DNA from: a virus
Virus record (IMG/VR): IMGVR_UViG_3300049793_000366
Location: 58,865 to 122,864 of that record
Reading direction: 5' to 3' (one strand)
Length of the DNA stretch: 64,000 nucleotides
The position numbers and the translations under genes are program-made. Below, one piece after another: positions 1 to 64,000 of this stretch; positions within the stretch are counted from its first letter, which is position 1, and every line of letters begins with the position of its first letter. The notes below the pieces were generated by a model, which saw nothing but the letters and a program-made list of their open reading frames with translations, was not told the DNA's origin and did not search any database.

Positions 1-333
1 ATTCTTAACATACTCTCTGTATATTGCTTTAAAGAAATCCCATTTCTTTAAAGGGTCTGTTTCAGTAGTGAATAATACTGTTGATTTAAGTTTATCAATA
101 GCATTAAGCATTTTCTCTGGTTCAGAGCAACATCTATAAAGATTTACTTGATGCCTATTTTTATCATTGTAGACAACCGTATCAAATATAAGTGATGGGT
201 CATCCATATATGTTCCCATTGAACCGCTAAATGGTTCGAGATATGTGTTTATACCACTTTTGGGTATTTTAGAGTTAATGAACTCAATAAAGGCGTTTGA
301 TGATTTACCACCGAAATAACTGATAACAGACAT
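1..333 (-). CDS. Dam-like DNA N6-adenine methyltransferase, partial
   Basis: N-terminal 111 residues of a D12-class adenine methylase; the rest lies before the window. The start at 331-333 gives MSVISYFGGK. The FGGK motif at residues 7-10, EPFSGS at 33-38 (SAM-binding loop) and YND near residue 58 match the order seen in Dam/DpnM enzymes, which methylate adenine in short sites such as GATC. In phages this usually protects DNA from restriction. The family call is firm; the target site cannot be read because the recognition and DPPY parts are missing. Confidence 0.85.
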   Translation of the reverse strand, partial: MSVISYFGGKSSNAFIEFINSKIPKSGINTYLEPFSGSMGTYMDDPSLIFDTVVYNDKNRHQVNLYRCCSEPEKMLNAIDKLKSTVLFTTETDPLKKWDFFKAIYREYVKN

Positions 334-386
334 TTTTCCATTGCTTATTTTTATAAGTCTTATAGAAGTTGTATTTCCAAAAGTTT

Positions 387-394
387 AATATATA
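387..394 (+). promoter_or_regulatory. late-type AATATATA box
   Basis: AATATATA 26 bases upstream of the start codon of the P-loop protein at 421. It is the same box found before many structural and cargo genes in this window. Confidence 0.5.
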
Positions 395-420
395 CTAAAA
401 TTAAGTCCTGTAAGAACTGT

Positions 421-933
421 ATGAAATACATTAAAATGTTTGAAAATTACGATGAGCGATTTTCTAAAATAGAAAGAGTTTTGCGTAGTTTAAACTTTAG
501 AAAGAATAGAGATCCTAAGCCTATACATATCGTTGGTGGTGGTAATGGTAGTGGTAAAATGCACTCAATTAAAACTGTATTAGACCAGATGGACGAGGAA
601 TATATTATAATAAATACAAACGAAGCTACACCAACATCATTCTATATGACCTTATATGAGTATAGTGATAGTGATACTATCGTTGTTATTGATGAGATGT
701 GTAATAATTCAAGCACTAATAATCAAGCAAGAATAAACAAAACCATTGCTCAATTGTGTAAGGGTGAAATGATAACACATCCATATCCCAATGCTCCAAA
801 TCCACCTAATACTATATTACAATTTGAATTTAAAGGAAGAGTAATATTATCAACAGCAGATTTGACAAATACCAGAGATATTAGTGGACTATACGATAAA
901 AATTTAAACACTATATTTTTGGGATTTAGTTAA
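421..933 (+). CDS. P-loop ATPase-like protein with capsid-targeting-like N-terminus
   Basis: 170 residues. The first residues MKYIKMFENYDE match the recurrent N-terminal peptide of this phage. A Walker A loop (GGGNGSGK, about residues 39-46) is followed by a Walker B strand (TIVVIDE, about 86-92), so it probably binds and hydrolyses ATP. The usual Thr/Ser after the Walker A lysine is replaced by Met-His-Ser, which may weaken activity. It is short for an AAA+ protein and lacks a visible arginine-finger domain. Its role is unknown; it may be a packaged internal protein. Confidence 0.65.
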   Translation: MKYIKMFENYDERFSKIERVLRSLNFRKNRDPKPIHIVGGGNGSGKMHSIKTVLDQMDEEYIIINTNEATPTSFYMTLYEYSDSDTIVVIDEMCNNSSTNNQARINKTIAQLCKGEMITHPYPNAPNPPNTILQFEFKGRVILSTADLTNTRDISGLYDKNLNTIFLGFS

Positions 934-939
934 AGTAAA

Positions 940-962
940 AAATCCAGTCATTGACTGGATTT
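940..962 (-). terminator. intrinsic terminator, probably for the tmRNA transcript
   Basis: Near-perfect inverted repeat AAATCCAGTC / GACTGGATTT with a three-base loop. On the minus strand it is followed by six T, so it would end transcripts from the tmRNA and the structured RNA; it may also stop the gene ending at 933. Confidence 0.75.
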
Positions 963-971
963 CTGGTCTCA

Positions 972-1073
972 TTTATCACCGTAACTCGTAAGCAAGAAGA
1001 CCAATTCTCTTACTCACCACCTAATGAACAACAGATATTAATCTGAGCCCCATCTTTCCGATGGCATGATAAA
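972..1073 (-). ncRNA. structured RNA downstream of tmRNA
   Basis: About 100 bases between the tmRNA 3' end and the terminator. TTTATCA at 972-978 pairs with TGATAAA at 1067-1073 and encloses three hairpins: GTAAG/CTTAC with inner AGAA/TTCT (988-1013), CAGAT/ATCTG (1032-1045) and CCATC/GATGG (1050-1064). A further small hairpin GTATC-GAGA-GATAC lies between it and the tmRNA. No known RNA family was recognised. It may be a separate small RNA or a tmRNA trailer; the strand is inferred from the terminator. Confidence 0.5.
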
Positions 1074-1091
1074 GTGTATCTCTCGATACAG

Positions 1092-1484
1092 GGTGGAGAA
1101 GACGGGAATCGAACCCGTGTCCAATGATATCAGTGAACTACTTTCTACAAGTTTATTTTAGTTTTCTAACTAAACCAAATAATCAATTTTTTTAACGACT
1201 AAAGAGATAATATGTCGCCGATTCAGTTATATACCACTTGTGTCGAGAACTGTGGTTCCGAAGATTTTGTCGATTTTAAGCAATCTCAAGTTCTTCAACT
1301 TGAGTAGCAGTAGTCTTAGACTTTGCTAATACACTTAAAATATCGGATAACGATCCGACTTCGTTTGTAATTACGTTGCCGTTTACAGATTTTATCTACT
1401 AATTTATTAATCGCACGTTTTATTAGACAAAGCGATACTTGCTTATAACTCTCATCTCATCACCGTCGAAGCCTTAACTTCCCC
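1092..1484 (-). ncRNA. ssrA: transfer-messenger RNA (tmRNA)
   Basis: The 5' end GGGGAAG pairs with CTTCTCC near the 3' end to form the acceptor stem (one G-U). The T arm ACGGG-TTCGATT-CCCGT and the conserved 5' TTCGACGG of tmRNAs are present. CCA is not encoded (CCC follows the discriminator A). The tag frame probably resumes at GGC (1378-1380) and stops at TAA (1276-1278): 34 residues ending ELEIA, far longer than the usual 8-12 and without the LAA degradation end. Stems TCGGAT/ATCCGA and CTCAAGTT/AACTTGAG lie within the tag region. tmRNA with SmpB rescues stalled ribosomes; no SmpB gene is in the window. Confidence 0.92.
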
Positions 1485-1504
1485 GTTTACTGATTAAAGT
1501 ATGA

Positions 1505-1512
1505 TATATATT
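1505..1512 (-). promoter_or_regulatory. late-type AATATATA box before tmRNA
   Basis: AATATATA on the minus strand, 20 bases before the mature tmRNA 5' end. Transcription would begin a few bases upstream of the mature end, leaving a short leader for RNase P. Confidence 0.45.
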
Positions 1513-1547
1513 ACAATGGAAAAGGAAAGTTTTTCTATTTTGAATAT

Positions 1548-2279
1548 TTATTTTCTTAATTTATCTTGTTCATCCATTATTCTCAACATTTCTGGTTCAT
1601 TACCAGCTTGAATAGCCTTTCTCAACTCTTTATTTAAGTCATCATATCTTTTATTATTAGCCCACTTTTGTAATTCACCTTCATCACTACCTAAGCCATA
1701 TCCATACCTATATACTTGAATAACTAATAATAAAAGCTCTGGATATTCTTCATCTTCATGGTCTTCTATAAACTTTTTATAAATATTTCTATCATTTATT
1801 GATTGTTGTATATCTATACACGTAGCTAATACCGATCCAGATTTTATCTCTGGCCCTTTATAGTTTAACTTCTTATCATCTATTTTATCAAAATTAGCCA
1901 TCTTCATCATATCCGACATTAGCTCTTGAAAATCCACTCTGAAATCTGAATTTGGATTTAATGGTTTATGATAACCAATACTATACCCAACATTAATTAT
2001 GTATGCTACTAATTGCTGAGTGGATGATTTTGGTGTATTAAATATCTCAGTATATGTAATATCACCGAAGTGTTCATCAATAATACTTTTTATTTTATTA
2101 TCATCAAGATAATCTAATTGATAGTTTGTTGTTATTAGTTTAGTTATAACATTCACAAATTCTACTAAATGTTCCTTAGCATATTCAACGTCAGCTTGTG
2201 TACTAGCATTCATAGCCGCTATTTGTTTATCAAGCTCATCTCTATCAAAGCTTTCGTTAAATTTCTTAAGATATTTCAT
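1548..2279 (-). CDS. hypothetical protein with capsid-targeting-like N-terminus
   Basis: 243 residues from the ATG at 2277-2279, which gives MKYLKKFNESFD; an in-frame ATG upstream is rejected because the promoter-like box lies exactly 5 bases before this one. The tag ends in FNE-S, a probable prohead-protease site. The rest is mostly helical and acidic, without a recognised domain or membrane segment. Probably an internal head protein. Confidence 0.7.
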   Translation of the reverse strand: MKYLKKFNESFDRDELDKQIAAMNASTQADVEYAKEHLVEFVNVITKLITTNYQLDYLDDNKIKSIIDEHFGDITYTEIFNTPKSSTQQLVAYIINVGYSIGYHKPLNPNSDFRVDFQELMSDMMKMANFDKIDDKKLNYKGPEIKSGSVLATCIDIQQSINDRNIYKKFIEDHEDEEYPELLLLVIQVYRYGYGLGSDEGELQKWANNKRYDDLNKELRKAIQAGNEPEMLRIMDEQDKLRK

Positions 2280-2284
2280 ATAAT

Positions 2285-2292
2285 TATATATT
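2285..2292 (-). promoter_or_regulatory. late-type AATATATA box, 5 bases from ATG
   Basis: AATATATA read on the minus strand, 5 bases before the start codon at 2279. A -10-like element this close predicts a leaderless mRNA. Confidence 0.55.
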
Positions 2293-2293
2293 A

Positions 2294-2327
2294 AAAAAGC
2301 CACTTAAATTTCTTTAAGTGGCTTTTT
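2294..2327 (-). terminator. intrinsic terminator after the VWA gene
   Basis: 15-base perfect stem (AAAAAGCCACTTAAA and its complement) with a four-base loop, just after the stop of the gene ending at 2344. The A/T runs at both ends could make it work in both directions. Confidence 0.85.
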
Positions 2328-2343
2328 AGAAAAAACTAACAAA

Positions 2344-3048
2344 TTATTTAGACGTAGCATCCTTATCTTCATCAGATAGGAAATCCATTGACGCATAAGT
2401 ATCATTAGCAATAGACGAAGCTCTCATAGAGAAAGACTTAGACATACTCTTATATACTTTAGCATTAGATTCAACATCAGAACTAAATTGCATTACGTTG
2501 CTTACGTTGATACCATAGTTTCTTGCAGTCGATATAGAATCGATATTTGCTCCAACAAATGTAAATGTCCAACGCTCAGTTTTTTGTAATTCTTCAATCA
2601 TTGATTTAACTTTACCACCATCGAATTCTCTTGATGCGTTCTCTTCACCATCAGTGATGATTACTACAACAGCAGATGCTTCACCAGTAGCGATTTTATC
2701 TTTAATTGTATCATTAAGTCTTGTAACACCAACACCAATAGCATCTAATAATGCTGTCATACCATTACAATTATAATTACTTGTAGTGATATGCTCTAAT
2801 AAAGATGCACTTCTATCATTATATTCAATTGTTACGCTGTTATTGAAATGTAAGAAAGACATTGTATATTTTTGGTCAGGAAATTCCTTCTCCAATTGTT
2901 TAACGGTATCTATTTGTTCATTAACACCACTAATAGTGCTTTTTGATAAATGACCCATTGATGAACTACCATCTACGATAAGTAAATAGTGAGTTTCTTT
3001 CACTGCCATTTTAGTTCCTGTTTTGTCAATTACGATTGCTTTGCTCAT
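2344..3048 (-). CDS. von Willebrand factor A (VWA) domain protein
   Basis: 234 residues. The metal-binding MIDAS motif DGSSSM lies near residues 26-31 after a hydrophobic strand, a conserved Thr follows in the NGMTALLDA segment, and VVVIITDGEEN near 125-135 supplies the second acidic loop; this is the whole VWA fold and little else. The family includes TerY/YfbK-type proteins that bind partner proteins through Mg2+. It sits directly before the gp26-like tail genes on the same strand, so it may be structural or an assembly factor; the partner is unknown. Confidence 0.8.
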   Translation of the reverse strand: MSKAIVIDKTGTKMAVKETHYLLIVDGSSSMGHLSKSTISGVNEQIDTVKQLEKEFPDQKYTMSFLHFNNSVTIEYNDRSASLLEHITTSNYNCNGMTALLDAIGVGVTRLNDTIKDKIATGEASAVVVIITDGEENASREFDGGKVKSMIEELQKTERWTFTFVGANIDSISTARNYGINVSNVMQFSSDVESNAKVYKSMSKSFSMRASSIANDTYASMDFLSDEDKDATSK

Positions 3049-3057
3049 ATTTTATAT

Positions 3058-3294
3058 TTATTTTTTAAATTTGCCCGCCATCGAGCTAAAATCCCTCATA
3101 TATGAACTTGGATTCATATTAGGTTGATTTTTTTCTTGTTTATCTCTGTCCTTATTCTCTTCTTCTGTTAATTCATTTACCAATTTGACAACTTCTTCAA
3201 ATTGCCAAAAAGGTAAATTATTAGCATCCGTCTCAGACATATGATAGTGCTTACTAAGCAATAGTTTATTTTTTAATAAACTGGTCAAAGGCAT
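3058..3294 (-). CDS. small tail-assembly protein, gp51-like or frameshift partner
   Basis: 78 residues if started at the ATG at 3292-3294; the later ATG at 3238-3240 (MSETDANNLPFWQFEE) is equally possible. It is highly charged at the C-terminus and overlaps the 3' end of the gp26-like gene in another frame. T4-like phages encode the small baseplate-hub catalyst gp51 next to gp26. Alternatively it could be expressed as a +1/-2 frameshift extension at the A-rich end of the upstream gene. The function is an inference from position. Confidence 0.45.
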   Translation of the reverse strand: MPLTSLLKNKLLLSKHYHMSETDANNLPFWQFEEVVKLVNELTEEENKDRDKQEKNQPNMNPSSYMRDFSSMAGKFKK

Positions 3295-4207
3295 CTGGAA
3301 GAGAGAAAATAGCTGACGGTCCGTTGGGAAATACCATATCAGTGTGGACCTCCTCGCCACACTGGGTACATTTCTTTTTTAAATTCTTAATACCAAACTG
3401 CATTTTATTAACAGCCGCATTTAAGAATTGGAAAGAAGGAATAGACATTTGTTGGAATTCTAATAACTTAGATTTAATACCATCAACTGTAATACCATTT
3501 CTACCAACTAATGTGAATGGAATAATTTTCAAGAATGATAAGTTTGGTGTTTTCTTATCATTGTATTCCTTTACAATATATTCAGTGAATGACTTCTGTA
3601 ACCCAATTGTTGGTGGTGCAATTTTAAACACAGAACCTTCAACTGTTTCGAAGATAAATTGTTTTTCAATGCTATCGAAATACTTATCAAGTGCTTCCGG
3701 CATTAAATGATGTTCAAAGTTTTGACGCTTTAATTCAACTGATAATTCGCACCCACATTGACAAGTAGCATTTGTAGACAATATGTTACCAGCTTGGAAT
3801 GTTAACTCACGAATTAAGAATATTAAGTATATTCTATCACCATCTTTAACATCCATGTATGAACCAACTCTATCATCAACATACTTTACACGAACGCAAG
3901 CAGATAGCATATCATTCATTTTTTCAATCATATCATAGAAGTTTTTATCATCTACCATTGAATATGCTTGAATTTCTTTTACCTGTGCCGCACGTACCAT
4001 TATTTTAGTACCGTTTTGATAGAACATACCAAGCGGTAAATCTTTAGCATCAAACGCGAAATACTGTAAATCTGCTATACGACCAGTATCTTCTTGTTTT
4101 AGCCCTTTAATAGATTCCTCAAATTGTGGAACCTTTGTTTTATTTACGTCAGTTTCATCTAAATACTTTTTTAGAAATTCTTCTTCGTTAATCTGAGATT
4201 GTGTCAT
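3266..4207 (-). CDS. baseplate hub protein, T4 gp26-like
   Basis: 313 residues. Two Cys pairs in the middle (CQCGC, about residues 147-151) and near the C-terminus (CTQCGEE, about 279-285) suggest a zinc-binding domain. Length, composition and position beside the sheath and a small overlapping ORF fit the gp26/T4 baseplate family, which builds the hub of the contractile tail. T4 gp26 is shorter (208 residues). The family call is moderate. The gene ends in ATT AAA AAA TAA, a run that could slip. Confidence 0.55.
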   Translation of the reverse strand: MTQSQINEEEFLKKYLDETDVNKTKVPQFEESIKGLKQEDTGRIADLQYFAFDAKDLPLGMFYQNGTKIMVRAAQVKEIQAYSMVDDKNFYDMIEKMNDMLSACVRVKYVDDRVGSYMDVKDGDRIYLIFLIRELTFQAGNILSTNATCQCGCELSVELKRQNFEHHLMPEALDKYFDSIEKQFIFETVEGSVFKIAPPTIGLQKSFTEYIVKEYNDKKTPNLSFLKIIPFTLVGRNGITVDGIKSKLLEFQQMSIPSFQFLNAAVNKMQFGIKNLKKKCTQCGEEVHTDMVFPNGPSAIFSLPDAFDQFIKK

Positions 4208-4293
4208 ATGACTTTATTATTTTTATCGATATCCTCTATTATAGAATTATATATTGGATTGTTTTCGATTCCCACCTCAATTGATGCAAATAA

Positions 4294-4319
4294 AAAAGCC
4301 TTGATTTCTCAAGGCTTTT
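4294..4319 (-). terminator. intrinsic terminator after the tail sheath gene
   Basis: Perfect 11-base stem AAAAGCCTTGA / TCAAGGCTTTT with TTTC loop, 22 bases past the sheath stop codon, followed on the minus strand by T residues. Confidence 0.88.
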
Positions 4320-4340
4320 GAATTATTAGTTTTTAAGTGA

Positions 4341-7300
4341 TTATGGGTTTAAGAAACCACCTGACTGAATAGCACCAGTTCTAAGAACCGTAACGTTATT
4401 CACAATAACACCCATACCTTTTATCGGTTCAACATAAGTATCTAAGACACCAAATTGATTATCGATAATTTCAGAAGTATTATTTTCTTCGTCAATCTTA
4501 TTGAAGAAATTAAATAAACCATTTCTGTTTACAAATCTCTCGCAGATTGCGTCAGCTTTTAACTTAATCTCTGCTCTAACATCTGGAGTATTGTACTTCC
4601 ATTGGTAGTTTAATAACATAGCAGCTATTTCTTTCTCAAGCTCAATTAGAACCTCTCTAACGTGAATGAATGATAAAGCTGACCTTAATAATGTCTGAGC
4701 AGTGTTTTCAGTTTCAATTACGAAACCTCTGTTCTTCTTAGACACGATTGGATTGGCGTGCATTCCATTCAAGTTTTCAATGTCTTCTGAGTTGAAATTC
4801 ATCTCAAGAGCGCCGATACCAGTAACAACACCGTTAGTAACACCAGCCGCGATTGTCCAAGGCGTAACGTTAGTTTGATTGCTGTTAATCTTTCTCATAT
4901 ACGTTGTCGCAACGAATGATGCTGGTGGGAATTCAGTAGGTCTTCCATTATCGTTTATGATAACATAAGGAGCGAAATAACCAACTGTTGACACACCTGC
5001 TCCTTCTGCGAAAGAGTATAAGAATGCTGGGCTTGACTCAGGATCTCCACCTAAAGCTATATAGCTTGTTTGTAGAACACCTTCTGTATTTACGAATGTA
5101 GGTGATGTAGAGTTCTTAAAGCTTCTCATAGAAGGCATATTTAAGAAACCAAATACATCTAATCTAGCACCGCAAACGTCAGCTAATTGTTGTTTAGATA
5201 ACTCAGTTAAACCTAAACCGAAAGAGTCAGTTAAATAACGGAAGCTGATAGCCTCTTTATCTGTTAACGCTTTGAAAAGGTTTGTACCTTTTGCTACCAA
5301 GTTCAGAATTCTATTCTGTCTTTCTTCTGTACCATCAGGCATAGAATCTTGACGGATTTTAAATCCTTTAAGTGCGATAGCTTTGTAAGTAGTTACGTAG
5401 TCATCAACTGCTGTGATTCTGTTAGTTTGAAGGTCACCATTGAAGTCGTATGTTTTGATACGAGCATCACAAGTGATTTCAACTAAAGTTGTATCAGCAG
5501 CATATAATTTTTTGCTTGTAATTCTTGTTAATCTTTTTGGAATACCATTTGCTGAATCGTAATCAACATCAGATGGATCATTCTCAGGAGCAATATAAGC
5601 TTCTAAGTAGTCACCAACCTTAACTTCAGTGTAACGTGAACCGTTAACTAAAATCTTGTTTGGAGATTGAACATATCCTGTTGGTACTTCAATTTCAACA
5701 CCTTGTCTGTAATTAGACTTCTGTGACTTAACAACAACAGTAGTGTTTAAAGCTACGTCTGTAATAGGCTCAGCAGAAGATAATAAAGAATCAGTGAAAG
5801 CAACTTTAAGGTTGTTAGAACCATCAAGGTATGCTTTAATGAAGTGCTTAACAAGCGCATTCCACATTGTAGATACATCAGTCAATGATTCTGTTGTTAC
5901 AGACTCGTTAACTTTAAATGCTCTATAATTAGCAGCTGGTGAATAACCAATAGCAGCTGCGAAGTTATTAGGGTCAATAACAGTTAATGTTCCTGTGTTC
6001 GATACTGAATCAGGGAATAATACCTTTTGATTAGTAGTGAATGTTGGGAAACTTGCTAAGTTGTTAGTGTTGTAGAATACAACGTAACCCTGACCAGTAG
6101 CAGTAACGAATGATACGTCAAATGGCTCAGCTAAAATATTCTCGTAGAAATAGTCACCACTTTCGATGATACCATCGTTGTAGTTCTTATATAAAGACGA
6201 GTATTTAGCAACGATACCATCAGAAGATGTACCAGTTAATACTGCGGCTGTGTTTTTAGTAGACATACCATACTCAGCGAAGATTAACTCATCATCGATT
6301 GTATAGAATCCTAATACACCATTAGCAACATCAGTTAAAATAGTTGATGATAAGCCAGTTGCTAATGTGAATTTCTTATTAGCAGTAGAAGCAGTAACAA
6401 CATTTGATAATGTCATAGTTGCTAATGAACGCTTTTCATTACCATCAACAACCATAGTCATTTTAGACTTGTTTGGTGAATCTAAAAGGTTAATTAAGTG
6501 GTTGAAGAATTTGAATCTTCTATATTGTCCGTAGTTTGCTGTTGAAGCAACTGCGTTAGTAGCTAACATTTCAACAGTTACATCACCACCAGTTGCTACT
6601 GTTACAGTGTAATCAGAACCAAGTGCTAATTCAACATAACCAGAACCATTTACTGTGTAATCAGTATATACCGCGTTTTGAATTTGATTTATACCAGCTA
6701 CAGTTTTGATACCGAATACAACGTGACCTAAAACTATATCAGTTGTTCCAACTGCTACGTTTGATGAGCTTGTAGTATTTTCGTATTTTCCAATAGTACC
6801 TGTTGTATCTAATACGTAAGTAGTAGAGTAAGTTAAAGTAGATGCTGTAATACCAATGTATGAAGTAGGGTCAATTGTGAATGAACCAGTACCAGCAACA
6901 TTGATTTGAACACCACCGATAACAGTGTATGCGTTAGCAGCCGCACCATAAGTAATAGTAGCAGAAGCAGTAGCGTAACTGAAAGTAGCAAGTGTAACAC
7001 CATCAACATAACCCTCAGCGAAATAAGCTGAACGAATTGTTGAACCAGTTAAACCTCTCAATTGAGAAGCTGTACCATCGATTGCTGAAACGTTTCCAGC
7101 TCTATCAAGGTATGTGTTGTTATATGTAACAGCTTCGATAATAGAATCCTTATAAGATAAGAATTCGATATCAGTGATGTCATCATTTGAAATTAAGTTG
7201 TTACCAACTATATCAATTAAACCATTTGGAGAATCTGTTTCAAGAGCTTCTGCGTTGAAAGCACAGAATAAACCTGTTTTGTCAGTATCTCTATTGACAA

Positions 7301-8132
7301 CAGTTTCAACGAAAATGTTTCTTCCGTTTTTATCTCTAAAATATGGCACTAAAGATAAACCTTCGTAAAAGTTTAAAATGTTTACATTTCTATCATTGAT
7401 AAAGTTAAGAACTTGGTCTTTCTTAAGACCAGATGTATTAAAGTAGTTACCCCATCTTGAGTCAACTGATAATACAGCGTAGTTTGACCAATCACCTGAT
7501 ACAACAATAATGTCAACCATATAATCAGAAACTAAGTCATTGGCATATACATACGATGGTATTTTATCGGCAGAACCATAGTAGTCTAACATTGTTTGAT
7601 TGTACCCTGTAATCTTAGATTTAACTGCGAATACAGTAATAGTCTTATCAGACATATTAGTAAACTGCATTACTCTTTGACTTGCGTTTGGATTGTTTTT
7701 AACAATATTTAAAAACGATTCTGTGTCTTTTGTCCAGAAACCAGTTGTGTCGAAGAATCTTCTATAAGCACCTGTTTTAACAGTATCGTTTAAATACTGT
7801 GTAGAAGTTGACAATGACTTATACTCTAATAAGTCTAAAGTGTCATCAGTTGCCAATAGATTCATAGCCCATACTGGACTAGATTCTAACATCTTAGTTA
7901 CTGTTCTGTGGAAGTAAGAACCTTTCTTCTCCATATTTCTGTCAATAGGACCAAAAATCTTTTCAAGGTCATTAACATTGTTTAGTAACACTGGATTATT
8001 AACAGGACCTTTTCTTGAAAAACCAATAACCATAGTAGTCAAACCTTGTACGATTGGGGTCTGAATTGCTGAGTTATCGAATTCTTCTATAAAGATTCCA
8101 GGTCTTTTGTATTTACCAATTTGAACTGCCAT
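4341..8132 (-). CDS. tail sheath protein, gp18-like, oversized
   Basis: 1263 residues, about twice T4 gp18 (659). The N-terminus (YKRPGIFIEEFDNS, then PIVQGLTTMVIGFSRKGP) is typical of contractile-tail sheaths. The C-terminal third (roughly 940-1263) holds the conserved sheath core, including the nucleotide-sheet segment VREVLIELEKEIAA and the final strand MGVIVNNVTVLRT. Between them lies a long Thr/Ser/Ala/Val-rich region (about 370-900) that looks like inserted beta-sandwich domains exposed on the tail surface. A late-type box precedes it and a terminator follows, so it is monocistronic and probably abundant. Confidence 0.9.
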   Translation of the reverse strand: MAVQIGKYKRPGIFIEEFDNSAIQTPIVQGLTTMVIGFSRKGPVNNPVLLNNVNDLEKIFGPIDRNMEKKGSYFHRTVTKMLESSPVWAMNLLATDDTLDLLEYKSLSTSTQYLNDTVKTGAYRRFFDTTGFWTKDTESFLNIVKNNPNASQRVMQFTNMSDKTITVFAVKSKITGYNQTMLDYYGSADKIPSYVYANDLVSDYMVDIIVVSGDWSNYAVLSVDSRWGNYFNTSGLKKDQVLNFINDRNVNILNFYEGLSLVPYFRDKNGRNIFVETVVNRDTDKTGLFCAFNAEALETDSPNGLIDIVGNNLISNDDITDIEFLSYKDSIIEAVTYNNTYLDRAGNVSAIDGTASQLRGLTGSTIRSAYFAEGYVDGVTLATFSYATASATITYGAAANAYTVIGGVQINVAGTGSFTIDPTSYIGITASTLTYSTTYVLDTTGTIGKYENTTSSSNVAVGTTDIVLGHVVFGIKTVAGINQIQNAVYTDYTVNGSGYVELALGSDYTVTVATGGDVTVEMLATNAVASTANYGQYRRFKFFNHLINLLDSPNKSKMTMVVDGNEKRSLATMTLSNVVTASTANKKFTLATGLSSTILTDVANGVLGFYTIDDELIFAEYGMSTKNTAAVLTGTSSDGIVAKYSSLYKNYNDGIIESGDYFYENILAEPFDVSFVTATGQGYVVFYNTNNLASFPTFTTNQKVLFPDSVSNTGTLTVIDPNNFAAAIGYSPAANYRAFKVNESVTTESLTDVSTMWNALVKHFIKAYLDGSNNLKVAFTDSLLSSAEPITDVALNTTVVVKSQKSNYRQGVEIEVPTGYVQSPNKILVNGSRYTEVKVGDYLEAYIAPENDPSDVDYDSANGIPKRLTRITSKKLYAADTTLVEITCDARIKTYDFNGDLQTNRITAVDDYVTTYKAIALKGFKIRQDSMPDGTEERQNRILNLVAKGTNLFKALTDKEAISFRYLTDSFGLGLTELSKQQLADVCGARLDVFGFLNMPSMRSFKNSTSPTFVNTEGVLQTSYIALGGDPESSPAFLYSFAEGAGVSTVGYFAPYVIINDNGRPTEFPPASFVATTYMRKINSNQTNVTPWTIAAGVTNGVVTGIGALEMNFNSEDIENLNGMHANPIVSKKNRGFVIETENTAQTLLRSALSFIHVREVLIELEKEIAAMLLNYQWKYNTPDVRAEIKLKADAICERFVNRNGLFNFFNKIDEENNTSEIIDNQFGVLDTYVEPIKGMGVIVNNVTVLRTGAIQSGGFLNP

Positions 8133-8154
8133 ATTAACTTTATTAATTTTATTT

Positions 8155-8162
8155 TATATATA
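8155..8162 (-). promoter_or_regulatory. late-type TATATATA box before the sheath gene
   Basis: TATATATA within an AT-rich stretch 22 bases upstream of the sheath start codon. Confidence 0.45.
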
Positions 8163-8196
8163 AAAAAACAAAAACGATATTTTGTGAGTTTTGCTC

Positions 8197-8706
8197 TTAC
8201 TTGTTAGTGTTAAGCAATTCCTTCTTTGTAGTTTCTATCTCTGTTTTCATATATTTATCGAAATCCTGATAATCTTTATTAACCTTACTCTTCAACGCTG
8301 TTAACTCATCTGTTAACTTTTTATTATCATTTTGTATTTGTGATAGTTGCGCTGCATTTTGTGATGCTAATGTTTTATCAGTTGTACTCTTTAAGTCATT
8401 TGTTTTATCCTGACCATCTTTAATACTTTTTTCTATCTCACTTGCTCTTCTTTCGCTTTTAAGTATTTGAGCATATTTCAATAGATAGGCGTTCGGGATT
8501 TTAACACTACCGTTGACTACATTTGCTTTATCTAAAATTCTCTTAGCTAAAGCATCAGGGTCTTCATTTGCATTATTCAAATAGATTGATTTCAATTGAC
8601 CAGCAAAGGACTTATAATCCTTAACCATTTTACTTTTTGTTTCTAAACTTTGCGTTATAGATTTATCTAGGTCGTTAAACTCTTCGAACAATGCGATGTA
8701 TTTCAT
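8197..8706 (-). CDS. coiled-coil protein with capsid-targeting-like N-terminus
   Basis: 169 residues from the ATG at 8704-8706 (MKYIALFEEFND), chosen because the late-type box is 5 bases upstream. The C-terminal two thirds are charged, helical and rich in K, D, Q and S with heptad spacing, consistent with a coiled coil. No enzymatic motif is visible. Probably a packaged internal protein. Confidence 0.7.
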   Translation of the reverse strand: MKYIALFEEFNDLDKSITQSLETKSKMVKDYKSFAGQLKSIYLNNANEDPDALAKRILDKANVVNGSVKIPNAYLLKYAQILKSERRASEIEKSIKDGQDKTNDLKSTTDKTLASQNAAQLSQIQNDNKKLTDELTALKSKVNKDYQDFDKYMKTEIETTKKELLNTNK

Positions 8707-8711
8707 ATAAG

Positions 8712-8719
8712 TATATATT
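8712..8719 (-). promoter_or_regulatory. late-type AATATATA box, 5 bases from ATG
   Basis: Minus-strand AATATATA with 5 bases to the start codon at 8706, the same geometry as at 2285. Confidence 0.55.
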
Positions 8720-8751
8720 AAATGAAAACATGAGTATTTTGTCAAATAAAA

Positions 8752-8773
8752 AAGCCCTCTGATGTGAGGGCTT
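8752..8773 (-). terminator. intrinsic terminator after the ankyrin gene
   Basis: AAGCCCTC / GAGGGCTT stem followed by T6 on the minus strand, four bases past the stop at 8777. Confidence 0.85.
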
Positions 8774-8776
8774 AGT

Positions 8777-10528
8777 TTATTGCTTGTTTTTACTGATATT
8801 ATCCTTTAATAGTTTAATAATTTTTTGTGACCTAATAGCTTCTTCGCCAGTAGAATCCTCAAGGGCAATCTCAGCCCATTTTATAGCTTGAACATATCCT
8901 CTATCAGCTCCATTTTCAATTAGCCATTGAACTAAATCAAGGAATCCATTTTCAGCCGCAAATTTTAGTGGCATACCTTCTTTAGAGTTGATGTCAACAC
9001 CTTTCTCTACTAAATATTTAATAAGTGGTAAGTTACCTGTTCTACAAGCCGCTCTAATAGCATAAGAATCTTCGAAGTTAGGGTCAACACCATATTCTTC
9101 TACAATATACTTAACAGCATCGAAGTCACCTGATAATGATTTAAATGCTTCCTTATTCATATTAGCACCATGTTTAAGTAATAACTTTAACATATCAAAT
9201 GTTTTAACCAATGATACTGCTGTTTTATTTTTCTCATAAGGGATATCCGGATTAGCACCATTATCCAATAAGAATTCAGCAACTTCTAAATTATTCGATT
9301 TAACAGCATTTCTAAGTGGTTTACCAGCTTCGATGTTAATATTAGCACCTTCCGCTAAACACTCTTTAATTCTATCAAGTGATGGAAGCTTTTCAGCTTT
9401 TAATTCTCTTGATGCTCTGTTATATTTTTCTTTTTGGTCTTTTTCTTCATTCGTCATTGCTCTTACAGCCGCATTCTCTTCTTCATCTAATCTTTTTCTA
9501 ACTTGTCCTTCATCGATATAAGAGTCATTCTTAGTATGTGCAGTGTCAAAAGTACCTTTCATATTAACTGTACAACCAATGATAGACTTTAAATCTGTTG
9601 GTGGTAAAGCATAGTCAAAAATAGCATACTGCTTTGTAAATTTATTCTCGTTACCAACGTATTGGTCCCAATGTCCTTGCGTTCTTGCGATACACCAGTT
9701 TGTTTGAGCGCATAATAATCGACAAGCATCAAATGATTTTAATTCAACGATAACTCGTTCTTTTTCTTCATTCATAAATGCGATTGTAGCACCCCACTTT
9801 TCACCATATTTAGCATTAACATCTTCAACCTTCTTCAATAGTTCAGTCAAACCATCATTAGTACAAGCCTTAACGTATTGCTCCATCCTTTTAGTAGCCT
9901 CATCTGCTGTCTTAATAGCTGAAATCTTTTTGAAGAATTCTTTTCTAAGAATTGGATCCAAATCGAATAGACCAATAGCAGCACCATCAAATCTTTCTTT
10001 TAATTTACCAGTGATACGCAAAACGTCATGTTTTAACTCAGATGGTAACTCATCAATAATCTTTTTTACCTTACGGTAGTTTTTAATACGTTCGATATCA
10101 TCGACTAAATCTTCATAAGCTGTTCTATCTTCAAGACCATATCTCTTTTCAGATTCTAAATATTTATCAACTTGTTTAGGAAGCTTGTTTAAGCTATCTC
10201 GATTTTCAAGTAATGTATTATACAATGCTGTTAAATCATCCATTGATACTTTATCTCTAAAAAAGAATCTTGTGAATACCTCAGTATAACCTGGGTTTCT
10301 TTCAACAAGTTTTTTAATTTTTAAGAAGTCAGGATCATTTTCAGCCTTTCTAATTTCGTCTGGTGTTAATTTAGCTTGAACTGGTGCTTCTCCCTCTTTA
10401 GGTTCAACAGGAGTTTCACCCTCTGTTTTAGAAGCTAAATATGTATCACGCATGAATTTTTTAGCATTCTGTACGTTTTCATTGACAGTTTCTTTGTTTA
10501 TAAAGTCGTTGTATTTACGCAAATTCAT
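8777..10528 (-). CDS. ankyrin-repeat protein with capsid-targeting-like N-terminus
   Basis: 583 residues. The start MNLRKYNDFINKETVNE carries the targeting-like peptide and two possible cleavage ends. A helical region follows, then a central domain (about 250-345) with WCIARTQGHW, IFDYALPP and a late His-x-Lys-Asn-Asp that looks enzymatic but is not identified. The C-terminus (about 385-570) has four to five ankyrin repeats (for example NNLEVAEFLLDNGANPD and GNLPLIKYLVEKGVDIN). Ankyrin repeats bind proteins, so a packaged copy could engage a host target at infection. It is the last gene of a three-gene minus-strand run that begins at 12165. Confidence 0.75.
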   Translation of the reverse strand: MNLRKYNDFINKETVNENVQNAKKFMRDTYLASKTEGETPVEPKEGEAPVQAKLTPDEIRKAENDPDFLKIKKLVERNPGYTEVFTRFFFRDKVSMDDLTALYNTLLENRDSLNKLPKQVDKYLESEKRYGLEDRTAYEDLVDDIERIKNYRKVKKIIDELPSELKHDVLRITGKLKERFDGAAIGLFDLDPILRKEFFKKISAIKTADEATKRMEQYVKACTNDGLTELLKKVEDVNAKYGEKWGATIAFMNEEKERVIVELKSFDACRLLCAQTNWCIARTQGHWDQYVGNENKFTKQYAIFDYALPPTDLKSIIGCTVNMKGTFDTAHTKNDSYIDEGQVRKRLDEEENAAVRAMTNEEKDQKEKYNRASRELKAEKLPSLDRIKECLAEGANINIEAGKPLRNAVKSNNLEVAEFLLDNGANPDIPYEKNKTAVSLVKTFDMLKLLLKHGANMNKEAFKSLSGDFDAVKYIVEEYGVDPNFEDSYAIRAACRTGNLPLIKYLVEKGVDINSKEGMPLKFAAENGFLDLVQWLIENGADRGYVQAIKWAEIALEDSTGEEAIRSQKIIKLLKDNISKNKQ

Positions 10529-10531
10529 ATA

Positions 10532-11932
10532 TTACTTATTAATTTTTGATTCTTCTATTAAGTTAGCCTCGCGTAAATAAATCTCTACGGACATACTATC
10601 CTTTATAAAGCCAGAAAGCTTTTTAACTTTTTCATAATCTTTAGCATCTAAGGCATCATCAATCTCACTACGTAAATCACTTTGAGACCATCCTGAATAA
10701 TCTGTATCATCTGATTTAGTTTCTTGTGGTGTTTCAGCTTGAGTTGGTTCAGTATTATAGTCATCTTCACCATCATTTGGTAAAGCAGTATTATAATCAT
10801 AATCCTTAAGCTCCTTAATTGTAGCAGCTATTAAGCTATCAACCTGAGTTCTAGCTTCATCTGTTTTCATTAAGATACCCTTCATTAACTTTAAGAAGTC
10901 CTCTGCTGGTAATACTATCATTTTACCAAATACAAATTCTCTAATATTTGGAAAGTCATCAACACTTGTATTTACATTTAAGAAATCACGTAAGTCAGCT
11001 GCTACTTCTGGTCCGTATCTGAAATCCTCAGCTTCGTCTTCAAATGTATCAGTATTCATTAATACCTTTTTAGCAAGTTCTTCACTTCCTGGTATTCCTG
11101 CTGATGTTATTAATTCATAAATACCCTTAACTGCTTCGTGTAATAACATTGGAAAGTCAACACCGATTGCTTTAACTGTAATTTCAAATTCATTATATGA
11201 TTCTTCTTGTTCTTCTTGTGCTTCTTCCTCTTTTTCCTCTTCCTTATTAGGGTCTTCTGGTTTATACTCTTTTGGTTTCCATTCAACTTTACAAGCTCCT
11301 GCTAAACCTTCTGGTACATTTTCCATCATATCACTCTTAGCTTCGATAGGAATAATCCAGTCTAACTTATCAGCAATAGAAGTAATTTCATTCCATACTT
11401 GAAATGCTCTTTCACCATCACGCTCACCTAATATTTGTTTAATGCCTTCTTTAACTTCTGGCATATTTAAGATGTGCTTTGTATTCTTAGCCTCACCTTG
11501 TGTTATAAGGTTTGCTATTTTTCTTTTATCAACTTCCGATTTCAATTCTGGATCTTCAACCTTTCTCAATTCTGGTAGTTTACAAGTTTCAGAATCACAA
11601 TCATCCATAAAGTTTTTAACTGCTCTTCTACCACGAGCAAACTTAATATCCAATTTGATACCATCTAAGATAGCACCATAATTATCCATAATAACTTTAG
11701 TAGCTAAATTCTCAAGTTCTACTTCTTTACCAGAAATTATTCCTTGTGATTCACCGACTAATTGCATAATCCTTGGTATTAGTGTGTGTGAATTTGTACG
11801 GTCATTAATACCGAATCTCTCTTTTGCTCTATCCTCTACGCTTTTAACGTACTTAGGTTCACTTCCCTTACCTGGAATACCATCATTATCTTTAATGCTG
11901 ATTTCTTCTAAAAACTTCTTATAATCCTTCAT
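10532..11932 (-). CDS. large acidic hypothetical protein with targeting-like N-terminus
   Basis: 466 residues. The N-terminus MKDYKKFLEEISIKD is a variant of the recurrent tag. There is a Glu/Pro-rich linker near residues 226-245, and the rest is helical with no recognised domain. It overlaps the start of its upstream neighbour by one base and lies 3 bases from the ankyrin gene, so the three are translated from one transcript. Confidence 0.65.
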   Translation of the reverse strand: MKDYKKFLEEISIKDNDGIPGKGSEPKYVKSVEDRAKERFGINDRTNSHTLIPRIMQLVGESQGIISGKEVELENLATKVIMDNYGAILDGIKLDIKFARGRRAVKNFMDDCDSETCKLPELRKVEDPELKSEVDKRKIANLITQGEAKNTKHILNMPEVKEGIKQILGERDGERAFQVWNEITSIADKLDWIIPIEAKSDMMENVPEGLAGACKVEWKPKEYKPEDPNKEEEKEEEAQEEQEESYNEFEITVKAIGVDFPMLLHEAVKGIYELITSAGIPGSEELAKKVLMNTDTFEDEAEDFRYGPEVAADLRDFLNVNTSVDDFPNIREFVFGKMIVLPAEDFLKLMKGILMKTDEARTQVDSLIAATIKELKDYDYNTALPNDGEDDYNTEPTQAETPQETKSDDTDYSGWSQSDLRSEIDDALDAKDYEKVKKLSGFIKDSMSVEIYLREANLIEESKINK

Positions 11933-12165
11933 TATTTAACATAAGTTTTGATATCGTCGCCAGCATCATTTAAAAGGGCGATAAATCTTTTAGCAACATC
12001 CTCAGCACTTGCTTTAGGAGCAGGTTCAACAGATGGCTTATCTCTTCTTATTGGAGATGGTCTGCTTGGTCTTGGTGTTGTTGTAGGCTTGATACCAGGC
12101 GTTGTTGTAGGCTTAGTAGCCGGCTCAGCCATAGCAAAGGATTCAAATTTTTTAAGATATTTCAT
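11932..12165 (-). CDS. small Pro/Thr-rich protein with capsid-targeting-like N-terminus
   Basis: 77 residues. MKYLKKFESFAMAE is followed by a low-complexity linker rich in Thr, Pro and Arg (TTTPGIKPTTTPRPSRPSP) and a short helical end. It resembles a tagged, DNA-compatible basic internal protein. First gene of the run down to 8777. No function known. Confidence 0.65.
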   Translation of the reverse strand: MKYLKKFESFAMAEPATKPTTTPGIKPTTTPRPSRPSPIRRDKPSVEPAPKASAEDVAKRFIALLNDAGDDIKTYVK

Positions 12166-12213
12166 AATTTCGGACTTTTACGTTTGCTGTATATATAAAA
12201 TATTTAATTTTAA

Positions 12214-12245
12214 TTTTGAAAATTAAATTATTTTGCCTATATTTG
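12214..12245 (+). promoter_or_regulatory. Bacteroidota-type promoter before DNA ligase
   Basis: TTTTG at 12214-12218 and TATATTTG at 12238-12245 with 19 bases between, the -33/-7 arrangement (TTTG, TAnnTTTG) known for the primary sigma factor of Bacteroidota. The ligase start is 19 bases downstream. Confidence 0.8.
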
Positions 12246-12264
12246 TACAAAATTGACCAGATAT

Positions 12265-14082
12265 ATGGAATTAGAAGCTTTAAGAAAAATTATAAAAGAA
12301 GCAAATGCCGCTTATAGAAAAGGTAACGCTATCATTTCGGACGAAGAGTATGATAACTACGTTGAAATGCTTGAAGAACTTTCACCAAATGATGATTTGT
12401 TAAATCAAATCGGATTTGAAATAGAGGATGATTCGAGAAAAGAACGTTTACCTATGCAAATGCGTTCGATGAATAAAGTTAAAACCTATGCTGAATTACA
12501 CAGATGGTTGGAACTGAAGGGTATACCAAAAACTACTGAGTTAGTAATTACACCAAAATATGATGGTATCTCATTTTGCGTAGAAGAAGATGTTAAAAAA
12601 GCATGGACAAGAGGTGATGGTGTGTTTGGTCAACGTTCTGATGAACATTACAAAACCATTGGTAACTCAAGTGATACACTTAAGCATTTAACATTTGGTG
12701 AGGTAATGATGCCTCGTGGTGTATTCGCGCAAAAATACAGCACTGATTTCAAGAATCCTCGAAATATGGTAGCTGGTCAAATCAATAATAAAGAGCCACA
12801 AAAAACATTAGCTGATTTAGTTTACATAAGATATGGTATTGGAAATAGTGAGTTTCCGACCAAATCAGCACAATTGGAATTCTTAAACAAAAACCAGGGC
12901 ATCACTGTACCATTTTTCATTACAACTATCGATAAACTATCAGAAGATAGTCTATTAGACCTATTCAATAAATTAAACACTGAGTTTGAGCTTGATGGTT
13001 TAATCATTGAAGTAAATGATGAATCACTGAGAACTAAACTTGGTCGCGAAACATCTACTGGAAATCCTTGTTTTGCTCGTGCTTATAAAGGTGCGTTTGA
13101 ACAAGTAGAAGAAACAGAGGTTATTGGTATTTCTTGGAATATTTCTAAGCAAGGGTTATTGAAACCAATTCTTCACATCAAACCTATTCAGTTAGATGGT
13201 GTAACTGTGTCGAATGTTACCGGGAACAATGCTAAGTTTGTTAAAGACAATGGTATTGGTATTGGCTCTATGGTTAAAGTTAAGCGTTCTGGTATGGTTA
13301 TCCCTTTAATCGTAGCTGTAACAAAAACAGTTGAGTTTCAAACACCAACTATCGAAGGTGTTGAAGTAGTGTGGAATGAAGCCGGTATTGAATTAATGAC
13401 ATTAACTGAAACTGATGAACAACGATTCAAACAGCTTGTTTCCTTCTTTGAAATTTTAGAAGTTGAGAACGTATCAGAAGGTATCATTAAGCAACTTTGG
13501 GAAGCAGGCTACACAAATGTAGCTGATATACTTAAACTACAAGCATCGCAACTAAATACCTTAGAAGGTTTTGGTAAAAGAAAAGCTGAGATAGTTTACA
13601 ACGCTATTCACGATAAAATGAAGAATGTTGAATTGTCTAAGTTACAACACGCTACTGGATTCTTTAAAGGATTGGGTTCTAAGAAATTAGCTCTACTTGA
13701 GCATTTCGAATCAAAACCATCAGTAAATGATATCGTTTCAATTGAAGGTTTCGCTGAGACATCAGCATTGTCTTACTTAGAGGGATTGGATAAATTTCAT
13801 GAGTTTGTGAAAGACTTACCTATAACATTGAAGAAGACTACCAAAGTAGAATCATTATCAAGTGAGCTATCTGGTCAGCAGTTTGTATTCACTGGTGTAA
13901 GAAGAGCAGACTTAGAAGTTGTAATCGCTGAAAAGGGTGGTGTTGTTGGTTCTGGTGTATCTAAAAGAACTACATACTTAGTAATGAAAGAAGTTGGCTC
14001 TGGTTCATCTAAAGAACAGAAAGCTCTTGAATTGGGTGTTAAAGTTATCACCGTTCAACAGCTTGAGTCGATGCTATCGTAA
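12265..14082 (+). CDS. ligA: NAD-dependent DNA ligase
   Basis: 605 residues from ATG 12265. Domain Ia (SDEEYDNYVEML), the adenylation motif KYDG (about residues 99-102 with the active Lys), OB fold, helix-hairpin-helix repeats (about 410-500) and a C-terminal BRCT domain (from LSGQQFVFTG on) are in normal LigA order. It seals nicks using NAD+. Two oddities: it is shorter than bacterial LigA (about 670), and the four-Cys zinc finger between OB and HhH is absent, as no Cys occurs in that stretch. T4 itself uses an ATP ligase. It has a host-type promoter, consistent with early expression. Confidence 0.93.
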   Translation: MELEALRKIIKEANAAYRKGNAIISDEEYDNYVEMLEELSPNDDLLNQIGFEIEDDSRKERLPMQMRSMNKVKTYAELHRWLELKGIPKTTELVITPKYDGISFCVEEDVKKAWTRGDGVFGQRSDEHYKTIGNSSDTLKHLTFGEVMMPRGVFAQKYSTDFKNPRNMVAGQINNKEPQKTLADLVYIRYGIGNSEFPTKSAQLEFLNKNQGITVPFFITTIDKLSEDSLLDLFNKLNTEFELDGLIIEVNDESLRTKLGRETSTGNPCFARAYKGAFEQVEETEVIGISWNISKQGLLKPILHIKPIQLDGVTVSNVTGNNAKFVKDNGIGIGSMVKVKRSGMVIPLIVAVTKTVEFQTPTIEGVEVVWNEAGIELMTLTETDEQRFKQLVSFFEILEVENVSEGIIKQLWEAGYTNVADILKLQASQLNTLEGFGKRKAEIVYNAIHDKMKNVELSKLQHATGFFKGLGSKKLALLEHFESKPSVNDIVSIEGFAETSALSYLEGLDKFHEFVKDLPITLKKTTKVESLSSELSGQQFVFTGVRRADLEVVIAEKGGVVGSGVSKRTTYLVMKEVGSGSSKEQKALELGVKVITVQQLESMLS

Positions 14083-14102
14083 TAACAACAAATTTTTATC
14101 TT

Positions 14103-14372
14103 ATGGAAAAGAACTGTTCTATTTGTGGGAATCCTATCCCAGAAGGAAGGCTTAAGGCTATGCCCAATGCTAAAACTTGTGTTAAATGTTCTGATACTGA
14201 TAAAGTATATGGACATAATATGATTACTGGTAAAAATACCTACTCAGAGCTTCAAATTGTTGATGCTGAAACTTCTCGTAGATTGAGAGCATTAGAGAAC
14301 AGGGCTGGGTATGGTGTATCGAATGGTGTTAAATTTGATTCGGATAAAACAAAAGAATCAGGCGAAGAGTAG
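14103..14372 (+). CDS. DksA/TraR-type zinc-finger protein
   Basis: 89 residues. A four-Cys finger CSICG...CVKC (about residues 5-29) with GRLKAMPNAKTC between the pairs matches the C-terminal finger of DksA/TraR proteins, which bind the RNA polymerase secondary channel. The long coiled-coil of DksA is missing; the charged tail after the finger is short. It may modulate host transcription, but the mini-finger alone is not proof. It lies 20 bases after the ligase in the same direction. Confidence 0.7.
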   Translation: MEKNCSICGNPIPEGRLKAMPNAKTCVKCSDTDKVYGHNMITGKNTYSELQIVDAETSRRLRALENRAGYGVSNGVKFDSDKTKESGEE

Positions 14373-14405
14373 TAAACTTTTCGTGTTTTTGAATAATAAA
14401 ACAGA

Positions 14406-15392
14406 ATGAAAGAATTTATTGAGAAAATAAATGAGCAAATTGTAGAAGCAGTTGATATTGCGAATACTTCTAATTTTAAGAAATATTCAAAGATATCAGA
14501 GGTTTTGATTTGTGGTGTGGGTGGCTCTGGTATCTCAGGTACTATCGTAGCAAATATATTCAAAGACGAATGTAAAGTTCCTATATTCGTGAATAAGTCG
14601 TATAATATACCAAAATGGGTCAATAAGAACACGTTGACAATTATATCATCATATTCAGGTACAACAGAAGAAACGGTTTCTTGTCTTAACCAAGCACTAA
14701 AAGCTAATACACAGATATTGTGCATAGCTACTGGTGGAACTGTTATAGAAGAAGCTAAGGATAAGAACCTCGACTATATTATTATACCATCTGGTTATCA
14801 ACCAAGAGCGGCTTTAATTTATTCACTGATTCAAATAATTAACGTATTGAGTAGTCAGGGATTTATTTCTGATAAAACAAACGAAATTAAAAACGCATCT
14901 GAGATACTTAAGTCAGAATCATGTGATGCTGTTGAATACGCCAGACATATCGCTAAATTTATGGTGGGTTCAATTCCTATTATATACTCCGATGATATCT
15001 ACGAAGGTATTGCAATAAGATTCAGGCAACAGTTGAATGAGAATGCTAAGATGATTGCTTTCTCTTCAACATTACCAGAAATGAACCATAACGAATTAGT
15101 GGCTTTATTTGGACAATCATCCAATAGTAAAAACTATCGTTGTATCTTCATAAATACTGGTCACGACCATGTAGAAATGCGTAAGAGATACGACTTCTTA
15201 AAGATAACTCTTGATAAGAGAGGTATACAGTGGTTGGATATCATCACACAAGGAAATACACCTCTCGAAAAAGCTTTATATACAATCCATTTAGCTGATT
15301 GGATATCTTATTACCTTTCTATTGAGAACGATGTAGATCCGTTTGATGTTGGTATCATTGGTGCCTTAAAAGACTTCATTAAGCGCGATTAA
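14406..15392 (+). CDS. SIS-domain sugar-phosphate isomerase, PGI/PMI-like
   Basis: 328 residues. GVGGSGISG (about 38-46) and SSYSGTTEET (about 80-89) are the sugar-phosphate-binding loops of SIS domains, and the layout with a second SIS half (about 175-320) follows the bifunctional phosphoglucose/phosphomannose isomerase family; the conserved MNHNE segment near residue 226 is present. It would interconvert fructose-6-P with glucose-6-P or mannose-6-P. Such an enzyme is unusual in a phage. It is the last gene of the ligase cluster and its end overlaps the terminase gene tail by four bases on the other strand. Confidence 0.82.
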   Translation: MKEFIEKINEQIVEAVDIANTSNFKKYSKISEVLICGVGGSGISGTIVANIFKDECKVPIFVNKSYNIPKWVNKNTLTIISSYSGTTEETVSCLNQALKANTQILCIATGGTVIEEAKDKNLDYIIIPSGYQPRAALIYSLIQIINVLSSQGFISDKTNEIKNASEILKSESCDAVEYARHIAKFMVGSIPIIYSDDIYEGIAIRFRQQLNENAKMIAFSSTLPEMNHNELVALFGQSSNSKNYRCIFINTGHDHVEMRKRYDFLKITLDKRGIQWLDIITQGNTPLEKALYTIHLADWISYYLSIENDVDPFDVGIIGALKDFIKRD

Positions 15393-17560
15393 AGTCTCTT
15401 TCCAAAAATATCGATATTATTACCTCTCTGTTGATTCTTATATTGGTTCATAAACTTTCTGTTTCTATTAACAGATAACATAGCACCATAATCAGTTCCT
15501 TCGCTATAATCAACATTCTTTAATTTCTCATTGATGAATGTTGCTAATTCTTTTGGTATACCTCTGGTAACCATCTGTTCACATAAATCTTTGAAGAATA
15601 TTTTCTTGAATACTGTCGCGGCACTAACTAATGTCATAACAGTATCATCATTACCAGTATCAGCTTGATATCTAACGTTACCAGCAGTTGTTATAGTCTT
15701 AATAAAGGTCGTAATCTCATGTATATTCTCAGCATTATTAACCTGTATATCACCTCTTTGCATAGCATCTTGGTAATCTTTAATTAATAGATTTTTATTA
15801 TCATTGATTTTAAGACCTATCTTCTCTTCAGTAGCATCCGCGCGATGTTTATATCTAACGAATACACCAGAGCCATAATCATTATTACCATCAAATACCT
15901 GTGGCATATGTGCTAATAATTCAGAGCCATATGTATTTAATTCTAATACAATCTTAACCTTGTCACCATTGAAATATTCAAAGGCAATTAAATAAAGTAA
16001 CTCAGCTAATTGCTTAACTGATACAATATTGGATCTAAATAATCCAATTTGAGTCAATGTAAAGAAATCAGCAGTATTATTATACGTGTGATGTTGTAAC
16101 TCTATTTTCTCCTTAGACTTAGGCATGAGTCGGAATATATTTAAAATAGAGTAATCCTGACCCAATCCCTCTGCTATATCTACCGATATAACAACATCAT
16201 ATGTTTTCCTTGCAATTGGCGCGAATAGATTAGGGTCGTCAATCCATTTCAAGTTTTGATATGACCATCTTAATTTTCTATCAAACTCATGTATTTGTTC
16301 AAATACATACTCTTTTTTACTCTTAAGTAACTCATCTATTATTTTCTCATCAAATAATGATTTAGATGCGTTTACGAAACGTAAGTCGTACTCTTGATTG
16401 AAAGCCTCTTCACCACCAATATCTTTGATGGCTTCTTCTTTCCATGATGTAACCTCACATAATTCAACGATAGGTACTTCGAGACCTAATCTATTAATAA
16501 ACGTAATAGCTCTAACATCATCAGTAGAACATCTATCACTGTTTTGTATGTGTATAACATCTTTATTTGTATTGTAGTCAAACTGTTCTGTTATTTGGTC
16601 AATTGCTAAACCACCCCAATCAAAGGTGTCTCGTAATCTTGCTACGATATCATCCTTAGATATACCGTGTTCGTGTAATAGACCTTCATCAATACGTAGA
16701 TATGTAACGAATCGATTTGGTACTTGCCACCAATACACACGCATGGCTTTATAGTTATTCTTAAGCTTATCACCTTCTGGTCTCTCAGCAGCTGCTAATA
16801 GCTTATAGAACATATTCATACCGTTAGGTGTTGATGTAATAATAATCTTAGAGTTACTAATCGCAGAAACCGTTGGGAATGCGGCAGTATAGTATGGTTC
16901 AATAATATTAGATGGAATGTGAGCAAACTCATCCATGTATAAGAAGTCAATAGTAAAACCGATTGCTGGTGTCTTAGAACGAGCAGATGTTTTGATACGA
17001 CATCCATTTTCGAAAATAAGTGACTTTTGATTCCAGTTCTTAACACCCTTTTGTAAAAAGAATGGCATCAATCTATAAATTGATTTAATCTTATCAACAA
17101 TCTCTACTGCTGTATCACCTTTATTGGCGATAATCATCACGTTTTTATCATTATTGAATAGTACGAAGTGTAGAATAGCAATCGCGGCTGATACAGTCTT
17201 ACCAACCTGACGAGATGCCATTAAGATACTGAATCTATTTTTTGTATATAAATCTAATATATCTTTTTGGTAATCACGTAGCTTCATTTGACCTACGGTA
17301 CCATCCTCTCGTTTAATCTTACAGTATTTCTCAGAGAAGTAATGAATATCAAGTTTGCATTTAATGTATTCTTGGATTTCATCCTCTGTCATTGAATATA
17401 CGCAACCCGCTCGTCTAACACCTATCTCACCACTGAACCATGGGTTCATGAATCTCTTTATAGCATAACCGTCATTAATCTTGGCTGTTACGTCTACTAC
17501 ATTCTCGGCATTAAATATAAATTGTTTATCTGGGGTTGGCTTTTTTGTTTTAGTAGCCAT
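15389..17560 (-). CDS. terL: terminase large subunit, gp17-like
   Basis: 723 residues. The ATPase domain has Walker A ASRQVGKT (about 115-122) and Walker B FLYMDE (about 205-210); the C-terminal RNase-H-like nuclease has ISVDIAEG (about 456-463), LELNTYG and a late NDDT. It packages DNA into the prohead and cuts concatemers. It is longer than T4 gp17 (610). Its gene is on the opposite strand to the adjacent candidate small subunit, unlike T4. Confidence 0.95.
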   Translation of the reverse strand: MATKTKKPTPDKQFIFNAENVVDVTAKINDGYAIKRFMNPWFSGEIGVRRAGCVYSMTEDEIQEYIKCKLDIHYFSEKYCKIKREDGTVGQMKLRDYQKDILDLYTKNRFSILMASRQVGKTVSAAIAILHFVLFNNDKNVMIIANKGDTAVEIVDKIKSIYRLMPFFLQKGVKNWNQKSLIFENGCRIKTSARSKTPAIGFTIDFLYMDEFAHIPSNIIEPYYTAAFPTVSAISNSKIIITSTPNGMNMFYKLLAAAERPEGDKLKNNYKAMRVYWWQVPNRFVTYLRIDEGLLHEHGISKDDIVARLRDTFDWGGLAIDQITEQFDYNTNKDVIHIQNSDRCSTDDVRAITFINRLGLEVPIVELCEVTSWKEEAIKDIGGEEAFNQEYDLRFVNASKSLFDEKIIDELLKSKKEYVFEQIHEFDRKLRWSYQNLKWIDDPNLFAPIARKTYDVVISVDIAEGLGQDYSILNIFRLMPKSKEKIELQHHTYNNTADFFTLTQIGLFRSNIVSVKQLAELLYLIAFEYFNGDKVKIVLELNTYGSELLAHMPQVFDGNNDYGSGVFVRYKHRADATEEKIGLKINDNKNLLIKDYQDAMQRGDIQVNNAENIHEITTFIKTITTAGNVRYQADTGNDDTVMTLVSAATVFKKIFFKDLCEQMVTRGIPKELATFINEKLKNVDYSEGTDYGAMLSVNRNRKFMNQYKNQQRGNNIDIFGKRL

Positions 17561-17622
17561 ATATGTTCATTTTTTTAAGTAAAAAGCATTTCTTTATATA
17601 TATTGAAAAAATAACTCTTACT

Positions 17623-18246
17623 ATGTCAAAGAAAGAAGAGAAAATAAACGAATTACAATCGGAGTTTGACTCCATACAAAATAATCCAGCCCAAACACCG
17701 GCGTTTGATCCAAACAATCATTTAGCTAATACTGAGGATATGCCAGACTTTGGTGAGCTTGAGATATATAATTATAACAATGATTTAGCCGAAGTGAGAG
17801 ATGAAGCTACCGAGATTATGGACCATTTGGTCGATTTATATCTTGGTGATGCTCCTAAAATCACCAAACATCCGTACATTGTGCGAAAGATGAACGAAGA
17901 TGCGAGAATATATGCTCGTTCATTATTCTTAGAGAGAATGTCTGAGAAGCTATTAATTCAGCAATTTAAACAAGTTGACCAGGGAGATAACTCAGCACGT
18001 ATGCACGAGGTTATTAATCAAACAATGCGTGAGATGCGTGAAATTAACACAGATGGTCGTAAATCCAGAACTGAGATTGAAAAGTTATATAAAGAAATGA
18101 GAGATGATTTTGGATTGAATAATCTTTCTGATGCAACTCCAATGTCAGAAGCTCCTGCTGAGGGTGCTACCGAAATAGGTAAGGTTGTAGATACCAGAGA
18201 GTTGAACGATGCAATTGATAAATACATACAACAGAAGAAAACTTAA
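17623..18246 (+). CDS. probable terminase small subunit, gp16-like
   Basis: 207 residues from the ATG at 17623 (MSKKEEKINE); an upstream in-frame ATG would add an improbable hydrophobic leader and is not used. The middle carries IVRKMNEDARIYARSLFLE and then MHEVINQTMREMREINTD...EIEKLYKEMRDDF, which follows the helical arrangement of T4 gp16. The acidic N-terminus and flexible C-terminus also fit. It lies beside TerL, divergently oriented. The match is by pattern only. Confidence 0.6.
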   Translation: MSKKEEKINELQSEFDSIQNNPAQTPAFDPNNHLANTEDMPDFGELEIYNYNNDLAEVRDEATEIMDHLVDLYLGDAPKITKHPYIVRKMNEDARIYARSLFLERMSEKLLIQQFKQVDQGDNSARMHEVINQTMREMREINTDGRKSRTEIEKLYKEMRDDFGLNNLSDATPMSEAPAEGATEIGKVVDTRELNDAIDKYIQQKKT

Positions 18247-18360
18247 TTTCGGAAACGAATATATATCACACAAAAATTTTATATTGATTTAGATTAAAAT
18301 GATGAAACCTTTTCTGAAAACTCAATATAACACAGTCTTGAAAAATTCCAATTTAAATAA

Positions 18361-18411
18361 AAAAGTCAGTTATAGATTACTATACGGTAGTGAGTCTATT
18401 AGCTGACTTTT
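18361..18411 (+). terminator. long hairpin terminator
   Basis: AAAAGTCAG / CTGACTTTT outer stem with further pairing inside (ATAGA / TCTAT), followed by T residues. It separates the small terminase region from the next gene. Confidence 0.6.
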
Positions 18412-18440
18412 TTATTATACAAACTAAAATTAATAGAGAA

Positions 18441-18680
18441 ATGGGAAAACAACCACTTATTGAAGAAATCTACGATAGAACCAAAGAATTAACTGGTTTT
18501 AAGATGATTAAAAACAAATCCATATATGACTTAATAATGGAATTGAATCATTTAAATGAAATAAGTGACCTTACTATTAAAAGGAATAAGTACAATGGCG
18601 CATTGGTTAACGGTGTAAATTTTGAAATATCAGTTAAAAAGAATACAATATATTACGACTTAAATTTAAAACTATCATAA
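18441..18680 (+). CDS. hypothetical protein
   Basis: 79 residues from ATG 18441 (MGKQPLIEEI); an upstream start would lie inside the hairpin terminator. Mixed alpha/beta composition, basic. No domain recognised. Followed without a gap by the next small gene. Confidence 0.5.
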   Translation: MGKQPLIEEIYDRTKELTGFKMIKNKSIYDLIMELNHLNEISDLTIKRNKYNGALVNGVNFEISVKKNTIYYDLNLKLS

Positions 18681-18890
18681 ATGGACAATAACAATAAAAT
18701 ATCAGTTATCAAACAAGAACGCAAAATTACCTGGACAGAGACTAAAGAAACAGTAGAAGCGGTTATTAAATCACACGACATTGTAATATCAAAGAAGGAT
18801 TTCACAATCTGGATGGGTAAACTCCCACTTAAGGGTTCGAAATCAATGGAAGAAGCAAAGGCAAAAGCGATTAGCCTTTTGGTTGATTAA
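18681..18890 (+). CDS. small hypothetical protein
   Basis: 69 residues, basic, with the pattern ITWTETKETVEAVIKSHDIVI followed by a helical end. It begins immediately after the previous stop and its end overlaps the convergent gene by 20 bases. Function unknown. Confidence 0.5.
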   Translation: MDNNNKISVIKQERKITWTETKETVEAVIKSHDIVISKKDFTIWMGKLPLKGSKSMEEAKAKAISLLVD

Positions 18891-19737
18891 TAGATTTGCG
18901 AAAAGATTCGTAAGTTTTAATCAATTTCTCTTCAAGTTTTAATTCTACTTTATTGGAAATGAATTTCATAATTTTATTAGAAGTAACTTGTACTATATGT
19001 GCAATTGGTTTACTTTTAATAGAATCTTGAACTTTAAGCTTAACACCTTCGTCTTTTGTATTGTCAACTAATACATCAATAACTTTATTGATAGATTTAC
19101 CCAATGCGATAGCTTTAGTTGAATCATCATAGAAATATACCTCTTCATATTTAGTTATTTCTTCTGCACTGAATCCTTTATTCTCTGTTCTCAGACCTAT
19201 TAGGTGCTGTACCACGAGTTTAATCTTATTATATGCGATATCATCATCGGATTGATTATAGAACCTTTCATTTATGTGATAGAATGCTTTAATCTGTACA
19301 CCTATCTCGGCAAGTTTTTCTTGAAGAGTTTTAAGAAATTTCTCATACTTAACTCTATCTTTTTTAGAGCAGATGATATATATGTCGTCTGGTGAGTTTT
19401 TTAAATGGTCGATATTCTCTACTAATATAGAGAACTCCAAGTTGTCAATAACGTCTTTATTTAAAAACTCCTGTAATGATAAACCTAAGTTAGACATCTT
19501 AGATTCGATGTTCTTAACTTTAACTTTTAGTTTTTCAACTAATTCATTTGGTAACCAATAAGTAGTACCATTGAATTTTATTTCATTTCCGTGTGAGCGA
19601 AATATTCCGGATTGATATACACTTAAGTCAGATGTTTCTATCTTAAGCAAAGGAATACTAGGCTTGGTTTTATCTATTACCCAAACTTGCTGTTTTACCT
19701 TTATTACTGTATCAATATTAAATATGTGTGCTTTCAT
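18871..19737 (-). CDS. HAD-like phosphatase-fold protein
   Basis: 288 residues. The start MKAHIFNIDTVI places an Asp where HAD enzymes have the nucleophile, YIICSKKDR (about 126-134) supplies a Ser-type motif II, and VYFYDDSTKA (about 200-209) the acidic motif IV. The classical DxD is NxD here, so catalysis is uncertain. The long middle insert could be a cap. Family call from motif order only. Confidence 0.5.
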   Translation of the reverse strand: MKAHIFNIDTVIKVKQQVWVIDKTKPSIPLLKIETSDLSVYQSGIFRSHGNEIKFNGTTYWLPNELVEKLKVKVKNIESKMSNLGLSLQEFLNKDVIDNLEFSILVENIDHLKNSPDDIYIICSKKDRVKYEKFLKTLQEKLAEIGVQIKAFYHINERFYNQSDDDIAYNKIKLVVQHLIGLRTENKGFSAEEITKYEEVYFYDDSTKAIALGKSINKVIDVLVDNTKDEGVKLKVQDSIKSKPIAHIVQVTSNKIMKFISNKVELKLEEKLIKTYESFRKSINQPKG

Positions 19738-19744
19738 TAAATGA

Positions 19745-19996
19745 TTACTTTTCTTTCTTAACTATCTCTAATTCTTCTTCAAGAGATTTCAATTTGTCAT
19801 TTATTTCATCTAATGAAATTTCTGACCATTTTCTAGTAGTCATGTTATAGTAACCAACTAATGTGTTCACGCAATTAGCATCATCAGATCCGTTTTTTAA
19901 AAACTTAGTAGATTTTAGTCTTTTTAAGACAGCAATTTGTGATTCAATGCAATCAACTGATTCATTTATCTGTTGTGAGTTCTTTAAGTATTTCAT
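19745..19996 (-). CDS. small protein with capsid-targeting-like N-terminus
   Basis: 83 residues. MKYLKNSQQINESVD ends the tag in INE-S, a probable protease site. The remainder is a charged helical peptide with one Cys pair spread out. It shares one base with the upstream zinc-ribbon gene. Probably a small internal head protein. Confidence 0.6.
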   Translation of the reverse strand: MKYLKNSQQINESVDCIESQIAVLKRLKSTKFLKNGSDDANCVNTLVGYYNMTTRKWSEISLDEINDKLKSLEEELEIVKKEK

Positions 19997-20217
19997 TACC
20001 TATCATATTTTTTTACACGGATATCTTCTCTATGAGGCATACCGTCAAATCTTTCACCCGCATATTCTTTATTCTCTACGAATGATACACCACCTGATAA
20101 CTCGTTATTAAACGAATCACATTTCGGGCAAGTGGTAACTGGGTTATTTTCATCATATTTCTCGTCTGGTATAATGAATGTTCCTTTACACCAGAAGTTT
20201 TTACATACTATTCTCAT
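19996..20217 (-). CDS. small zinc-ribbon protein
   Basis: 73 residues. CKNFWCKG near the N-terminus and CPKCDSF near residue 34 make a plausible four-Cys zinc site in a short beta ribbon. A late-type box lies 4 bases before its start. Function unknown. Confidence 0.6.
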   Translation of the reverse strand: MRIVCKNFWCKGTFIIPDEKYDENNPVTTCPKCDSFNNELSGGVSFVENKEYAGERFDGMPHREDIRVKKYDR

Positions 20218-20221
20218 ACTC

Positions 20222-20229
20222 TATATATA
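20222..20229 (-). promoter_or_regulatory. late-type TATATATA box, 4 bases from ATG
   Basis: TATATATA on the minus strand 4 bases from the start at 20217. The divergent gene at 20359 has its own AATATATA about 40 bases upstream of its start. Confidence 0.5.
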
Positions 20230-20358
20230 AAATTCATAACTCACTTAATAAGAGAATAATTAATATATCATGATGTTGTATTTTTAAGAAATTTTCAAGA
20301 TTGTGTTTTTAGTCAGTAAAAAAAAGGAATATATAACTAACCAAATACAATTTTTGTA

Positions 20359-20694
20359 ATGAGATATAAGAGTCTAATTTATAGTTCTCAAAAGTTCACA
20401 CGAGAACTTGAAATCAATAAAATACTTATAGATAACAATCTTGAGTGGCTTGATGATGCTGAATTCGAAAATGCTGAGATTGAAGTAGTAAACAATACTT
20501 TGATATGGCATAACGGAGAATGGTACTCAGGCGACTTTAACTATGGTATTTGGTTAAACGGTAAATTTTATGGAGGAACATTTATTAATGGAATATGGCA
20601 AAATGGCGAATTTCACGGCGGAACATTTGAAAGCGGCTTATGGAAAAACGGAAAGTTTATTGGAGGTGTCAATAGGCTGACCGATAAAAAATAA
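20359..20694 (+). CDS. MORN-like repeat protein
   Basis: 111 residues. From about residue 50 it has tandem units of the type NGxWxxGxF (NGEWYSGDFNYGIWLNGKF, then GGTFINGIWQNGEF and GGTFESGLWKNGKF), which form a beta-hairpin ladder as in MORN repeats. In phages such repeats occur in structural or surface-binding proteins. The N-terminal 45 residues are a separate helical part. Confidence 0.65.
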   Translation: MRYKSLIYSSQKFTRELEINKILIDNNLEWLDDAEFENAEIEVVNNTLIWHNGEWYSGDFNYGIWLNGKFYGGTFINGIWQNGEFHGGTFESGLWKNGKFIGGVNRLTDKK

Positions 20695-20701
20695 AACACA
20701 C

Positions 20702-21175
20702 ATGATGAAAAAGAAAAAAGTAGCTGTTAAAGTTAAAGAAAGAAATCTTGACTTTACAATTTATACTAACGGCTTAGATGTGGAAATAGTAAGAGACTTA
20801 AAAGGCAATTTATACTTCAAAGTAGGAAAAGAATTATCAAGCGATGTTGCTGAGGGCGTTGCCCTTCTTATGAGACATAAGAAATCTTTAAACGATAAAG
20901 AATTATGGGCAATAGATGTTAAAGATAATGGGTACAACACATACCCAGAGAAAGCTCTTTACTGGTTAAGCGGTGGTGACACTGAATGGAACCTAAGAGA
21001 TAACTACAAAAAAACATGGGGTGAATCTTACTGTCTTTTTCAAGAACAATTCGGGTTAACTATCTGTGATATTATAAACGAATCAAAAACCTTAGGAGAG
21101 GTTAAAACAAAATTTCAAAAACAACTCAACATATTAAATCTATATGAATTCGCCCTTGATAAGGGAATAGCATAA
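20702..21175 (+). CDS. hypothetical protein
   Basis: 157 residues, starting with a very basic stretch (MMKKKKVAVKVKERN), then a mixed alpha/beta body containing LYWLSGGDTEWNL. No family recognised. It follows the MORN-like gene by 7 bases and ends at a strong bidirectional terminator. Confidence 0.55.
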   Translation: MMKKKKVAVKVKERNLDFTIYTNGLDVEIVRDLKGNLYFKVGKELSSDVAEGVALLMRHKKSLNDKELWAIDVKDNGYNTYPEKALYWLSGGDTEWNLRDNYKKTWGESYCLFQEQFGLTICDIINESKTLGEVKTKFQKQLNILNLYEFALDKGIA

Positions 21176-21180
21176 AAACA

Positions 21181-21214
21181 AAAAACCCTCACTATTAATT
21201 TAGTGAGGGTTTTT
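21181..21214. terminator. bidirectional intrinsic terminator
   Basis: 14-base stem AAAAACCCTCACTA / TAGTGAGGGTTTTT with a six-base loop between two convergent genes; T-runs on both strands. Confidence 0.88.
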
Positions 21215-21216
21215 TA

Positions 21217-21405
21217 TTATATTATGGGTAAGCTTTGGACGAATATGAAGAACTCTTCATTTTTCTTACAAGTATCGATGAATTCTTCTTTATTTTTGAG
21301 AGCATCTATCGCTCTTTTCTTCCAGAGCGGATCTGTGTGATTCCTTTCAAAACTTTCAATTAGCGTTTTGCGCCAGTTGTCATAAAGACTATCAAAATCT
21401 ATCAT
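21217..21405 (-). CDS. small hypothetical protein
   Basis: 62 residues, helical, with FERNHTDPLWKKRAID. Its start overlaps the upstream gene end by four bases (ATGA type), so the two are co-translated. Confidence 0.5.
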   Translation of the reverse strand: MIDFDSLYDNWRKTLIESFERNHTDPLWKKRAIDALKNKEEFIDTCKKNEEFFIFVQSLPII

Positions 21406-21728
21406 ACTTTTTCGTAATCACCAACTTTTATCTTGATGCCTTCAACTTTTGCTTCTTTTGCTAAGTCTTCTCTGCTTAAAACTGAATCTGCTACTGGTTC
21501 AAATCTCCAAGCACCAAATCCTGGTTCTGAACTGTGTGACTCACCAGCTTCGTTAACCCACTTAATTGGTGCGTTTTCGATGCCTTCAAGGTAGAAACCT
21601 TTAGCACTAAAACCACGAACTTTGTAGTAACCATAAAGAACAGGCTTCTTAATATCTAAGCCAGCGTATAAATTTGTATCATTTACAAATCTTACTGTTG
21701 AACCAATTTTTATGTTTTCGATTTTCAT
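21402..21728 (-). CDS. hypothetical protein
   Basis: 108 residues, beta-rich N-terminus (MKIENIKIGSTVRFVND) like a small SH3-type barrel, then AWRFEPVADS. No named family. First gene of a two-gene unit with a clear host-type promoter, so probably expressed early. Confidence 0.55.
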   Translation of the reverse strand: MKIENIKIGSTVRFVNDTNLYAGLDIKKPVLYGYYKVRGFSAKGFYLEGIENAPIKWVNEAGESHSSEPGFGAWRFEPVADSVLSREDLAKEAKVEGIKIKVGDYEKV

Positions 21729-21744
21729 AGCTTTATTTATATGT

Positions 21745-21776
21745 CAAATATAAGGACTTTATTCCAATTATGCAAA
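21745..21776 (-). promoter_or_regulatory. Bacteroidota-type promoter
   Basis: Read on the minus strand: TTTG (21773-21776), 20 bases, TATATTTG (21745-21752), then 16 bases to the start codon at 21728. Confidence 0.78.
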
Positions 21777-21888
21777 TTTTTATGCTAATTTCTTGATTTT
21801 TAACAATTTAGAGAAAAGAGCGTCCATAATCACTGGACAAATATACGGATCAAATAGGTAAAATCCAAATTTTCGAGACTATTTTTTT

Positions 21889-21896
21889 AATATATA
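21889..21896 (+). promoter_or_regulatory. late-type AATATATA box
   Basis: AATATATA 24 bases before the ATG at 21921 of the large tagged protein. Confidence 0.5.
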
Positions 21897-21920
21897 TACT
21901 ACAAAATATGCCCATTTTAG

Positions 21921-24071
21921 ATGAAGTACGTAATTAATCGCGAAGAATTTGTTAAAAAAATGAACGAAAGTGTTGATAAGACACAGTTTATCAACGAAGT
22001 TATGTCAAATGACATAGGCTGGGGTGATTCATTAGTAGGTAGAATGTTTGCTTCTATATTTAGAGTAGCTAAAATGGGAGTTGATAATAAGCGAGTAGAC
22101 TTCGCTTTGGGTAGATTAAAGTCATTAGCTGAGAGTACTATTGTTTTATCAGTAGAAGAAGCTAAGAAAGAGATAGAGACTCTTAAACAAGAGGCTGAAA
22201 CAGTTGCTAAAAAAGAAGCATTTGTTGATGCTATTAAGAATAATCAAGTAGACACTGCGGTTAAAGCATTAGGTCAAGCAAAAGTTATAGAAGTTATCGC
22301 TGAATTACCAGAAGAAATACAACCAGTATTCCTTGCTATTATATCAAATAGTACAGCATTAGCTACATCAAACACATCTGCTACTGCTTCTGGTGGTACA
22401 AATAGCATTGCTTCTTCTACGGATAAACCAGAAGGTGCTGGTGTTTCAGATAAACCAGAGGTTGTTGGACAAGCGGCATCAGGTGATGAAGGAAAATTAC
22501 AGAAGATTCAAAATACAATTAATTCTTTAAAGAAGATTATTGAAGATAAGAAAGCAAAAGGAGAAGATACTGCTCAGGATGAAAATCAATTAGCAGTAGC
22601 CGAAAGAACTCATAAAGTTATATCAGAAAAATTAGCTAAGGCTAAAGCTGAGGCTGAAAAACAACCAGTAGCTTCGGCTGAACAGGGTGTTCCTGATTCT
22701 ATACAAGAAGCTATTGCTATCTTAGAACATATTGTTGAGTCTTTATGTACATCTTTAAACTATCAACCAATTAATGAAGAGTTAACTGGTGGTATCAAAA
22801 CTAACAGCATATTGGATGCCTTTAGAAAGCAGACCAATAAAGAGGTTAAAGAGATGAGTAAAGAAGATGCTGAGAAAGAATTACCAAACGCTATTAAAGA
22901 GCTTGAGAAGTCAGCACAAGAAGATGTTAAGAAGATTGCACAAGAAGCTAATGAAACTGGTAAGAAATACGAAACAGTTATTAAGTCGAATAAAAAAGTA
23001 TTAACGGATCCAATTGAAGTATTGAGAATATTTAATGACGTTAATAGAATTATGATTAAAGGTAATATACCATCTGTAAGAACTGGTGGTAAAGTTAGTG
23101 TATCAAGAGCTAATAACTGGGAGAAGTTAGATGGTAGTTCTGTTAACCCTACATCACCAGGTGGTGGTCCTTTTAGAAATATTAAATTATTCAGCAAGTG
23201 GAATGATGGTGTGTTAGCATTGATGAAAGATAAAGCATTAGAATCATTTTTTAACAGTAAATGGATTCTTGTTGATGGTGAAGAGAAACAAGTTTCTTAT
23301 ACAATAACATCTTTCATTACTGATATGTTAAATGACCAACAGGCATTTGGAAAACCAGGATATCAAAAAACATACTTAGAAAAACACTTTGGTGTTAAAG
23401 GTGTTAGTCTTGGTAATGACGCTAAGAAAACTACTGCTTCTGCTGATGCTACTGAAGAAGAAAAAGCAGAACAACAAGATGTTAAAGAATGGTCATTTGT
23501 TGAATATAATGAAAATTTAAACATATCTAATTTTGCTGATAAGAAAAGCTTTAGAGTTAAGTGTACTTATAAGATGGATGGTAAGGAAAAAGAAGGTTAT
23601 GTTTACTTTGTAGGATATAACAATACACTTGAGAACAATGAATTAATCAATAAAGATATATTCAAAGGTTCTAAATTATTCCAAGTATCACTTGATAATG
23701 ATTATTATATTAGTCAGTATAAGGGTTCTTCTTATAAACCAAAAAGTAGCGTTGATGTAAATAAACAAGTTTACTCAGTTATTGTAAATGATAAGGACTT
23801 TAAGAAAGAAGGTTCATTTAATTTATATGCATTACCAGCTATGAAGAGAGACCAATTAGCTGGTGCTGATCCTTCTGCGTTAGATATAAAGAAAATAACT
23901 GCGATTGATGTTCTTTCAAAAGAAGGTAAGCCAGTTGTTATGAACGTTGGTGTTACTGATAAAGATAATCAATTAAAGAAGTCTGAAAAATGGTTCCCAT
24001 ATACTCAAAAGGAAACAGTACAAATAATGTACGATAAGTTTTCTAAAATGAAAGGGTTCAGAGCGGCTTAA
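21921..24071 (+). CDS. large hypothetical protein with capsid-targeting-like N-terminus
   Basis: 716 residues. MKYVINREEFVKKMNESV carries the recurrent tag with an MNE-S end. A helical Lys/Glu/Ala-rich region and a Ser/Thr/Ala linker (about 145-185) are followed by a second helical part and a beta-rich C-terminal half (from about 370) without a recognised family. The size, late-type box and tag suggest an abundant internal or core protein of the head. No catalytic motif seen. Confidence 0.65.
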   Translation: MKYVINREEFVKKMNESVDKTQFINEVMSNDIGWGDSLVGRMFASIFRVAKMGVDNKRVDFALGRLKSLAESTIVLSVEEAKKEIETLKQEAETVAKKEAFVDAIKNNQVDTAVKALGQAKVIEVIAELPEEIQPVFLAIISNSTALATSNTSATASGGTNSIASSTDKPEGAGVSDKPEVVGQAASGDEGKLQKIQNTINSLKKIIEDKKAKGEDTAQDENQLAVAERTHKVISEKLAKAKAEAEKQPVASAEQGVPDSIQEAIAILEHIVESLCTSLNYQPINEELTGGIKTNSILDAFRKQTNKEVKEMSKEDAEKELPNAIKELEKSAQEDVKKIAQEANETGKKYETVIKSNKKVLTDPIEVLRIFNDVNRIMIKGNIPSVRTGGKVSVSRANNWEKLDGSSVNPTSPGGGPFRNIKLFSKWNDGVLALMKDKALESFFNSKWILVDGEEKQVSYTITSFITDMLNDQQAFGKPGYQKTYLEKHFGVKGVSLGNDAKKTTASADATEEEKAEQQDVKEWSFVEYNENLNISNFADKKSFRVKCTYKMDGKEKEGYVYFVGYNNTLENNELINKDIFKGSKLFQVSLDNDYYISQYKGSSYKPKSSVDVNKQVYSVIVNDKDFKKEGSFNLYALPAMKRDQLAGADPSALDIKKITAIDVLSKEGKPVVMNVGVTDKDNQLKKSEKWFPYTQKETVQIMYDKFSKMKGFRAA

Positions 24072-24424
24072 TTTGAGCCTGTTCCGTAGGTAAAATCAAG
24101 ATAGAATAATTGACCGCTTGGTCCCTCTGATGGAATGTAGTCAGGGTGATCCGTTATAGTTTTTTCGACATATGCCTTATCTTCTATAAGAGATTCGATT
24201 TTATTTTCTCTATTTTCTTCCTTAATTTCTCGTCTAATGCGGTTTAATTCCTCACCATTATTACCACCACCCATTGGTTGGACTGGTACTATATTAGTGG
24301 CAATTGTTTGAGCGAATACTCTTTTTATTGTAGGAAAAACAACTGAGTTAAATGAATCAGTCGTTGATTGGGTCGCATTAAGCGAACCATCATAATCCCA
24401 GTGGTCTATTAATCTGTGTCCCAT
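24068..24424 (-). CDS. fragment resembling the N-terminal part of a gp23-type capsid protein
   Basis: 118 residues. VFPTIKRVFAQTIATNIVPVQPM (positions about 30-52, given here as two overlapping pieces of the T4 gp23 pattern) and GPSGQLFYLDFTY (about 100-112) correspond to the gp23 segment that reads roughly IRRxxPxLIAxxxxxVQPMxGPTGxxFAxxxxY. In gp23 these parts are contiguous; here about 47 charged residues are inserted, and the protein stops where the capsid fold would continue. The true capsid protein is at 36886. It may be a degraded duplicate or a small capsid-derived decoy. Confidence 0.5.
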   Translation of the reverse strand: MGHRLIDHWDYDGSLNATQSTTDSFNSVVFPTIKRVFAQTIATNIVPVQPMGGGNNGEELNRIRREIKEENRENKIESLIEDKAYVEKTITDHPDYIPSEGPSGQLFYLDFTYGTGSN

Positions 24425-24454
24425 AAAAATTATATACGGGCTATTAATGAAAGT

Positions 24455-25429
24455 TTATTTAATCTTGATATTGAAGTAAATCCAATAATTATGTGGTTTA
24501 ACTGATACTAATATCTTTTCAGACCAATTGTATTTGGTTAACCAAGTTTTGAAGTTTTGCTTGATGTTTTCGTATTCACCTTGGTCGAGATTCATACCAT
24601 CCCATTTACCAACACCATATAAACCAAATGACATAACACCATTTGTAATTTGAATAGGGCTTCTTTCTTGATAGTTAGATGGTTTGTATTCAAGTAATTC
24701 ACGCTTAACTATCATGAATAATTTTATAATTCTTATTGTAGTATCTTTCAACTCTTTTCTAAAGCTATTTAAAGACTTGTTTGGCTTGTTTAAAATAGAA
24801 ATCAATACAGAGTCAGTCATTTTAAATTGACCCATTAAAATGCGCTCTCCGTCTACTAATACACCATAATCTAAATATACTGTGTTGTTGTTAAATGAAA
24901 CACCGTAAAACAAACCAGATGTCTTCTTAGCTTGTTGTATATGTTGTGCGCCTATTTGTAATGAGCGATATCTTGATAGTAAATCTGATATATCCATCTT
25001 ATCACCATCACAAGACCAATAAGCATAATAATCTCTTGGACAATCTTTCCAATTAGGCTCTAATTTTGATTGTAAAGCTGTTAGAACGTAAAGAAAGCAA
25101 TTAAATGTGTATTTGCCTGATATTGCTACTTTTTCTATCTCATCCATTGTTGCTGTGTTTTCATTCACAACATCAGTAGTCGCAATAACTTCTGTGTGGT
25201 CTTGATGTCCAGATATAGTATCTTCAATTTCTTTAATGAGTACCTTTTGGTCATAATCGCTTAATAAATTAACAGCATTTGATACTGAAATATCAGGGCT
25301 AATATTGTTTATATACTTATTTACAATCTTAACTAAATCTTTATTACCTTCTAATTGCTTCTCAACCCACTGTCCTGTTGTGGACTCGGTTGACTCTGTA
25401 ATAAAATCGCTATATTTCTTAATTCTCAT
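24455..25429 (-). CDS. hypothetical protein with capsid-targeting-like N-terminus
   Basis: 324 residues from MRIKKYSDFITE; a start three codons earlier is possible. The tag ends in ITE-S. The body has a Cys/Trp segment (CPRDYYAYWSCDGDKM, about 135-150) and a C-terminal Trp/Tyr-rich stretch. No family recognised. Its start overlaps the end of the upstream tagged gene, so the two form a unit. Confidence 0.6.
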   Translation of the reverse strand: MRIKKYSDFITESTESTTGQWVEKQLEGNKDLVKIVNKYINNISPDISVSNAVNLLSDYDQKVLIKEIEDTISGHQDHTEVIATTDVVNENTATMDEIEKVAISGKYTFNCFLYVLTALQSKLEPNWKDCPRDYYAYWSCDGDKMDISDLLSRYRSLQIGAQHIQQAKKTSGLFYGVSFNNNTVYLDYGVLVDGERILMGQFKMTDSVLISILNKPNKSLNSFRKELKDTTIRIIKLFMIVKRELLEYKPSNYQERSPIQITNGVMSFGLYGVGKWDGMNLDQGEYENIKQNFKTWLTKYNWSEKILVSVKPHNYWIYFNIKIK

Positions 25430-26237
25430 TTTCAACATTGTTATTTAATTCACCATCATTTATCGGTGTGAATTCAGAAAACTTCTGAACTGTTGGTTGT
25501 ATATTCGTTACTTCTTCTGCGCCTAATGCGCTTTCTATATCAGTAACTTGTGCATCTTTCAAATTAAACCTTTCTTTCATCTTAGATATTAAATCTACGA
25601 TATAGTTATTTGTAATTAGTGTAGTTAATCCAGACCCAGCACCAATGAGCATACCTGGTAATACTTCCATATCAATCTTATACTTATCTATTAAATTTGA
25701 TAGTATTTGTATGATTGGTGTTAACAAAGTCATATAATTAAACAAGTCCAAGAACTGATAAACTAATTTACCGATATGTTTAGAGATGATGTTAAATATA
25801 GAGCGAATAGAATTAATACATCTAACGGCTTTCTTAACAATACCATATATCCCCTGCATTCTAAATTCTTCCAATTCTAATTGGATATCTCTAACTATTA
25901 ATTCTTTTTCCTTAATTGGTATATCTGCTCTTTTGTCTTCAACGTGCGTTATTGCTACCGCGCATATCGTCATATTAACAACCATATCTGGTGTTATTGT
26001 AACAGTTGACTTCTCGTTTTTAACTAAACTATTTATAAAGTCATATAGCGGTAGAATATCGATTGACCTAATAAAGTCGAAACTATGCTTTAAATCATTA
26101 AATGCTTTGTTGTGTAGTTCATCCCATGTTGTGGAAGAAGATTCGTGTAAATTATCAGATAATAGACCCTTTAGGAAATCTTGACAAAAGACTTCCATGT
26201 ATGACTGTGAATACTCTTCGAATTTTTGAACCTTCAT
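25419..26237 (-). CDS. hypothetical protein with targeting-like N-terminus and hydrophobic segments
   Basis: 272 residues. MKVQKFEEYSQSYME resembles the tag. Two moderately hydrophobic stretches (about 168-185 and 195-215, the latter with GMLIGAGSG) could be membrane-active or buried helices. A membrane-inserting internal protein would fit early steps of DNA entry, but this is an inference. First gene of a two-gene unit. Confidence 0.55.
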   Translation of the reverse strand: MKVQKFEEYSQSYMEVFCQDFLKGLLSDNLHESSSTTWDELHNKAFNDLKHSFDFIRSIDILPLYDFINSLVKNEKSTVTITPDMVVNMTICAVAITHVEDKRADIPIKEKELIVRDIQLELEEFRMQGIYGIVKKAVRCINSIRSIFNIISKHIGKLVYQFLDLFNYMTLLTPIIQILSNLIDKYKIDMEVLPGMLIGAGSGLTTLITNNYIVDLISKMKERFNLKDAQVTDIESALGAEEVTNIQPTVQKFSEFTPINDGELNNNVENEN

Positions 26238-26242
26238 GTTCC

Positions 26243-26250
26243 TATATATT
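26243..26250 (-). promoter_or_regulatory. late-type AATATATA box, 5 bases from ATG
   Basis: Minus-strand AATATATA with 5 bases to the start codon at 26237. Confidence 0.55.
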
Positions 26251-26265
26251 AAATGTCAAAATTAA

Positions 26266-26643
26266 TTAGCCGAAATAAGAATAGACTTCATAATCTTTTA
26301 TCTTGAAGTCAATAAACATCATATCTTGATATCTTTCCGGATCTGCGACAAATCTAACATCTAATACATAGTTGATTCCTGCAATTTCTGTGATGTAGCT
26401 TTCTATCTGACTTATTATTTCAGATTTTATAAAGTCAGATGAAACTCTTGTTTCGTGTAAATATTTATATAAATCGGCACCAAACTCTGGATCCCCAAGT
26501 AATTCGCCTTTTGAAGTGAATAATATCATTTCATATTTTTGAATAATTACTTCTATGACTTCATCTTCGATGATTTCATTTGGGTTATACCTATGATGAC
26601 CTTCGTATAGAATATAGAAGTCTGTGAAATTGAAATTAGCCAT
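26266..26643 (-). CDS. baseplate wedge protein, gp25-like
   Basis: 125 residues, the usual length of the GpW/gp25 family. LFTSKGELLGDPEFGADL (about 42-59) is the family hallmark, followed by the helix with ISQIESYI and the strand MMFIDFKI. gp25 begins sheath polymerisation at the baseplate wedge. Well supported by motif and size. Confidence 0.88.
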   Translation of the reverse strand: MANFNFTDFYILYEGHHRYNPNEIIEDEVIEVIIQKYEMILFTSKGELLGDPEFGADLYKYLHETRVSSDFIKSEIISQIESYITEIAGINYVLDVRFVADPERYQDMMFIDFKIKDYEVYSYFG

Positions 26644-26673
26644 AGATTATATATAAAAAAAGAATTATTACCA

Positions 26674-26928
26674 ATGTGGTTTGTTTACTTAGTTGAATGT
26701 TCGGATGGTACGTTGTATTGTGGTATATCAAATGATGTTGATAAGCGCATAGATAAGCATAATACCAAAAAGGGTGCTAAATACACATCAACGAGAACAC
26801 CTGTAAGACTTGTATATAAAGAAAAAGCAGATGATAGGTCATCTGCTTCAAAAAGGGAATATGTTATAAAGAAATTAAGTAGAGATAAAAAACTATTATT
26901 GATTAAGAGCTTTAACCTCGCCGAATAA
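26674..26928 (+). CDS. GIY-YIG nuclease-domain protein, YhbQ/UPF0213-like
   Basis: 84 residues. FVYLVECSDGTLYCGIS is the GIY-YIG core (here VYL and YCG), KRIDKHN follows with the conserved Arg and His, and REYVIKKL holds the metal-binding Glu. Single-domain proteins of this size (YhbQ family) act on DNA or RNA without a homing function being proven. It lies alone on the plus strand, overlapping the clamp-loader gene tail by 33 bases. Confidence 0.85.
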   Translation: MWFVYLVECSDGTLYCGISNDVDKRIDKHNTKKGAKYTSTRTPVRLVYKEKADDRSSASKREYVIKKLSRDKKLLLIKSFNLAE

Positions 26929-27840
26929 TGATAATCCTACGATTATTGGATCTGTGCCTGAGTTTTCTAAAAATGTTGTATGCTCAGTTACTAACCTCGA
27001 TACTTTGAATATCTTATCTACGAAAGGTTTCTTGTTTTCAAAAATCCACTGTATGAATGGCTTACCCATTAATCTAATCATTTCGTCTATCTTATCTGCT
27101 CCGAAATTTGTCATCAAGAAGTGATAAACTTGTTCAGGTGTATCATTTGAGAAAACCATATCATATAACTGCATTCTTAACTTTAAGTCTATGTTAGAAC
27201 CAGTTGATGATAACTCACCAGTTTCTTTAAAGTTTTGTAACTGAACAAGTATAGCGCGAAAATCAGGAAAGTATTTGTTTATCAGTTTAACTAAGTCATC
27301 CTTACTTATTGTTATATCTTCCGCTGGACAAATTACTTCCATGATGCGTTTATACATCTGTGTTTTAAGAAACTTCTCTTCTTCAAGACTTTGTGCATTG
27401 AAATCAATGATTAGAAATCGAGAATGTAGTGGGTCTATTATCTTACTCAGATTATTAGTGGTAGCAATGAACCTAACTGTTGTGTGCTTTTCGATGAAGC
27501 CCTTGAAAGCTTCTTGAAATTGCCGAGATGCACCCTCAAACTCGTCTAAAAATACAACCTTTGTATCATCAGCGGAATCAAACATTGACATAGTAGAACA
27601 GAATTCTTCTATCTTTGAACGTAACGTATCAATAGATGTCTCCATCGATGTATTGATTGATAGACAAGGCTTACCGTTTGATAATATCTTAGATAATGTT
27701 GTTTTACCAATACCAGAAGTTCCGTATAGTATAATGTTTTTACTTAGTCCATTTTCGATAGACTTTCGTATTCTTGGTAGAAGGATTATATCGTCCAATG
27801 TAGACGGACGCCATTTTTCCCAAAATAGTTTATTTTTCAT
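26896..27840 (-). CDS. sliding-clamp loader ATPase, gp44-like
   Basis: 314 residues. AAA+ core with LYGTSGIGKTTL (Walker A, about 38-49), VVFLDEFEGAS (Walker B, about 96-106), sensor IATTNN and the Arg-finger HSRF (LHSRFLIIDF). The start KLFWEKWRPSTLDDIILL is typical of T4 gp44/RFC small subunits. It opens the clamp and loads it for the replicative polymerase. The partner gp62 is not in the window. Confidence 0.9.
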   Translation of the reverse strand: MKNKLFWEKWRPSTLDDIILLPRIRKSIENGLSKNIILYGTSGIGKTTLSKILSNGKPCLSINTSMETSIDTLRSKIEEFCSTMSMFDSADDTKVVFLDEFEGASRQFQEAFKGFIEKHTTVRFIATTNNLSKIIDPLHSRFLIIDFNAQSLEEEKFLKTQMYKRIMEVICPAEDITISKDDLVKLINKYFPDFRAILVQLQNFKETGELSSTGSNIDLKLRMQLYDMVFSNDTPEQVYHFLMTNFGADKIDEMIRLMGKPFIQWIFENKKPFVDKIFKVSRLVTEHTTFLENSGTDPIIVGLSLFGEVKALNQ

Positions 27841-27917
27841 ATGTTATTGTATTTAAAAATGAAGCAATGGTTTTAGAATATATAATGGTATTATTTAAAA
27901 TAAACAAAGTTTATAAA

Positions 27918-29234
27918 ATGAAGTTACCAACTAACCCAGACCATCGATTTAATTATGATGATGTATTTTTCAGAGACTTAACAGCTTGTTTACTCGATAC
28001 TATTGATGGTCAATTAACATGGGTTAATAGATTTTCATCTGGTGACGTACAGGTTAGAGTTCCAATTTTTTATTCAATGACTGGTGATGAGAGTTTTCTA
28101 TTAGATTCATTCTCAGATGATATAGTATCAAATTCAAGATATGTTGAGGTAAATACTTCAATGATTCCTAGAGGGCATATGACATTAACATCATATTCTA
28201 TTAAAGGTGATGAATTTGCTAATCCAAATGTATGGTTGAAATGGGTTAGAGAAGATAATGATGAGATTCGTAAAATATTAACTAAAGTAAGAGCTGTTCC
28301 GTTATCCGTTAAGTTTGACTTACAGATTATGGTTAAAAGTGAAATAGACGCATTTAAATGTCAGGAAGCTATTATAAATATGTTCTGGTTATATAAGTAT
28401 ATGTTTTTTGAACATAACTTTATGAATATTGATGCAGTATTTGTTGTACCAGATGACTCCAACGTTGAAATACAAAGAGAACAGAATTTAGCAGCAGAGA
28501 ATGTTATTAAATTAACTACCTCATTTGAAGTACATACTTACTATCCAGCGGTTAGACCACAGAACTATGATTATAAGAAAGGTAGAATTGGTGGTGCTGG
28601 TCAAGATGGTATTGTGAGTGATGATGCTACGAATATGCCGGGATTATTTGGTGGTGATATGATGATTCCAAAAAGAGTTAAATGGAGAACACATACAAAT
28701 AGGGTTGCTGGTTATGGTGAAGTTGAAGCCGCATATTTAGAAAATACATTTGCAATCGATAAAAATAGTGAAGTAATAGCTATTATTGAAAATATTAATA
28801 ATAATACATTTGAAGTTGCGAGAACATATAAATTAAAAGATACTCTATCAATTACTGAATTGTTGAGACCAGCTAATCAATATGAGATAGATAACTTCGT
28901 TTTATCTTTTAATAGTAACTTTAGCCCACTAAACGTTACATATACGAGTGTTTCACCCACACTTAAGGGTCTAACGTTATCTGTGACACATTACCCTGCT
29001 GGTGCGACTATATCACAACCGATTGATTATTTAACTACATTGAGTTCTACTGTTTCATTTTGGAGCATATCATCATATAGTATTTTAGACTATTATAATC
29101 AATCACTCGGAATCACTGTTTCCAATGCTAATTTACGAATATCCAACGATGATTCAAGTTACACGGATTATATTGGAGGAAATAATATATACAATCAACA
29201 GTTTTTAATTCAGTATGGCATTAACAAGGTGTAA
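27918..29234 (+). CDS. tail sheath stabiliser, gp15-like
   Basis: 438 residues from ATG 27918 (MKLPTNPDHRFNYDD). The order LTACLLDTIDG, DVQVRVPIFYS, the PRGHMTLTSYS strand, then SVKFDLQIMVKSEIDAFK and VIKLTTSFEVHTYYP corresponds to the layout of T4 gp15, which caps and stabilises the tail and joins it to the head. The first 245 residues match; the extra C-terminal 190 are Ser/Thr/Asn-rich and unlike T4 gp15. Assigned by pattern. Confidence 0.68.
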   Translation: MKLPTNPDHRFNYDDVFFRDLTACLLDTIDGQLTWVNRFSSGDVQVRVPIFYSMTGDESFLLDSFSDDIVSNSRYVEVNTSMIPRGHMTLTSYSIKGDEFANPNVWLKWVREDNDEIRKILTKVRAVPLSVKFDLQIMVKSEIDAFKCQEAIINMFWLYKYMFFEHNFMNIDAVFVVPDDSNVEIQREQNLAAENVIKLTTSFEVHTYYPAVRPQNYDYKKGRIGGAGQDGIVSDDATNMPGLFGGDMMIPKRVKWRTHTNRVAGYGEVEAAYLENTFAIDKNSEVIAIIENINNNTFEVARTYKLKDTLSITELLRPANQYEIDNFVLSFNSNFSPLNVTYTSVSPTLKGLTLSVTHYPAGATISQPIDYLTTLSSTVSFWSISSYSILDYYNQSLGITVSNANLRISNDDSSYTDYIGGNNIYNQQFLIQYGINKV

Positions 29235-29262
29235 TAAAGGGGAAAAAACGAGTTTTAAAATA

Positions 29263-29270
29263 AATATATA
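29263..29270 (+). promoter_or_regulatory. late-type AATATATA box
   Basis: AATATATA 29 bases before the ATG at 29300, within a run of AT repeats. Confidence 0.45.
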
Positions 29271-29299
29271 TAGTAATATATAAAAAAAATATCTTAGAT

Positions 29300-30592
29300 A
29301 TGAACAAACCATTGGATTTAAAATTAGAGCTTTTCAACTTTAAGAAGAAACTTAACTTGGATCAAGAAGAGGTTTTTCAAATTGTAGAAGGACATATGAC
29401 TGCTCTTAATACTTTTTCTGAAAAGCAAGTAATAGAGTCGTTAAACGAAAGATTGAAGATTTACACTTACGACAAAGATGTTAAGTCTTTATTAGAGAAC
29501 ATGAATCTTTGCCTTGAAACATACAAACTTTTGTACGAACTTAAACACTTATATAAAGTAATTGAATCAAAAAACTTAGGTATGATTTATCGTCAGCCAC
29601 TTAAAGTTCTTTTTGACATCATTAATGTTGAAGCGGAAGAAGATAGAATGTCTAAGATTCTTAACGAATTAGCAGTATATGACTATGTTCCAGAGATTAA
29701 ATTGTTTGTTCATAATTTAACTAAGTCTCCTGAACAAAAGCAAAACTTATTATCAGGTGGTAGAGCTGAATCAGTATTTACTATCGTTGAACAAGTTGAA
29801 GACGGTCACCTTGCTTATGTAAGAGATTCTTGGTTCTTATTGAACGAAGAAACTATCGAAAAAACTTTACTTGAAACACACGTAAAGGATGAGACTAAAT
29901 TACGTACTCTAAGATTATTAGAAACAGCTATGAAATATGCTTCTATTGATGACAATAGAATTAACTTCAGAATTTCTGAAAACTTAGTAGTTGGTATGTC
30001 AGTTGACAAAAAAGGTACAATGTTCATCAATGAAGATGAATTAAATGAAGAGACTACTCTTGAGAGTTTATTTGCTTCACCAATTGTTCCGATTGTTAAT
30101 AAGAACTTCTACCCATTATTAATCGAAACTTCAAAGAATCTTGATAAGTTTGTTGAATTAGACGTTGTTAAACGTGTATCTAACTTAATCAATCCTTACT
30201 TAGAGGCTTTCACATTCAATTACAAAGAAAGCGTATTTATGTATCGTTGTGATGAAAGATATGGTAATTCATTCTACCGTTATGATTCAGCTCTTGAGCT
30301 TGTAACAGAAGTTAGAAACGAATTAAACTTCGACCTTACTTATTTCTTCGAAAACAAAATCGGTAAAGAAATTATCGTTAAGCGTCAATTAGAAGATAAA
30401 GAAAGAGAAATCACTCTTCAATTAGAAGACGTTGATTCAAACATCGATAAAGTAAAATTCACTCTATCTGATATGAATGATTCTGAAACTTTAACTAAAG
30501 CATTACATATGCTTGAAGAAAGAAAGAAGTCTTTAAACACTGAATTAGAATCAATTAAAGAACAACAATTAACAGAAGTTACTAGAAAATAA
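29300..30592 (+). CDS. hypothetical, probably abundant protein
   Basis: 430 residues, acidic and helical; residues 360-425 are strongly coiled-coil (LEDKEREITLQLEDVDSN and on). Its codon choice is richer in C-ending codons than neighbouring accessory genes and resembles the capsid gene, which suggests high expression. No family recognised. It is enclosed by its own late-type box and terminator. Confidence 0.6.
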   Translation: MNKPLDLKLELFNFKKKLNLDQEEVFQIVEGHMTALNTFSEKQVIESLNERLKIYTYDKDVKSLLENMNLCLETYKLLYELKHLYKVIESKNLGMIYRQPLKVLFDIINVEAEEDRMSKILNELAVYDYVPEIKLFVHNLTKSPEQKQNLLSGGRAESVFTIVEQVEDGHLAYVRDSWFLLNEETIEKTLLETHVKDETKLRTLRLLETAMKYASIDDNRINFRISENLVVGMSVDKKGTMFINEDELNEETTLESLFASPIVPIVNKNFYPLLIETSKNLDKFVELDVVKRVSNLINPYLEAFTFNYKESVFMYRCDERYGNSFYRYDSALELVTEVRNELNFDLTYFFENKIGKEIIVKRQLEDKEREITLQLEDVDSNIDKVKFTLSDMNDSETLTKALHMLEERKKSLNTELESIKEQQLTEVTRK

Positions 30593-30614
30593 TCAATTTC
30601 TTGAGATAAATTAA

Positions 30615-30639
30615 AAAAGAGAGCTAAAAACTCTCTTTT
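30615..30639 (+). terminator. intrinsic terminator
   Basis: AAAAGAGAG / CTCTCTTTT stem with a seven-base loop and seven or more T, 20 bases past the previous stop. Confidence 0.85.
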
Positions 30640-30732
30640 TTTGTGCCTTTTACAAACCTTTTCTAAACTTATCATGATGAGTATTGTATAATTTTAAACT
30701 ATCCAATTGGATCTAAAAACTAATGACTATGA

Positions 30733-31098
30733 ATGTATTTAAATAATCGAGATTTATTTGTTGAAATCGTTGTGTCTAAAGCACAGGGCAAATTAACACC
30801 AAAGGCAAAAGTAATGCTTGAACTTCTTGCAAAGAAGACTATTAAAAAAATGCGTTACTATAACAACGACGATAGAATGGATTGTTATCAATCAGGTCTT
30901 CTTGATATGTTTTCAAACTGGCATAACTTCAATGAAGAGAAATCAACAAATGCTTTCGCTTATTATACAGAAATCTTCAAAAGAGGATTAGCAAAGGGAT
31001 ATAATGAATTGTATAAGAAAAAAGGCGATGCCGAACATTTAATTAAACTAGTATCATTGGATAGCTCTAATGATGGACAAGGATTACACTCAATATAA
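30733..31098 (+). CDS. late-transcription sigma factor, gp55-like
   Basis: 121 residues. The segment MRYYNNDDRMDCYQSGLLDM followed by NWHNFNEEKSTNAFAYYTEI and KRGLAKGYNELYKK matches T4 gp55 region 2, where the polypeptide contacts core polymerase and melts the late promoter (T4: GLHNFDETKYKNPHAYITQ). gp55 recognises the T4 box TATAAATA; the related AATATATA boxes in this window are natural targets. It is shorter than T4 gp55 (185) and lacks its clamp-binding tail. Confidence 0.75.
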   Translation: MYLNNRDLFVEIVVSKAQGKLTPKAKVMLELLAKKTIKKMRYYNNDDRMDCYQSGLLDMFSNWHNFNEEKSTNAFAYYTEIFKRGLAKGYNELYKKKGDAEHLIKLVSLDSSNDGQGLHSI

Positions 31099-31099
31099 C

Positions 31100-31417
31100 A
31101 TGGAAAAGGAAAAAATTGTGGTTCTCCAACTTTGGGAAGAATCAGAAAAGGGATGGGGAGTTAGACCAGATGGTTGCTCACTACATACAGACGTAATAGA
31201 ATGCCAAAATCATATAAAGTCTATCTATAATAGTAGAAGTAAAGAAGTACCAAGCGAATACTCGCGTGTTTGTGGAAAACCTCTATACGTTCACGTAAGT
31301 GATACTTTATATAATTTAGTACAGAAGGATAAAACAGTAGTTTTACTTGAAAACTCGTTGACTAATTTAAAGGATCTAAGTGAAATTATCTACTTAGAAC
31401 CTATTTTAGCTGGCTAA
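31100..31417 (+). CDS. hypothetical protein
   Basis: 105 residues from ATG 31100 (MEKEKIVVLQ), directly after the gp55-like gene. Pattern LWEESEKGWGVRPDGCSLH; no domain recognised. Its end overlaps the convergent nuclease gene by 17 bases. Confidence 0.5.
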   Translation: MEKEKIVVLQLWEESEKGWGVRPDGCSLHTDVIECQNHIKSIYNSRSKEVPSEYSRVCGKPLYVHVSDTLYNLVQKDKTVVLLENSLTNLKDLSEIIYLEPILAG

Positions 31418-31943
31418 TTCTATTAATGAAGTCTTCGGTTATGATTATAAATTTCATACCCTTCTTCAAACTAAATTCTTCCATTGCCTTCCACTTGGAT
31501 GAGTTTTTCTGAGCCATTTTAAACTGATACTCAAGATTTTTTAATCTCTTTGAGTTTAGATTATTTGGTATGTGAAACTTACCCTCGTTGAACATTTCAA
31601 CATCTTTAACCTCTTTCATAGGTTTAACTTCGGCTATGACTTCTTTTATAGAACCATCAGCCGATTTTATTTTATAATAAAAATCAGGATAATATCTTCT
31701 GTGCTTTGTTCTAACCATCTGTGCATCTCTATCATATTCTTGTGATGCGTATGGTATTTCGAGCCCTTCGGCACCCCACATTACAATTTCCTCTTTCATA
31801 TCTAAGTAAATCATAATCTTCTTCTCCCAAGAACTACGATAGTATAGACCACCCTTCTCATTTAGCTTAAGCACCTTGTTTTTGTTTTGTGGAACATATA
31901 GTCCACTATTATAATTAGCATTATTTGGCTTAGCGTTTAACAT
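31401..31943 (-). CDS. head-completion nuclease, gp4-like (TnsA fold)
   Basis: 180 residues. YYRSSWEKKIMIYLD (about 34-48) with Trp-Glu, then VMWGAEGLEIPY, RRYYPDFYY (the catalytic Asp in PDF) and VIAEVKPMKE (E-x-K) form the order of TnsA-like nucleases seen in T4 gp4/gp50. In T4 the protein is needed to finish filled heads and join tails. Divergent from the next gene. Confidence 0.82.
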   Translation of the reverse strand: MLNAKPNNANYNSGLYVPQNKNKVLKLNEKGGLYYRSSWEKKIMIYLDMKEEIVMWGAEGLEIPYASQEYDRDAQMVRTKHRRYYPDFYYKIKSADGSIKEVIAEVKPMKEVKDVEMFNEGKFHIPNNLNSKRLKNLEYQFKMAQKNSSKWKAMEEFSLKKGMKFIIITEDFINRISQLK

Positions 31944-31961
31944 AGATTAAAACTGTTTTTT

Positions 31962-31969
31962 AATATATA
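31962..31969 (+). promoter_or_regulatory. late-type AATATATA box, 4 bases from ATG
   Basis: AATATATA with 4 bases to the start at 31974. Confidence 0.55.
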
Positions 31970-31973
31970 TTAT

Positions 31974-32669
31974 ATGGGAGTACTTCTACAAACACTTAAA
32001 GAGTCAGGAAAGAATTTACCGGCTACATATAAAGAGAATACAAATTACTTTGGATTAGCTTATAGTAAGGCTAACACTGATAATGGTGTAGTTAAGACTA
32101 TTGATAAAGGTAAAATGCAAAAGGGTAGATTTTATTTTTTACACTACGCAGATGATTCCACTTGGATGAAGTATTCACCTATAATGACTGTTGATTTCAA
32201 AAGGTTTAATAATATGATTGTTGTTCAAGCAATTAATCTAAACTTCATTCCGATGCAAATACGTGCCTTATTCTTTGATAAGTTCATAAAAAACTTCGAG
32301 AAAGATGACCAATTAAATTGGGTTAACTATCAGAGAGTATATACTGAGCTATTAAAGATAGGATATGAGTATGCACTTGTTGAATATAATCTTGCTATGG
32401 TTAAGACTGTACATAAGATTGATATATCTAATATTAATCGATTTCTATATTCTGGTCACCCTAAAGTTAAATATGACCCCAAGAAGCTATATGAAATTTG
32501 GTCTGTCAAGATAGAAACAAAGCGAGAAAGACATGAAGAGATAATGAAATTCATGCTCGATGACTTCTATAAAATAGATGAAGAGATGCGAAGCGAATAC
32601 ACTGAGTTAAAAGGGCATATAGACAGAATACAGAAGAATTTAACCAAATACGGGGGTAGGTCTTTTTAA
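31974..32669 (+). CDS. probable virion protein of unknown function
   Basis: 231 residues. KGRFYFLHYADDSTWMKYSP and VVQAINLNFIPMQIRALFF form a beta-rich N-terminal half; the second half is helical and basic. Similar YFL/YxDxxP...LNLHYIP patterns are found in T4-like tail or head genes of unclear role. Its position before the portal supports a structural role. Confidence 0.5.
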   Translation: MGVLLQTLKESGKNLPATYKENTNYFGLAYSKANTDNGVVKTIDKGKMQKGRFYFLHYADDSTWMKYSPIMTVDFKRFNNMIVVQAINLNFIPMQIRALFFDKFIKNFEKDDQLNWVNYQRVYTELLKIGYEYALVEYNLAMVKTVHKIDISNINRFLYSGHPKVKYDPKKLYEIWSVKIETKRERHEEIMKFMLDDFYKIDEEMRSEYTELKGHIDRIQKNLTKYGGRSF

Positions 32670-32697
32670 TTATAAGTAAAAGGAAAACTGGAAACTA

Positions 32698-32705
32698 AAT
32701 ATATA
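32698..32705 (+). promoter_or_regulatory. late-type AATATATA box before portal
   Basis: AATATATA 22 bases before the portal start at 32728. Confidence 0.5.
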
Positions 32706-32727
32706 CCTAAAAATTAGCAAAAATTTA

Positions 32728-34467
32728 ATGGCCAGTTATAACCCACAGAACAATCCGCAAAATCAAGTTGTGACAGGGGGTGCCGCACAGAATCGCGGTG
32801 TTTTCAGTAGAATACTAAGAGATTTATCGTCGTGGGGAATGAATTATGATGACATGATTATCAAAAATTCATATGCTATTTCCATTAATGAAGATCCATA
32901 TTCTCAAAAGGGATTTGGTATGTACGATTTCTTTTCACAAAAGGCTATTGCCTCTATTATGGCTAAGAAGTCTATTCCTTATTTAGATAGAGCTTACCCA
33001 GATAAAAGAAGAATATTAAGAGAATATTCAATCAAAGATGAAGTACGAGATTTTGTTACTACAATAGCTGATGAGGTTATTATTTATGGTGATGATGGTC
33101 AGAAGTTTTGTAAGCCGAGGTCATTACCAGATGAATACTCTCAAGAAATTAAGAATAAATATCAAGAAGTATTTGAGAAGATATATTCTAAATATGGATT
33201 TAATGATGGTATATCTGCTTGGTACTATATAAAGGGATTTCTTATTGATGGTTACTTAGCATTCGAAATCGTTTATGATGATAAATTCAAGAATATCATT
33301 CACTTTAACCAATTAGACCCAGCTACTCTAGTTCCGGGTTATGAACCAGCAACGGGTAAACATATTTGGATTCAATATCCAGAAGACCCACAGCTTAGAA
33401 AGATTCTATTAGACTCACAAGTTGTTTTCATATCATATTCAACACAAAAAGAATATTCTGAGACATCTTATGTTGAGGGATTAATTAGACCATATAATCA
33501 ATTAAAAATCATAGAGCAAACAAGAATTATGTTCAATATGTTGAACGCTATGATTTATCAGAAGTTTACAATTCCAATTACAGGTTTATCGCGTCAACGT
33601 GCAGAAGAGCAAATATCACAATTGATATCCGATTATTCAGAAGAGGTTGAATGGGATGACTCATTAGGAACTGTTATGATTAATGGTTCGAAGCATTTAC
33701 CATATAACAAACAATTGTGGTTCCCTGAGGGTGAAGGTGGGTCTCCTGCTTTTGAATTAGTATCACCAGAAGGACACAATCTAAATGAGTCTGATATGCT
33801 TACTTGGTTTTTTAATGCACTTAAGAGAGCAAGTAGAATTCCATTCTCACGATTTGATAAGGATAATGGTGGTGGTAATATATTCTCTGATGCATCTGAG
33901 ATGACAAGAGATGAGGTGAAATTTTCAAACTTCATTAATAGATTAAGAACCGCTTATAGAGAGATACTTGTTAAGCCAATGAAACTTCAAATGATTATTG
34001 AATTTCCTGAGCTTATAAAGGATGAAATATTTCAAAATGCTGTTGGTATCGAATTCAATTCAAATGATTTATTTGAAGAATGGAAGAAACTAAATAACCT
34101 ACAGAAGAGAGCAGAGATTGTATCAAGTATGTTAGGTTCAATTCAAACAGCAGATGGTCAACCATATTTTCATGTTGACTATTTAGTAGATACAGTTTTA
34201 AAGTTGACTGAGGATGAAAAACAAGCTAACGCACGTTACAAACTTAAAGGTGGAGCAAATGCTACCGCTGGAGAAGGTGGCGCACCAGGCGGTGTAGGCG
34301 GAGCTGAACCAGGTGGACCTGATTTAGGTGGTGGTGGTGGAGCTGAACCAGGTGGTGACATCGGTGGCGCACCAGAAGAAGGTGGTGATGTAGGTGGTCC
34401 TGAACCGGGTGGTCCTGAACCAGGAGGTGATACAGAAGGTGCTGGTGGTGACGAATTTGAATTCTAA
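32728..34467 (+). CDS. portal vertex protein, gp20-like
   Basis: 579 residues. Conserved portal pieces are visible: FITIADEVIIYGD, INEDPYSQKGFGM, FIRPYNQLKIIEQ-type stem helix (EGLIRPYNQLKIIEQ), SRIPFSRFDKDNGG and the long final helix region. T4 gp20 has 524 residues; the extra length is a Gly/Pro/Glu-rich tail (about 510-575) made of short GGxEPGG units, which is disordered. It forms the 12-fold DNA gate of the head. First of the conserved portal-protease-capsid run. Confidence 0.93.
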   Translation: MASYNPQNNPQNQVVTGGAAQNRGVFSRILRDLSSWGMNYDDMIIKNSYAISINEDPYSQKGFGMYDFFSQKAIASIMAKKSIPYLDRAYPDKRRILREYSIKDEVRDFVTTIADEVIIYGDDGQKFCKPRSLPDEYSQEIKNKYQEVFEKIYSKYGFNDGISAWYYIKGFLIDGYLAFEIVYDDKFKNIIHFNQLDPATLVPGYEPATGKHIWIQYPEDPQLRKILLDSQVVFISYSTQKEYSETSYVEGLIRPYNQLKIIEQTRIMFNMLNAMIYQKFTIPITGLSRQRAEEQISQLISDYSEEVEWDDSLGTVMINGSKHLPYNKQLWFPEGEGGSPAFELVSPEGHNLNESDMLTWFFNALKRASRIPFSRFDKDNGGGNIFSDASEMTRDEVKFSNFINRLRTAYREILVKPMKLQMIIEFPELIKDEIFQNAVGIEFNSNDLFEEWKKLNNLQKRAEIVSSMLGSIQTADGQPYFHVDYLVDTVLKLTEDEKQANARYKLKGGANATAGEGGAPGGVGGAEPGGPDLGGGGGAEPGGDIGGAPEEGGDVGGPEPGGPEPGGDTEGAGGDEFEF

Positions 34468-34495
34468 AAATAGAAAAAAGTGATATTTCCAAGTA

Positions 34496-34503
34496 AATAT
34501 ATA
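34496..34503 (+). promoter_or_regulatory. late-type AATATATA box before protease-scaffold
   Basis: AATATATA 25 bases before ATG 34529. Confidence 0.5.
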
Positions 34504-34528
34504 CTATACAGAAAAAATAAAAAAAAAT

Positions 34529-36802
34529 ATGAAACCAGTATTAATTGTAGAACACAACACTAGTTCACTTCGTCCTCTAAATGAGAACGCGACTGGGGAA
34601 AAAGATTGGATCTTAAGCGGAACGTTTACTGAATTCGGTGTAAAAAACCGTAATGAGCGTATCTATACTGCTGAAAAATTTCTTCCTTGTCTTAACGAAT
34701 TGAACGAGCGTATTACTACTATGGGTGTAGTTTACGGTGAGTTCGACCATCCAGATGTATTTGATACATCTCTATCTAGAGCGTCACACCTTATCAAGTC
34801 TACACGCTATGTAAACGAGTCTAACAAAGTAGAAGGTGAAATTAAATTACTTAACACTTATTGGGGTAAAGAAGCTAAAGCATTAGTTCAAGACGGATGC
34901 CCAATCTTTGTTTCTTCAAGAGCTGCTGGTATCACTGAATCTGACGGAACTGTAACACTTAAAAAGTTATTTACTTATGACATTGTTGCTGATCCTGGTT
35001 TTGCTTCTGCTAAGATGGAAGTAAGATCCTTAAATGAATCTTTTGGATTTAATTCTAACGCAAACTTCAGAATATATGAAATGTCTAACGACTCAAAAAT
35101 TAATGATTTATTCAATATGAACAAGAATGAATTTGTAACAAAGCAACAATTGACTGATTACTCTAAGTATTTAGTTAAGGAACTTGCTTCGACTAAAGAA
35201 CAAGTTACCAAAGCTATTAAGACTGGAAACGTTGAGCCAAAGAAATTGGATCAAATGATGGAGTATTATGAGAACTTAAATACTACAAGTACACAAATTG
35301 TTAAATACTTAGATTATTTATCAGAAAAAGTACAAATCGTAGTTAACGAAAACAATTCTTTAAAAGAAACTGCTTCTAAGCTTATGAAGCATAATGATTA
35401 TTTAGCTGAGAACTTAGAAAAAGCAATTGGTTATACTGAATACTTAGCTGAGAACTTAGATAAGAACATTGAATACTCTGAATATTTAGCGGAAAATTTA
35501 GATAAGAATATTTCTTATGCTGAATACCTTGCTGAGAATGTTGACAAAAACATTTCTTACTCAGAATATATTGCTGAGAACTTAGATAAAAACATTGCAT
35601 ACTCTGAATATTTAGCAGAAAACTTAGATAAGAATATTGCTTACTCTGAGTATATCGCTGAAAATTTATCAAAAAACATTGACTATTCTGAATATTTAGC
35701 AGAACACGTTGATAATACAATTGCGTATTCTGAATATTTAGCAGAACACGTTGAAGGAAACATCAAATACTCTGAATATTTAGCAGAGAATTTAGATGAT
35801 ACTATTGCATACTCGGATTATATCGCTGAGTCTTTAGATAAAACTATTACTTATGCTGGTATGATTACTGAAAAATTAAATGGTTCAAAATTAAATGAAT
35901 CAATTGAAGGTGGTAAAATTTTAACACTTGAAGATTATGGATTTGAAGCAGAAGAAGAAGTTCTTCCAATCGAAAACGGTCAAGAAGAAGGTGCTGAAGA
36001 AGAATTACTTCCACTTGAAGACGGAGAAGAGAATATCGATGACGTTGATGGTGAAGAACAACCACAAGAAGGTGATGAATCAATCATCGCTAAATTACAA
36101 GACTTAAACGCAGAAGAAGGTGACTTATTAAACGCATTAGCAGGTGAAGAATCTGTTGAAGGTGAAGAGTCTGCTGAAAATCTTCCATTGGAAGGTGAAG
36201 AAGCTCCTGCTGAGGGTGGTCAAGAAGAAGGTGCTGAAGGAGAAGAAGACTTCGACGGTGGTGCTGATGAAGACGAAACTCAATTTGAGTCCAACACGGA
36301 TCTATCAAAACAAATAGATACTCTAATCGCAGAAGCTAAGAAACGTAAAGCTTCAGAAACAAGCGATTTACATTTCTTGAAATTTTTAAACAAGAGTCAA
36401 GCTGACAGTTTCAACAGCTTAACAAATGAAGAACGCGAACTTGTTACTGTGTACCTAAACGAAAACACGTATTTCTCAAGCGCAGATGTTCTACGTTTAA
36501 TGAATGAAGCTCTATCGACTAAAAATGAGTCAATGGAAGAAAAGCTAATCAGATTGATGCCAGAAAACATTAAGCCAATTTGGGAGCAAATGAATGAATC
36601 TTCAAAGAAGAGCATTTTATCACAAGCAAGATTATATCCTGACTTGAACAGTGAGCAAAAAGTAGAACACTTTTGGTTAACGAGAAACCTTAAAAAGAAC
36701 GAGTCAACTAAGAAATTAGTATCTCACGAGGCTATCATTCAAGAAGATAAATTATCTGACAATGAGATGAATTCTATCTTAGAAAGATTTAAAAATCTAT
36801 AA
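34529..36802 (+). CDS. prohead protease fused to scaffolding core
   Basis: 757 residues combining roles that T4 divides between gp21 and gp22. Residues 20-175: gp21-type serine protease with His in GEFDHP (about 70-75) and Ser in VSSRAAG (about 127-133). Residues 175-290: helical. Residues 290-445: about eleven 14-residue units (YSEYLAENLDKNI), two heptads each. Residues 455-590: acidic low-complexity. Residues 590-757: helical C-terminus. Hydrophobic-N-E sites occur at about 19 (LNE-N), 171 (LNE-S) and at least four times after 630, suggesting self-cleavage that frees the protease and dissolves the core. Confidence 0.88.
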   Translation: MKPVLIVEHNTSSLRPLNENATGEKDWILSGTFTEFGVKNRNERIYTAEKFLPCLNELNERITTMGVVYGEFDHPDVFDTSLSRASHLIKSTRYVNESNKVEGEIKLLNTYWGKEAKALVQDGCPIFVSSRAAGITESDGTVTLKKLFTYDIVADPGFASAKMEVRSLNESFGFNSNANFRIYEMSNDSKINDLFNMNKNEFVTKQQLTDYSKYLVKELASTKEQVTKAIKTGNVEPKKLDQMMEYYENLNTTSTQIVKYLDYLSEKVQIVVNENNSLKETASKLMKHNDYLAENLEKAIGYTEYLAENLDKNIEYSEYLAENLDKNISYAEYLAENVDKNISYSEYIAENLDKNIAYSEYLAENLDKNIAYSEYIAENLSKNIDYSEYLAEHVDNTIAYSEYLAEHVEGNIKYSEYLAENLDDTIAYSDYIAESLDKTITYAGMITEKLNGSKLNESIEGGKILTLEDYGFEAEEEVLPIENGQEEGAEEELLPLEDGEENIDDVDGEEQPQEGDESIIAKLQDLNAEEGDLLNALAGEESVEGEESAENLPLEGEEAPAEGGQEEGAEGEEDFDGGADEDETQFESNTDLSKQIDTLIAEAKKRKASETSDLHFLKFLNKSQADSFNSLTNEERELVTVYLNENTYFSSADVLRLMNEALSTKNESMEEKLIRLMPENIKPIWEQMNESSKKSILSQARLYPDLNSEQKVEHFWLTRNLKKNESTKKLVSHEAIIQEDKLSDNEMNSILERFKNL
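35395..35870 (+). repeat. tandem 42-base coding repeats in the scaffold domain
   Basis: About eleven imperfect 42-base units encoding 14-residue YSEYLAENLDKNI repeats, with drift mainly at third codon positions. The in-frame unit equals two heptads, so copy number could change without breaking the coiled coil. Confidence 0.85.
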
Positions 36803-36846
36803 TCTAAACAAAATTTCAAAATAGAAAAAAACGACTTTTTTGAAGT

Positions 36847-36854
36847 AATATATA
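36847..36854 (+). promoter_or_regulatory. late-type AATATATA box before the capsid gene
   Basis: AATATATA 31 bases before ATG 36886; the intervening leader is almost purely A. Confidence 0.55.
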
Positions 36855-36885
36855 GATATAGAAAAAACAAAAACAAAACAAAATT

Positions 36886-38562
36886 ATGTCACACATTAGA
36901 ATAGACAAACAAAAAGCAATTAAGAAGTGGACACCTGTTCTTGAGAACATGGGAGTTAAAGATTCTGAAAGAATCGACTGGATGGCGGAATACGCTGAGT
37001 TCCACTCAATTAATGAAAATGCTTACGTTAATCAGCATAACTTAGCTGGTTTAGGTAACGCTCTTTCTCCTCAACCTTCAAGCATCCCAGGTCAAACTAT
37101 CGGTGCTTACACAACTAACGGTGGTGTAGTTGGTTCAGGTGATATCGGACAACAACTTTTACCAGTAGCGATGAAGATTGCTGCTCAAACTATCGGTCTT
37201 GACTTGGTAGCGGTAAAGCCAACTCCGGGTCCAAAAATCGATTTATTATATGTAGATTTCGCATATGATGACACTCCAATGGGTGAAGGTCGTCCTCAAG
37301 TTTTCAAAGTAAACAACGCTTCTGCGGCTGCTATTGCTAACTTAAGAACCCTTATCACAATCGCTGGTGCGCGTGAAGTGCAAGGTGGATTAACTGGTGC
37401 TAAAATTTGGGTTTCTATCAACGCAACTGCGTCTGGTACTTTCTCTTACGGTGCAACAGAAAACTCTGCTCCTGCGAACAAAAAAGGATGGGTTGAATTC
37501 TTAGGTTTCTCTCGTATCGATGGTTATCCAATGTTACGTGCTTACCGTCAGAACAACTACACAGGACAAAACAATTGGGCATATGACCAAACAGTAAATA
37601 CATTCACTTCAACAGGTGATATCGCATCTCAAATCACTATGATTTCTGGTGTAGCATTCTCTTCTGCTGCTGTAGAATTAATTTCTGCTCTTGAAGACCA
37701 TATCCCAGGTTTCGTATCTAACTGGGCTGATAATAACTTATCTCCAATGAACCGTAATGCTGATGAGAACTCTTATCCTGGTATTATTGCTCCAAGAGTA
37801 TCAAGTAAATCAGTACAAGTTGGTACTATCGAAATTTCTTCTGCTTTAAAGCGTACAGAAATTGAAGATATCAAAGCTAACACAGGTATGGATATCGTTC
37901 AAAAGATGGAATCTATCCTTGTTAACGAATTATCTCAAACAATCTCTAAACAAATTGTTGCGAAGATTTTCGAAATGGGTGATTTAAACAGAGCTTCTGC
38001 TCCAACTTTAACTGCTACGGCTGGTATCGCGGACAGAACTATCTTCGACTTTGACGTTACAAGTTATTTAGCTACTAACGCACCAGGTGGAGAAACATCT
38101 CACGCAGTTCAACGTAAGTTAATCTCTAAGATTTTCAACGCAAGTAACTACTTAGCAACAGAAGGACGTATCGGGCCTGCACAGTTCGCTGTGACAAACG
38201 GTAACTTAGCTTCTGTATTAATGGATATCTCTGGATATACTATTAACCCAGCTAAGTCTAAGTTAAATACTGCTGGACAATTATACCCAGTTGGAACAAT
38301 CGGTGATATCACTATCTACGTTGATCCATACATGAAGTATAACGACAACCGTATCGTTTTAGGACGTAAGAACAACCCTGACCAACCAGGTATCATCTTC
38401 GTTCCTTACTTGATGGCACAATCAATCAGCATCATCTCTGAAGCGACTTTCGCTCCAAGAATGTTACTAAGAAGCCGTTACGCGGTGACTGAAGTAGGTT
38501 GGTTCCCTCAAAAACAATATATGACACTTAAGGTGTACGATGCAAATCAGAACCTTATCTAA
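36886..38562 (+). CDS. major capsid protein, gp23-like
   Basis: 558 residues. An N-terminal delta region with SINE-NAYVN at 41-49 offers cleavage after Glu44 (T4 gp23 is cut after residue 65). The body shows LLPVAMKIAAQTIGLDLVAV, the long E-loop region, IEDIKANTGMDIVQKMESIL and the C-terminal FAPRMLLRSRYAVTEVGWFP with the final NQNLI. Strong codon bias (C-ending codons) and its own late box and terminator fit the most abundant virion protein. Confidence 0.95.
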   Translation: MSHIRIDKQKAIKKWTPVLENMGVKDSERIDWMAEYAEFHSINENAYVNQHNLAGLGNALSPQPSSIPGQTIGAYTTNGGVVGSGDIGQQLLPVAMKIAAQTIGLDLVAVKPTPGPKIDLLYVDFAYDDTPMGEGRPQVFKVNNASAAAIANLRTLITIAGAREVQGGLTGAKIWVSINATASGTFSYGATENSAPANKKGWVEFLGFSRIDGYPMLRAYRQNNYTGQNNWAYDQTVNTFTSTGDIASQITMISGVAFSSAAVELISALEDHIPGFVSNWADNNLSPMNRNADENSYPGIIAPRVSSKSVQVGTIEISSALKRTEIEDIKANTGMDIVQKMESILVNELSQTISKQIVAKIFEMGDLNRASAPTLTATAGIADRTIFDFDVTSYLATNAPGGETSHAVQRKLISKIFNASNYLATEGRIGPAQFAVTNGNLASVLMDISGYTINPAKSKLNTAGQLYPVGTIGDITIYVDPYMKYNDNRIVLGRKNNPDQPGIIFVPYLMAQSISIISEATFAPRMLLRSRYAVTEVGWFPQKQYMTLKVYDANQNLI

Positions 38563-38581
38563 TATAATGTTAGAAACACAC

Positions 38582-38608
38582 AAAAGTCCACTCTCAGAGT
38601 GGACTTTT
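38582..38608 (+). terminator. intrinsic terminator after the capsid gene
   Basis: Perfect 13-base stem AAAAGTCCACTCT / AGAGTGGACTTTT followed by T, 20 bases after the stop. Confidence 0.9.
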
Positions 38609-38733
38609 TGTTTGCACTATATTTTTAATTTCATCCGGTAATAATAAATTAATTATGGTCAAATGTTGGAATCGACAAATAAATTATTAAATTTGCATAA
38701 AAATAGCAATTAGTAAAATTAAAAACAGCAATT

Positions 38734-38741
38734 AATATATA
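38734..38741 (+). promoter_or_regulatory. late-type AATATATA box, 4 bases from ATG
   Basis: AATATATA with 4 bases to ATG 38746. Confidence 0.55.
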
Positions 38742-38745
38742 GTAT

Positions 38746-40095
38746 ATGATAATATTAAGCCCGGAATTACTAATGATTTTAAGCGAAATTGATGATGAAG
38801 TATCATCGGCAATTATGGAGCTTGATAGAAATGGTAACATTGAAAATAGCCACGGTGTATCTAAAATAGACATATCTGATAAAGATTGGATGTTTGAAGT
38901 AACAATCGGTAAAAGAATTGGTAGTGTTAAAGTTGGTAGTTTGGTACGAGATTTCTTTGGTAATAGTCTTACACAGAAGCAAATAACAGAATTCACAGTT
39001 GATTACAACGAGATAAAGAATGAATTATTTAATTTTGGTAAGCCTGAAAAGAAAAAACTACCACCAAGAACACCATTACAAGTAGAGGCTAAGAAAGCTA
39101 ACTATAATAATGTTAGAGAAACATTCTTATCATTGGTTACAGAGACATATCCACATGGACACGAAGAAGAAGTAATGCATTTGATGCCTTCTGATTTAGA
39201 GAAGGATATGTATGGTAACTACTATAAGATAATTGGTGATTCTGATGTTATGTTCACATCACACTTAGACACCGCCTCTTATAAAAAATCCAAAATTAAT
39301 TTATTTACATATAAAGAAGGTGACGATGATATCATCTGTACTGATAATAAAACTATATTAGGTGCTGATGATAAGGCTGGTGTAGCTGTTATGCTGTATA
39401 TGATAACACATAATGTACCAGGTGTATATTATTTCTTTATGGGTGAGGAAAGAGGATGTATTGGTTCATCATCAGTTGTATCAAACCTCGATTCATTTAA
39501 ATTCCTAAAAAATATTAAAAAGGTAGTTTCTTTTGATAGAAGAAATTATAACTCTGTTATAACTGTTCAAATGGGCGGCGAATGCTGTTCTAATGAATTT
39601 GCTGATGCTTTAGCGGCTGAGTTAAATAAGAATGGTATGTCTATGAAGAAGGATCCTACTGGTATCTTTACTGATTCAGCCTGTTTTATGGATGATATGC
39701 CAGAGATAACAAATATATCAGTTGGTTATTTCAATGAACATCAAGATTCAGAGATACAAAACATATCATTTCTTGAAAGATTAGCAGAGGCATCAGTTAA
39801 AGTTGACTGGGCATCACTTCCGGTTAGAAGGAGAGTTGGTATATCACCTGACTTATTAAGTAAGTTTAAAGGCGTTATTTCAGCAACCAAAGCATATTCA
39901 TTTGATGCTGAGAATCCAATTAAAGTAATTGGTGATGGTGATAACGTTATCATTAAAATAGAAGTTGTTGAGCCATCATTTGATAAGTTCTACAAAGATA
40001 TAATGGCATTGAATAAAATTGTAATTAGTAATAACGTTAATAGTGTAGTAACTTTTGACGAAAACCGAATGAAAATCAATATTAAAGGCAAATGA
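38746..40095 (+). CDS. zinc metallopeptidase, M20/M28-like
   Basis: 449 residues. The zinc ligand and catalytic pattern of the clan is complete: TSHLDTA (His-x-Asp, about 170), GADDKAGVAV (bridging Asp, about 206), GEERGCIGS (catalytic Glu, about 232), VSFDRR (Asp, about 265) and a last His in NEHQDSE (about 329). The N-terminal 130 residues form a separate module with KVGSLVRDFFG...TQKQITEFTVDYNE that recurs in two tagged proteins here (41012 and 55946). It probably cleaves peptides; the substrate is unknown. Confidence 0.8.
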   Translation: MIILSPELLMILSEIDDEVSSAIMELDRNGNIENSHGVSKIDISDKDWMFEVTIGKRIGSVKVGSLVRDFFGNSLTQKQITEFTVDYNEIKNELFNFGKPEKKKLPPRTPLQVEAKKANYNNVRETFLSLVTETYPHGHEEEVMHLMPSDLEKDMYGNYYKIIGDSDVMFTSHLDTASYKKSKINLFTYKEGDDDIICTDNKTILGADDKAGVAVMLYMITHNVPGVYYFFMGEERGCIGSSSVVSNLDSFKFLKNIKKVVSFDRRNYNSVITVQMGGECCSNEFADALAAELNKNGMSMKKDPTGIFTDSACFMDDMPEITNISVGYFNEHQDSEIQNISFLERLAEASVKVDWASLPVRRRVGISPDLLSKFKGVISATKAYSFDAENPIKVIGDGDNVIIKIEVVEPSFDKFYKDIMALNKIVISNNVNSVVTFDENRMKINIKGK

Positions 40096-40457
40096 TAAAA
40101 AAATACCAAAAGTACGTCAATGAAGCCAATGGTGAAGACGCTGATATCAATGAACAAATGGAGCAACTTGAACATTTGCTTGGTTTATTATTTAAGAATT
40201 CAGGAATTGAAGCATATGATATTGAAGCCGATGGTTTGAATTTCAATATGTATGTGATGCTTTCTAAAACAGAAAAGTTATCAAATATAGTAAAGGTATT
40301 AGATGTTTGTAAGAAGCTACACACAGATGTTCTTATTCAATATGTTGTTGAGTTTGATTTGTGGGAAACAAAGTCTGGCTTCCCGTTAATGACTATAAAT
40401 TATATTATAGAGGACGAGGTAGATGATTCAGTAATTGTAAATGAAGAAGAAAAATAA
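40092..40457 (+). CDS. small protein with capsid-targeting-like N-terminus
   Basis: 121 residues. MIKKYQKYVNEANGE ends the tag in VNE-A. Acidic, alpha/beta, no family. Its start overlaps the peptidase stop by four bases, so it is co-translated and may be a partner of the peptidase. Confidence 0.6.
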   Translation: MIKKYQKYVNEANGEDADINEQMEQLEHLLGLLFKNSGIEAYDIEADGLNFNMYVMLSKTEKLSNIVKVLDVCKKLHTDVLIQYVVEFDLWETKSGFPLMTINYIIEDEVDDSVIVNEEEK

Positions 40458-40462
40458 CAACT

Positions 40463-40480
40463 AACCCTCTAAAGAGGGTT
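40463..40480 (+). terminator. intrinsic terminator
   Basis: AACCCTCT / AGAGGGTT stem followed by TTGTTTTT, six bases past the stop of the preceding gene. Confidence 0.8.
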
Positions 40481-40535
40481 TTGTTTTTAAAACAATTATA
40501 CATTTATTCGTATAAATTAAAAATTAGCAGTAATA

Positions 40536-41015
40536 ATGAAGAAAATCGAAACCGAAAAATCAGAAGACTTTGAAAAAATATTTGAAAGTTTCTCTAAGGA
40601 GAATTCTGATAATACTGTGGATAGCAGACCAATCGCTATTCACCACGTTGAGAGACAAAAAACATATTTATGGATTAGAGTTTACCTTTCAGTTGAAAGA
40701 GTAGATTTAACACCAAATGATGTAATTACTGTTACATACGCACCAACCAATGAAAAGCTTAACGCTAAATTTGCGTGTTATGCTAAAAAAGGATTGGATA
40801 AAGATGGTGGTGAATTTATAAATGCTTACAATCCAGAAGATGATAAGAAGATATTATGTCTAATGGTTGATAGTGATGATTTAGGATTTCACATACCTAC
40901 ATTGAGTTCTTTATTCAAGAATACAATACATTATAAACACCAACTTTTGAAAAGAAGTGAGTTAACATTTTCGTTTAAAAATTCTGATTTAGAATATTTC
41001 GATAGCGAATTTTAA
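40536..41015 (+). CDS. hypothetical protein
   Basis: 159 residues. An acidic N-terminus with EDFEKIFESFSKEN loosely resembles the tag. The body is beta-rich (TYLWIRVYLSVERVDL). No family recognised. Its end overlaps the convergent zinc-finger gene by four bases. Confidence 0.5.
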   Translation: MKKIETEKSEDFEKIFESFSKENSDNTVDSRPIAIHHVERQKTYLWIRVYLSVERVDLTPNDVITVTYAPTNEKLNAKFACYAKKGLDKDGGEFINAYNPEDDKKILCLMVDSDDLGFHIPTLSSLFKNTIHYKHQLLKRSELTFSFKNSDLEYFDSEF

Positions 41016-42562
41016 GTACATTCTGGACAATCTCTGTCACCTTCACCGTGACATACACCACAGTCTACTTTACCATCACCGCTACATGAATCACATGATA
41101 GTATGTTTGTTCCGTCACAGTTAGTACAGGTTTTTTTACCTGTGTTGTTACATTCTTCGCATCCATTACCGGAACATTCTGTACATTCTACCACGCCTGT
41201 TTCTTCACAGAAATAACAATCTGTTTCACCGCTACCATTACAATCAGTACATGATTTGGTACCATTGCCATGACAGCTTGTACATTCGATAGCTTGTGTA
41301 TTATCGCAGTATCTACAAACACCATTTGTACCATCTTGAGATTCTAACTTCCAAGCTGTTTCACCATAGTCAGCAATGACGCTCTTTTTATTTGATGCTT
41401 GTGTTGTATCAGGGTTGAAGAATTTTAAGGAATCCATATATGGTAATTCCCAATACTCTTTAAAATTATCAAATGTTAATCTTAATGTAGCATCGGATAT
41501 ACTTGACTTACCTTCTAAATTAAATATCTCTGTTGATTGTTGTAATTGTTTATAATACCAACCTCTATCTTTAGCATAGTTTGTAAATTGAATTATATCA
41601 GAGTCTTCATTTGTGTATATTCTATCCATAAATGTTATCTTCTCTGAACCACCATCAGTGATGAGTTCAACATTCCATAACAATGCTCTACCTTTTATCT
41701 TCTCAGATACAGGCTCTAATAGAATAAGCATTTTGACTTGATTCTCATTCTCAGTATATAATTGGAAAAATGTTTGACAGCTATCATATTTCATACAAGA
41801 GTTACCAAGTGACCCACCTTGTGAGTAGTAAGTATCTTCTGAATAATATGTTCGTATATCTTCGCCTTTGACTGTCTCGAAATTTCTAAATTTATCTTTA
41901 AGTATTTTAAATGTAGCCTTATATTGATTAACAAAATCTTCAATTTGCTTATCAGTTGCTTTATATCCACCAATTTGTAATAATCTATTAACTAAGCGAC
42001 CAACCTTAATTGGATTTCTACCCTTAGTCATCTTTGTAATCTCGCTGTACTGGTCAATATATCTCACAGCCGCGTCATTTTCATCAGAAGCATATACTGA
42101 ATCAACTTGTTCATTATCGTTGCTTAAATCAGCTTTAAAGTGTACTATATCAACATCACCGTATTTCTCATCTTTAGCCCAACCCTTTGTTCCTATTTGA
42201 TGTGGTTGATATACTTTTCCTTTTAGATTCAACTGTCTGAACATATCAGTGTGAGTTGTGTATGCTCTACTAGGATTAATCAAAATAGCTCTTCTCCAAC
42301 CCTTTTCTGATGTCGGTGGTTTAGCCACTAAATCATCAGTTTTAGCATCAGGTATGAAGCTTAATTGGTCTTCACTATCAGTAACGTCTATATAATTGAT
42401 GTCGGTATCTTTATCATCCGAGTTCATAGCTAATAACTCAGTAGATATCTCTGATTTAATTCGCTTAAGTGTTTCTACAAATTCATCCGAAAAGTAAATA
42501 ACGGACTCGTCAAGTCTCAGTAATAAACTTTCTACAATAAAATCATTATACCTATTAATCAT
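41012..42562 (-). CDS. tagged protein with DnaJ-type zinc-finger array
   Basis: 516 residues. Tag MINRYNDFIVE-S. Central module with KVGRLVNRLL...TDKQIEDFVNQYK (about 193-220), then GNSCMKYDSCQTFF, MLILLEP, GRALLW and FMDRIYTNED (about 250-330), closely paralogous to the protein at 55946. From about residue 415 to the end there are ten or so CxxC pairs with Gly between them, as in DnaJ and related zinc ribbons. The array may bind unfolded protein or nucleic acid. A packaged effector is likely by inference. Confidence 0.75.
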   Translation of the reverse strand: MINRYNDFIVESLLLRLDESVIYFSDEFVETLKRIKSEISTELLAMNSDDKDTDINYIDVTDSEDQLSFIPDAKTDDLVAKPPTSEKGWRRAILINPSRAYTTHTDMFRQLNLKGKVYQPHQIGTKGWAKDEKYGDVDIVHFKADLSNDNEQVDSVYASDENDAAVRYIDQYSEITKMTKGRNPIKVGRLVNRLLQIGGYKATDKQIEDFVNQYKATFKILKDKFRNFETVKGEDIRTYYSEDTYYSQGGSLGNSCMKYDSCQTFFQLYTENENQVKMLILLEPVSEKIKGRALLWNVELITDGGSEKITFMDRIYTNEDSDIIQFTNYAKDRGWYYKQLQQSTEIFNLEGKSSISDATLRLTFDNFKEYWELPYMDSLKFFNPDTTQASNKKSVIADYGETAWKLESQDGTNGVCRYCDNTQAIECTSCHGNGTKSCTDCNGSGETDCYFCEETGVVECTECSGNGCEECNNTGKKTCTNCDGTNILSCDSCSGDGKVDCGVCHGEGDRDCPECT

Positions 42563-42567
42563 ATTGT

Positions 42568-42575
42568 TATATATT
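42568..42575 (-). promoter_or_regulatory. late-type AATATATA box, 5 bases from ATG
   Basis: Minus-strand AATATATA with 5 bases to the start at 42562. Confidence 0.55.
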
Positions 42576-43236
42576 AAATATGTACTGATAATTTATCAGC
42601 CTTAATGTATCTATTTACATAGCTACAAAGTGGTCTTAAGTTTGAGTAATGGTTTAATCTATAAACATCACTTTCTGTTATAGCCGATGATACTGGTATT
42701 ATGTGGTCTAAATCCCATCCGTAATTTAACTCACCATTATATTTGCCCCAATTTTCCCAACTCATCCACGGTTCAAATTTAGATTCTATATAAATCTTAA
42801 ACTCAATAGGGCTTAGTCCTATAATTTCATGAGTTCTATTGCTTTTTATATGTCCTCTTTTTCTAAGAACTGCCCTTATTGAGTCTGATATGGTTTCTTT
42901 CAATCTATTACTTATGTTTGACATCCTACTTTTGTGTAGTTTATCCTTATTGATTAATCTATAATTTAAATTTTTTGCTAAAATAACATCCCTGTTTTTA
43001 AGGTAATGTTCATGTTTATACTTCTTTAGTACTTCTTTGTCTATTTTGCGTTTTTCCCTATTATATTTATTCACTCTATTCTTTTCCTTATCTATGTTCT
43101 TCTGTCTATACGTATCATAATATACTTTACAACAATCTTTACAATTTATTTTAAGACCATCCTTTTTATGTTTATCGGTTGTATAATGTGTTATTTCTTT
43201 GTCCTCTTTACACGTTGAGCATACTTTCATATTCAT
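42574..43236 (-). CDS. HNH endonuclease
   Basis: 220 residues. An N-terminal zinc finger (CSTCKED...CKDCC, about 6-36), a very basic helical linker, and the HNH core WDLDHIIPVSSA (about 174-185) with NHYSNLRPLC further on. Free-standing HNH enzymes of this form are usually homing endonucleases. It lies beside, and divergent from, the split DNA polymerase gene, a classical landing place. The start at 43236 is supported by the box 4 bases upstream. Confidence 0.85.
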   Translation of the reverse strand: MNMKVCSTCKEDKEITHYTTDKHKKDGLKINCKDCCKVYYDTYRQKNIDKEKNRVNKYNREKRKIDKEVLKKYKHEHYLKNRDVILAKNLNYRLINKDKLHKSRMSNISNRLKETISDSIRAVLRKRGHIKSNRTHEIIGLSPIEFKIYIESKFEPWMSWENWGKYNGELNYGWDLDHIIPVSSAITESDVYRLNHYSNLRPLCSYVNRYIKADKLSVHI

Positions 43237-43240
43237 ATAC

Positions 43241-43248
43241 TATATATT
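43241..43248 (-). promoter_or_regulatory. late-type AATATATA box, 4 bases from ATG
   Basis: Minus-strand AATATATA with 4 bases to the start at 43236. Confidence 0.5.
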
Positions 43249-43317
43249 GATATTGAGTATCTATGGGTAAAACTTTCTCACAAACAATTTGTATAATACT
43301 AAAATAAAATACTAAAA

Positions 43318-44835
43318 TTGTTAATCGATACTCAATACCTGGCTCATTCAAAACAGCTACTAGCTTCATATGTTGACGCAAGTGGTCAAATAAAACATAA
43401 GTACTTTAAGTGGGATGACCCACGAAAGTATGAGATTTGTGACGTATCAGATAAACACAAGCATCCAACATTTCGCTCTTGGGATGGATATCCAGTAAAA
43501 CAAGTGGAAGTATCTCATCCTGATAGATATGCTATTTATGAATTTTTGGACTCTTTACCAAAAGAACAAAAAGCTGAAATTTTTGACTACCATTTACCTA
43601 AAATGTACTTTGTCGATATTGAGGTTGCTCAGAAGCCAGAAGGTGGATTCTCTGAACCAAAAGATGCGGAGTGCCCAATTATATCTATATCAGTTGTATA
43701 TGATGATAAAATCATATTAATGGGTACTGATGAAATGCCAAAAGAAATGCAAACTCGAATAATCGAAAAAACAAATGATTATTTTAAGAAGTTTGGTGTT
43801 GAATATAAATTCAAATACATGAAGTATGATGATGAGTTCGATATGATGAGACATTTCTTTGAACACTATATTCCTAAAATGCCTTTAATCACTGGTTGGA
43901 ATTTCGTTGGCTATGACTGGGTATATATGGTTAATAGATGTAGACGCTTAAAGAAAGTCATCAATGGTATCACTAATCACATTGACCCTGCTATTTCTTC
44001 TTTTACAAAACGTTTAAATAAAATATTCTTAACAGAGCAAGAAATGCCTGCTCATAGAATGATTTTTGACTATATGCAATTGTATGAAATATGTGATACA
44101 TCTGTTAAGGTTAAAGAATCATCATCATTAGATTTCGTATCTACTGCTCTATTAGGTGTTAATAAGATTAAATATACTGGTTCATTACAGAAGTTATATG
44201 AAGATGATTTTGAAACATTCATGTACTACAACTGTGTCGATTCAATTCTTGTTCAGAAAATACACGAGAAAACAAACTACATATCAATTGTATTTGCGAT
44301 TTCCTCATTGGCTCAAATAAAAATTGTAGACGTTATTTCCAACTTAAATAATGCGCTTGGTTCATTAGCTATCACTGAAGGTGTATTGCGTAATAGATTC
44401 CGTGAGCAAGATAACATTGTTCTATTTAAAGACCATTCGGTTAAGGAGGTAGCGGTTGATGCTTCTAAAATTGAGGGTGGATGGGTTAAAGACCCAAGAG
44501 TTGGGATGAATCAGTGGGTTGTATGTTATGACTTTGCTTCTCTATATCCAACTACACAAAGACAGTTTTATATCGCACCAGAGACATTCGTAGGTATTGT
44601 TGATAAGAAAGACCCATCCTTCGCTGAATATGGTTCTCGTGTTACTAAAATAGAACCAGATAAGCACGTAGTTTGTGTGAATGGTGTTGTATTCGAAAAA
44701 CGTCCGTCACCAACATTACGAATGTTGGAAGATGTTTATGCTGACCGTAAGAAAGCTAAGAAGGTAATGATGGGTAAAAAGGACGAATATTATAAAGTTT
44801 TGGAAGAAATTAAACAATTAGAGGATAGTTTATAA
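43318..44835 (+). CDS. DNA polymerase, B family, N-terminal half
   Basis: 505 residues. The proofreading exonuclease is complete: YFVDIEVA (Exo I, about 97-104), TGWNFVGYDW (Exo II, about 190-200), YYNCVDSI (Exo III, about 302-309). Polymerase motif A CYDFASLYPT follows at about 402-411. The protein stops at about 505 in the finger helices, before motif B (KxxxNSxYG) and motif C (DTD), so it cannot polymerise alone. No second half is in this window. The start is a TTG; no ATG fits. T4-related Aeromonas phages also have gene 43 in two parts. Confidence 0.88.
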   Translation: MLIDTQYLAHSKQLLASYVDASGQIKHKYFKWDDPRKYEICDVSDKHKHPTFRSWDGYPVKQVEVSHPDRYAIYEFLDSLPKEQKAEIFDYHLPKMYFVDIEVAQKPEGGFSEPKDAECPIISISVVYDDKIILMGTDEMPKEMQTRIIEKTNDYFKKFGVEYKFKYMKYDDEFDMMRHFFEHYIPKMPLITGWNFVGYDWVYMVNRCRRLKKVINGITNHIDPAISSFTKRLNKIFLTEQEMPAHRMIFDYMQLYEICDTSVKVKESSSLDFVSTALLGVNKIKYTGSLQKLYEDDFETFMYYNCVDSILVQKIHEKTNYISIVFAISSLAQIKIVDVISNLNNALGSLAITEGVLRNRFREQDNIVLFKDHSVKEVAVDASKIEGGWVKDPRVGMNQWVVCYDFASLYPTTQRQFYIAPETFVGIVDKKDPSFAEYGSRVTKIEPDKHVVCVNGVVFEKRPSPTLRMLEDVYADRKKAKKVMMGKKDEYYKVLEEIKQLEDSL

Positions 44836-44844
44836 AATTTTTAG

Positions 44845-44852
44845 TATATTTG
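44845..44852 (+). promoter_or_regulatory. host-type TATATTTG element, 4 bases from ATG
   Basis: TATATTTG 4 bases before the Nudix start at 44857. No good TTTG is seen at -33. It overlaps the region just after the polymerase stop. Confidence 0.6.
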
Positions 44853-44856
44853 TATC

Positions 44857-45540
44857 ATGGATGTAAAATCATTTAATAATTATAATATGGACAAAGTTGA
44901 TATTTTCGGTGATTCTCAAGTAGGACCTGCTAAAGTTTTGAAAACTGAACCATATGGTGAAGGATTTGTAGTGTACACAAATGCTGGTGGATTCTATATA
45001 AGTGAAAAAACTTGCCCATCTATTGTTGTGGATAGTGGTGTTTTAATAAAACCACATCTTGATTACACATATGTGTTCGATACTGATTCAAAAACCATCG
45101 TTGATATTGCGATGTCAACGGTTGATTTGTTGATATTTCATAAGAACTCAAATAGTTTACAATTACTTGCTATAAAAAGAGGACACCCGCCATTCGTTGG
45201 TTCATGGGCTAATCCGGGTGGTAACATTGATGAAAGCGAAGCACCAATACAAGCGGCTATTCGTGAATTGGAAGAAGAAACGAGTGTTATTCTATCTGAT
45301 ACTGATTTGAAATTCATCGGTAAGTTTGATAAGCCTTGGAGAGATCCAAGAAGTAAAATATGCGTTAGTTATGCTTTCGCTTGTGTTTTATCAGAGAAGC
45401 CAGCTACCGTAGCTCAGGATGATGCCGATGATGTTACTTGGTTAGATATTGTTGATGGTAAAATTCTTAATAATGGTGTAGCTGTTGAAATGGCTTTTGA
45501 CCACGAAGAGATTATTAAATCAGCACTTACACTAATTTAA
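44857..45540 (+). CDS. Nudix hydrolase
   Basis: 227 residues. A 75-residue N-terminal part precedes the Nudix domain; the Nudix box GGNIDESEAPIQAAIRELEE (about 119-138) is intact with the REx2EE metal site. Such enzymes cleave nucleoside diphosphates linked to another group (NADH, ADP-ribose, dNTPs or RNA caps). T4 has NudE. Context with NAD-dependent ligase may hint at NAD-related substrates, but the sequence does not tell. Leaderless start suggested by the promoter. Confidence 0.88.
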   Translation: MDVKSFNNYNMDKVDIFGDSQVGPAKVLKTEPYGEGFVVYTNAGGFYISEKTCPSIVVDSGVLIKPHLDYTYVFDTDSKTIVDIAMSTVDLLIFHKNSNSLQLLAIKRGHPPFVGSWANPGGNIDESEAPIQAAIRELEEETSVILSDTDLKFIGKFDKPWRDPRSKICVSYAFACVLSEKPATVAQDDADDVTWLDIVDGKILNNGVAVEMAFDHEEIIKSALTLI

Positions 45541-46103
45541 TCAATTATTGTGTTTTTGTCTATTATACTTAAGTAGAGTTCAGATATAACGAACTTACCA
45601 GTAGATAATAATTTAACAAATTCTGAGAACATTTCTTTAGTTGCGTAGTTTCTACTAGTTTCCTCGTTAAACTCTTCATCATATACTTCAAATAAGGTTA
45701 TAACTAAGTCTAATCCAATATCCGATAGCTTCTTATAAGCATTGAGTAAAGCATTCACAAACTTATCACTGATAAAATCAACCTCTCCACCTTCATCAAT
45801 ATGTCTTATATCATTGGTGATTTTATATTTAAATTCGTGTATTATTAAATGACCACCATCTTTGGTGTGTGTCCTACCGAAAATGACATTATCTATCATC
45901 TTTGCTGAACCGTGTGTCATAAAGTCATCCTGTACTAAATCATAATCATCCATTAATATACTCAGGCATTCTTCTATTCTTGGTTTTAATTCCTTAATAG
46001 TTCTCTCAAGTAGCTCTTCACGCTCTTGCTCTATGCGCTTTTCGATACTTATTAGTTCCATATTTTTATCTCTAATAAATCCTTCGTATAGCTTAATTTT
46101 CAT
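45537..46103 (-). CDS. hypothetical protein with targeting-like N-terminus
   Basis: 188 residues. MKIKLYEGFIRDKNME resembles the tag. A charged helix (about 20-50) is followed by an alpha/beta body with LDLVITLFEVYDE. No family recognised. It ends four bases into the Nudix gene tail. Confidence 0.55.
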   Translation of the reverse strand: MKIKLYEGFIRDKNMELISIEKRIEQEREELLERTIKELKPRIEECLSILMDDYDLVQDDFMTHGSAKMIDNVIFGRTHTKDGGHLIIHEFKYKITNDIRHIDEGGEVDFISDKFVNALLNAYKKLSDIGLDLVITLFEVYDEEFNEETSRNYATKEMFSEFVKLLSTGKFVISELYLSIIDKNTIID

Positions 46104-46113
46104 AAATATTTAG

Positions 46114-46121
46114 TATATTTG
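46114..46121 (+). promoter_or_regulatory. host-type TATATTTG element before the helicase
   Basis: TATATTTG 59 bases before ATG 46181. The -33 part is weak (TTTTC). Leader contains an AT-rich stretch with TATATATT. Confidence 0.45.
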
Positions 46122-46180
46122 TTTGTATAACTCTTGATGTATATATTAAAAACTTACGCTAATTATTAAATATAACATCA

Positions 46181-47851
46181 ATGAGAGACCTTAAGAAAGA
46201 CCTAAAATACAAACCGCGTAAGGAACAACAAGAATCACTTGATTTTGTAGGCGATATTTTCAAAAATAAACCAAATTATAAACATATTCTACTTGATTTA
46301 CCAGTGGGTATTGGTAAGTCATATCTTGCTCTTATGGTTGCTGATTGGTATCAAAAGAACATCGACAAGAGTGCTAAGTTTGATATCCTAACAAATTCAA
46401 AATATCTTCAAGAGCAATACACTGATGAATTTCAGTCTATACAATCACTATCAGGAAAGGATAATTTCAATTGTGACCAATATGCTTGTTCTTGCGCCCA
46501 GGGTAAAGAATTCAATCGTTTAAATAAAACATCTTGTGATTCTTGTCCATATGATAGAGCAAAAGCTGGTTTCGTAACTGGTGATGTTTCTCTTACTAAC
46601 TTTCACTTGTATATTCTATATGCATTGTATATGCCAGAATTTCTAAAGGGTAGAGGTGCTAAGGTTTTGATTATTGATGAGGCACATGATTTTGACCAAA
46701 TATTCTCAGACTTTATTTCTATTTCAATCACTGAGCCATTAGTTAAACGATTGAGATTTTCTAATGATACTCAGATTATAAGCGACCTTAATAAGGTTAA
46801 AACAGTTAATGATTATGTTAGTTTTCTTAAGGATTTACTTGGTGAGATTAAGCAAACTGTTTCTGAAATAGAGAAAGTTCTTGGTACTTCAAATAAAAAC
46901 ACTAAAATAACAAAGCGCAACCAGAAGGTGAGTAAAGTTTTAAGTGAAAGAACATCTGATGTTAAATTAATGTCAACCATAGCTGATTTAAATCAGTTAG
47001 AGTTGAAGATTGAAGTATTCTTAAAGGAGTTTAAAGAAGAACCTGAGAATTGGGTATTAGAAAGTTCATATAATGAAAAAACAAGACAGAAATCATTATC
47101 ACTTGAACCAATATGGGCATATAACTACTTAGATAAGTATATTTGGTCTAACTACGACCATATTATTATGATGTCTGGGACAATTCTTGATAAGAATTTA
47201 TTCTGTTATCTCAATGGTTTAGATGTTACGCAAACCGCGTACTATTCAATACCATCACCGTTTCCTGCTACGAATAGACCAATCTATTATATGCCGGTTG
47301 CTCGAATGACGTATCAGAACAAGGAAGCGGCATTTAAGCAATACGTACCATATATCGATAAGTTATTATCCAAATATCAAAATCATAAAGGAATTATACA
47401 CACGAATTCATTTGAATTAGCCAATTGGATAAAACGTGATGTGAAAGATAAAAGGCTTCTATTTCACGAGTCTGATACCAAGTCTGAAATATTACGTCAG
47501 CACTTTGATACTGATAAACCAACAGTTGTTGTTAGTCCTTCGGTTTCTACTGGTGTATCATTTGATAATGACCGAAGTAGATTTCAAGTAATTGCTAAAA
47601 TTCCATTTCCATCATTAGCTTCACAGAAGAATAAGATGCGTCAGAAAATGATGCCTGATTGGTATAGTTGGAGAACAGTGGCTACGATGATTCAAATGAC
47701 TGGTCGTTCAGTTCGTTCATTTAACGATTATGCTGATACTATTATAATTGATGGATGTTTCTCTGATATTATGAAGTACTCAAGCCATTTGCTACCTGGT
47801 TACATACAGGATGCTATTAAGAAGATTAATGTTAATGCGACATCCAAATAG
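46181..47851 (+). CDS. DinG/XPD-like Fe-S DNA helicase
   Basis: 556 residues. Walker A LPVGIGKSYLAL (about 42-53); a four-Cys iron-sulfur cluster (CDQYACSC...TSCDSCPYD, about 100-127); Walker B LIIDEAHDFDQIF (about 166-178); and C-terminal motifs VVVSPSVSTGVSFDND and QMTGRSVRS (motif VI). The order matches the XPD/DinG 5'-3' helicases. It may unwind recombination or replication intermediates; it is not the usual T4 helicase set. Confidence 0.88.
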   Translation: MRDLKKDLKYKPRKEQQESLDFVGDIFKNKPNYKHILLDLPVGIGKSYLALMVADWYQKNIDKSAKFDILTNSKYLQEQYTDEFQSIQSLSGKDNFNCDQYACSCAQGKEFNRLNKTSCDSCPYDRAKAGFVTGDVSLTNFHLYILYALYMPEFLKGRGAKVLIIDEAHDFDQIFSDFISISITEPLVKRLRFSNDTQIISDLNKVKTVNDYVSFLKDLLGEIKQTVSEIEKVLGTSNKNTKITKRNQKVSKVLSERTSDVKLMSTIADLNQLELKIEVFLKEFKEEPENWVLESSYNEKTRQKSLSLEPIWAYNYLDKYIWSNYDHIIMMSGTILDKNLFCYLNGLDVTQTAYYSIPSPFPATNRPIYYMPVARMTYQNKEAAFKQYVPYIDKLLSKYQNHKGIIHTNSFELANWIKRDVKDKRLLFHESDTKSEILRQHFDTDKPTVVVSPSVSTGVSFDNDRSRFQVIAKIPFPSLASQKNKMRQKMMPDWYSWRTVATMIQMTGRSVRSFNDYADTIIIDGCFSDIMKYSSHLLPGYIQDAIKKINVNATSK

Positions 47852-48329
47852 AAGCTAATTCTATTATTCTTGTTTCCGGTACTTTAAGGAAGAAATTAAT
47901 ATTATTCTCATCACCTAATCGATAATGAATCATATCTAAATTTAGAGCTTTCTTGGCTCTCAATTTAAGATTCTCGCGAGCATTTTGGTCAAACATACGA
48001 CCTTCTAATTTAATAGACCTAAAGTAATAAGTGTCAAACTTATCAGTATCGGATATTTTATTTAAATAGAATGGTGAACGCGATGATAGAAACTCAGGTA
48101 AAACTTCACCAATGCTATTGATAAACCCATTTCTTGTGTACTTAGGATAAATGCCTTTATTAAATGTGTGAAATAATTCAACATCGTATAGTAATTCAAC
48201 ATCATAATCATCATATATGGGTTGCATTAACTGAGTAAAGTCAGCATCATTAATAGCATCGCCTCTAAGTATTTCAATTACTTGTTTTTCTGTAACAGAT
48301 TCGTTAAAAGATTTCCAATTTTTAATCAT
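47832..48329 (-). CDS. hypothetical protein with capsid-targeting-like N-terminus
   Basis: 165 residues. MIKNWKSFNESVTEK carries a clean FNE-S end. The rest is alpha/beta with a Phe/Tyr-rich middle; no domain recognised. Follows the isochorismatase-like gene by 4 bases on the same strand. Confidence 0.62.
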   Translation of the reverse strand: MIKNWKSFNESVTEKQVIEILRGDAINDADFTQLMQPIYDDYDVELLYDVELFHTFNKGIYPKYTRNGFINSIGEVLPEFLSSRSPFYLNKISDTDKFDTYYFRSIKLEGRMFDQNARENLKLRAKKALNLDMIHYRLGDENNINFFLKVPETRIIELASIWMSH

Positions 48330-48333
48330 CGTA

Positions 48334-48948
48334 TTAGTTTTTTATAGGGCAATGTGCCGCTGAGTAGATATAGCTATGATTTAACTTTACTATTAACCCG
48401 AATGATTCTGCGGCTGTAACAACATCATCTAAACACTCGTTATCAGCACCGCCTACAATATAAACAGTTTGTCCTTTCAATGATTCAAATAATTTATGTA
48501 GCTTCTTAGGAACGTGCATCCATTGATGTTTATTACCGATATAAACAAGAGGTGTTGAATATTTAGTCCAAATAACATCACCTTTCTTATAAGTTTTCTT
48601 GCTTAACTCTTTCCAATTCTCTATGATGTTTTTGAAATGCTCAATATCAACATCATATTTATATCTTTTTTCTATAAATTGCTTCTGGTTAGGAAAGTCA
48701 TACAAATCTATACCATCATTATTACTTTGATATGGGTCATATAAATATGTTTTATCTTTATCTTTTCCTTCGAAATGATTATCCCATATTTGATATACGT
48801 TGGTGAATTGTGAAGCATATTCCTTCAGTCTATGTATATACATTTCAGTAAAAAACTTCTTAAAAGCTGGTTGTACATCAACTATAATTAGATTCTGATT
48901 AGGATTGCTATTTTCCTTAAATATTCTATATGGTACCAAGCTTTTCAT
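48334..48948 (-). CDS. isochorismatase/nicotinamidase-like hydrolase with targeting-like N-terminus
   Basis: 204 residues. After MKSLVPYRIFKENSNPNQ comes LIIVDVQPAFKKFF (about 20-33), where Asp is the first catalytic residue of the cysteine hydrolase family; a Lys-rich middle is followed by VYIVGGADNECLDDVV (about 162-177) with the nucleophilic Cys and the cis-peptide-like GGAD. Members hydrolyse isochorismate, nicotinamide or similar amides. The tag suggests it travels in the head. Substrate unknown. Confidence 0.68.
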   Translation of the reverse strand: MKSLVPYRIFKENSNPNQNLIIVDVQPAFKKFFTEMYIHRLKEYASQFTNVYQIWDNHFEGKDKDKTYLYDPYQSNNDGIDLYDFPNQKQFIEKRYKYDVDIEHFKNIIENWKELSKKTYKKGDVIWTKYSTPLVYIGNKHQWMHVPKKLHKLFESLKGQTVYIVGGADNECLDDVVTAAESFGLIVKLNHSYIYSAAHCPIKN

Positions 48949-48952
48949 GTAG

Positions 48953-48960
48953 TATATATT
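48953..48960 (-). promoter_or_regulatory. late-type AATATATA box, 4 bases from ATG
   Basis: Minus-strand AATATATA with 4 bases to the start at 48948. Confidence 0.55.
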
Positions 48961-48968
48961 AAAACAAA

Positions 48969-48990
48969 AAGCGAGTCTTTCGACTCGCTT
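48969..48990 (-). terminator. intrinsic terminator
   Basis: Perfect 9-base stem AAGCGAGTC / GACTCGCTT with TTTC loop and T-rich end on the minus strand, 27 bases past the stop at 49018. Confidence 0.85.
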
Positions 48991-49017
48991 AATTTGAACA
49001 AATATTATTGATTAAAA

Positions 49018-49611
49018 TTATTGAGGTAATTCCTCATTGCTTTCACCTTCTTGAGATTCTTCTTCTTTAACTTCCTCAGTTTCTTCTACTTTCTCTTCTG
49101 TTGATTCAACGTTTTCATCAACGCTTTCTTCAACACTTTCGAAACCACCTTGTGATTCAACAGTTGGTTCAGTTTGTGCTTGGACTTGCGCCTGAGCCTG
49201 ACCTTCTGGTTGAGATTGAATAGAAACTTCTGGTTGTTCTGGTTGTTCTTGTACCTGTGCTTGAGCTTGACCCTGAGCTGGTGGAACTTGAGCAACTGGT
49301 TGTCCAGGCTGTCCAGGTTTTACTTCACCTCCAACAAGCGCTGCTGTTGGGATAGCATCAGAATTAACAAAAGTTTGGTTTACATATTTAATGATTTCCT
49401 CAGCGATGTCTTGGTCACCATAGAAGTTTCTAAGATCCTTACCGCTTTCGTCTTTTACTTTTTTAATTACTTGATTGATAAGTGATTTAGGGATGTCCAC
49501 AACAGCTTTAACTTTGTAGATATCGTTTACCTGCATCACAGATTCTTGAATTGCGTCACCTAATCTTTTTTTGATTTGGAAGCTTTCAAATTTTGAAACG
49601 TGTTTTTTCAT
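49018..49611 (-). CDS. low-complexity protein with targeting-like N-terminus
   Basis: 197 residues from MKKHVSKFESFQIKK. A helical N-terminal 90 residues, then a Gln/Pro/Ala/Val linker (AQAQVQEQPEQPEV type, about 105-150) and a strongly acidic Glu tail. It may be a head-filling internal protein or core component. No family recognised. Strong monocistronic unit with terminator. Confidence 0.6.
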   Translation of the reverse strand: MKKHVSKFESFQIKKRLGDAIQESVMQVNDIYKVKAVVDIPKSLINQVIKKVKDESGKDLRNFYGDQDIAEEIIKYVNQTFVNSDAIPTAALVGGEVKPGQPGQPVAQVPPAQGQAQAQVQEQPEQPEVSIQSQPEGQAQAQVQAQTEPTVESQGGFESVEESVDENVESTEEKVEETEEVKEEESQEGESNEELPQ

Positions 49612-49682
49612 ATTAATCAATATTTTTTGTTATTTGTAGTATTATATATTAAATTGAAAAACTCAATTTTCATACATTATCA

Positions 49683-50180
49683 TTAAAGAATAAGCAACGC
49701 CAGTAAAACTATTATAGCGGCTCCACCACCAATGAATCCACCTATCTTTTGTCGCTTATGCTTTTGTATTTGTTCGTCCTTTTCGCCTATTATAAGGTCT
49801 TTCTTCGCTAATTCTTCTTTACTAAGCGCATCCTTTGCCTTATATTCGGCAACTTGTGACTTAAGATTAGTGATTTCTTCTGTTTTAGTTTTATCCAATG
49901 ACTGTAATGCTGATATCTGTACTTTTAAACCAGCGATTTCTTTACCCTGAGCATCAACAACTTTGATACAAGCAGAGTCAACACTATTGAAATCAGCATT
50001 TAACTGTTTGAATAATTTAAGAAGTTCTCCGTCATTATCAAGCTTTTGAGCTTGTTCGATAGTCATAACAACTACTTGTTTACCATTCTCAACTGAGTAA
50101 TGTGGATATGTGATAGTATCTTGTGCGTTAGAAATGAATACAGACAAGAATAGAAGTATTGTGAATAATAATCTTTTCAT
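49683..50180 (-). CDS. secreted coiled-coil membrane protein, possible spanin subunit
   Basis: 165 residues. A Bacteroidota-type signal peptide (hydrophobic LLFTILLFLSVFIS ending SNAQ at about 20) is followed by a periplasmic part, a coiled coil (about 75-135) and a C-terminal membrane helix (GGAAIIVLLALLIL, about 152-165). It lies one base behind its neighbour, so the two are co-translated; such pairs of small envelope coiled coils are seen in phage lysis cassettes. No endolysin or holin is recognised nearby, so the role is tentative. Confidence 0.6.
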   Translation of the reverse strand: MKRLLFTILLFLSVFISNAQDTITYPHYSVENGKQVVVMTIEQAQKLDNDGELLKLFKQLNADFNSVDSACIKVVDAQGKEIAGLKVQISALQSLDKTKTEEITNLKSQVAEYKAKDALSKEELAKKDLIIGEKDEQIQKHKRQKIGGFIGGGAAIIVLLALLIL

Positions 50181-50181
50181 C

Positions 50182-50598
50182 TTATTTTGTTTTATTTTTT
50201 AGTGAATTAAGTAAATCATCACCTTCTCGTTTAACTGGATTCTTAAGTAACTCAGCTATTTTGTCCTGCGTCTCTTTTAGCTTTTTCCTAGTTTCTTCAA
50301 GTCCCTTTTGTGCATAAGCTACCTGATTGGCTAACAATACGTTACCTCTTGCTAGGTCTTCAACCAGTTGAGTTTTAACCGCGATGGTAGCTTCTAAATC
50401 TTTCTGTTGGTCTTGTAACACTTTGATGTTAGCATCTCTTTGTGCTTTCTCTTTCTGAATTAGTTCAATCTGACCTTCTAATTCTTTGATTTTTGATTTG
50501 GCAACGTCATCTCCTTTGAAATACCATTTACCCACAAATACCAATGATATGATTAGTAAAACTACTATAATCCAGCTTTTTACGTCTAATTTCTTCAT
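50182..50598 (-). CDS. membrane-anchored coiled-coil protein, possible i-spanin
   Basis: 138 residues. One N-terminal membrane helix (SWIIVVLLIISLVFVG, about 8-23), then a long heptad-rich coiled coil. This is the usual shape of an inner-membrane spanin (Rz type), and it is paired with the signal-peptide protein downstream. Assignment is by architecture only. Confidence 0.55.
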   Translation of the reverse strand: MKKLDVKSWIIVVLLIISLVFVGKWYFKGDDVAKSKIKELEGQIELIQKEKAQRDANIKVLQDQQKDLEATIAVKTQLVEDLARGNVLLANQVAYAQKGLEETRKKLKETQDKIAELLKNPVKREGDDLLNSLKNKTK

Positions 50599-50750
50599 AT
50601 TTTTAATATTTTTTGATATATTGACTTTTGGTATATATTACGAATTGCTATATTCGTCAAAAAATGTCCAATATTCTGGTTAAAATATTTGGTTTTCTGA
50701 TATTAATTTACGATATTTGTAATCACAATTAAATAAAATAGCGGACATAA

Positions 50751-51266
50751 ATGAAAGATATCCAAAACATAATAGTATTTGACTTCGATAAAACTCTTAT
50801 ATACACAGTTGAAAGAGAAGAAGGTGAGAAGTTATATAAGCAAGCTACTGGTAGAGACTGGGAGCATAAAGGGTGGTGGAGTCGTAAGGAAACGCTTGAT
50901 ATCGATATATTCTATCCCGTTAAGAATGAATGGGTTTACAAAAAATACCTTGAGGCTAAAGCTATGCCGAACACTATCATAATTCTTATGACTGGTCGTA
51001 TTCTTCCATTAGAAGATGCTGTTATGAAGATATTAAACCATCACGAGTTTGAGTTTGACCGCGTTTTCTGCTGTGATCCTCGTCAGGGTGGTGGTCACCC
51101 AATGGGCGCAACTTATGGCTTTAAGCTTAAAAAGTTTGAATCTTTGCTTCGTGAGTTCCCATATGCGAACCTAACTATGTATGACGATAGAACTGAACAC
51201 GTTTTGGAATTCCAAAAGTGGGCAAGAACAACTAAAAGAAATATAGAAATTGTACACGTTAAATAA
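50751..51266 (+). CDS. HAD-superfamily phosphatase, RNA-repair-like
   Basis: 171 residues. IIVFDFDKTLIYT (DxD nucleophile, about 7-19), LMTGR (motif II Thr, about 78-82), a Lys region and MYDDRTEH (motif IV Asp pair, about 144-151). The arrangement recalls the HAD domain of 'Swiss army knife' RNA-repair proteins and of polynucleotide 3'-phosphatases. It could remove RNA-end phosphates, but substrate choice is inferred. A near-consensus GATATTTG element lies about 30 bases upstream. Confidence 0.7.
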   Translation: MKDIQNIIVFDFDKTLIYTVEREEGEKLYKQATGRDWEHKGWWSRKETLDIDIFYPVKNEWVYKKYLEAKAMPNTIIILMTGRILPLEDAVMKILNHHEFEFDRVFCCDPRQGGGHPMGATYGFKLKKFESLLREFPYANLTMYDDRTEHVLEFQKWARTTKRNIEIVHVK

Positions 51267-51376
51267 TGAATCACAACGAGAAATTATTTATAATAATATT
51301 GTTCGTTTTGGGCATGGGTTATTTGATAATAACTGGTTTCATGTTTATAATTGATATTTTACATCGTATTTTATAA
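51266..51376 (+). CDS. 36-residue single-pass membrane peptide
   Basis: Start codon overlaps the HAD stop (TAATG). MNHNEKLFIIILFVLGMGYL and the rest form one long hydrophobic helix of about 25 residues with charged ends. Too small for most gene finders. Translational coupling and the continuous helix support it; function unknown. Confidence 0.5.
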   Translation: MNHNEKLFIIILFVLGMGYLIITGFMFIIDILHRIL

Positions 51377-51435
51377 CAAACAAATCAATTAAAAAGTAAT
51401 ATATAATCAACAAAATAAGATAAAAATCAAAAGAA

Positions 51436-51714
51436 ATGACAATAACTAAAGAAAAGAAGGATGCGAGTGTAAAGGAAACAACCGCGCATACTAAAAAACT
51501 TGTGTTACACAATGATGATTTCAACTCATTCGACCATGTTATCGACTCACTCGTACAAGTGTGTGGACACCAGAGTGAGCAGGCAACGCAGTGTGCCTAT
51601 ATTGTTCACTATAAAGGTGAGTGTGATGTTAAATTAGGTGACGAAGAGACACTTTCTCTTATGAAAGATAAGCTGGTATTCAGAGGTCTTTCTGTTACCT
51701 TAGAAGATAATTAA
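51436..51714 (+). CDS. clpS: ClpS adaptor
   Basis: 92 residues. LVLHNDDFNSFDHVIDSLVQ and YIVHYKGECDVKLGDEETL match ClpS, including the NDD acidic pocket that holds N-degron residues and the HxxG segment. ClpS binds the N-domain of ClpA/ClpC and switches the protease from ssrA-tagged substrates towards N-end-rule substrates. A phage copy could redirect host Clp proteolysis; see the tmRNA at 1092. Close to the cellular Bacteroidota form, suggesting recent acquisition. One base before the HD gene. Confidence 0.92.
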   Translation: MTITKEKKDASVKETTAHTKKLVLHNDDFNSFDHVIDSLVQVCGHQSEQATQCAYIVHYKGECDVKLGDEETLSLMKDKLVFRGLSVTLEDN

Positions 51715-51715
51715 T

Positions 51716-52501
51716 ATGAATGACAAAGAACTCCTATTATCAATTTTAAATGCACCAGATCCATCAGCAGAGCTTATTAAGCTTGATGAATCTGGTGTAC
51801 TTGATAAATTATTGCCCGAACTTACGGCATTAAAGGGAGTTGATTCTATTGATGGCCAACAACATAAAGATAACTTCGCACATACTTTACAGGTTTTAAA
51901 ACAAACTGCTGAAGTATCACAGAATCCTTATCTAAGATTAGTTGCCATTCTACACGATGCTGGTAAAGCACCAACCAAAAGATTCGATAAAGAGAGAGGA
52001 TGGACATTTCACGACCATGAAAATGTAAGTGCTAAAATGTCTGTTAAATTATTCAACAGATTAAACCTCGATATTGAAAATCTTGACTATGTTTCTACAA
52101 TAATAAAATTTCATGGTATAACCAAAGCTCTTACTGAGCCAGGTGTTACTGACACTGCTATCAAACGATTCTATAATGAATTGGGTGAGTATGTGAGTGA
52201 TTTATTATTATTTTGTAGTTGTGATATGACCACTAAATCAGAAGCTAAACGTCTTAGATTTAGAAAAAGTCTAATAGAACTACACGAGAGAATTACTTCG
52301 ATTAAGGAATCAGAAGAAGCTAAATTATGGAGGTCACCAATCACTGGTGATTTTATCATGAAGGAGCTTGATATAAAGCCTTCTAAGAGGTTGGGTAATA
52401 TTAAGTCTGAGATAGAACGTGCTATCAAAGCAAATGAAGTAGAGGATAATTTTGAATCTGCTTACAAGTATTTGTATCTTATCAAAGATAAGTTTCCTTA
52501 G
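51716..52501 (+). CDS. HD-domain protein, like the C-terminal half of a CCA-adding enzyme
   Basis: 261 residues. H in NFAHTLQVL, HD in LVAILHDAGKAP (about 80-88), H in FHDHENVS and D in a later FCSCDMT form an HD metal site. The order (HD core, then helical CDMTTKSEAKRLRF) resembles the HD half of bacterial tRNA nucleotidyltransferases. The head half of such an enzyme lies separately at 59360. It could act with it or as an independent phosphohydrolase. It follows ClpS by one base. Confidence 0.75.
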   Translation: MNDKELLLSILNAPDPSAELIKLDESGVLDKLLPELTALKGVDSIDGQQHKDNFAHTLQVLKQTAEVSQNPYLRLVAILHDAGKAPTKRFDKERGWTFHDHENVSAKMSVKLFNRLNLDIENLDYVSTIIKFHGITKALTEPGVTDTAIKRFYNELGEYVSDLLLFCSCDMTTKSEAKRLRFRKSLIELHERITSIKESEEAKLWRSPITGDFIMKELDIKPSKRLGNIKSEIERAIKANEVEDNFESAYKYLYLIKDKFP

Positions 52502-52515
52502 TAATTTTTCTTTTT

Positions 52516-52842
52516 ATGACACCACAACAAATCCAATTACAGCTACTTAAGCTGTGTCCTAAATTTAATAATAACGCTGATGATATTATCAGAAGCCTTA
52601 TTGATAATGAACCATATTGGGATTCAATGATTGTGGATAATGATTTGATGGTTAAATTAAGAGATTTGGGTACTGGTATCTGGAATGCTGATACTATTTA
52701 TATAATGACTCACCACCGCGATGTGATGGAGCCAGTTGTAGAAAGCTGGAATCCCTCTGCCTGGGAATGGATTTCAAATCCGGATGATTTCTTAGGTGGT
52801 GCTGATGTAGATTGTCAGGTTGTTAAAGTATGGTTCGATTAA
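52516..52842 (+). CDS. hypothetical protein
   Basis: 108 residues, acidic, Trp-rich second half (ESWNPSAWEWISNPDDFLGG). No family recognised. Part of a plus-strand run of small genes from ClpS to the sigma factor. Confidence 0.5.
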   Translation: MTPQQIQLQLLKLCPKFNNNADDIIRSLIDNEPYWDSMIVDNDLMVKLRDLGTGIWNADTIYIMTHHRDVMEPVVESWNPSAWEWISNPDDFLGGADVDCQVVKVWFD

Positions 52843-52852
52843 TAAGAAATAT

Positions 52853-53032
52853 ATGATATCAAATAACTTTTTAGACGAAATGACTAAGCTTGGTTATAGC
52901 GTCCATATTGATGTAGATGAAAAAATAAAAATAATTAAGGACAATCAGGAAATAATCCTTAGCTTTGAAAAAATTAGACGCATTTTTTTAAATGCTTTAG
53001 TGTCACACATAGATAACGCAAAAGATGTATAA
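52853..53032 (+). CDS. small hypothetical protein
   Basis: 59 residues from ATG 52853 (MISNNFLDEM). Mixed alpha/beta. Overlaps the next gene by 8 bases. Function unknown. Confidence 0.45.
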   Translation: MISNNFLDEMTKLGYSVHIDVDEKIKIIKDNQEIILSFEKIRRIFLNALVSHIDNAKDV

Positions 53033-53333
53033 GTTCGAACCAGATGAAATTAGAGACTTTAAAATCATTGATATCAATGGTGGTCTCAAAAAGAAAGTCA
53101 AACTTACTTTAGTTGGATTAGATGGTAATGCTCACAATTTAATTGGTAAGTTTCAATTAGCCGCTAAGAAAGCTGGGTGGTCAAAAGAAGATGTTAATTT
53201 CGTAGTTTGGAAAGCAACATCTGGTAATTATGATAATCTTCTTGCTACTCTGATGGAATATTCATCGGATCCATTTGGTTCAGACGATGATGATATCGTC
53301 TATGTAGATGGTCAACCTTATAAAAAGATGTAA
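53025..53333 (+). CDS. hypothetical protein
   Basis: 102 residues. KLTLVGLDGNAHNLIGKFQL is followed by GWSKEDVNFVVWKATSGNYD and an acidic tail. A compact alpha/beta protein, possibly nucleotide or RNA binding, but no family was recognised. Next gene begins two bases after its stop. Confidence 0.5.
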   Translation: MYKFEPDEIRDFKIIDINGGLKKKVKLTLVGLDGNAHNLIGKFQLAAKKAGWSKEDVNFVVWKATSGNYDNLLATLMEYSSDPFGSDDDDIVYVDGQPYKKM

Positions 53334-53334
53334 A

Positions 53335-53793
53335 ATGGTAATGGAGATAACAGTATTGGTTTTATGTTTGTCGTTATTAGTCATGTCGTTTCTTGCCGTG
53401 AAGCAATATGGTAACAACCTACACCTGAGAGAAGAGAACGAATTATTAAAGAAGGAAGTCACTAAAAGCAAAACAGATAAGGATTATCTCGTTTCTATTG
53501 ACCCTGGTGATAGAGCTATCATTCCTAACTATTCTTTGGTATACGCAAAGGGTGAAAAAGATGAACATCATTTCGAAGTAACATATGAAGTGGAGATAGT
53601 AGAAGTATCTCTTGATAAAGTAAAAGTTAAAGCAACTGGATTAACAACACACGATAGTAAAATAAATAACGAGCCGTCACGCCGGGCATCATGTATAGCA
53701 TTTATGCAGGACAAATGGATAAGCAGAAAAAGTATAGAATTAGTGGTGGATGACACAATGCGAAGAGATGCAAAATTACAACAATTATTATAG
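53335..53793 (+). CDS. membrane-anchored hypothetical protein
   Basis: 152 residues from ATG 53335 (MVMEITVLVLCLSLL). One N-terminal membrane helix, a short coiled coil, and a soluble beta-rich domain ending in an Arg/Lys-rich part. Stop codon is TAG. Role unknown; could be an envelope protein. Confidence 0.5.
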   Translation: MVMEITVLVLCLSLLVMSFLAVKQYGNNLHLREENELLKKEVTKSKTDKDYLVSIDPGDRAIIPNYSLVYAKGEKDEHHFEVTYEVEIVEVSLDKVKVKATGLTTHDSKINNEPSRRASCIAFMQDKWISRKSIELVVDDTMRRDAKLQQLL

Positions 53794-53893
53794 TAATTTA
53801 TGCTTAGGAAGCAACAACTATTTTATAAATAATTACTATAATAGTAATAACGGCAATTGAGGTAATCAAAAATTAAAAAATTAACGGCAATTT

Positions 53894-54514
53894 ATGAATT
53901 TAGACGGCAATCTAGTTGAATTTTCTGAACAAGAAACTCTTTTCAGAGAGCGAACAGGGAACGATTTCGCATTCTTTTACAAGAAATATTACCCAAAACT
54001 TATTTACTACACATCCAAAATGTGTAATGATCCTCAAGAAGCAGAGGATGTATCTACCGAATCTTTTATGGTAGCTCTTCAAAAAATCGACAAGTACGAG
54101 AAAGACAAAGCACAATTTTCCACTTGGTTATTTACGATAGCTCGAAACCTTATGTTACAAAATTTAAAAAGCAAGAAAAAGTTTGTATCAATGGATTACG
54201 AGATTGATGAAGAGGGAACAACAATGAAAGACTTTATCCAAGAACCACATCAAGAGGGTTCTCATTCAGATGAACAGTTCTATGAGCTTTTTGATAAAAA
54301 GGCTGAGATTCTGAAAAAACACATCGATAAGCTTGAACCAATTTACCGTACGGTTATTGAAATGAGAGAGCTTAAAAAAATGCCCTACAAGGACATCGCG
54401 GTTATACTTAATCTGAATGAAAATACAGTTAAGTCGCAGATACGCAATGGGCGAATAAAACTACAGAAAATGGTCAAGAAAGAATTTGATGTTCTTGACG
54501 AAATGTTCACGTAG
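53894..54514 (+). CDS. ECF-type sigma-70 family factor
   Basis: 206 residues. Region 2 with FYKKYYPKLIYYTSKMC, DPQEAEDVSTESFMVAL and the FSTWLFTIARN core-binding helix (about 27-97); region 4 with RTVIEMRELKKMPYKDIAVIL and the HTH LNENTVKSQIRNGR (about 150-195). It directs RNA polymerase to chosen promoters. It may read middle or late boxes, or act as an adaptor beside the gp55-like protein. Followed by a terminator. Confidence 0.88.
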   Translation: MNLDGNLVEFSEQETLFRERTGNDFAFFYKKYYPKLIYYTSKMCNDPQEAEDVSTESFMVALQKIDKYEKDKAQFSTWLFTIARNLMLQNLKSKKKFVSMDYEIDEEGTTMKDFIQEPHQEGSHSDEQFYELFDKKAEILKKHIDKLEPIYRTVIEMRELKKMPYKDIAVILNLNENTVKSQIRNGRIKLQKMVKKEFDVLDEMFT

Positions 54515-54546
54515 TATATTGATTACCTCCGTTAGTTATGAGAATA

Positions 54547-54566
54547 GCCTCGACCAAAATCGGGGC
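54547..54566 (+). terminator. intrinsic terminator after the sigma gene
   Basis: GCCTCGA / TCGGGGC stem with a six-base loop and TTATTTTTT. Confidence 0.85.
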
Positions 54567-54628
54567 TTATTTTTTGCAACTTATTACTATATACTCACTA
54601 TAATTTAAACAAAAATAATATTCAAATA

Positions 54629-54955
54629 ATGGTTGCATTTATAACAGAATTAAACAACACAAACTATAATGACTTCATTAAAAATGATGTAGTATTAGTT
54701 GATATTTGGGCGCAGTGGTGTGGTCCTTGTAAACAAATAAGTCCTATAGTTGATGAAATATCAATCGACTTTAAAGATAGAGTATTCGTTGGTAAACTTG
54801 ATGCTGATGCTGATGATAACAAAGAAATTCTTGCTGAACTTGGTGTTAGAAATATTCCTACAATTTTAATTTTCAAAAACGGTGTTATCGTAGATAAGAG
54901 TGTTGGTATGGTTTCTAAAACTGCTTTAGAAGATTTGCTTAATAAGCATTTATAG
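54629..54955 (+). CDS. trxA: thioredoxin
   Basis: 108 residues, normal length. Active site WAQWCGPCKQ (about 27-36), cis-Pro region NIPTIL (about 75-80) and the C-terminal GM...LEDLLNKHL. Reduces disulfides, and in phages can support ribonucleotide reductase or act as a polymerase processivity factor (as in T7, where it is host-supplied). Just upstream of the structured RNA. Confidence 0.95.
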   Translation: MVAFITELNNTNYNDFIKNDVVLVDIWAQWCGPCKQISPIVDEISIDFKDRVFVGKLDADADDNKEILAELGVRNIPTILIFKNGVIVDKSVGMVSKTALEDLLNKHL

Positions 54956-54970
54956 TATTATATTAAATTG

Positions 54971-55067
54971 GGTGGCTCCCTTGAGTAGAAATACTCCTAA
55001 ATACGAAAGTATAGAATAGTTAAGGCTGACCTTTAAGCATCCATCGAAAGATTATACAGGGGGCGAA
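54971..55067 (+). ncRNA. candidate new structured RNA with GAAA-capped hairpins
   Basis: A 7-base closing stem GCTCCCT (54975-54981) / AGGGGGC (55058-55064) encloses four hairpins: GAGTA-GAAA-TACTC (54983-54996), ATAC-GAAA-GTAT (55001-55012), AAGG-CTGA-CCTT (55022-55033) and ATC-GAAA-GAT (55043-55052). An intrinsic terminator follows 22 bases later. No known riboswitch, ribozyme or sRNA family was recognised. Strand follows from the terminator and neighbouring genes. It may be a free RNA or lie in the thioredoxin transcript. Confidence 0.6.
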
Positions 55068-55086
55068 AAATTTAGTATAGTGAAAG

Positions 55087-55108
55087 AAAGAACCGTAATT
55101 GGTTCTTT
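55087..55108 (+). terminator. intrinsic terminator after the structured RNA
   Basis: AAAGAACC / GGTTCTTT stem with six-base loop and T7; it lies 20 bases before the start of the next gene. Confidence 0.85.
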
Positions 55109-55115
55109 TTTTATT

Positions 55116-55123
55116 TATATATA
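55116..55123 (+). promoter_or_regulatory. late-type TATATATA box, 4 bases from ATG
   Basis: TATATATA directly after the terminator, 4 bases before ATG 55128. Confidence 0.5.
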
Positions 55124-55127
55124 CTAC

Positions 55128-55418
55128 ATGAAACATCTAAGAAGATTTAACGAAGAGGTAATAAATGCGGAAGAACACAAGATAAAGTTCAGTTGTGATT
55201 TTGATCCAAGTTATAGTAAAATGATTTTAGATGCTGCTGAATCTGCTGGTGTAGACCTAATGGTTCCAGAGGGAGTTAAAAGAAGATATGTAGAAGAAAT
55301 GCTACATATGTTAATGACCGATTATATCGAGGTTATGATGCAGGAAACATTAAACGAATGGGTAGACCACAATGAATCCACTTTCGAAGATGTTATGAAA
55401 CAAGTTTCTGCTGAATAA
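55128..55418 (+). CDS. small protein with capsid-targeting-like N-terminus
   Basis: 96 residues from ATG 55128 (MKHLRRFNEEV). An earlier GTG start in frame would run through the terminator and is rejected. Acidic, helical C-terminus. Probably an internal head protein. Confidence 0.62.
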   Translation: MKHLRRFNEEVINAEEHKIKFSCDFDPSYSKMILDAAESAGVDLMVPEGVKRRYVEEMLHMLMTDYIEVMMQETLNEWVDHNESTFEDVMKQVSAE

Positions 55419-55910
55419 TTACTTACCTAAGTAATTCATTAATTCAATAATATTCTTGATTGTATATTGAAGTGATTCTAAGTTCTTAGAACAAGCTCTT
55501 AAGAATTCAATGTGAACATCAATAATTTGAATATTTCTCTCGTTCTCACCAAGATGTCCATCAATAAGAATTGATTTCTCACCCATGTTAGTTTTCAACC
55601 CAACACCAGTTGCGTAAAATAAGAACTTATCCTGTTTAATTTTCTTAAGCTTAACTTCTTCTTTGGATCTTCTGTTTAGGTAGAAGGAAATTTCCTCATT
55701 TATTGTTTGACGATAGTTAAGAGCATTCGATTGCATTTCCATTATTTTCTTGGAATTACCAGCATTGAAATCAGATTTTAATACTTCATAAAGAGGGTTT
55801 ATGTTTTCGTTCCAAATGCTTCTCTTCTTGGAGAAGAATTCTTCCAATTTATCATTTGTTTCGCTAGCCTTATTTATTCTATCGATTTCTTCTGGTGTAT
55901 ATACGTTCAT
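55419..55910 (-). CDS. hypothetical coiled-coil protein
   Basis: 163 residues. Charged helical N-terminal 100 residues, then ILIDGHLGENERNIQIIDVH and another helix. No family recognised. Convergent with the preceding gene, no gap. Confidence 0.5.
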   Translation of the reverse strand: MNVYTPEEIDRINKASETNDKLEEFFSKKRSIWNENINPLYEVLKSDFNAGNSKKIMEMQSNALNYRQTINEEISFYLNRRSKEEVKLKKIKQDKFLFYATGVGLKTNMGEKSILIDGHLGENERNIQIIDVHIEFLRACSKNLESLQYTIKNIIELMNYLGK

Positions 55911-55945
55911 AAGTAATTTTATTATTTAAAAGTTAAAAGTTTTTA

Positions 55946-57352
55946 TTAATTATCCTCTTCTTCATCTTCTTCTGGTACATCATCGTAGCTCTCATCTGCG
56001 CCCTGCCATGTACCATTCGTAGAATTAAGAACATAGTCGTAGTCAAAGCCAGAATCGTTTGTTAGCATAAGTACATCTCTATTATCAGTTAGGTAACACA
56101 ATGTATCTAAATACGGATAATAAGTACCATCCATATCATTATCAAGACTTACTCTCAATATAGCATTTGGTAGTTGTTCATTGTCTTTACATATCGACTT
56201 AGTATTATCCTTATATGACCATCCGTTTTTAATTGCGTAATTGATGAATAGCTTTTCATCAGAGTCATTTATTGAATAAATTCTATCCATAAATACACCC
56301 TCGATTGATATATCTTTTAATTCGTCTTCAGTAGATATATCATCTAAATACCAAAGTAATGCTCTACCCACGATTTTATCTTCTTTGGTTACTAAGATGA
56401 GCATTTTTACTTGCCCTGGATTATTAGTGTATATTGAGAAATACTTCTGACATCTATTTAATCTCATACACGAGTTCCATAAAGTACCCTTGTGTATTCT
56501 ATTTTCATAACCATGATATGTAGAATAGTGGTAGTATTTAGCAACATCATCACCTTCTACTATTTTAAACTCTACACCGATTTCATCCAAGTTTAATTCT
56601 TTTCTTAATGCTAAAAATTCATTTACGAACTTCTCAATATCAGAGTCAGTGAATGTTGGTGTACCATCAAATGTAACAGTACCTTCTACTAATACAGGTC
56701 TTGACTTTATAAACGTAAGTGGTTCATATTTATAATCAACCATTGCTATGTTTTTACCATTATAGAATCTATATTTAGACCAGATTTGTTCAGTTGTAGT
56801 TATTGATTCTGCTTTAGCCTCTACATTTATTTGTTGACTATCAACTTCATCAATATTACCATTCTCGATATTAAGCTCACCTATTAGTTTACCAGACATC
56901 CTTAGTTTACCGTTAAGTTTAATCAGAGCATTTATAAACTTAATATCATCTTTTGATAATTGGTCTGCGCTATTTAATATTACTTTATTATTATCATAGA
57001 AGTAAAACTGACCAGTATAGGTAAAGGTTAATTTATTAGTCTTTAAATCAGTGATTATTTTACGAACTAATCTACCAGTTTTGATTGACTGTCTCCTACT
57101 ATCTTCGAAGTTTGCTAACCAGTCAATTGTGTCTACACGATTCTTTGCTAAGAATGATAATTCAGTTAGGTTAGAACCTAAGTCAATATAATCAGTTGAA
57201 AAAATAAAGGCATCTCTGCTTATTCTTATTTTCATAAGAAACTCAGCTATCTTATCCTTTTTAGCTTTTAATATCTCTAAAATACCATATAAGTCGGTAG
57301 ACATCTCCAACTCTTCATTGATGCTATTAAATTTATTAAAGTTTGTAATCAT
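55946..57352 (-). CDS. tagged protein, paralogue of the zinc-finger protein at 41012
   Basis: 468 residues. Tag MITNFNKFNSINE-E. KTGRLVRKIITDL and SDIEKFVNEFLALR repeat the module of 38746 and 41012; WNSCMRLNRCQKYFSIY, KMLILVTKED, GRALLW and FMDRIYSINDSDEKLF (about 300-390) align with 41012. It lacks the zinc-finger array and ends in an acidic tail. The conserved SCM, GRALLW and MDRIY blocks look like the core of an uncharacterised domain. Its start overlaps the next gene stop by one base. Confidence 0.72.
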   Translation of the reverse strand: MITNFNKFNSINEELEMSTDLYGILEILKAKKDKIAEFLMKIRISRDAFIFSTDYIDLGSNLTELSFLAKNRVDTIDWLANFEDSRRQSIKTGRLVRKIITDLKTNKLTFTYTGQFYFYDNNKVILNSADQLSKDDIKFINALIKLNGKLRMSGKLIGELNIENGNIDEVDSQQINVEAKAESITTTEQIWSKYRFYNGKNIAMVDYKYEPLTFIKSRPVLVEGTVTFDGTPTFTDSDIEKFVNEFLALRKELNLDEIGVEFKIVEGDDVAKYYHYSTYHGYENRIHKGTLWNSCMRLNRCQKYFSIYTNNPGQVKMLILVTKEDKIVGRALLWYLDDISTEDELKDISIEGVFMDRIYSINDSDEKLFINYAIKNGWSYKDNTKSICKDNEQLPNAILRVSLDNDMDGTYYPYLDTLCYLTDNRDVLMLTNDSGFDYDYVLNSTNGTWQGADESYDDVPEEDEEEDN

Positions 57353-58137
57353 TAGTTAAATCTATTATTGAACTTCAAAAGTCTCTTTGAAGCATTTTTA
57401 AGTGGTGTTCTTTTAAATATTTGTTCCGACTCTCTATTCCATTCGATAATGTCATCCAAAAGAGTACTGTTTATTTTATCTATCAATTCCTTATAATCCA
57501 TTACACCAAAGTGTTCTATTCTCTTAAACATACTTTGACCGTTACCAATAGTTTCGATTTTATATGACATTGTATATTCATCGATTTTATTAACACCGAT
57601 TAATATTTCAATTATAAAAGAAACAACATCAGACTCAGTAAACTTTACTGTATCATCTTTCTTAAGCCATAATTCTTTTTCGCTACCAAATGGAGAAAGC
57701 TCATCTATGAATGGAGCATCCCATTTTAATTTATAAAGTAAATTCTCAACCGGGCTTAATTTATCAACCGCGGTCTTTATTAATTCTTTCTTGTCAATAT
57801 TACCGCTCAAGAAGTCTATTTCTTGACTATTCTTAAGTTCTTCTGTATCAAATAGCTCAGATAATCTTTTATCTTCATTCCATTCAACTCTTTTAACATC
57901 CTCAAGGTTTACATAGTGTGGGTTACCCTCTATCTTAACACCTATTCTACCATCTTCGATATCGAATGGTGTCAATGGTTCTTTCTCCCAATTTTCATTA
58001 TCAGAATATTCAGATACTATTTCTGAATATATAACTCCGCCGGCTTTGATACAATCAACTATATCTTGCTCGGTGATATTGTTGACTTTGTAGTTCTCAT
58101 TAATGAAACTATTAAAACTCTTTATCTTTTTCATCAT
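57352..58137 (-). CDS. hypothetical protein with capsid-targeting-like N-terminus
   Basis: 261 residues from MMKKIKSFNSFINENYK; the second Met is equally likely. Tag ends INE-N. The body is acidic, with TESDVVSFIIEILIG weakly like the module of the neighbouring paralogue. A longer reading frame upstream would run across the late-type box and is rejected. Confidence 0.6.
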   Translation of the reverse strand: MMKKIKSFNSFINENYKVNNITEQDIVDCIKAGGVIYSEIVSEYSDNENWEKEPLTPFDIEDGRIGVKIEGNPHYVNLEDVKRVEWNEDKRLSELFDTEELKNSQEIDFLSGNIDKKELIKTAVDKLSPVENLLYKLKWDAPFIDELSPFGSEKELWLKKDDTVKFTESDVVSFIIEILIGVNKIDEYTMSYKIETIGNGQSMFKRIEHFGVMDYKELIDKINSTLLDDIIEWNRESEQIFKRTPLKNASKRLLKFNNRFN

Positions 58138-58142
58138 ATATC

Positions 58143-58150
58143 TATATATA
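58143..58150 (-). promoter_or_regulatory. late-type TATATATA box, 5 bases from ATG
   Basis: TATATATA on the minus strand, 5 bases before the start at 58137. A palindromic box between divergent genes. Confidence 0.5.
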
Positions 58151-58167
58151 AAATATATTAACATAAA

Positions 58168-59310
58168 ATGCTGGATGTAACTAAACAATGGATCGAAAAC
58201 ACACCGAAAGAATACAGAAAGAAATTCGGTCAATATTTTACCCCTTCTCAAATAAGAAGTAGGCTATTCGAACTTTTACCAAAAATGGAGAATGCCTTAG
58301 TGCTTGAACCAGCTATTGGAACTGGTGAGTTTGTAGAAGACATACAACAGAATTTAAAAGGTTGTACGATAAATGGTTGTGATATAGATCCTGAAATAAT
58401 TAAGAATGTATCACCGAGCATCCCTGTTAAATGTATGTCATTCCTTGACATGAAAGCTGAATCGATATATGATTACGTTATTACTAACCCACCATATTAT
58501 GAATTTACATTAGATGAGTCTACTAAAGAGAAATTCAATTATGTAGTTGATGGTAGAGTAAATATTTACTCTCTTTTCATAAAACATTCTATTGATTTCT
58601 TAAAGCCAGGTGGTTATTTAGCATTTGTGGTTCCTACGTCAATGAATAATGGTAGATACTTCGAAAGACTTAGAAGCTATATAATGAATAATTGTGAGAT
58701 TGAACACATTGAACTATTTAACAGTAGAAACTTTATTGATGCTCAACAGAATGTACAGATTGTTATTCTTAGAAAAGCTTTAAATACTGGTAAGAATATA
58801 TTTTCTAAAAATGGGCTTATTATATTTACACCTGACTGGCAGAAACTTTCAAGTTACTATAAAGACAGTAAATCGATTAAAGAACTTGGATATGCGGTAA
58901 AAACTGGTAGTGTTGATTGGTCTAAGAATAAAGAGAAGCTAATCAACGATTCAAGTTACACGAAGTTAATCTGGTCTCATAATATTAAAAGAGGTAGTAT
59001 AACACTTAGTACCAATAATGATAAGAAGCCTCAGTATATAAATGCTCATGGTATAGAAGGCCCAGCAATAGTAGTCAATAGAATTACGGGTGCTGTTGGT
59101 AAAGGTGCTATCAAAGCTGGTATTGTTACTGGACGATTTTTAGCTGAAAATCACGTAAATGTGATTACTCCGACTAACCCTCAATGTGAACTTAGTGTGA
59201 TTTTGAAGTCCTTATGTGACCCAAGAACAGTTGAGTTATTACAGATGATAACTGGTAATACCCAGCTTTCTAAGACAGAATTAGAAAATTTAATACCAAT
59301 TCGTATATAA
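58168..59310 (+). CDS. N6-adenine DNA methyltransferase, Eco57I/type I-like
   Basis: 380 residues. KKFGQYFTP (about 18-26), SAM motif LEPAIGTGEF (about 49-58), and the catalytic NPPYYEF (about 109-115), in the gamma-class order, followed by a helical target-recognition region. It is the second adenine methylase in the window besides Dam, and is likely anti-restriction or epigenetic. No restriction subunit lies next to it. Confidence 0.88.
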   Translation: MLDVTKQWIENTPKEYRKKFGQYFTPSQIRSRLFELLPKMENALVLEPAIGTGEFVEDIQQNLKGCTINGCDIDPEIIKNVSPSIPVKCMSFLDMKAESIYDYVITNPPYYEFTLDESTKEKFNYVVDGRVNIYSLFIKHSIDFLKPGGYLAFVVPTSMNNGRYFERLRSYIMNNCEIEHIELFNSRNFIDAQQNVQIVILRKALNTGKNIFSKNGLIIFTPDWQKLSSYYKDSKSIKELGYAVKTGSVDWSKNKEKLINDSSYTKLIWSHNIKRGSITLSTNNDKKPQYINAHGIEGPAIVVNRITGAVGKGAIKAGIVTGRFLAENHVNVITPTNPQCELSVILKSLCDPRTVELLQMITGNTQLSKTELENLIPIRI

Positions 59311-59323
59311 ATTGTCCGGAATA

Positions 59324-59355
59324 TTTTGATATATAACTGAAATTCACTATATTTG
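59324..59355 (+). promoter_or_regulatory. Bacteroidota-type promoter, 4 bases from ATG
   Basis: TTTTG at 59324-59328, 19 bases, TATATTTG at 59348-59355, then 4 bases to ATG 59360: a full promoter predicting a leaderless early mRNA. Confidence 0.8.
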
Positions 59356-59359
59356 TGGT

Positions 59360-60577
59360 ATGACCAAAATTCAAAAGTTTTTTCAGTTTAATGAAAGTGC
59401 GCTAGGCTCTACTTTTTGGAATTTAATTCCAGAGTCTATTAAGACTATTCATGCCGTTTTTCAAGCAAGTGGTTATAAGCTATTCTTGGTCGGCGGTGCT
59501 GTGCGAGATTTTATTCAAGATGATATTCCAAAAGATTATGACTTAGCTACTGATGCTCACCCGAAAGAGGTCATGAGCCTATTGGATGGTTATGAACTTA
59601 ACTTACAAGGTAAAGCATTTGGTGTGGTTGTGGTATATACCGAAGACCAACCTCTTGGTATGGAGATAGCTACATTCAGAAAGGATGTTTCTAAAGGTAG
59701 AAATCCTTTAGTTGAGCTTATTGGTGTTACAATAGAAGATGATGTTAGAAGACGTGATATCACATACAATGCGTTATTCTTCGATTTGGATAAAAAGGAG
59801 ATTGTAGATTTAGTTGGTGGCGTTGAAGATTTGAAGAACAAAATCACAAGAATGGTTGGTGATGCGATTGAGCGATTAGATGAAGATTCATTGAGAATTC
59901 TTAGAGCGTTCAGATTCGCCGCGAGATATAACAGTGAACTTGATGCTGATTTAGTTTCAGCATTGAGAAGAAGAAACTGGTTGAAAAATATTAACCACGA
60001 GACTGGTAAGCTTGAAAGAATCTCACAAGAGAGAATTTGGCAAGATGAAATTGTTAAAGCATGGAAACAAGCTAAGAACAACTATACCAAGTATTTAAAA
60101 TTCTTCACTGAGTTTGATATGTGGCCAGAAGTATTTCCGGGTGCTGTAATAAACTCTGATATCGTTAAGTGTGAACACTTCGAGGTTTACATGGCTAACC
60201 TTTTCAGAAATATGGATGTGGATGTTGCTCACCCTCAGAAGTCAGAAGCAGTATTGGTAGCTAATTACAAAATTGATGGTAATACAGCCGCAGTGATTGT
60301 TTTCTTAGTTAGTTTGTTACAGTTAACACCACAGAATGCTCTTAGATTGTATAGAACTAAGACAAGATGCGTTTCTATGGGCTTTGAAGATATAGACCCA
60401 ATGATAATCGATTGGTTCAATGTTAACTCAATAACCGATTCGACACATTCTAAATTCATCAGTTACAGACCTACTGTTGATGTTGAGTTTTTAAAATCTC
60501 AGGGTTTTAAAGATAAAGCTCTTGGTGATGAAATTCAGCGATTAGAGGTGATAGAATTCACTAAGTTAATAAAGTAA
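59360..60577 (+). CDS. CCA-adding nucleotidyltransferase head with capsid-targeting-like N-terminus
   Basis: 405 residues. MTKIQKFFQFNES is the tag with FNE-S. Then LFLVGGAVRD (about 42-50), the metal pair KDYDLAT (about 58-64), the VRRRDITYNAL motif (about 133-143) and the LRILRAFRFAARY helix (about 176-188): a class II tRNA nucleotidyltransferase/poly(A) polymerase. The HD half usual in Bacteroidota is absent and sits at 51716. It would repair or add CCA on tRNAs; neither phage tRNA here encodes CCA. It is the only clearly tagged gene with a host-type promoter. Confidence 0.9.
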   Translation: MTKIQKFFQFNESALGSTFWNLIPESIKTIHAVFQASGYKLFLVGGAVRDFIQDDIPKDYDLATDAHPKEVMSLLDGYELNLQGKAFGVVVVYTEDQPLGMEIATFRKDVSKGRNPLVELIGVTIEDDVRRRDITYNALFFDLDKKEIVDLVGGVEDLKNKITRMVGDAIERLDEDSLRILRAFRFAARYNSELDADLVSALRRRNWLKNINHETGKLERISQERIWQDEIVKAWKQAKNNYTKYLKFFTEFDMWPEVFPGAVINSDIVKCEHFEVYMANLFRNMDVDVAHPQKSEAVLVANYKIDGNTAAVIVFLVSLLQLTPQNALRLYRTKTRCVSMGFEDIDPMIIDWFNVNSITDSTHSKFISYRPTVDVEFLKSQGFKDKALGDEIQRLEVIEFTKLIK

Positions 60578-60602
60578 AATTAGAATTCAATATATAACGA
60601 CA

Positions 60603-61346
60603 ATGGCAAGATTACAATACATAAAAGATGTTTTAGGAAATAACTATGTGGGTATAGATGTTTACGCAGAAGAGGTTGCTCCTTATTTACAAAAACTGAA
60701 AGATTACATAGATGATGATAAGCAATTTGAAATACTAACTGCTAATCAAAAGTTGCGTGACCACGATAAATGGCACATCACTGTAATTAATGTATTTGAT
60801 TATAACGACTTAGCTAAGTCACTTGGAATGAAAAACTTTCTTGAGAGGTTAGATAATATCTTCAAGATGGAAGTTAACGATATCGATTTTAAAGGTATCG
60901 GTAGAGCAGAAAGAAATGGTAATGAAGCTTACTTTGTTGTTTGTCAGTCTGACTTTTTGAATTCTATTCGAGATTCTTTCAAATTAAACCCAATTGACCT
61001 TCATTGTACACTTGGGTTTAATAGAAAGGATGTTCATGGTGTGAGGAAGAATGAGATTTTGGAGAATAAACCAAAATTTTTAAAAACTATTTCCAATCTT
61101 TATCATAAAGATAAATCTCTATCATTTATAAACGACATTCAAAATTTAGGAATGAAGTTAGATAATATAGAGGTTTTATCCATTACTGATACAGTGTTAA
61201 CTATTCGTTCAAACGATGTGTGTTATGGTATATCTTTAATAAACACTGGTGATGAAGACGTTCTACGTATTGTATCGCAGTACGCAGATAATGGGAGTAA
61301 ATCAATCAATCAATATCAAATAGAGAAAATACTGGGTAAACTATGA
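60603..61346 (+). CDS. 2H phosphoesterase-like protein
   Basis: 247 residues. Two H-x-T motifs, WHITVI (about 59-64) and LHCTLGF (about 137-143), with spacing typical of the 2H family, which cleaves 2',3'-cyclic phosphates or makes 2'-5' bonds. The family includes LigT, tRNA-end enzymes, and the anti-CBASS protein Acb1 of T4. A C-terminal domain of about 90 residues is unknown. It follows the CCA enzyme, suggesting RNA repair, but immune evasion is equally possible. Confidence 0.72.
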   Translation: MARLQYIKDVLGNNYVGIDVYAEEVAPYLQKLKDYIDDDKQFEILTANQKLRDHDKWHITVINVFDYNDLAKSLGMKNFLERLDNIFKMEVNDIDFKGIGRAERNGNEAYFVVCQSDFLNSIRDSFKLNPIDLHCTLGFNRKDVHGVRKNEILENKPKFLKTISNLYHKDKSLSFINDIQNLGMKLDNIEVLSITDTVLTIRSNDVCYGISLINTGDEDVLRIVSQYADNGSKSINQYQIEKILGKL

Positions 61347-61672
61347 CCAGAATAAAAATTAAGCGCACCACAATGACAGAGGTTTTAGGGTACTTTAACT
61401 TATCGGAATGTACCGACAGAAAAAAAGTAACAACGTATCTCAATGATTTAGCTGATAATTGTAAGATTACTTGGCACCAAGAAGATTATGACACTATAAA
61501 GATAGTGGATCTTGATTTGGATGAAACAGAGATAGAGGACATTACTAAGTTCTTGAGCGATTACGATGTAATACAAGATATCATTCAAGAGGATAATGAT
61601 GATGATTTTTATGATTCTCGTGGTGATTTCGATGATGATTTCAGTGATTTTGGCTATGGTGACATGGTTTAG
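61343..61672 (+). CDS. acidic hypothetical protein
   Basis: 109 residues. The first half is basic (TRIKIKRTTMTEVLG), the last third is very rich in Asp. Its start overlaps the 2H gene stop by four bases. Stop codon TAG. Function unknown. Confidence 0.5.
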   Translation: MTRIKIKRTTMTEVLGYFNLSECTDRKKVTTYLNDLADNCKITWHQEDYDTIKIVDLDLDETEIEDITKFLSDYDVIQDIIQEDNDDDFYDSRGDFDDDFSDFGYGDMV

Positions 61673-61760
61673 TCTTATTTTTATTTATCTTTAAGTATCT
61701 GATTATCAACAAGTTATGTTTTATTTTAAATATTGGATGAAAATAGTTCGCTAAAAACTT

Positions 61761-61789
61761 GCACAATAAGAAAAGCGTCCGTATATTTG
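61761..61789 (+). promoter_or_regulatory. Bacteroidota-type promoter
   Basis: CTTG at about 61758-61761, 20 bases, TATATTTG at 61782-61789; ATG 61830 is 40 bases downstream. Upstream of the coding gene and RNA cluster, so it may drive both. Confidence 0.7.
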
Positions 61790-61829
61790 TACTCAGCTAA
61801 TAAATAATATAAACTTAAATAAACACACT

Positions 61830-62450
61830 ATGGCAGGTATCTTCGACAAAGCAAAAAAGAACGCAGTTGTTAAAACAGCAGCAAAAGACGAAAAAACTCG
61901 TGTAACTATCGATAACCCAGAGTTCTTCGATAAAATTGCTACTTTACAAGTACTTAACGAAAACATGAAACGTGATAAAGCGAAAGCTGACATGATTTCT
62001 GATGAAGTTAAAGAAATGGGTATCGAGAAGTGGGCTGACCTTTATACCGAAAAAGGTAAAAATCCTGAAACCATCATGCTTGAAGCACAAAACGCTACTG
62101 GTGACACTGCTCAAGCAATGTTCATGGTTACAGACAAATACATCAAAATTGACGAAGCTCGTGCTGAACAGTTGAAAGAATCTTATGGTGATGATATCGT
62201 TACCGAAGAAACTACTTTCGCTTTCGATGCTAAGATGCTTGAGAAATATGCTGATATCATCAGCGAATTAATTGAAAATAGCGACAAAATTAAAGATGCC
62301 GACAAAGGCCAGTTAATTGTTGCTACAACCTCTTACAACGTAGCAAAAGGTACTATCGACAAGCTTGATAAGTACGGAGAAGTTGCTACAATGGTTCAAG
62401 AAGTGAAACCAGTTGTAATGATGAAAAATGTAGAGGTTATCAACGGGTAA
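61830..62450 (+). CDS. hypothetical, probably highly expressed early protein
   Basis: 206 residues. MAGIFDKAKKNAVVKTAAKD is basic; the remainder is acidic and helical with DNPEFFDKIATLQ and KADMISDEVKEMGIEKWADLY. Codon choice is strongly biased (C-ending codons) like the capsid gene, yet the promoter is host-type, which suggests an abundant early protein. No family recognised. Directly upstream of the RNA cluster. Confidence 0.6.
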   Translation: MAGIFDKAKKNAVVKTAAKDEKTRVTIDNPEFFDKIATLQVLNENMKRDKAKADMISDEVKEMGIEKWADLYTEKGKNPETIMLEAQNATGDTAQAMFMVTDKYIKIDEARAEQLKESYGDDIVTEETTFAFDAKMLEKYADIISELIENSDKIKDADKGQLIVATTSYNVAKGTIDKLDKYGEVATMVQEVKPVVMMKNVEVING

Positions 62451-62476
62451 CCTTTTAGGAGCGTCTCTTGTTGTCG

Positions 62477-62502
62477 AAGAGTGGTGAGAAATCATCACTC
62501 TT
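62477..62502 (+). other. 11-base hairpin with GAAA loop
   Basis: AAGAGTGGTGA / TCATCACTCTT with one G-U and a GAAA loop, 26 bases past the stop. Followed by TTTG, so a weak terminator, or the first element of a structured leader for the RNA cluster. Confidence 0.6.
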
Positions 62503-62581
62503 TGTCAGATGGTGACTAAATGATACAACCAAATAGGTCACGCTACTATTTAATATAGTAGTTCTCTTAGAAATTAAAAAT

Positions 62582-62647
62582 GGGGATTTAGCTCAGTGTT
62601 TAGAGCGTCTGTAAAGAAGGTCGGTGGTTCGATTCCATCAATCTCCA
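62582..62647 (+). tRNA. tRNA-like gene without an anticodon loop
   Basis: Acceptor GGGGATT / AATCTCC, D stem GCTC/GAGC, T arm GGTGG-TTCGATT-CCATC and discriminator A are all intact. Between D and T arms there are only 16 bases instead of 23: TCTGT is followed directly by AAAGA and AGGTC. Exactly the seven anticodon-loop positions are missing; TCT-GTAA-AGA could close as a 3-base stem with a GNRA loop. The D loop also lacks the GG pair. Either a decayed tRNA or a tRNA mimic. CCA is not encoded. Confidence 0.6.
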
Positions 62648-62649
62648 CA

Positions 62650-62760
62650 AGTGTTGTAGGGCATATTAGGTCAGTTAAAGCACTGACATAGGGGTAGAAT
62701 GACAGTACTTCGTTTTACCAAACAAAAACTACAAGTGTTTACCCGACACTTGGCAACACT
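62650..62760 (+). ncRNA. cloverleaf-like spacer RNA between the tRNAs
   Basis: AGTGTTG (62650-62656) pairs with CAACACT (62754-62760). Inside are GTCAGT-TAAAGC-ACTGAC (62670-62687) and AAGTGT-TTACCCG-ACACTT (62733-62751), plus weaker GGTA/TACC. GGTCAGT can alternatively pair with ACTGACC at 62758-62764, so two folds compete. No TTC loop, so not a normal tRNA. Confidence 0.4.
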
Positions 62761-62765
62761 GACCC

Positions 62766-62837
62766 GGTTTGGTAGCTCAATGGCAGAGCGGCGGATTCTA
62801 AACCCGAAGGTTGTGGGTTCGAACCCCATCCGAACCA
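62766..62837 (+). tRNA. tRNA with CUA anticodon (amber suppressor)
   Basis: 72 bases. Acceptor GGTTTGG / CCGAACC, D arm GCTC-AATGGCA-GAGC, anticodon loop TTCTAAA with CTA at 62798-62800, variable AGGTT, T arm GTGGG-TTCGAAC-CCCAT, discriminator A. The anticodon reads UAG. The anticodon stem has three good G-C/C-G pairs flanked by G-A and A-C mismatches. CCA is not encoded. Body resembles Trp/Arg-type tRNAs, but the charging enzyme cannot be read from the sequence. Confidence 0.8.
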
Positions 62838-62893
62838 CACTGCTTAGTTACATAGTGTGTTACAGATTCTCCTTTAGCAAGAGGATCAGCAGT
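62838..62893 (+). other. structured trailer of the RNA cluster
   Basis: ACTGCT just after the tRNA pairs with AGCAGT at about 62888-62893, enclosing CACAC/GTGTG and a TCTCCTT/AAGAGGA-like hairpin. It leads directly into the terminator and may be a processing signal. Confidence 0.4.
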
Positions 62894-62918
62894 AAAACCC
62901 GTTCTTCGAGCGGGTTTT
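62894..62918 (+). terminator. intrinsic terminator after the RNA cluster
   Basis: AAAACCCG / CGGGTTTT stem, further GTTC/GAGC-type pairing, then CTTTTTT. Confidence 0.85.
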
Positions 62919-62923
62919 CTTTT

Positions 62924-63628
62924 TTACAATAAATTGATTTTGGATATTGGTCTATCACCGCTCTTGAATACACCCATTCCTATAATTACGGAAATAGTAT
63001 CATCTTTCTCTTCGGTTTTTATTGCGCGACTTATAACTACGTCTAAATCATTCTTATTTATGATTAGAACAGACTTCTCAGTCCAAGTGGGTACTACATA
63101 GCATTTTCTATTATTAATGAAGCCAGCCTCAGAGAAACCCATATTCTTACTAAATAGTAGACTATTCTGCTTTTTGTAAATATCATTGAATGCAGGCATA
63201 CTGAATAAAACTATTGAGTCAGCCTTTAGACATGATTCTATACTCGACATTACGTATTCCTTAGACTTAGTTTTCTTTGAGAAAAGTCTCTTGAAGAAAT
63301 TCTTTGCCTTATAAAACTTGATGTATTCTATTACATTAGCATTTGATGATAAATAATTTAGAATGTGACTATGAATGTGACTCTTAGCTAAATTAGCAGC
63401 TATTGGTGTTAAGTCAATATCATTTTTATTATGTTGGATATCAATATTATGTTCATCCAAAACACAGTCTATAAGTACCGTATCAGTTTCGATTAGGTCG
63501 CCTTTGTTGACGGTTGTTTGCTTTTGATACTTACCTTTATTTCTATCGATGTAGAAAATATTTACAATATCGCTAACGTTAGATGCATTCATAGCACCTG
63601 ATAAAATCTCGTGTTTATCTATGTTCAT
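62924..63628 (-). CDS. hypothetical protein
   Basis: 234 residues. NIFYIDRNKGKYQKQT, a His/Asn-rich middle (DIQHNKNDIDL, KSHIHSHIL) and a basic stretch FFKRLFSKKTKSKEY near residue 110. A C-terminal strand pattern VLIINKNDLDVVI. No family recognised. Convergent with the RNA cluster. Confidence 0.5.
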   Translation of the reverse strand: MNIDKHEILSGAMNASNVSDIVNIFYIDRNKGKYQKQTTVNKGDLIETDTVLIDCVLDEHNIDIQHNKNDIDLTPIAANLAKSHIHSHILNYLSSNANVIEYIKFYKAKNFFKRLFSKKTKSKEYVMSSIESCLKADSIVLFSMPAFNDIYKKQNSLLFSKNMGFSEAGFINNRKCYVVPTWTEKSVLIINKNDLDVVISRAIKTEEKDDTISVIIGMGVFKSGDRPISKINLL

Positions 63629-63660
63629 AGATTTGATTTTCTCTTTTATATTAAAAAATG

Positions 63661-64000
63661 TTAGATTGTTCTATTGACAAGTTCAATAGCACTTAAAGGA
63701 ATTGAGTCAAATGTCATTACAACATCTTCTCTCTTGTGGAAATTTAAATCCATCCACCATTTATTTGGAATCATTGATGTGTCAATTCTCCATTTATCCA
63801 TATCGTCTCTCCAATTATCACTGGGGTGATTTATAGCGAATACTGCTGGTGGGTATGCTAAGTCATTACTGCCTTTCCAGTTAGTACTCTGCTTATGATT
63901 TCTTGCTTTTATACCGTCTTTTAAAATCTCTTGTCTATTAGATTTGTTAGAGAAGTGATATACATATCTATCGGTTTTAATTCTTGTATTGTGTATATCT
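63661..64000 (-). CDS. possible ADP-ribosyltransferase-fold protein, partial
   Basis: 112 C-terminal residues; the start lies beyond the window. VYHFSNKSNRQEILKDGI recalls the conserved YHxT...IxxxGI entry of RNA 2'-phosphotransferase/PARP-type ADP-ribosyltransferases, followed by PPAVFAINHPSDNW and a final VVMTFDSIPLSAIELV with a strand-turn typical of that fold. The catalytic Glu cannot be assigned with certainty. T4 packages an ADP-ribosyltransferase (Alt) in its head; whether this one has a targeting peptide is unknown. Confidence 0.45.
   Translation of the reverse strand, partial: DIHNTRIKTDRYVYHFSNKSNRQEILKDGIKARNHKQSTNWKGSNDLAYPPAVFAINHPSDNWRDDMDKWRIDTSMIPNKWWMDLNFHKREDVVMTFDSIPLSAIELVNRTI

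What the first reader, a model, noticed from the sequence alone, without database searches (positions are those of the whole stretch)
62766..62837. Amber-suppressor tRNA (CUA) next to genes that still end in TAG
The 72-base cloverleaf has anticodon CTA. Genes ending at 14372, 47851, 53793, 54514, 54955 and 61672 use TAG, and the genes here read through without internal TAG, so the window is not recoded. The tRNA may act on late genes elsewhere, on selected read-through sites, or as a step towards code 15 as in some large and crAss-like phages.
Basis: partly seen in the sequence, partly recalled or inferred. Interest (0 to 1): 0.75.

Follow-up and report, generated by a model that had tools for sequence, protein, structure and literature searches.

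The report
Amber-suppressor tRNA in unrecoded megaphage
A half-megabase bacteriophage carries an intact-looking tRNA that would read the UAG stop codon as an amino acid, yet none of its own genes was found to need it, which suggests that if the tRNA is active it acts on host messages or is a passenger.

Summary
Window 62766-62837 is a real tRNA gene (Rfam 62 bits, ARAGORN) with anticodon CUA. It lies downstream of a conserved 206-aa phage gene and ends at a terminator. All six named genes end in TAG. The window belongs to a 508-kb phage related to the 634-, 642- and 735-kb huge phages.

I read the whole record. It uses the standard code: reading TAG as sense adds 0.9 points of coding density (the TGA control adds 1.7). 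The one convincing TAG-interrupted ORF pair is two genes, because relatives start the second with ATG where this phage has GTG. Incipient code 15 and essential read-through are therefore not supported.

The tRNA stands alone, 198 kb from the phage's ~60 other tRNAs. The 735-kb relative likewise has two CUA tRNAs isolated from 57 others. Its acceptor, D and T arms are intact. Its anticodon stem is mismatched at both ends, as in 5 of 25 phage CUA tRNAs against 1 of 311 controls. A neighbouring tRNA-Ala-like element lacks the anticodon loop.

Suppressor tRNAs in unrecoded phages are already reported (Zeta crAss phages, RsoM2USA). This is a new member. It most likely suppresses UAG at host genes; a neutral passenger is the main rival. 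Charging and activity are untested.

The parts
61759..61789 (+). Bacteroidetes-type promoter match TTG-N20-TATATTTG upstream of the 206-aa gene; the nearest promoter for the tRNAs
   Evidence: pattern match; 161 such sites in the genome against 80 in reversed sequence; transcription inferred
61830..62450 (+). 206-aa conserved phage protein of unknown function, stop TAA, probably cotranscribed with the tRNAs
   Evidence: orthologues at 36-56% identity in huge phages; no Pfam or PHROG hit
62451..62581 (+). structured spacer (hairpins) between the gene and the tRNA-like element
   Evidence: fold z-score -5.1; no Rfam family; no relative found
62582..62650 (+). tRNA-Ala-like element without an anticodon loop (keeps G3-U70 and A73)
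   Evidence: RF00005 53.3 bits; 73% identical to the phage's tRNA-Ala(TGC); not called by ARAGORN
62651..62765 (+). structured spacer between the two tRNA elements
   Evidence: fold z-score -3.5; no HDV-like fold in a crude scan without positive control
62766..62838 (+). tRNA with anticodon CUA (amber-suppressor type); mismatches G27-A43 and A31-C39; discriminator A73; CCA not encoded
62896..62935 (+). intrinsic terminator-like hairpin and T run closing the unit
   Evidence: fold of 62839-62935, z-score -4.6; sequence
59360..60577 (+). CCA-adding enzyme (tRNA nucleotidyltransferase), syntenic upstream neighbour; could complete the CCA-less tRNA
   Evidence: phrog_2244 E 7.8e-54, PF01743; 43-55% identical homologues near the 206-aa gene in two relatives
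60603..61346 (+). 2H phosphoesterase-like protein, syntenic neighbour
   Evidence: PF22547 E 1.2e-17; conserved in relatives

Best explanation
This is a genuine phage-borne amber-suppressor tRNA gene in a phage that uses the standard code. It is probably transcribed as the 3' part of the 206-aa gene's operon, which carries a CCA-adding enzyme gene upstream, trimmed by host RNases and completed with CCA. It would then compete with host RF1 at UAG. No phage gene was found to need it, and UAG suppression would lengthen most of the phage's own TAG-ended proteins by only a few residues. The most likely use is therefore in trans: partial read-through of host UAG-ended genes, as proposed for unrecoded crAss-like phages. 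The charging amino acid is predicted to be Lys, or possibly Gln (A73, U35, Trp/Lys-like body). Shown: the tRNA gene, the anticodon, the standard code, the isolation from other tRNAs, the intact acceptor, D and T arms, and recurrence in relatives. Inferred: transcription, charging, suppression and host targets.
For: Intact cloverleaf. Standard code across the record. Full-length proteins end at TAG: a helicase (PHROG 14-548 of 556 aa), a sigma factor, and the PheS-related ligase SrmL, which covers its whole profile. The only serious read-through candidate is resolved as two genes. Of 33 TAG-ended ORFs of at least 150 aa, all but one would gain at most 48 residues; that one is the resolved pair. 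CUA tRNAs stand outside the tRNA arrays here (121.6 kb against 319-433 kb) and in the 735-kb phage (690.6 kb against 169-367 kb). In the 86-kb related contig the CUA tRNA has its own promoter-like site; the 735-kb pair has a TATATTTG motif upstream by eye. Phage CUA tRNAs of the same body show no excess of acceptor or T-stem mismatches, so they are not generally decaying. G27-A43 with CUA raised amber suppression in E. coli tRNA-Thr (Komine and Inokuchi 1990, cited in PMC13092985). The same hypothesis is stated in PMC12386605 and PMC7886860.
Against: No expression, charging or suppression data. The anticodon stem has only 3 pairs and the neighbouring tRNA-like element is damaged, so decay is possible. 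The gene is absent in the relatives LR745206 and LR756502, hence dispensable. Back-up stops after TAG are raised in this phage (14/57 against 13/151, p = 0.005) but not in the 735-kb CUA carrier (2/25), so there is no consistent sign that the phage protects itself from suppression. No host genome is linked to the phage, so host targets could not be examined.
Confidence: 0.45

Rival explanations
1. Neutral passenger. The site behind the 206-aa gene is a tRNA landing place, and a CUA tRNA with a broken tRNA-Ala-like companion arrived and is drifting without function.
For: The same site holds tRNA-Met, or tRNA-Leu plus tRNA-Arg, or nothing in relatives. The companion lacks its anticodon loop. The CUA anticodon stem has two mismatches, the worst of 59 tRNAs in this phage. 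It is absent in LR745206 and LR756502.
Against: Acceptor, D and T arms are perfect, and phage CUA tRNAs as a group show no excess mismatches there (6/175 against 82/2177 pairs; 1/125 against 18/1555). CUA tRNAs recur in the clade (two in the 735-kb phage with full anticodon stems, one in an 86-kb contig).
Confidence: 0.3
2. Incipient or former code 15: the suppressor came first (or remains from a recoded ancestor) and TAG codons are yet to spread, or have been purged.
For: Such pre-emergence is described in crAss-like phages (PMC7886860). Lak megaphages on Bacteroidetes hosts are recoded (PMC8346664, listed). The tRNA body matches that of the recoded phage phAss-1.
Against: No TAG inside any conserved gene found; TAG used as stop as often as in the CUA-free relative (7.0% against 7.4%, p = 1). 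No release-factor (PF00472) gene. CUA tRNAs of unlike acceptor stems in the clade point to repeated gain, not a shared recoded ancestor.
Confidence: 0.1
3. Processing elements rather than decoders. The two tRNA bodies are cut by RNase P and RNase Z to release structured RNAs or to define the 3' end of the 206-aa gene's mRNA, so that anticodon arms are free to degenerate.
For: Damage is confined to the anticodon arms of both elements. The three spacers fold far better than shuffles (z -5.1, -3.5, -4.6). The same phage has a GOLLD RNA flanked by tRNA-like sequences.
Against: No Rfam family and no relative of the spacers. The CUA anticodon loop itself is canonical. In the 735-kb phage paired CUA tRNAs have full anticodon stems and no such spacers.
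Confidence: 0.1
4. Programmed read-through of a few phage genes by this tRNA at selected TAG codons.
For: A 187-aa adenylate-kinase-like ORF ends in TAG followed in frame by 152 open codons (record 296582-297619).
Against: Relatives encode the 152-aa part as a separate ATG-started gene aligned to this phage's GTG and have the kinase elsewhere. No other candidate of at least 100 codons on both sides. TAG extensions are no longer than those after TAA.
Confidence: 0.05

Closest known systems
CUA suppressor tRNAs in unrecoded Zeta crAss-like phages (PMC12386605) and the RsoM2USA jumbo phage (PMC8504454)
   Same: phage-encoded tRNA with CUA anticodon and no suppression seen in the phage's own genes (stated for the Zeta phages; the RsoM2USA paper instead assumes several targets)
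   Different: here in a 508-kb relative of the Al-Shayeb huge phages, isolated from the tRNA arrays, with a 3-pair anticodon stem and a loop-less tRNA-Ala-like neighbour
CUA tRNAs of Aeromonas T5-like phages (AhSzq-1 and others) and Sinorhizobium phage Phosso
   Same: CUA anticodon; AhSzq-1 is among the best sequence matches of this tRNA (84.7% over 59 bases); A73
   Different: those tRNAs encode CCA and have five-pair anticodon stems; unrelated phage hosts
Code-15 phages (Lak, phAss-1, crAss-like) with tRNA-Sup-CTA
   Same: CUA anticodon; phAss-1 tRNA is similar in body
   Different: this genome has no in-frame TAG in conserved genes and no release-factor gene; code 11
Theta-ribozyme-associated suppressor tRNAs (PMC10879173)
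   Same: phage suppressor tRNA without encoded CCA, in a phage with a CCA-adding enzyme
   Different: no HDV-like fold found at the tRNA 3' end (crude scan); 96% of theta/suppressor phages are recoded, this one is not
Amber suppressors with an unpinned anticodon stem (E. coli tRNA-Thr G27-A43 with CUA, cited in PMC13092985)
   Same: G27-A43 mismatch together with CUA
   Different: a natural phage tRNA; also has A31-C39; activity not tested

Membership tests
Amber-suppressor tRNA (tRNA-Sup-CTA) | tRNA fold with anticodon CUA | tested here: met
Amber-suppressor tRNA (tRNA-Sup-CTA) | five-pair anticodon stem and intact other arms | tested here: inconclusive
   acceptor, D and T arms intact; anticodon stem 3 of 5 pairs; 5/25 phage CUA tRNAs share this
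Amber-suppressor tRNA (tRNA-Sup-CTA) | is charged and inserts an amino acid at UAG | not testable with these tools
   needs tRNA-seq, charging assay or UAG reporter
Code 15 (UAG-recoded) phage | coding density rises when TAG is read as sense | tested here: not met
   0.759 to 0.768 for TAG, 0.776 for TGA control
Code 15 (UAG-recoded) phage | in-frame TAG in conserved genes | tested here: not met
   full-length proteins end at TAG
Pyrrolysine tRNA (ARAGORN's label 'Pyl') | tRNA-Pyl architecture (very short variable loop, one base between acceptor and D stems, long anticodon stem) | tested here: not met
   two bases (TA) between acceptor and D stem, five-base variable loop, short anticodon stem; features of tRNA-Pyl from general knowledge
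Theta (HDV-like) ribozyme-associated tRNA | HDV-like nested pseudoknot starting within 5 nt of the tRNA 3' end | tested here: inconclusive
   no hit in a home-made motif scan, which had no positive control; no HDV family in Rfam scan
GOLLD/ROOL-type ornate RNA (for the structured spacers) | match to the Rfam covariance model | tested here: not met
   none at 62440-62960; a GOLLD does occur elsewhere in the phage

The most novel reading that the evidence does not exclude
Large unrecoded phages carry amber-suppressor tRNAs as host-directed effectors: separate from their translation tRNAs, with anticodon stems loosened at both ends in a way that favours UAG (perhaps also UAA) decoding, so that host proteins ending in UAG are extended during infection while the phage's own TAG-ended genes tolerate it. 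The loop-less, G3-U70-bearing tRNA-Ala-like neighbour would be a second translation-directed RNA of the same cassette.
Probability: 0.25. Interest if true: 0.8.

Novelty: new member of a known kind. Interest (0 to 1): 0.45.

Why it matters
Why phages that do not recode keep suppressor tRNAs is an open question raised in the crAss-phage literature. This case extends it to the clade that includes the largest known phage, shows the CUA tRNAs kept apart from the translation arrays in two genomes, and gives a measurable structural signature (anticodon stem mismatched at both ends in 5 of 25 phage CUA tRNAs, 1 of 311 controls). Cultured phages with such tRNAs (Sinorhizobium phage Phosso, Aeromonas AhSzq-1-type phages, RsoM2USA) make the question directly testable by deleting the tRNA.

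Tried and rejected
1) Genome-wide TAG read-through: 7 TAG stops with at least 70 open codons on both sides against 10 for TGA; the best case fell to comparison with relatives. 2) Back-up stop codons as a sign of self-protection: raised in this phage (p = 0.005 against CUA-lacking relatives) but not in the 735-kb CUA carrier; treated as inconclusive. 3) 27-43 mismatch as a suppressor-specific adaptation: strong against tRNA-Trp (11/25 against 9/113) and tRNA-Phe (0/92), but tRNA-Lys has the same rate (48/106), so it may be inherited; only the double mismatch (5/25 against 1/311, p = 9e-6) stayed specific. 4) Theta ribozyme next to the tRNAs: none found, but my scan had no positive control. 5) Known ncRNA family for the spacers: none. 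6) A bacterial source for this anticodon arm: exact pattern absent from 84,980 GTDB species; no E. coli match; weak matches on four plasmids, of which the one checked is a tRNA-Lys. 7) The loop-less tRNA-Ala-like element in other viruses: pattern absent from IMG/VR. 8) Phage-encoded release factor: none by PF00472.

Full report
What is there. The window is positions 58,865-122,864 of a 507,910-base virus record. One tRNA is called at 62766-62838 (+), anticodon CUA, and Rfam scores it at 62.4 bits. ARAGORN's name 'Pyl' reflects the anticodon only. The gene order is: methylase (58168-59310), CCA-adding enzyme (59360-60577), 2H phosphoesterase-like protein, a small ORF ending in TAG, a 206-aa protein, a structured spacer, a tRNA-like element (62582-62650), a second spacer, tRNA-CUA, and a terminator. 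A Bacteroidetes-type promoter motif precedes the 206-aa gene at 61759. The motif occurs 161 times in the genome against 80 in reversed sequence, so a Bacteroidetes host is likely but not shown. No separate promoter of this type was seen directly before the tRNAs.

What kind of phage. The 206-aa protein has relatives in the uncultured phages LR745206 (634 kb, 54%), LR756502 (642 kb, 53%) and LR756501/LR756503 (735 kb, 36%). These sizes match the huge phages of Al-Shayeb 2020 (PMC7162821; the identification is mine). The phage has about 60 tRNAs in arrays at record 319-433 kb, a tmRNA, and at least ten aminoacyl-tRNA-synthetase-like genes (Glu, Ile, Asn, Asp, Lys, Trp, Tyr, Gln, Val and the PheS-related SrmL). 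No RF1/RF2 family protein was found.

Is the genome recoded? No. Among 599 ORFs of at least 90 aa, TAG ends 73; among those of at least 200 aa, 16 of 230 (7.0%), compared with 22 of 298 (7.4%) in LR745206, which has no CUA tRNA. Coding density is 0.759 under code 11, 0.768 with TAG as sense and 0.776 with TGA as sense. A TAG-ended helicase, sigma factor and SrmL are full length by their profiles. Seven TAG stops have at least 70 open codons on both sides (ten for TGA). The only one with at least 100 on both sides is an adenylate-kinase-like ORF followed by 152 codons. In LR756502 and LR745206 the 152-aa part is a separate gene whose ATG aligns with this phage's GTG, and in LR745206 the kinase lies elsewhere. 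I therefore reject essential read-through in phage genes of this record. The record is not known to be complete.

The tRNA itself. Acceptor (7), D (4) and T (5) stems are paired. The anticodon stem is mismatched at 27-43 (G-A) and 31-39 (A-C), the worst of 59 tRNAs fitted in this phage. The discriminator is A73 and CCA is not encoded. Good sequence matches are CUA tRNAs of Aeromonas T5-like phages and of phAss-1, tRNA-Trp(CCA) of Pseudomonas, Stenotrophomonas and Vibrio phages, and tRNA-Lys; a CUA tRNA of Sinorhizobium phage Phosso matches more weakly. The anticodon arm is nearest to phage tRNA-Trp with C35 changed to U, while the T arm and A73 are Lys-like. From general knowledge of identity rules, Lys or, less well, Gln charging is expected. 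This is a prediction only.

Isolation and recurrence. In this phage the CUA tRNA is 198 kb from the nearest other ARAGORN-called tRNA. In the 735-kb phage 57 tRNAs lie on the minus strand between 169 and 367 kb, while two tandem CUA tRNAs lie alone on the plus strand at 690.6 kb with a TATATTTG motif shortly upstream (by eye; it did not match the full promoter pattern). A CUA tRNA in an 86-kb related contig is preceded by a match to that pattern. LR745206 and LR756502 lack CUA tRNAs. Their acceptor stems differ, so they were probably gained separately.

A comparison across viruses. I scanned IMG/VR for tRNAs of one body type with different anticodons. Among regular cloverleaves, 27-43 is mismatched in 11/25 CUA, 9/113 Trp, 48/106 Lys and 0/92 Phe; 31-39 in 7/25 CUA against 17/311 controls (p = 8e-4); both in 5/25 against 1/311 (p = 9e-6). 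Acceptor and T stems are no worse than in controls. So phage CUA tRNAs are not simply decaying, and a doubly loosened anticodon stem, as in this phage, is characteristic of them. The 27-43 mismatch alone may be inherited from tRNA-Lys. Literature cited in PMC13092985 reports that G27-A43 with CUA increases amber suppression in E. coli, and that an unpinned tRNA-Trp with CUA reads UAA. Caveats: one body pattern, capped control lists, no correction for shared descent beyond removing identical sequences. Most of the matching CUA contigs show no clear TAG-specific gain in coding density, but only stretches of 1-15 kb were examined.

The neighbour. Element 62582-62650 looks like tRNA-Ala (73% identical to the phage's tRNA-Ala(TGC), G3-U70, A73) with the seven-base anticodon loop gone. 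It cannot decode. No similar element was found in IMG/VR with the pattern tried. It may be a broken gene or a tRNA-like element with another role. The spacers fold better than shuffles (z -5.1, -3.5, -4.6) but have no known family or relative.

How it most likely works. The tRNA is made with the 206-aa transcript, matured and charged, and reads some UAG codons in competition with RF1. The phage's own TAG genes would be extended little (median 5 codons for ORFs of at least 150 aa). Hence the benefit, if any, is sought in the host, as proposed for crAss-like phages (PMC7886860, PMC12386605). The main rival is a neutral passenger at a tRNA landing site: the same place holds tRNA-Met, or Leu plus Arg, or nothing in relatives. 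Neither can be decided without charging and read-through data.

Novelty. CUA tRNAs in phages without apparent recoding are already reported (Zeta crAss clade 8, PMC12386605; a cultured Ralstonia jumbo phage with a CUA tRNA, PMC8504454). This is a new member, with a structural signature and a genomic isolation that I did not find described in the papers searched.

Noticed in passing
L019:11555-11969 (record about 432855-433269): GOLLD RNA (RF02032, 232 bits) in the phage, with near-identical tRNA-like sequences at L019:10687 and L019:11977, about 1.2 kb apart, the second just behind the GOLLD match.
   Followed up: partly
record 407698-407772 (L018): A tRNA with an eight-base anticodon loop that ARAGORN reads as the four-base anticodon GGAA: possible frameshift-suppressor type.
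   Followed up: no
L230, L237, L238, L241, L262: tRNA genes that seem to hold two anticodon arms in a row (the first with CUA) between one acceptor stem and one T arm.
   Followed up: no
record 415861-416961 (L018:14461-15561): PheS-related 'mystery ligase' SrmL (NF051887, 434 bits) inside a tRNA/synthetase region, ending TAG TAA.
   Followed up: no
window 1092-1484 (-): tmRNA gene with tag AKSKTTATQVEELEIA in the phage.
   Followed up: no
L177:1570-2865 (Sinorhizobium phage Phosso): 1.3 kb without annotated gene directly behind a lone CUA tRNA; Rfam finds only the tRNA there.
   Followed up: partly
phage tRNA-Trp(CCA) of Vibrio phages D479 and Bakedbeans, Corynebacterium phage phi16 (L179, L185, L187): These carry G27-A43, the unpinned anticodon stem linked with UGA read-through in PMC13092985.
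   Followed up: no
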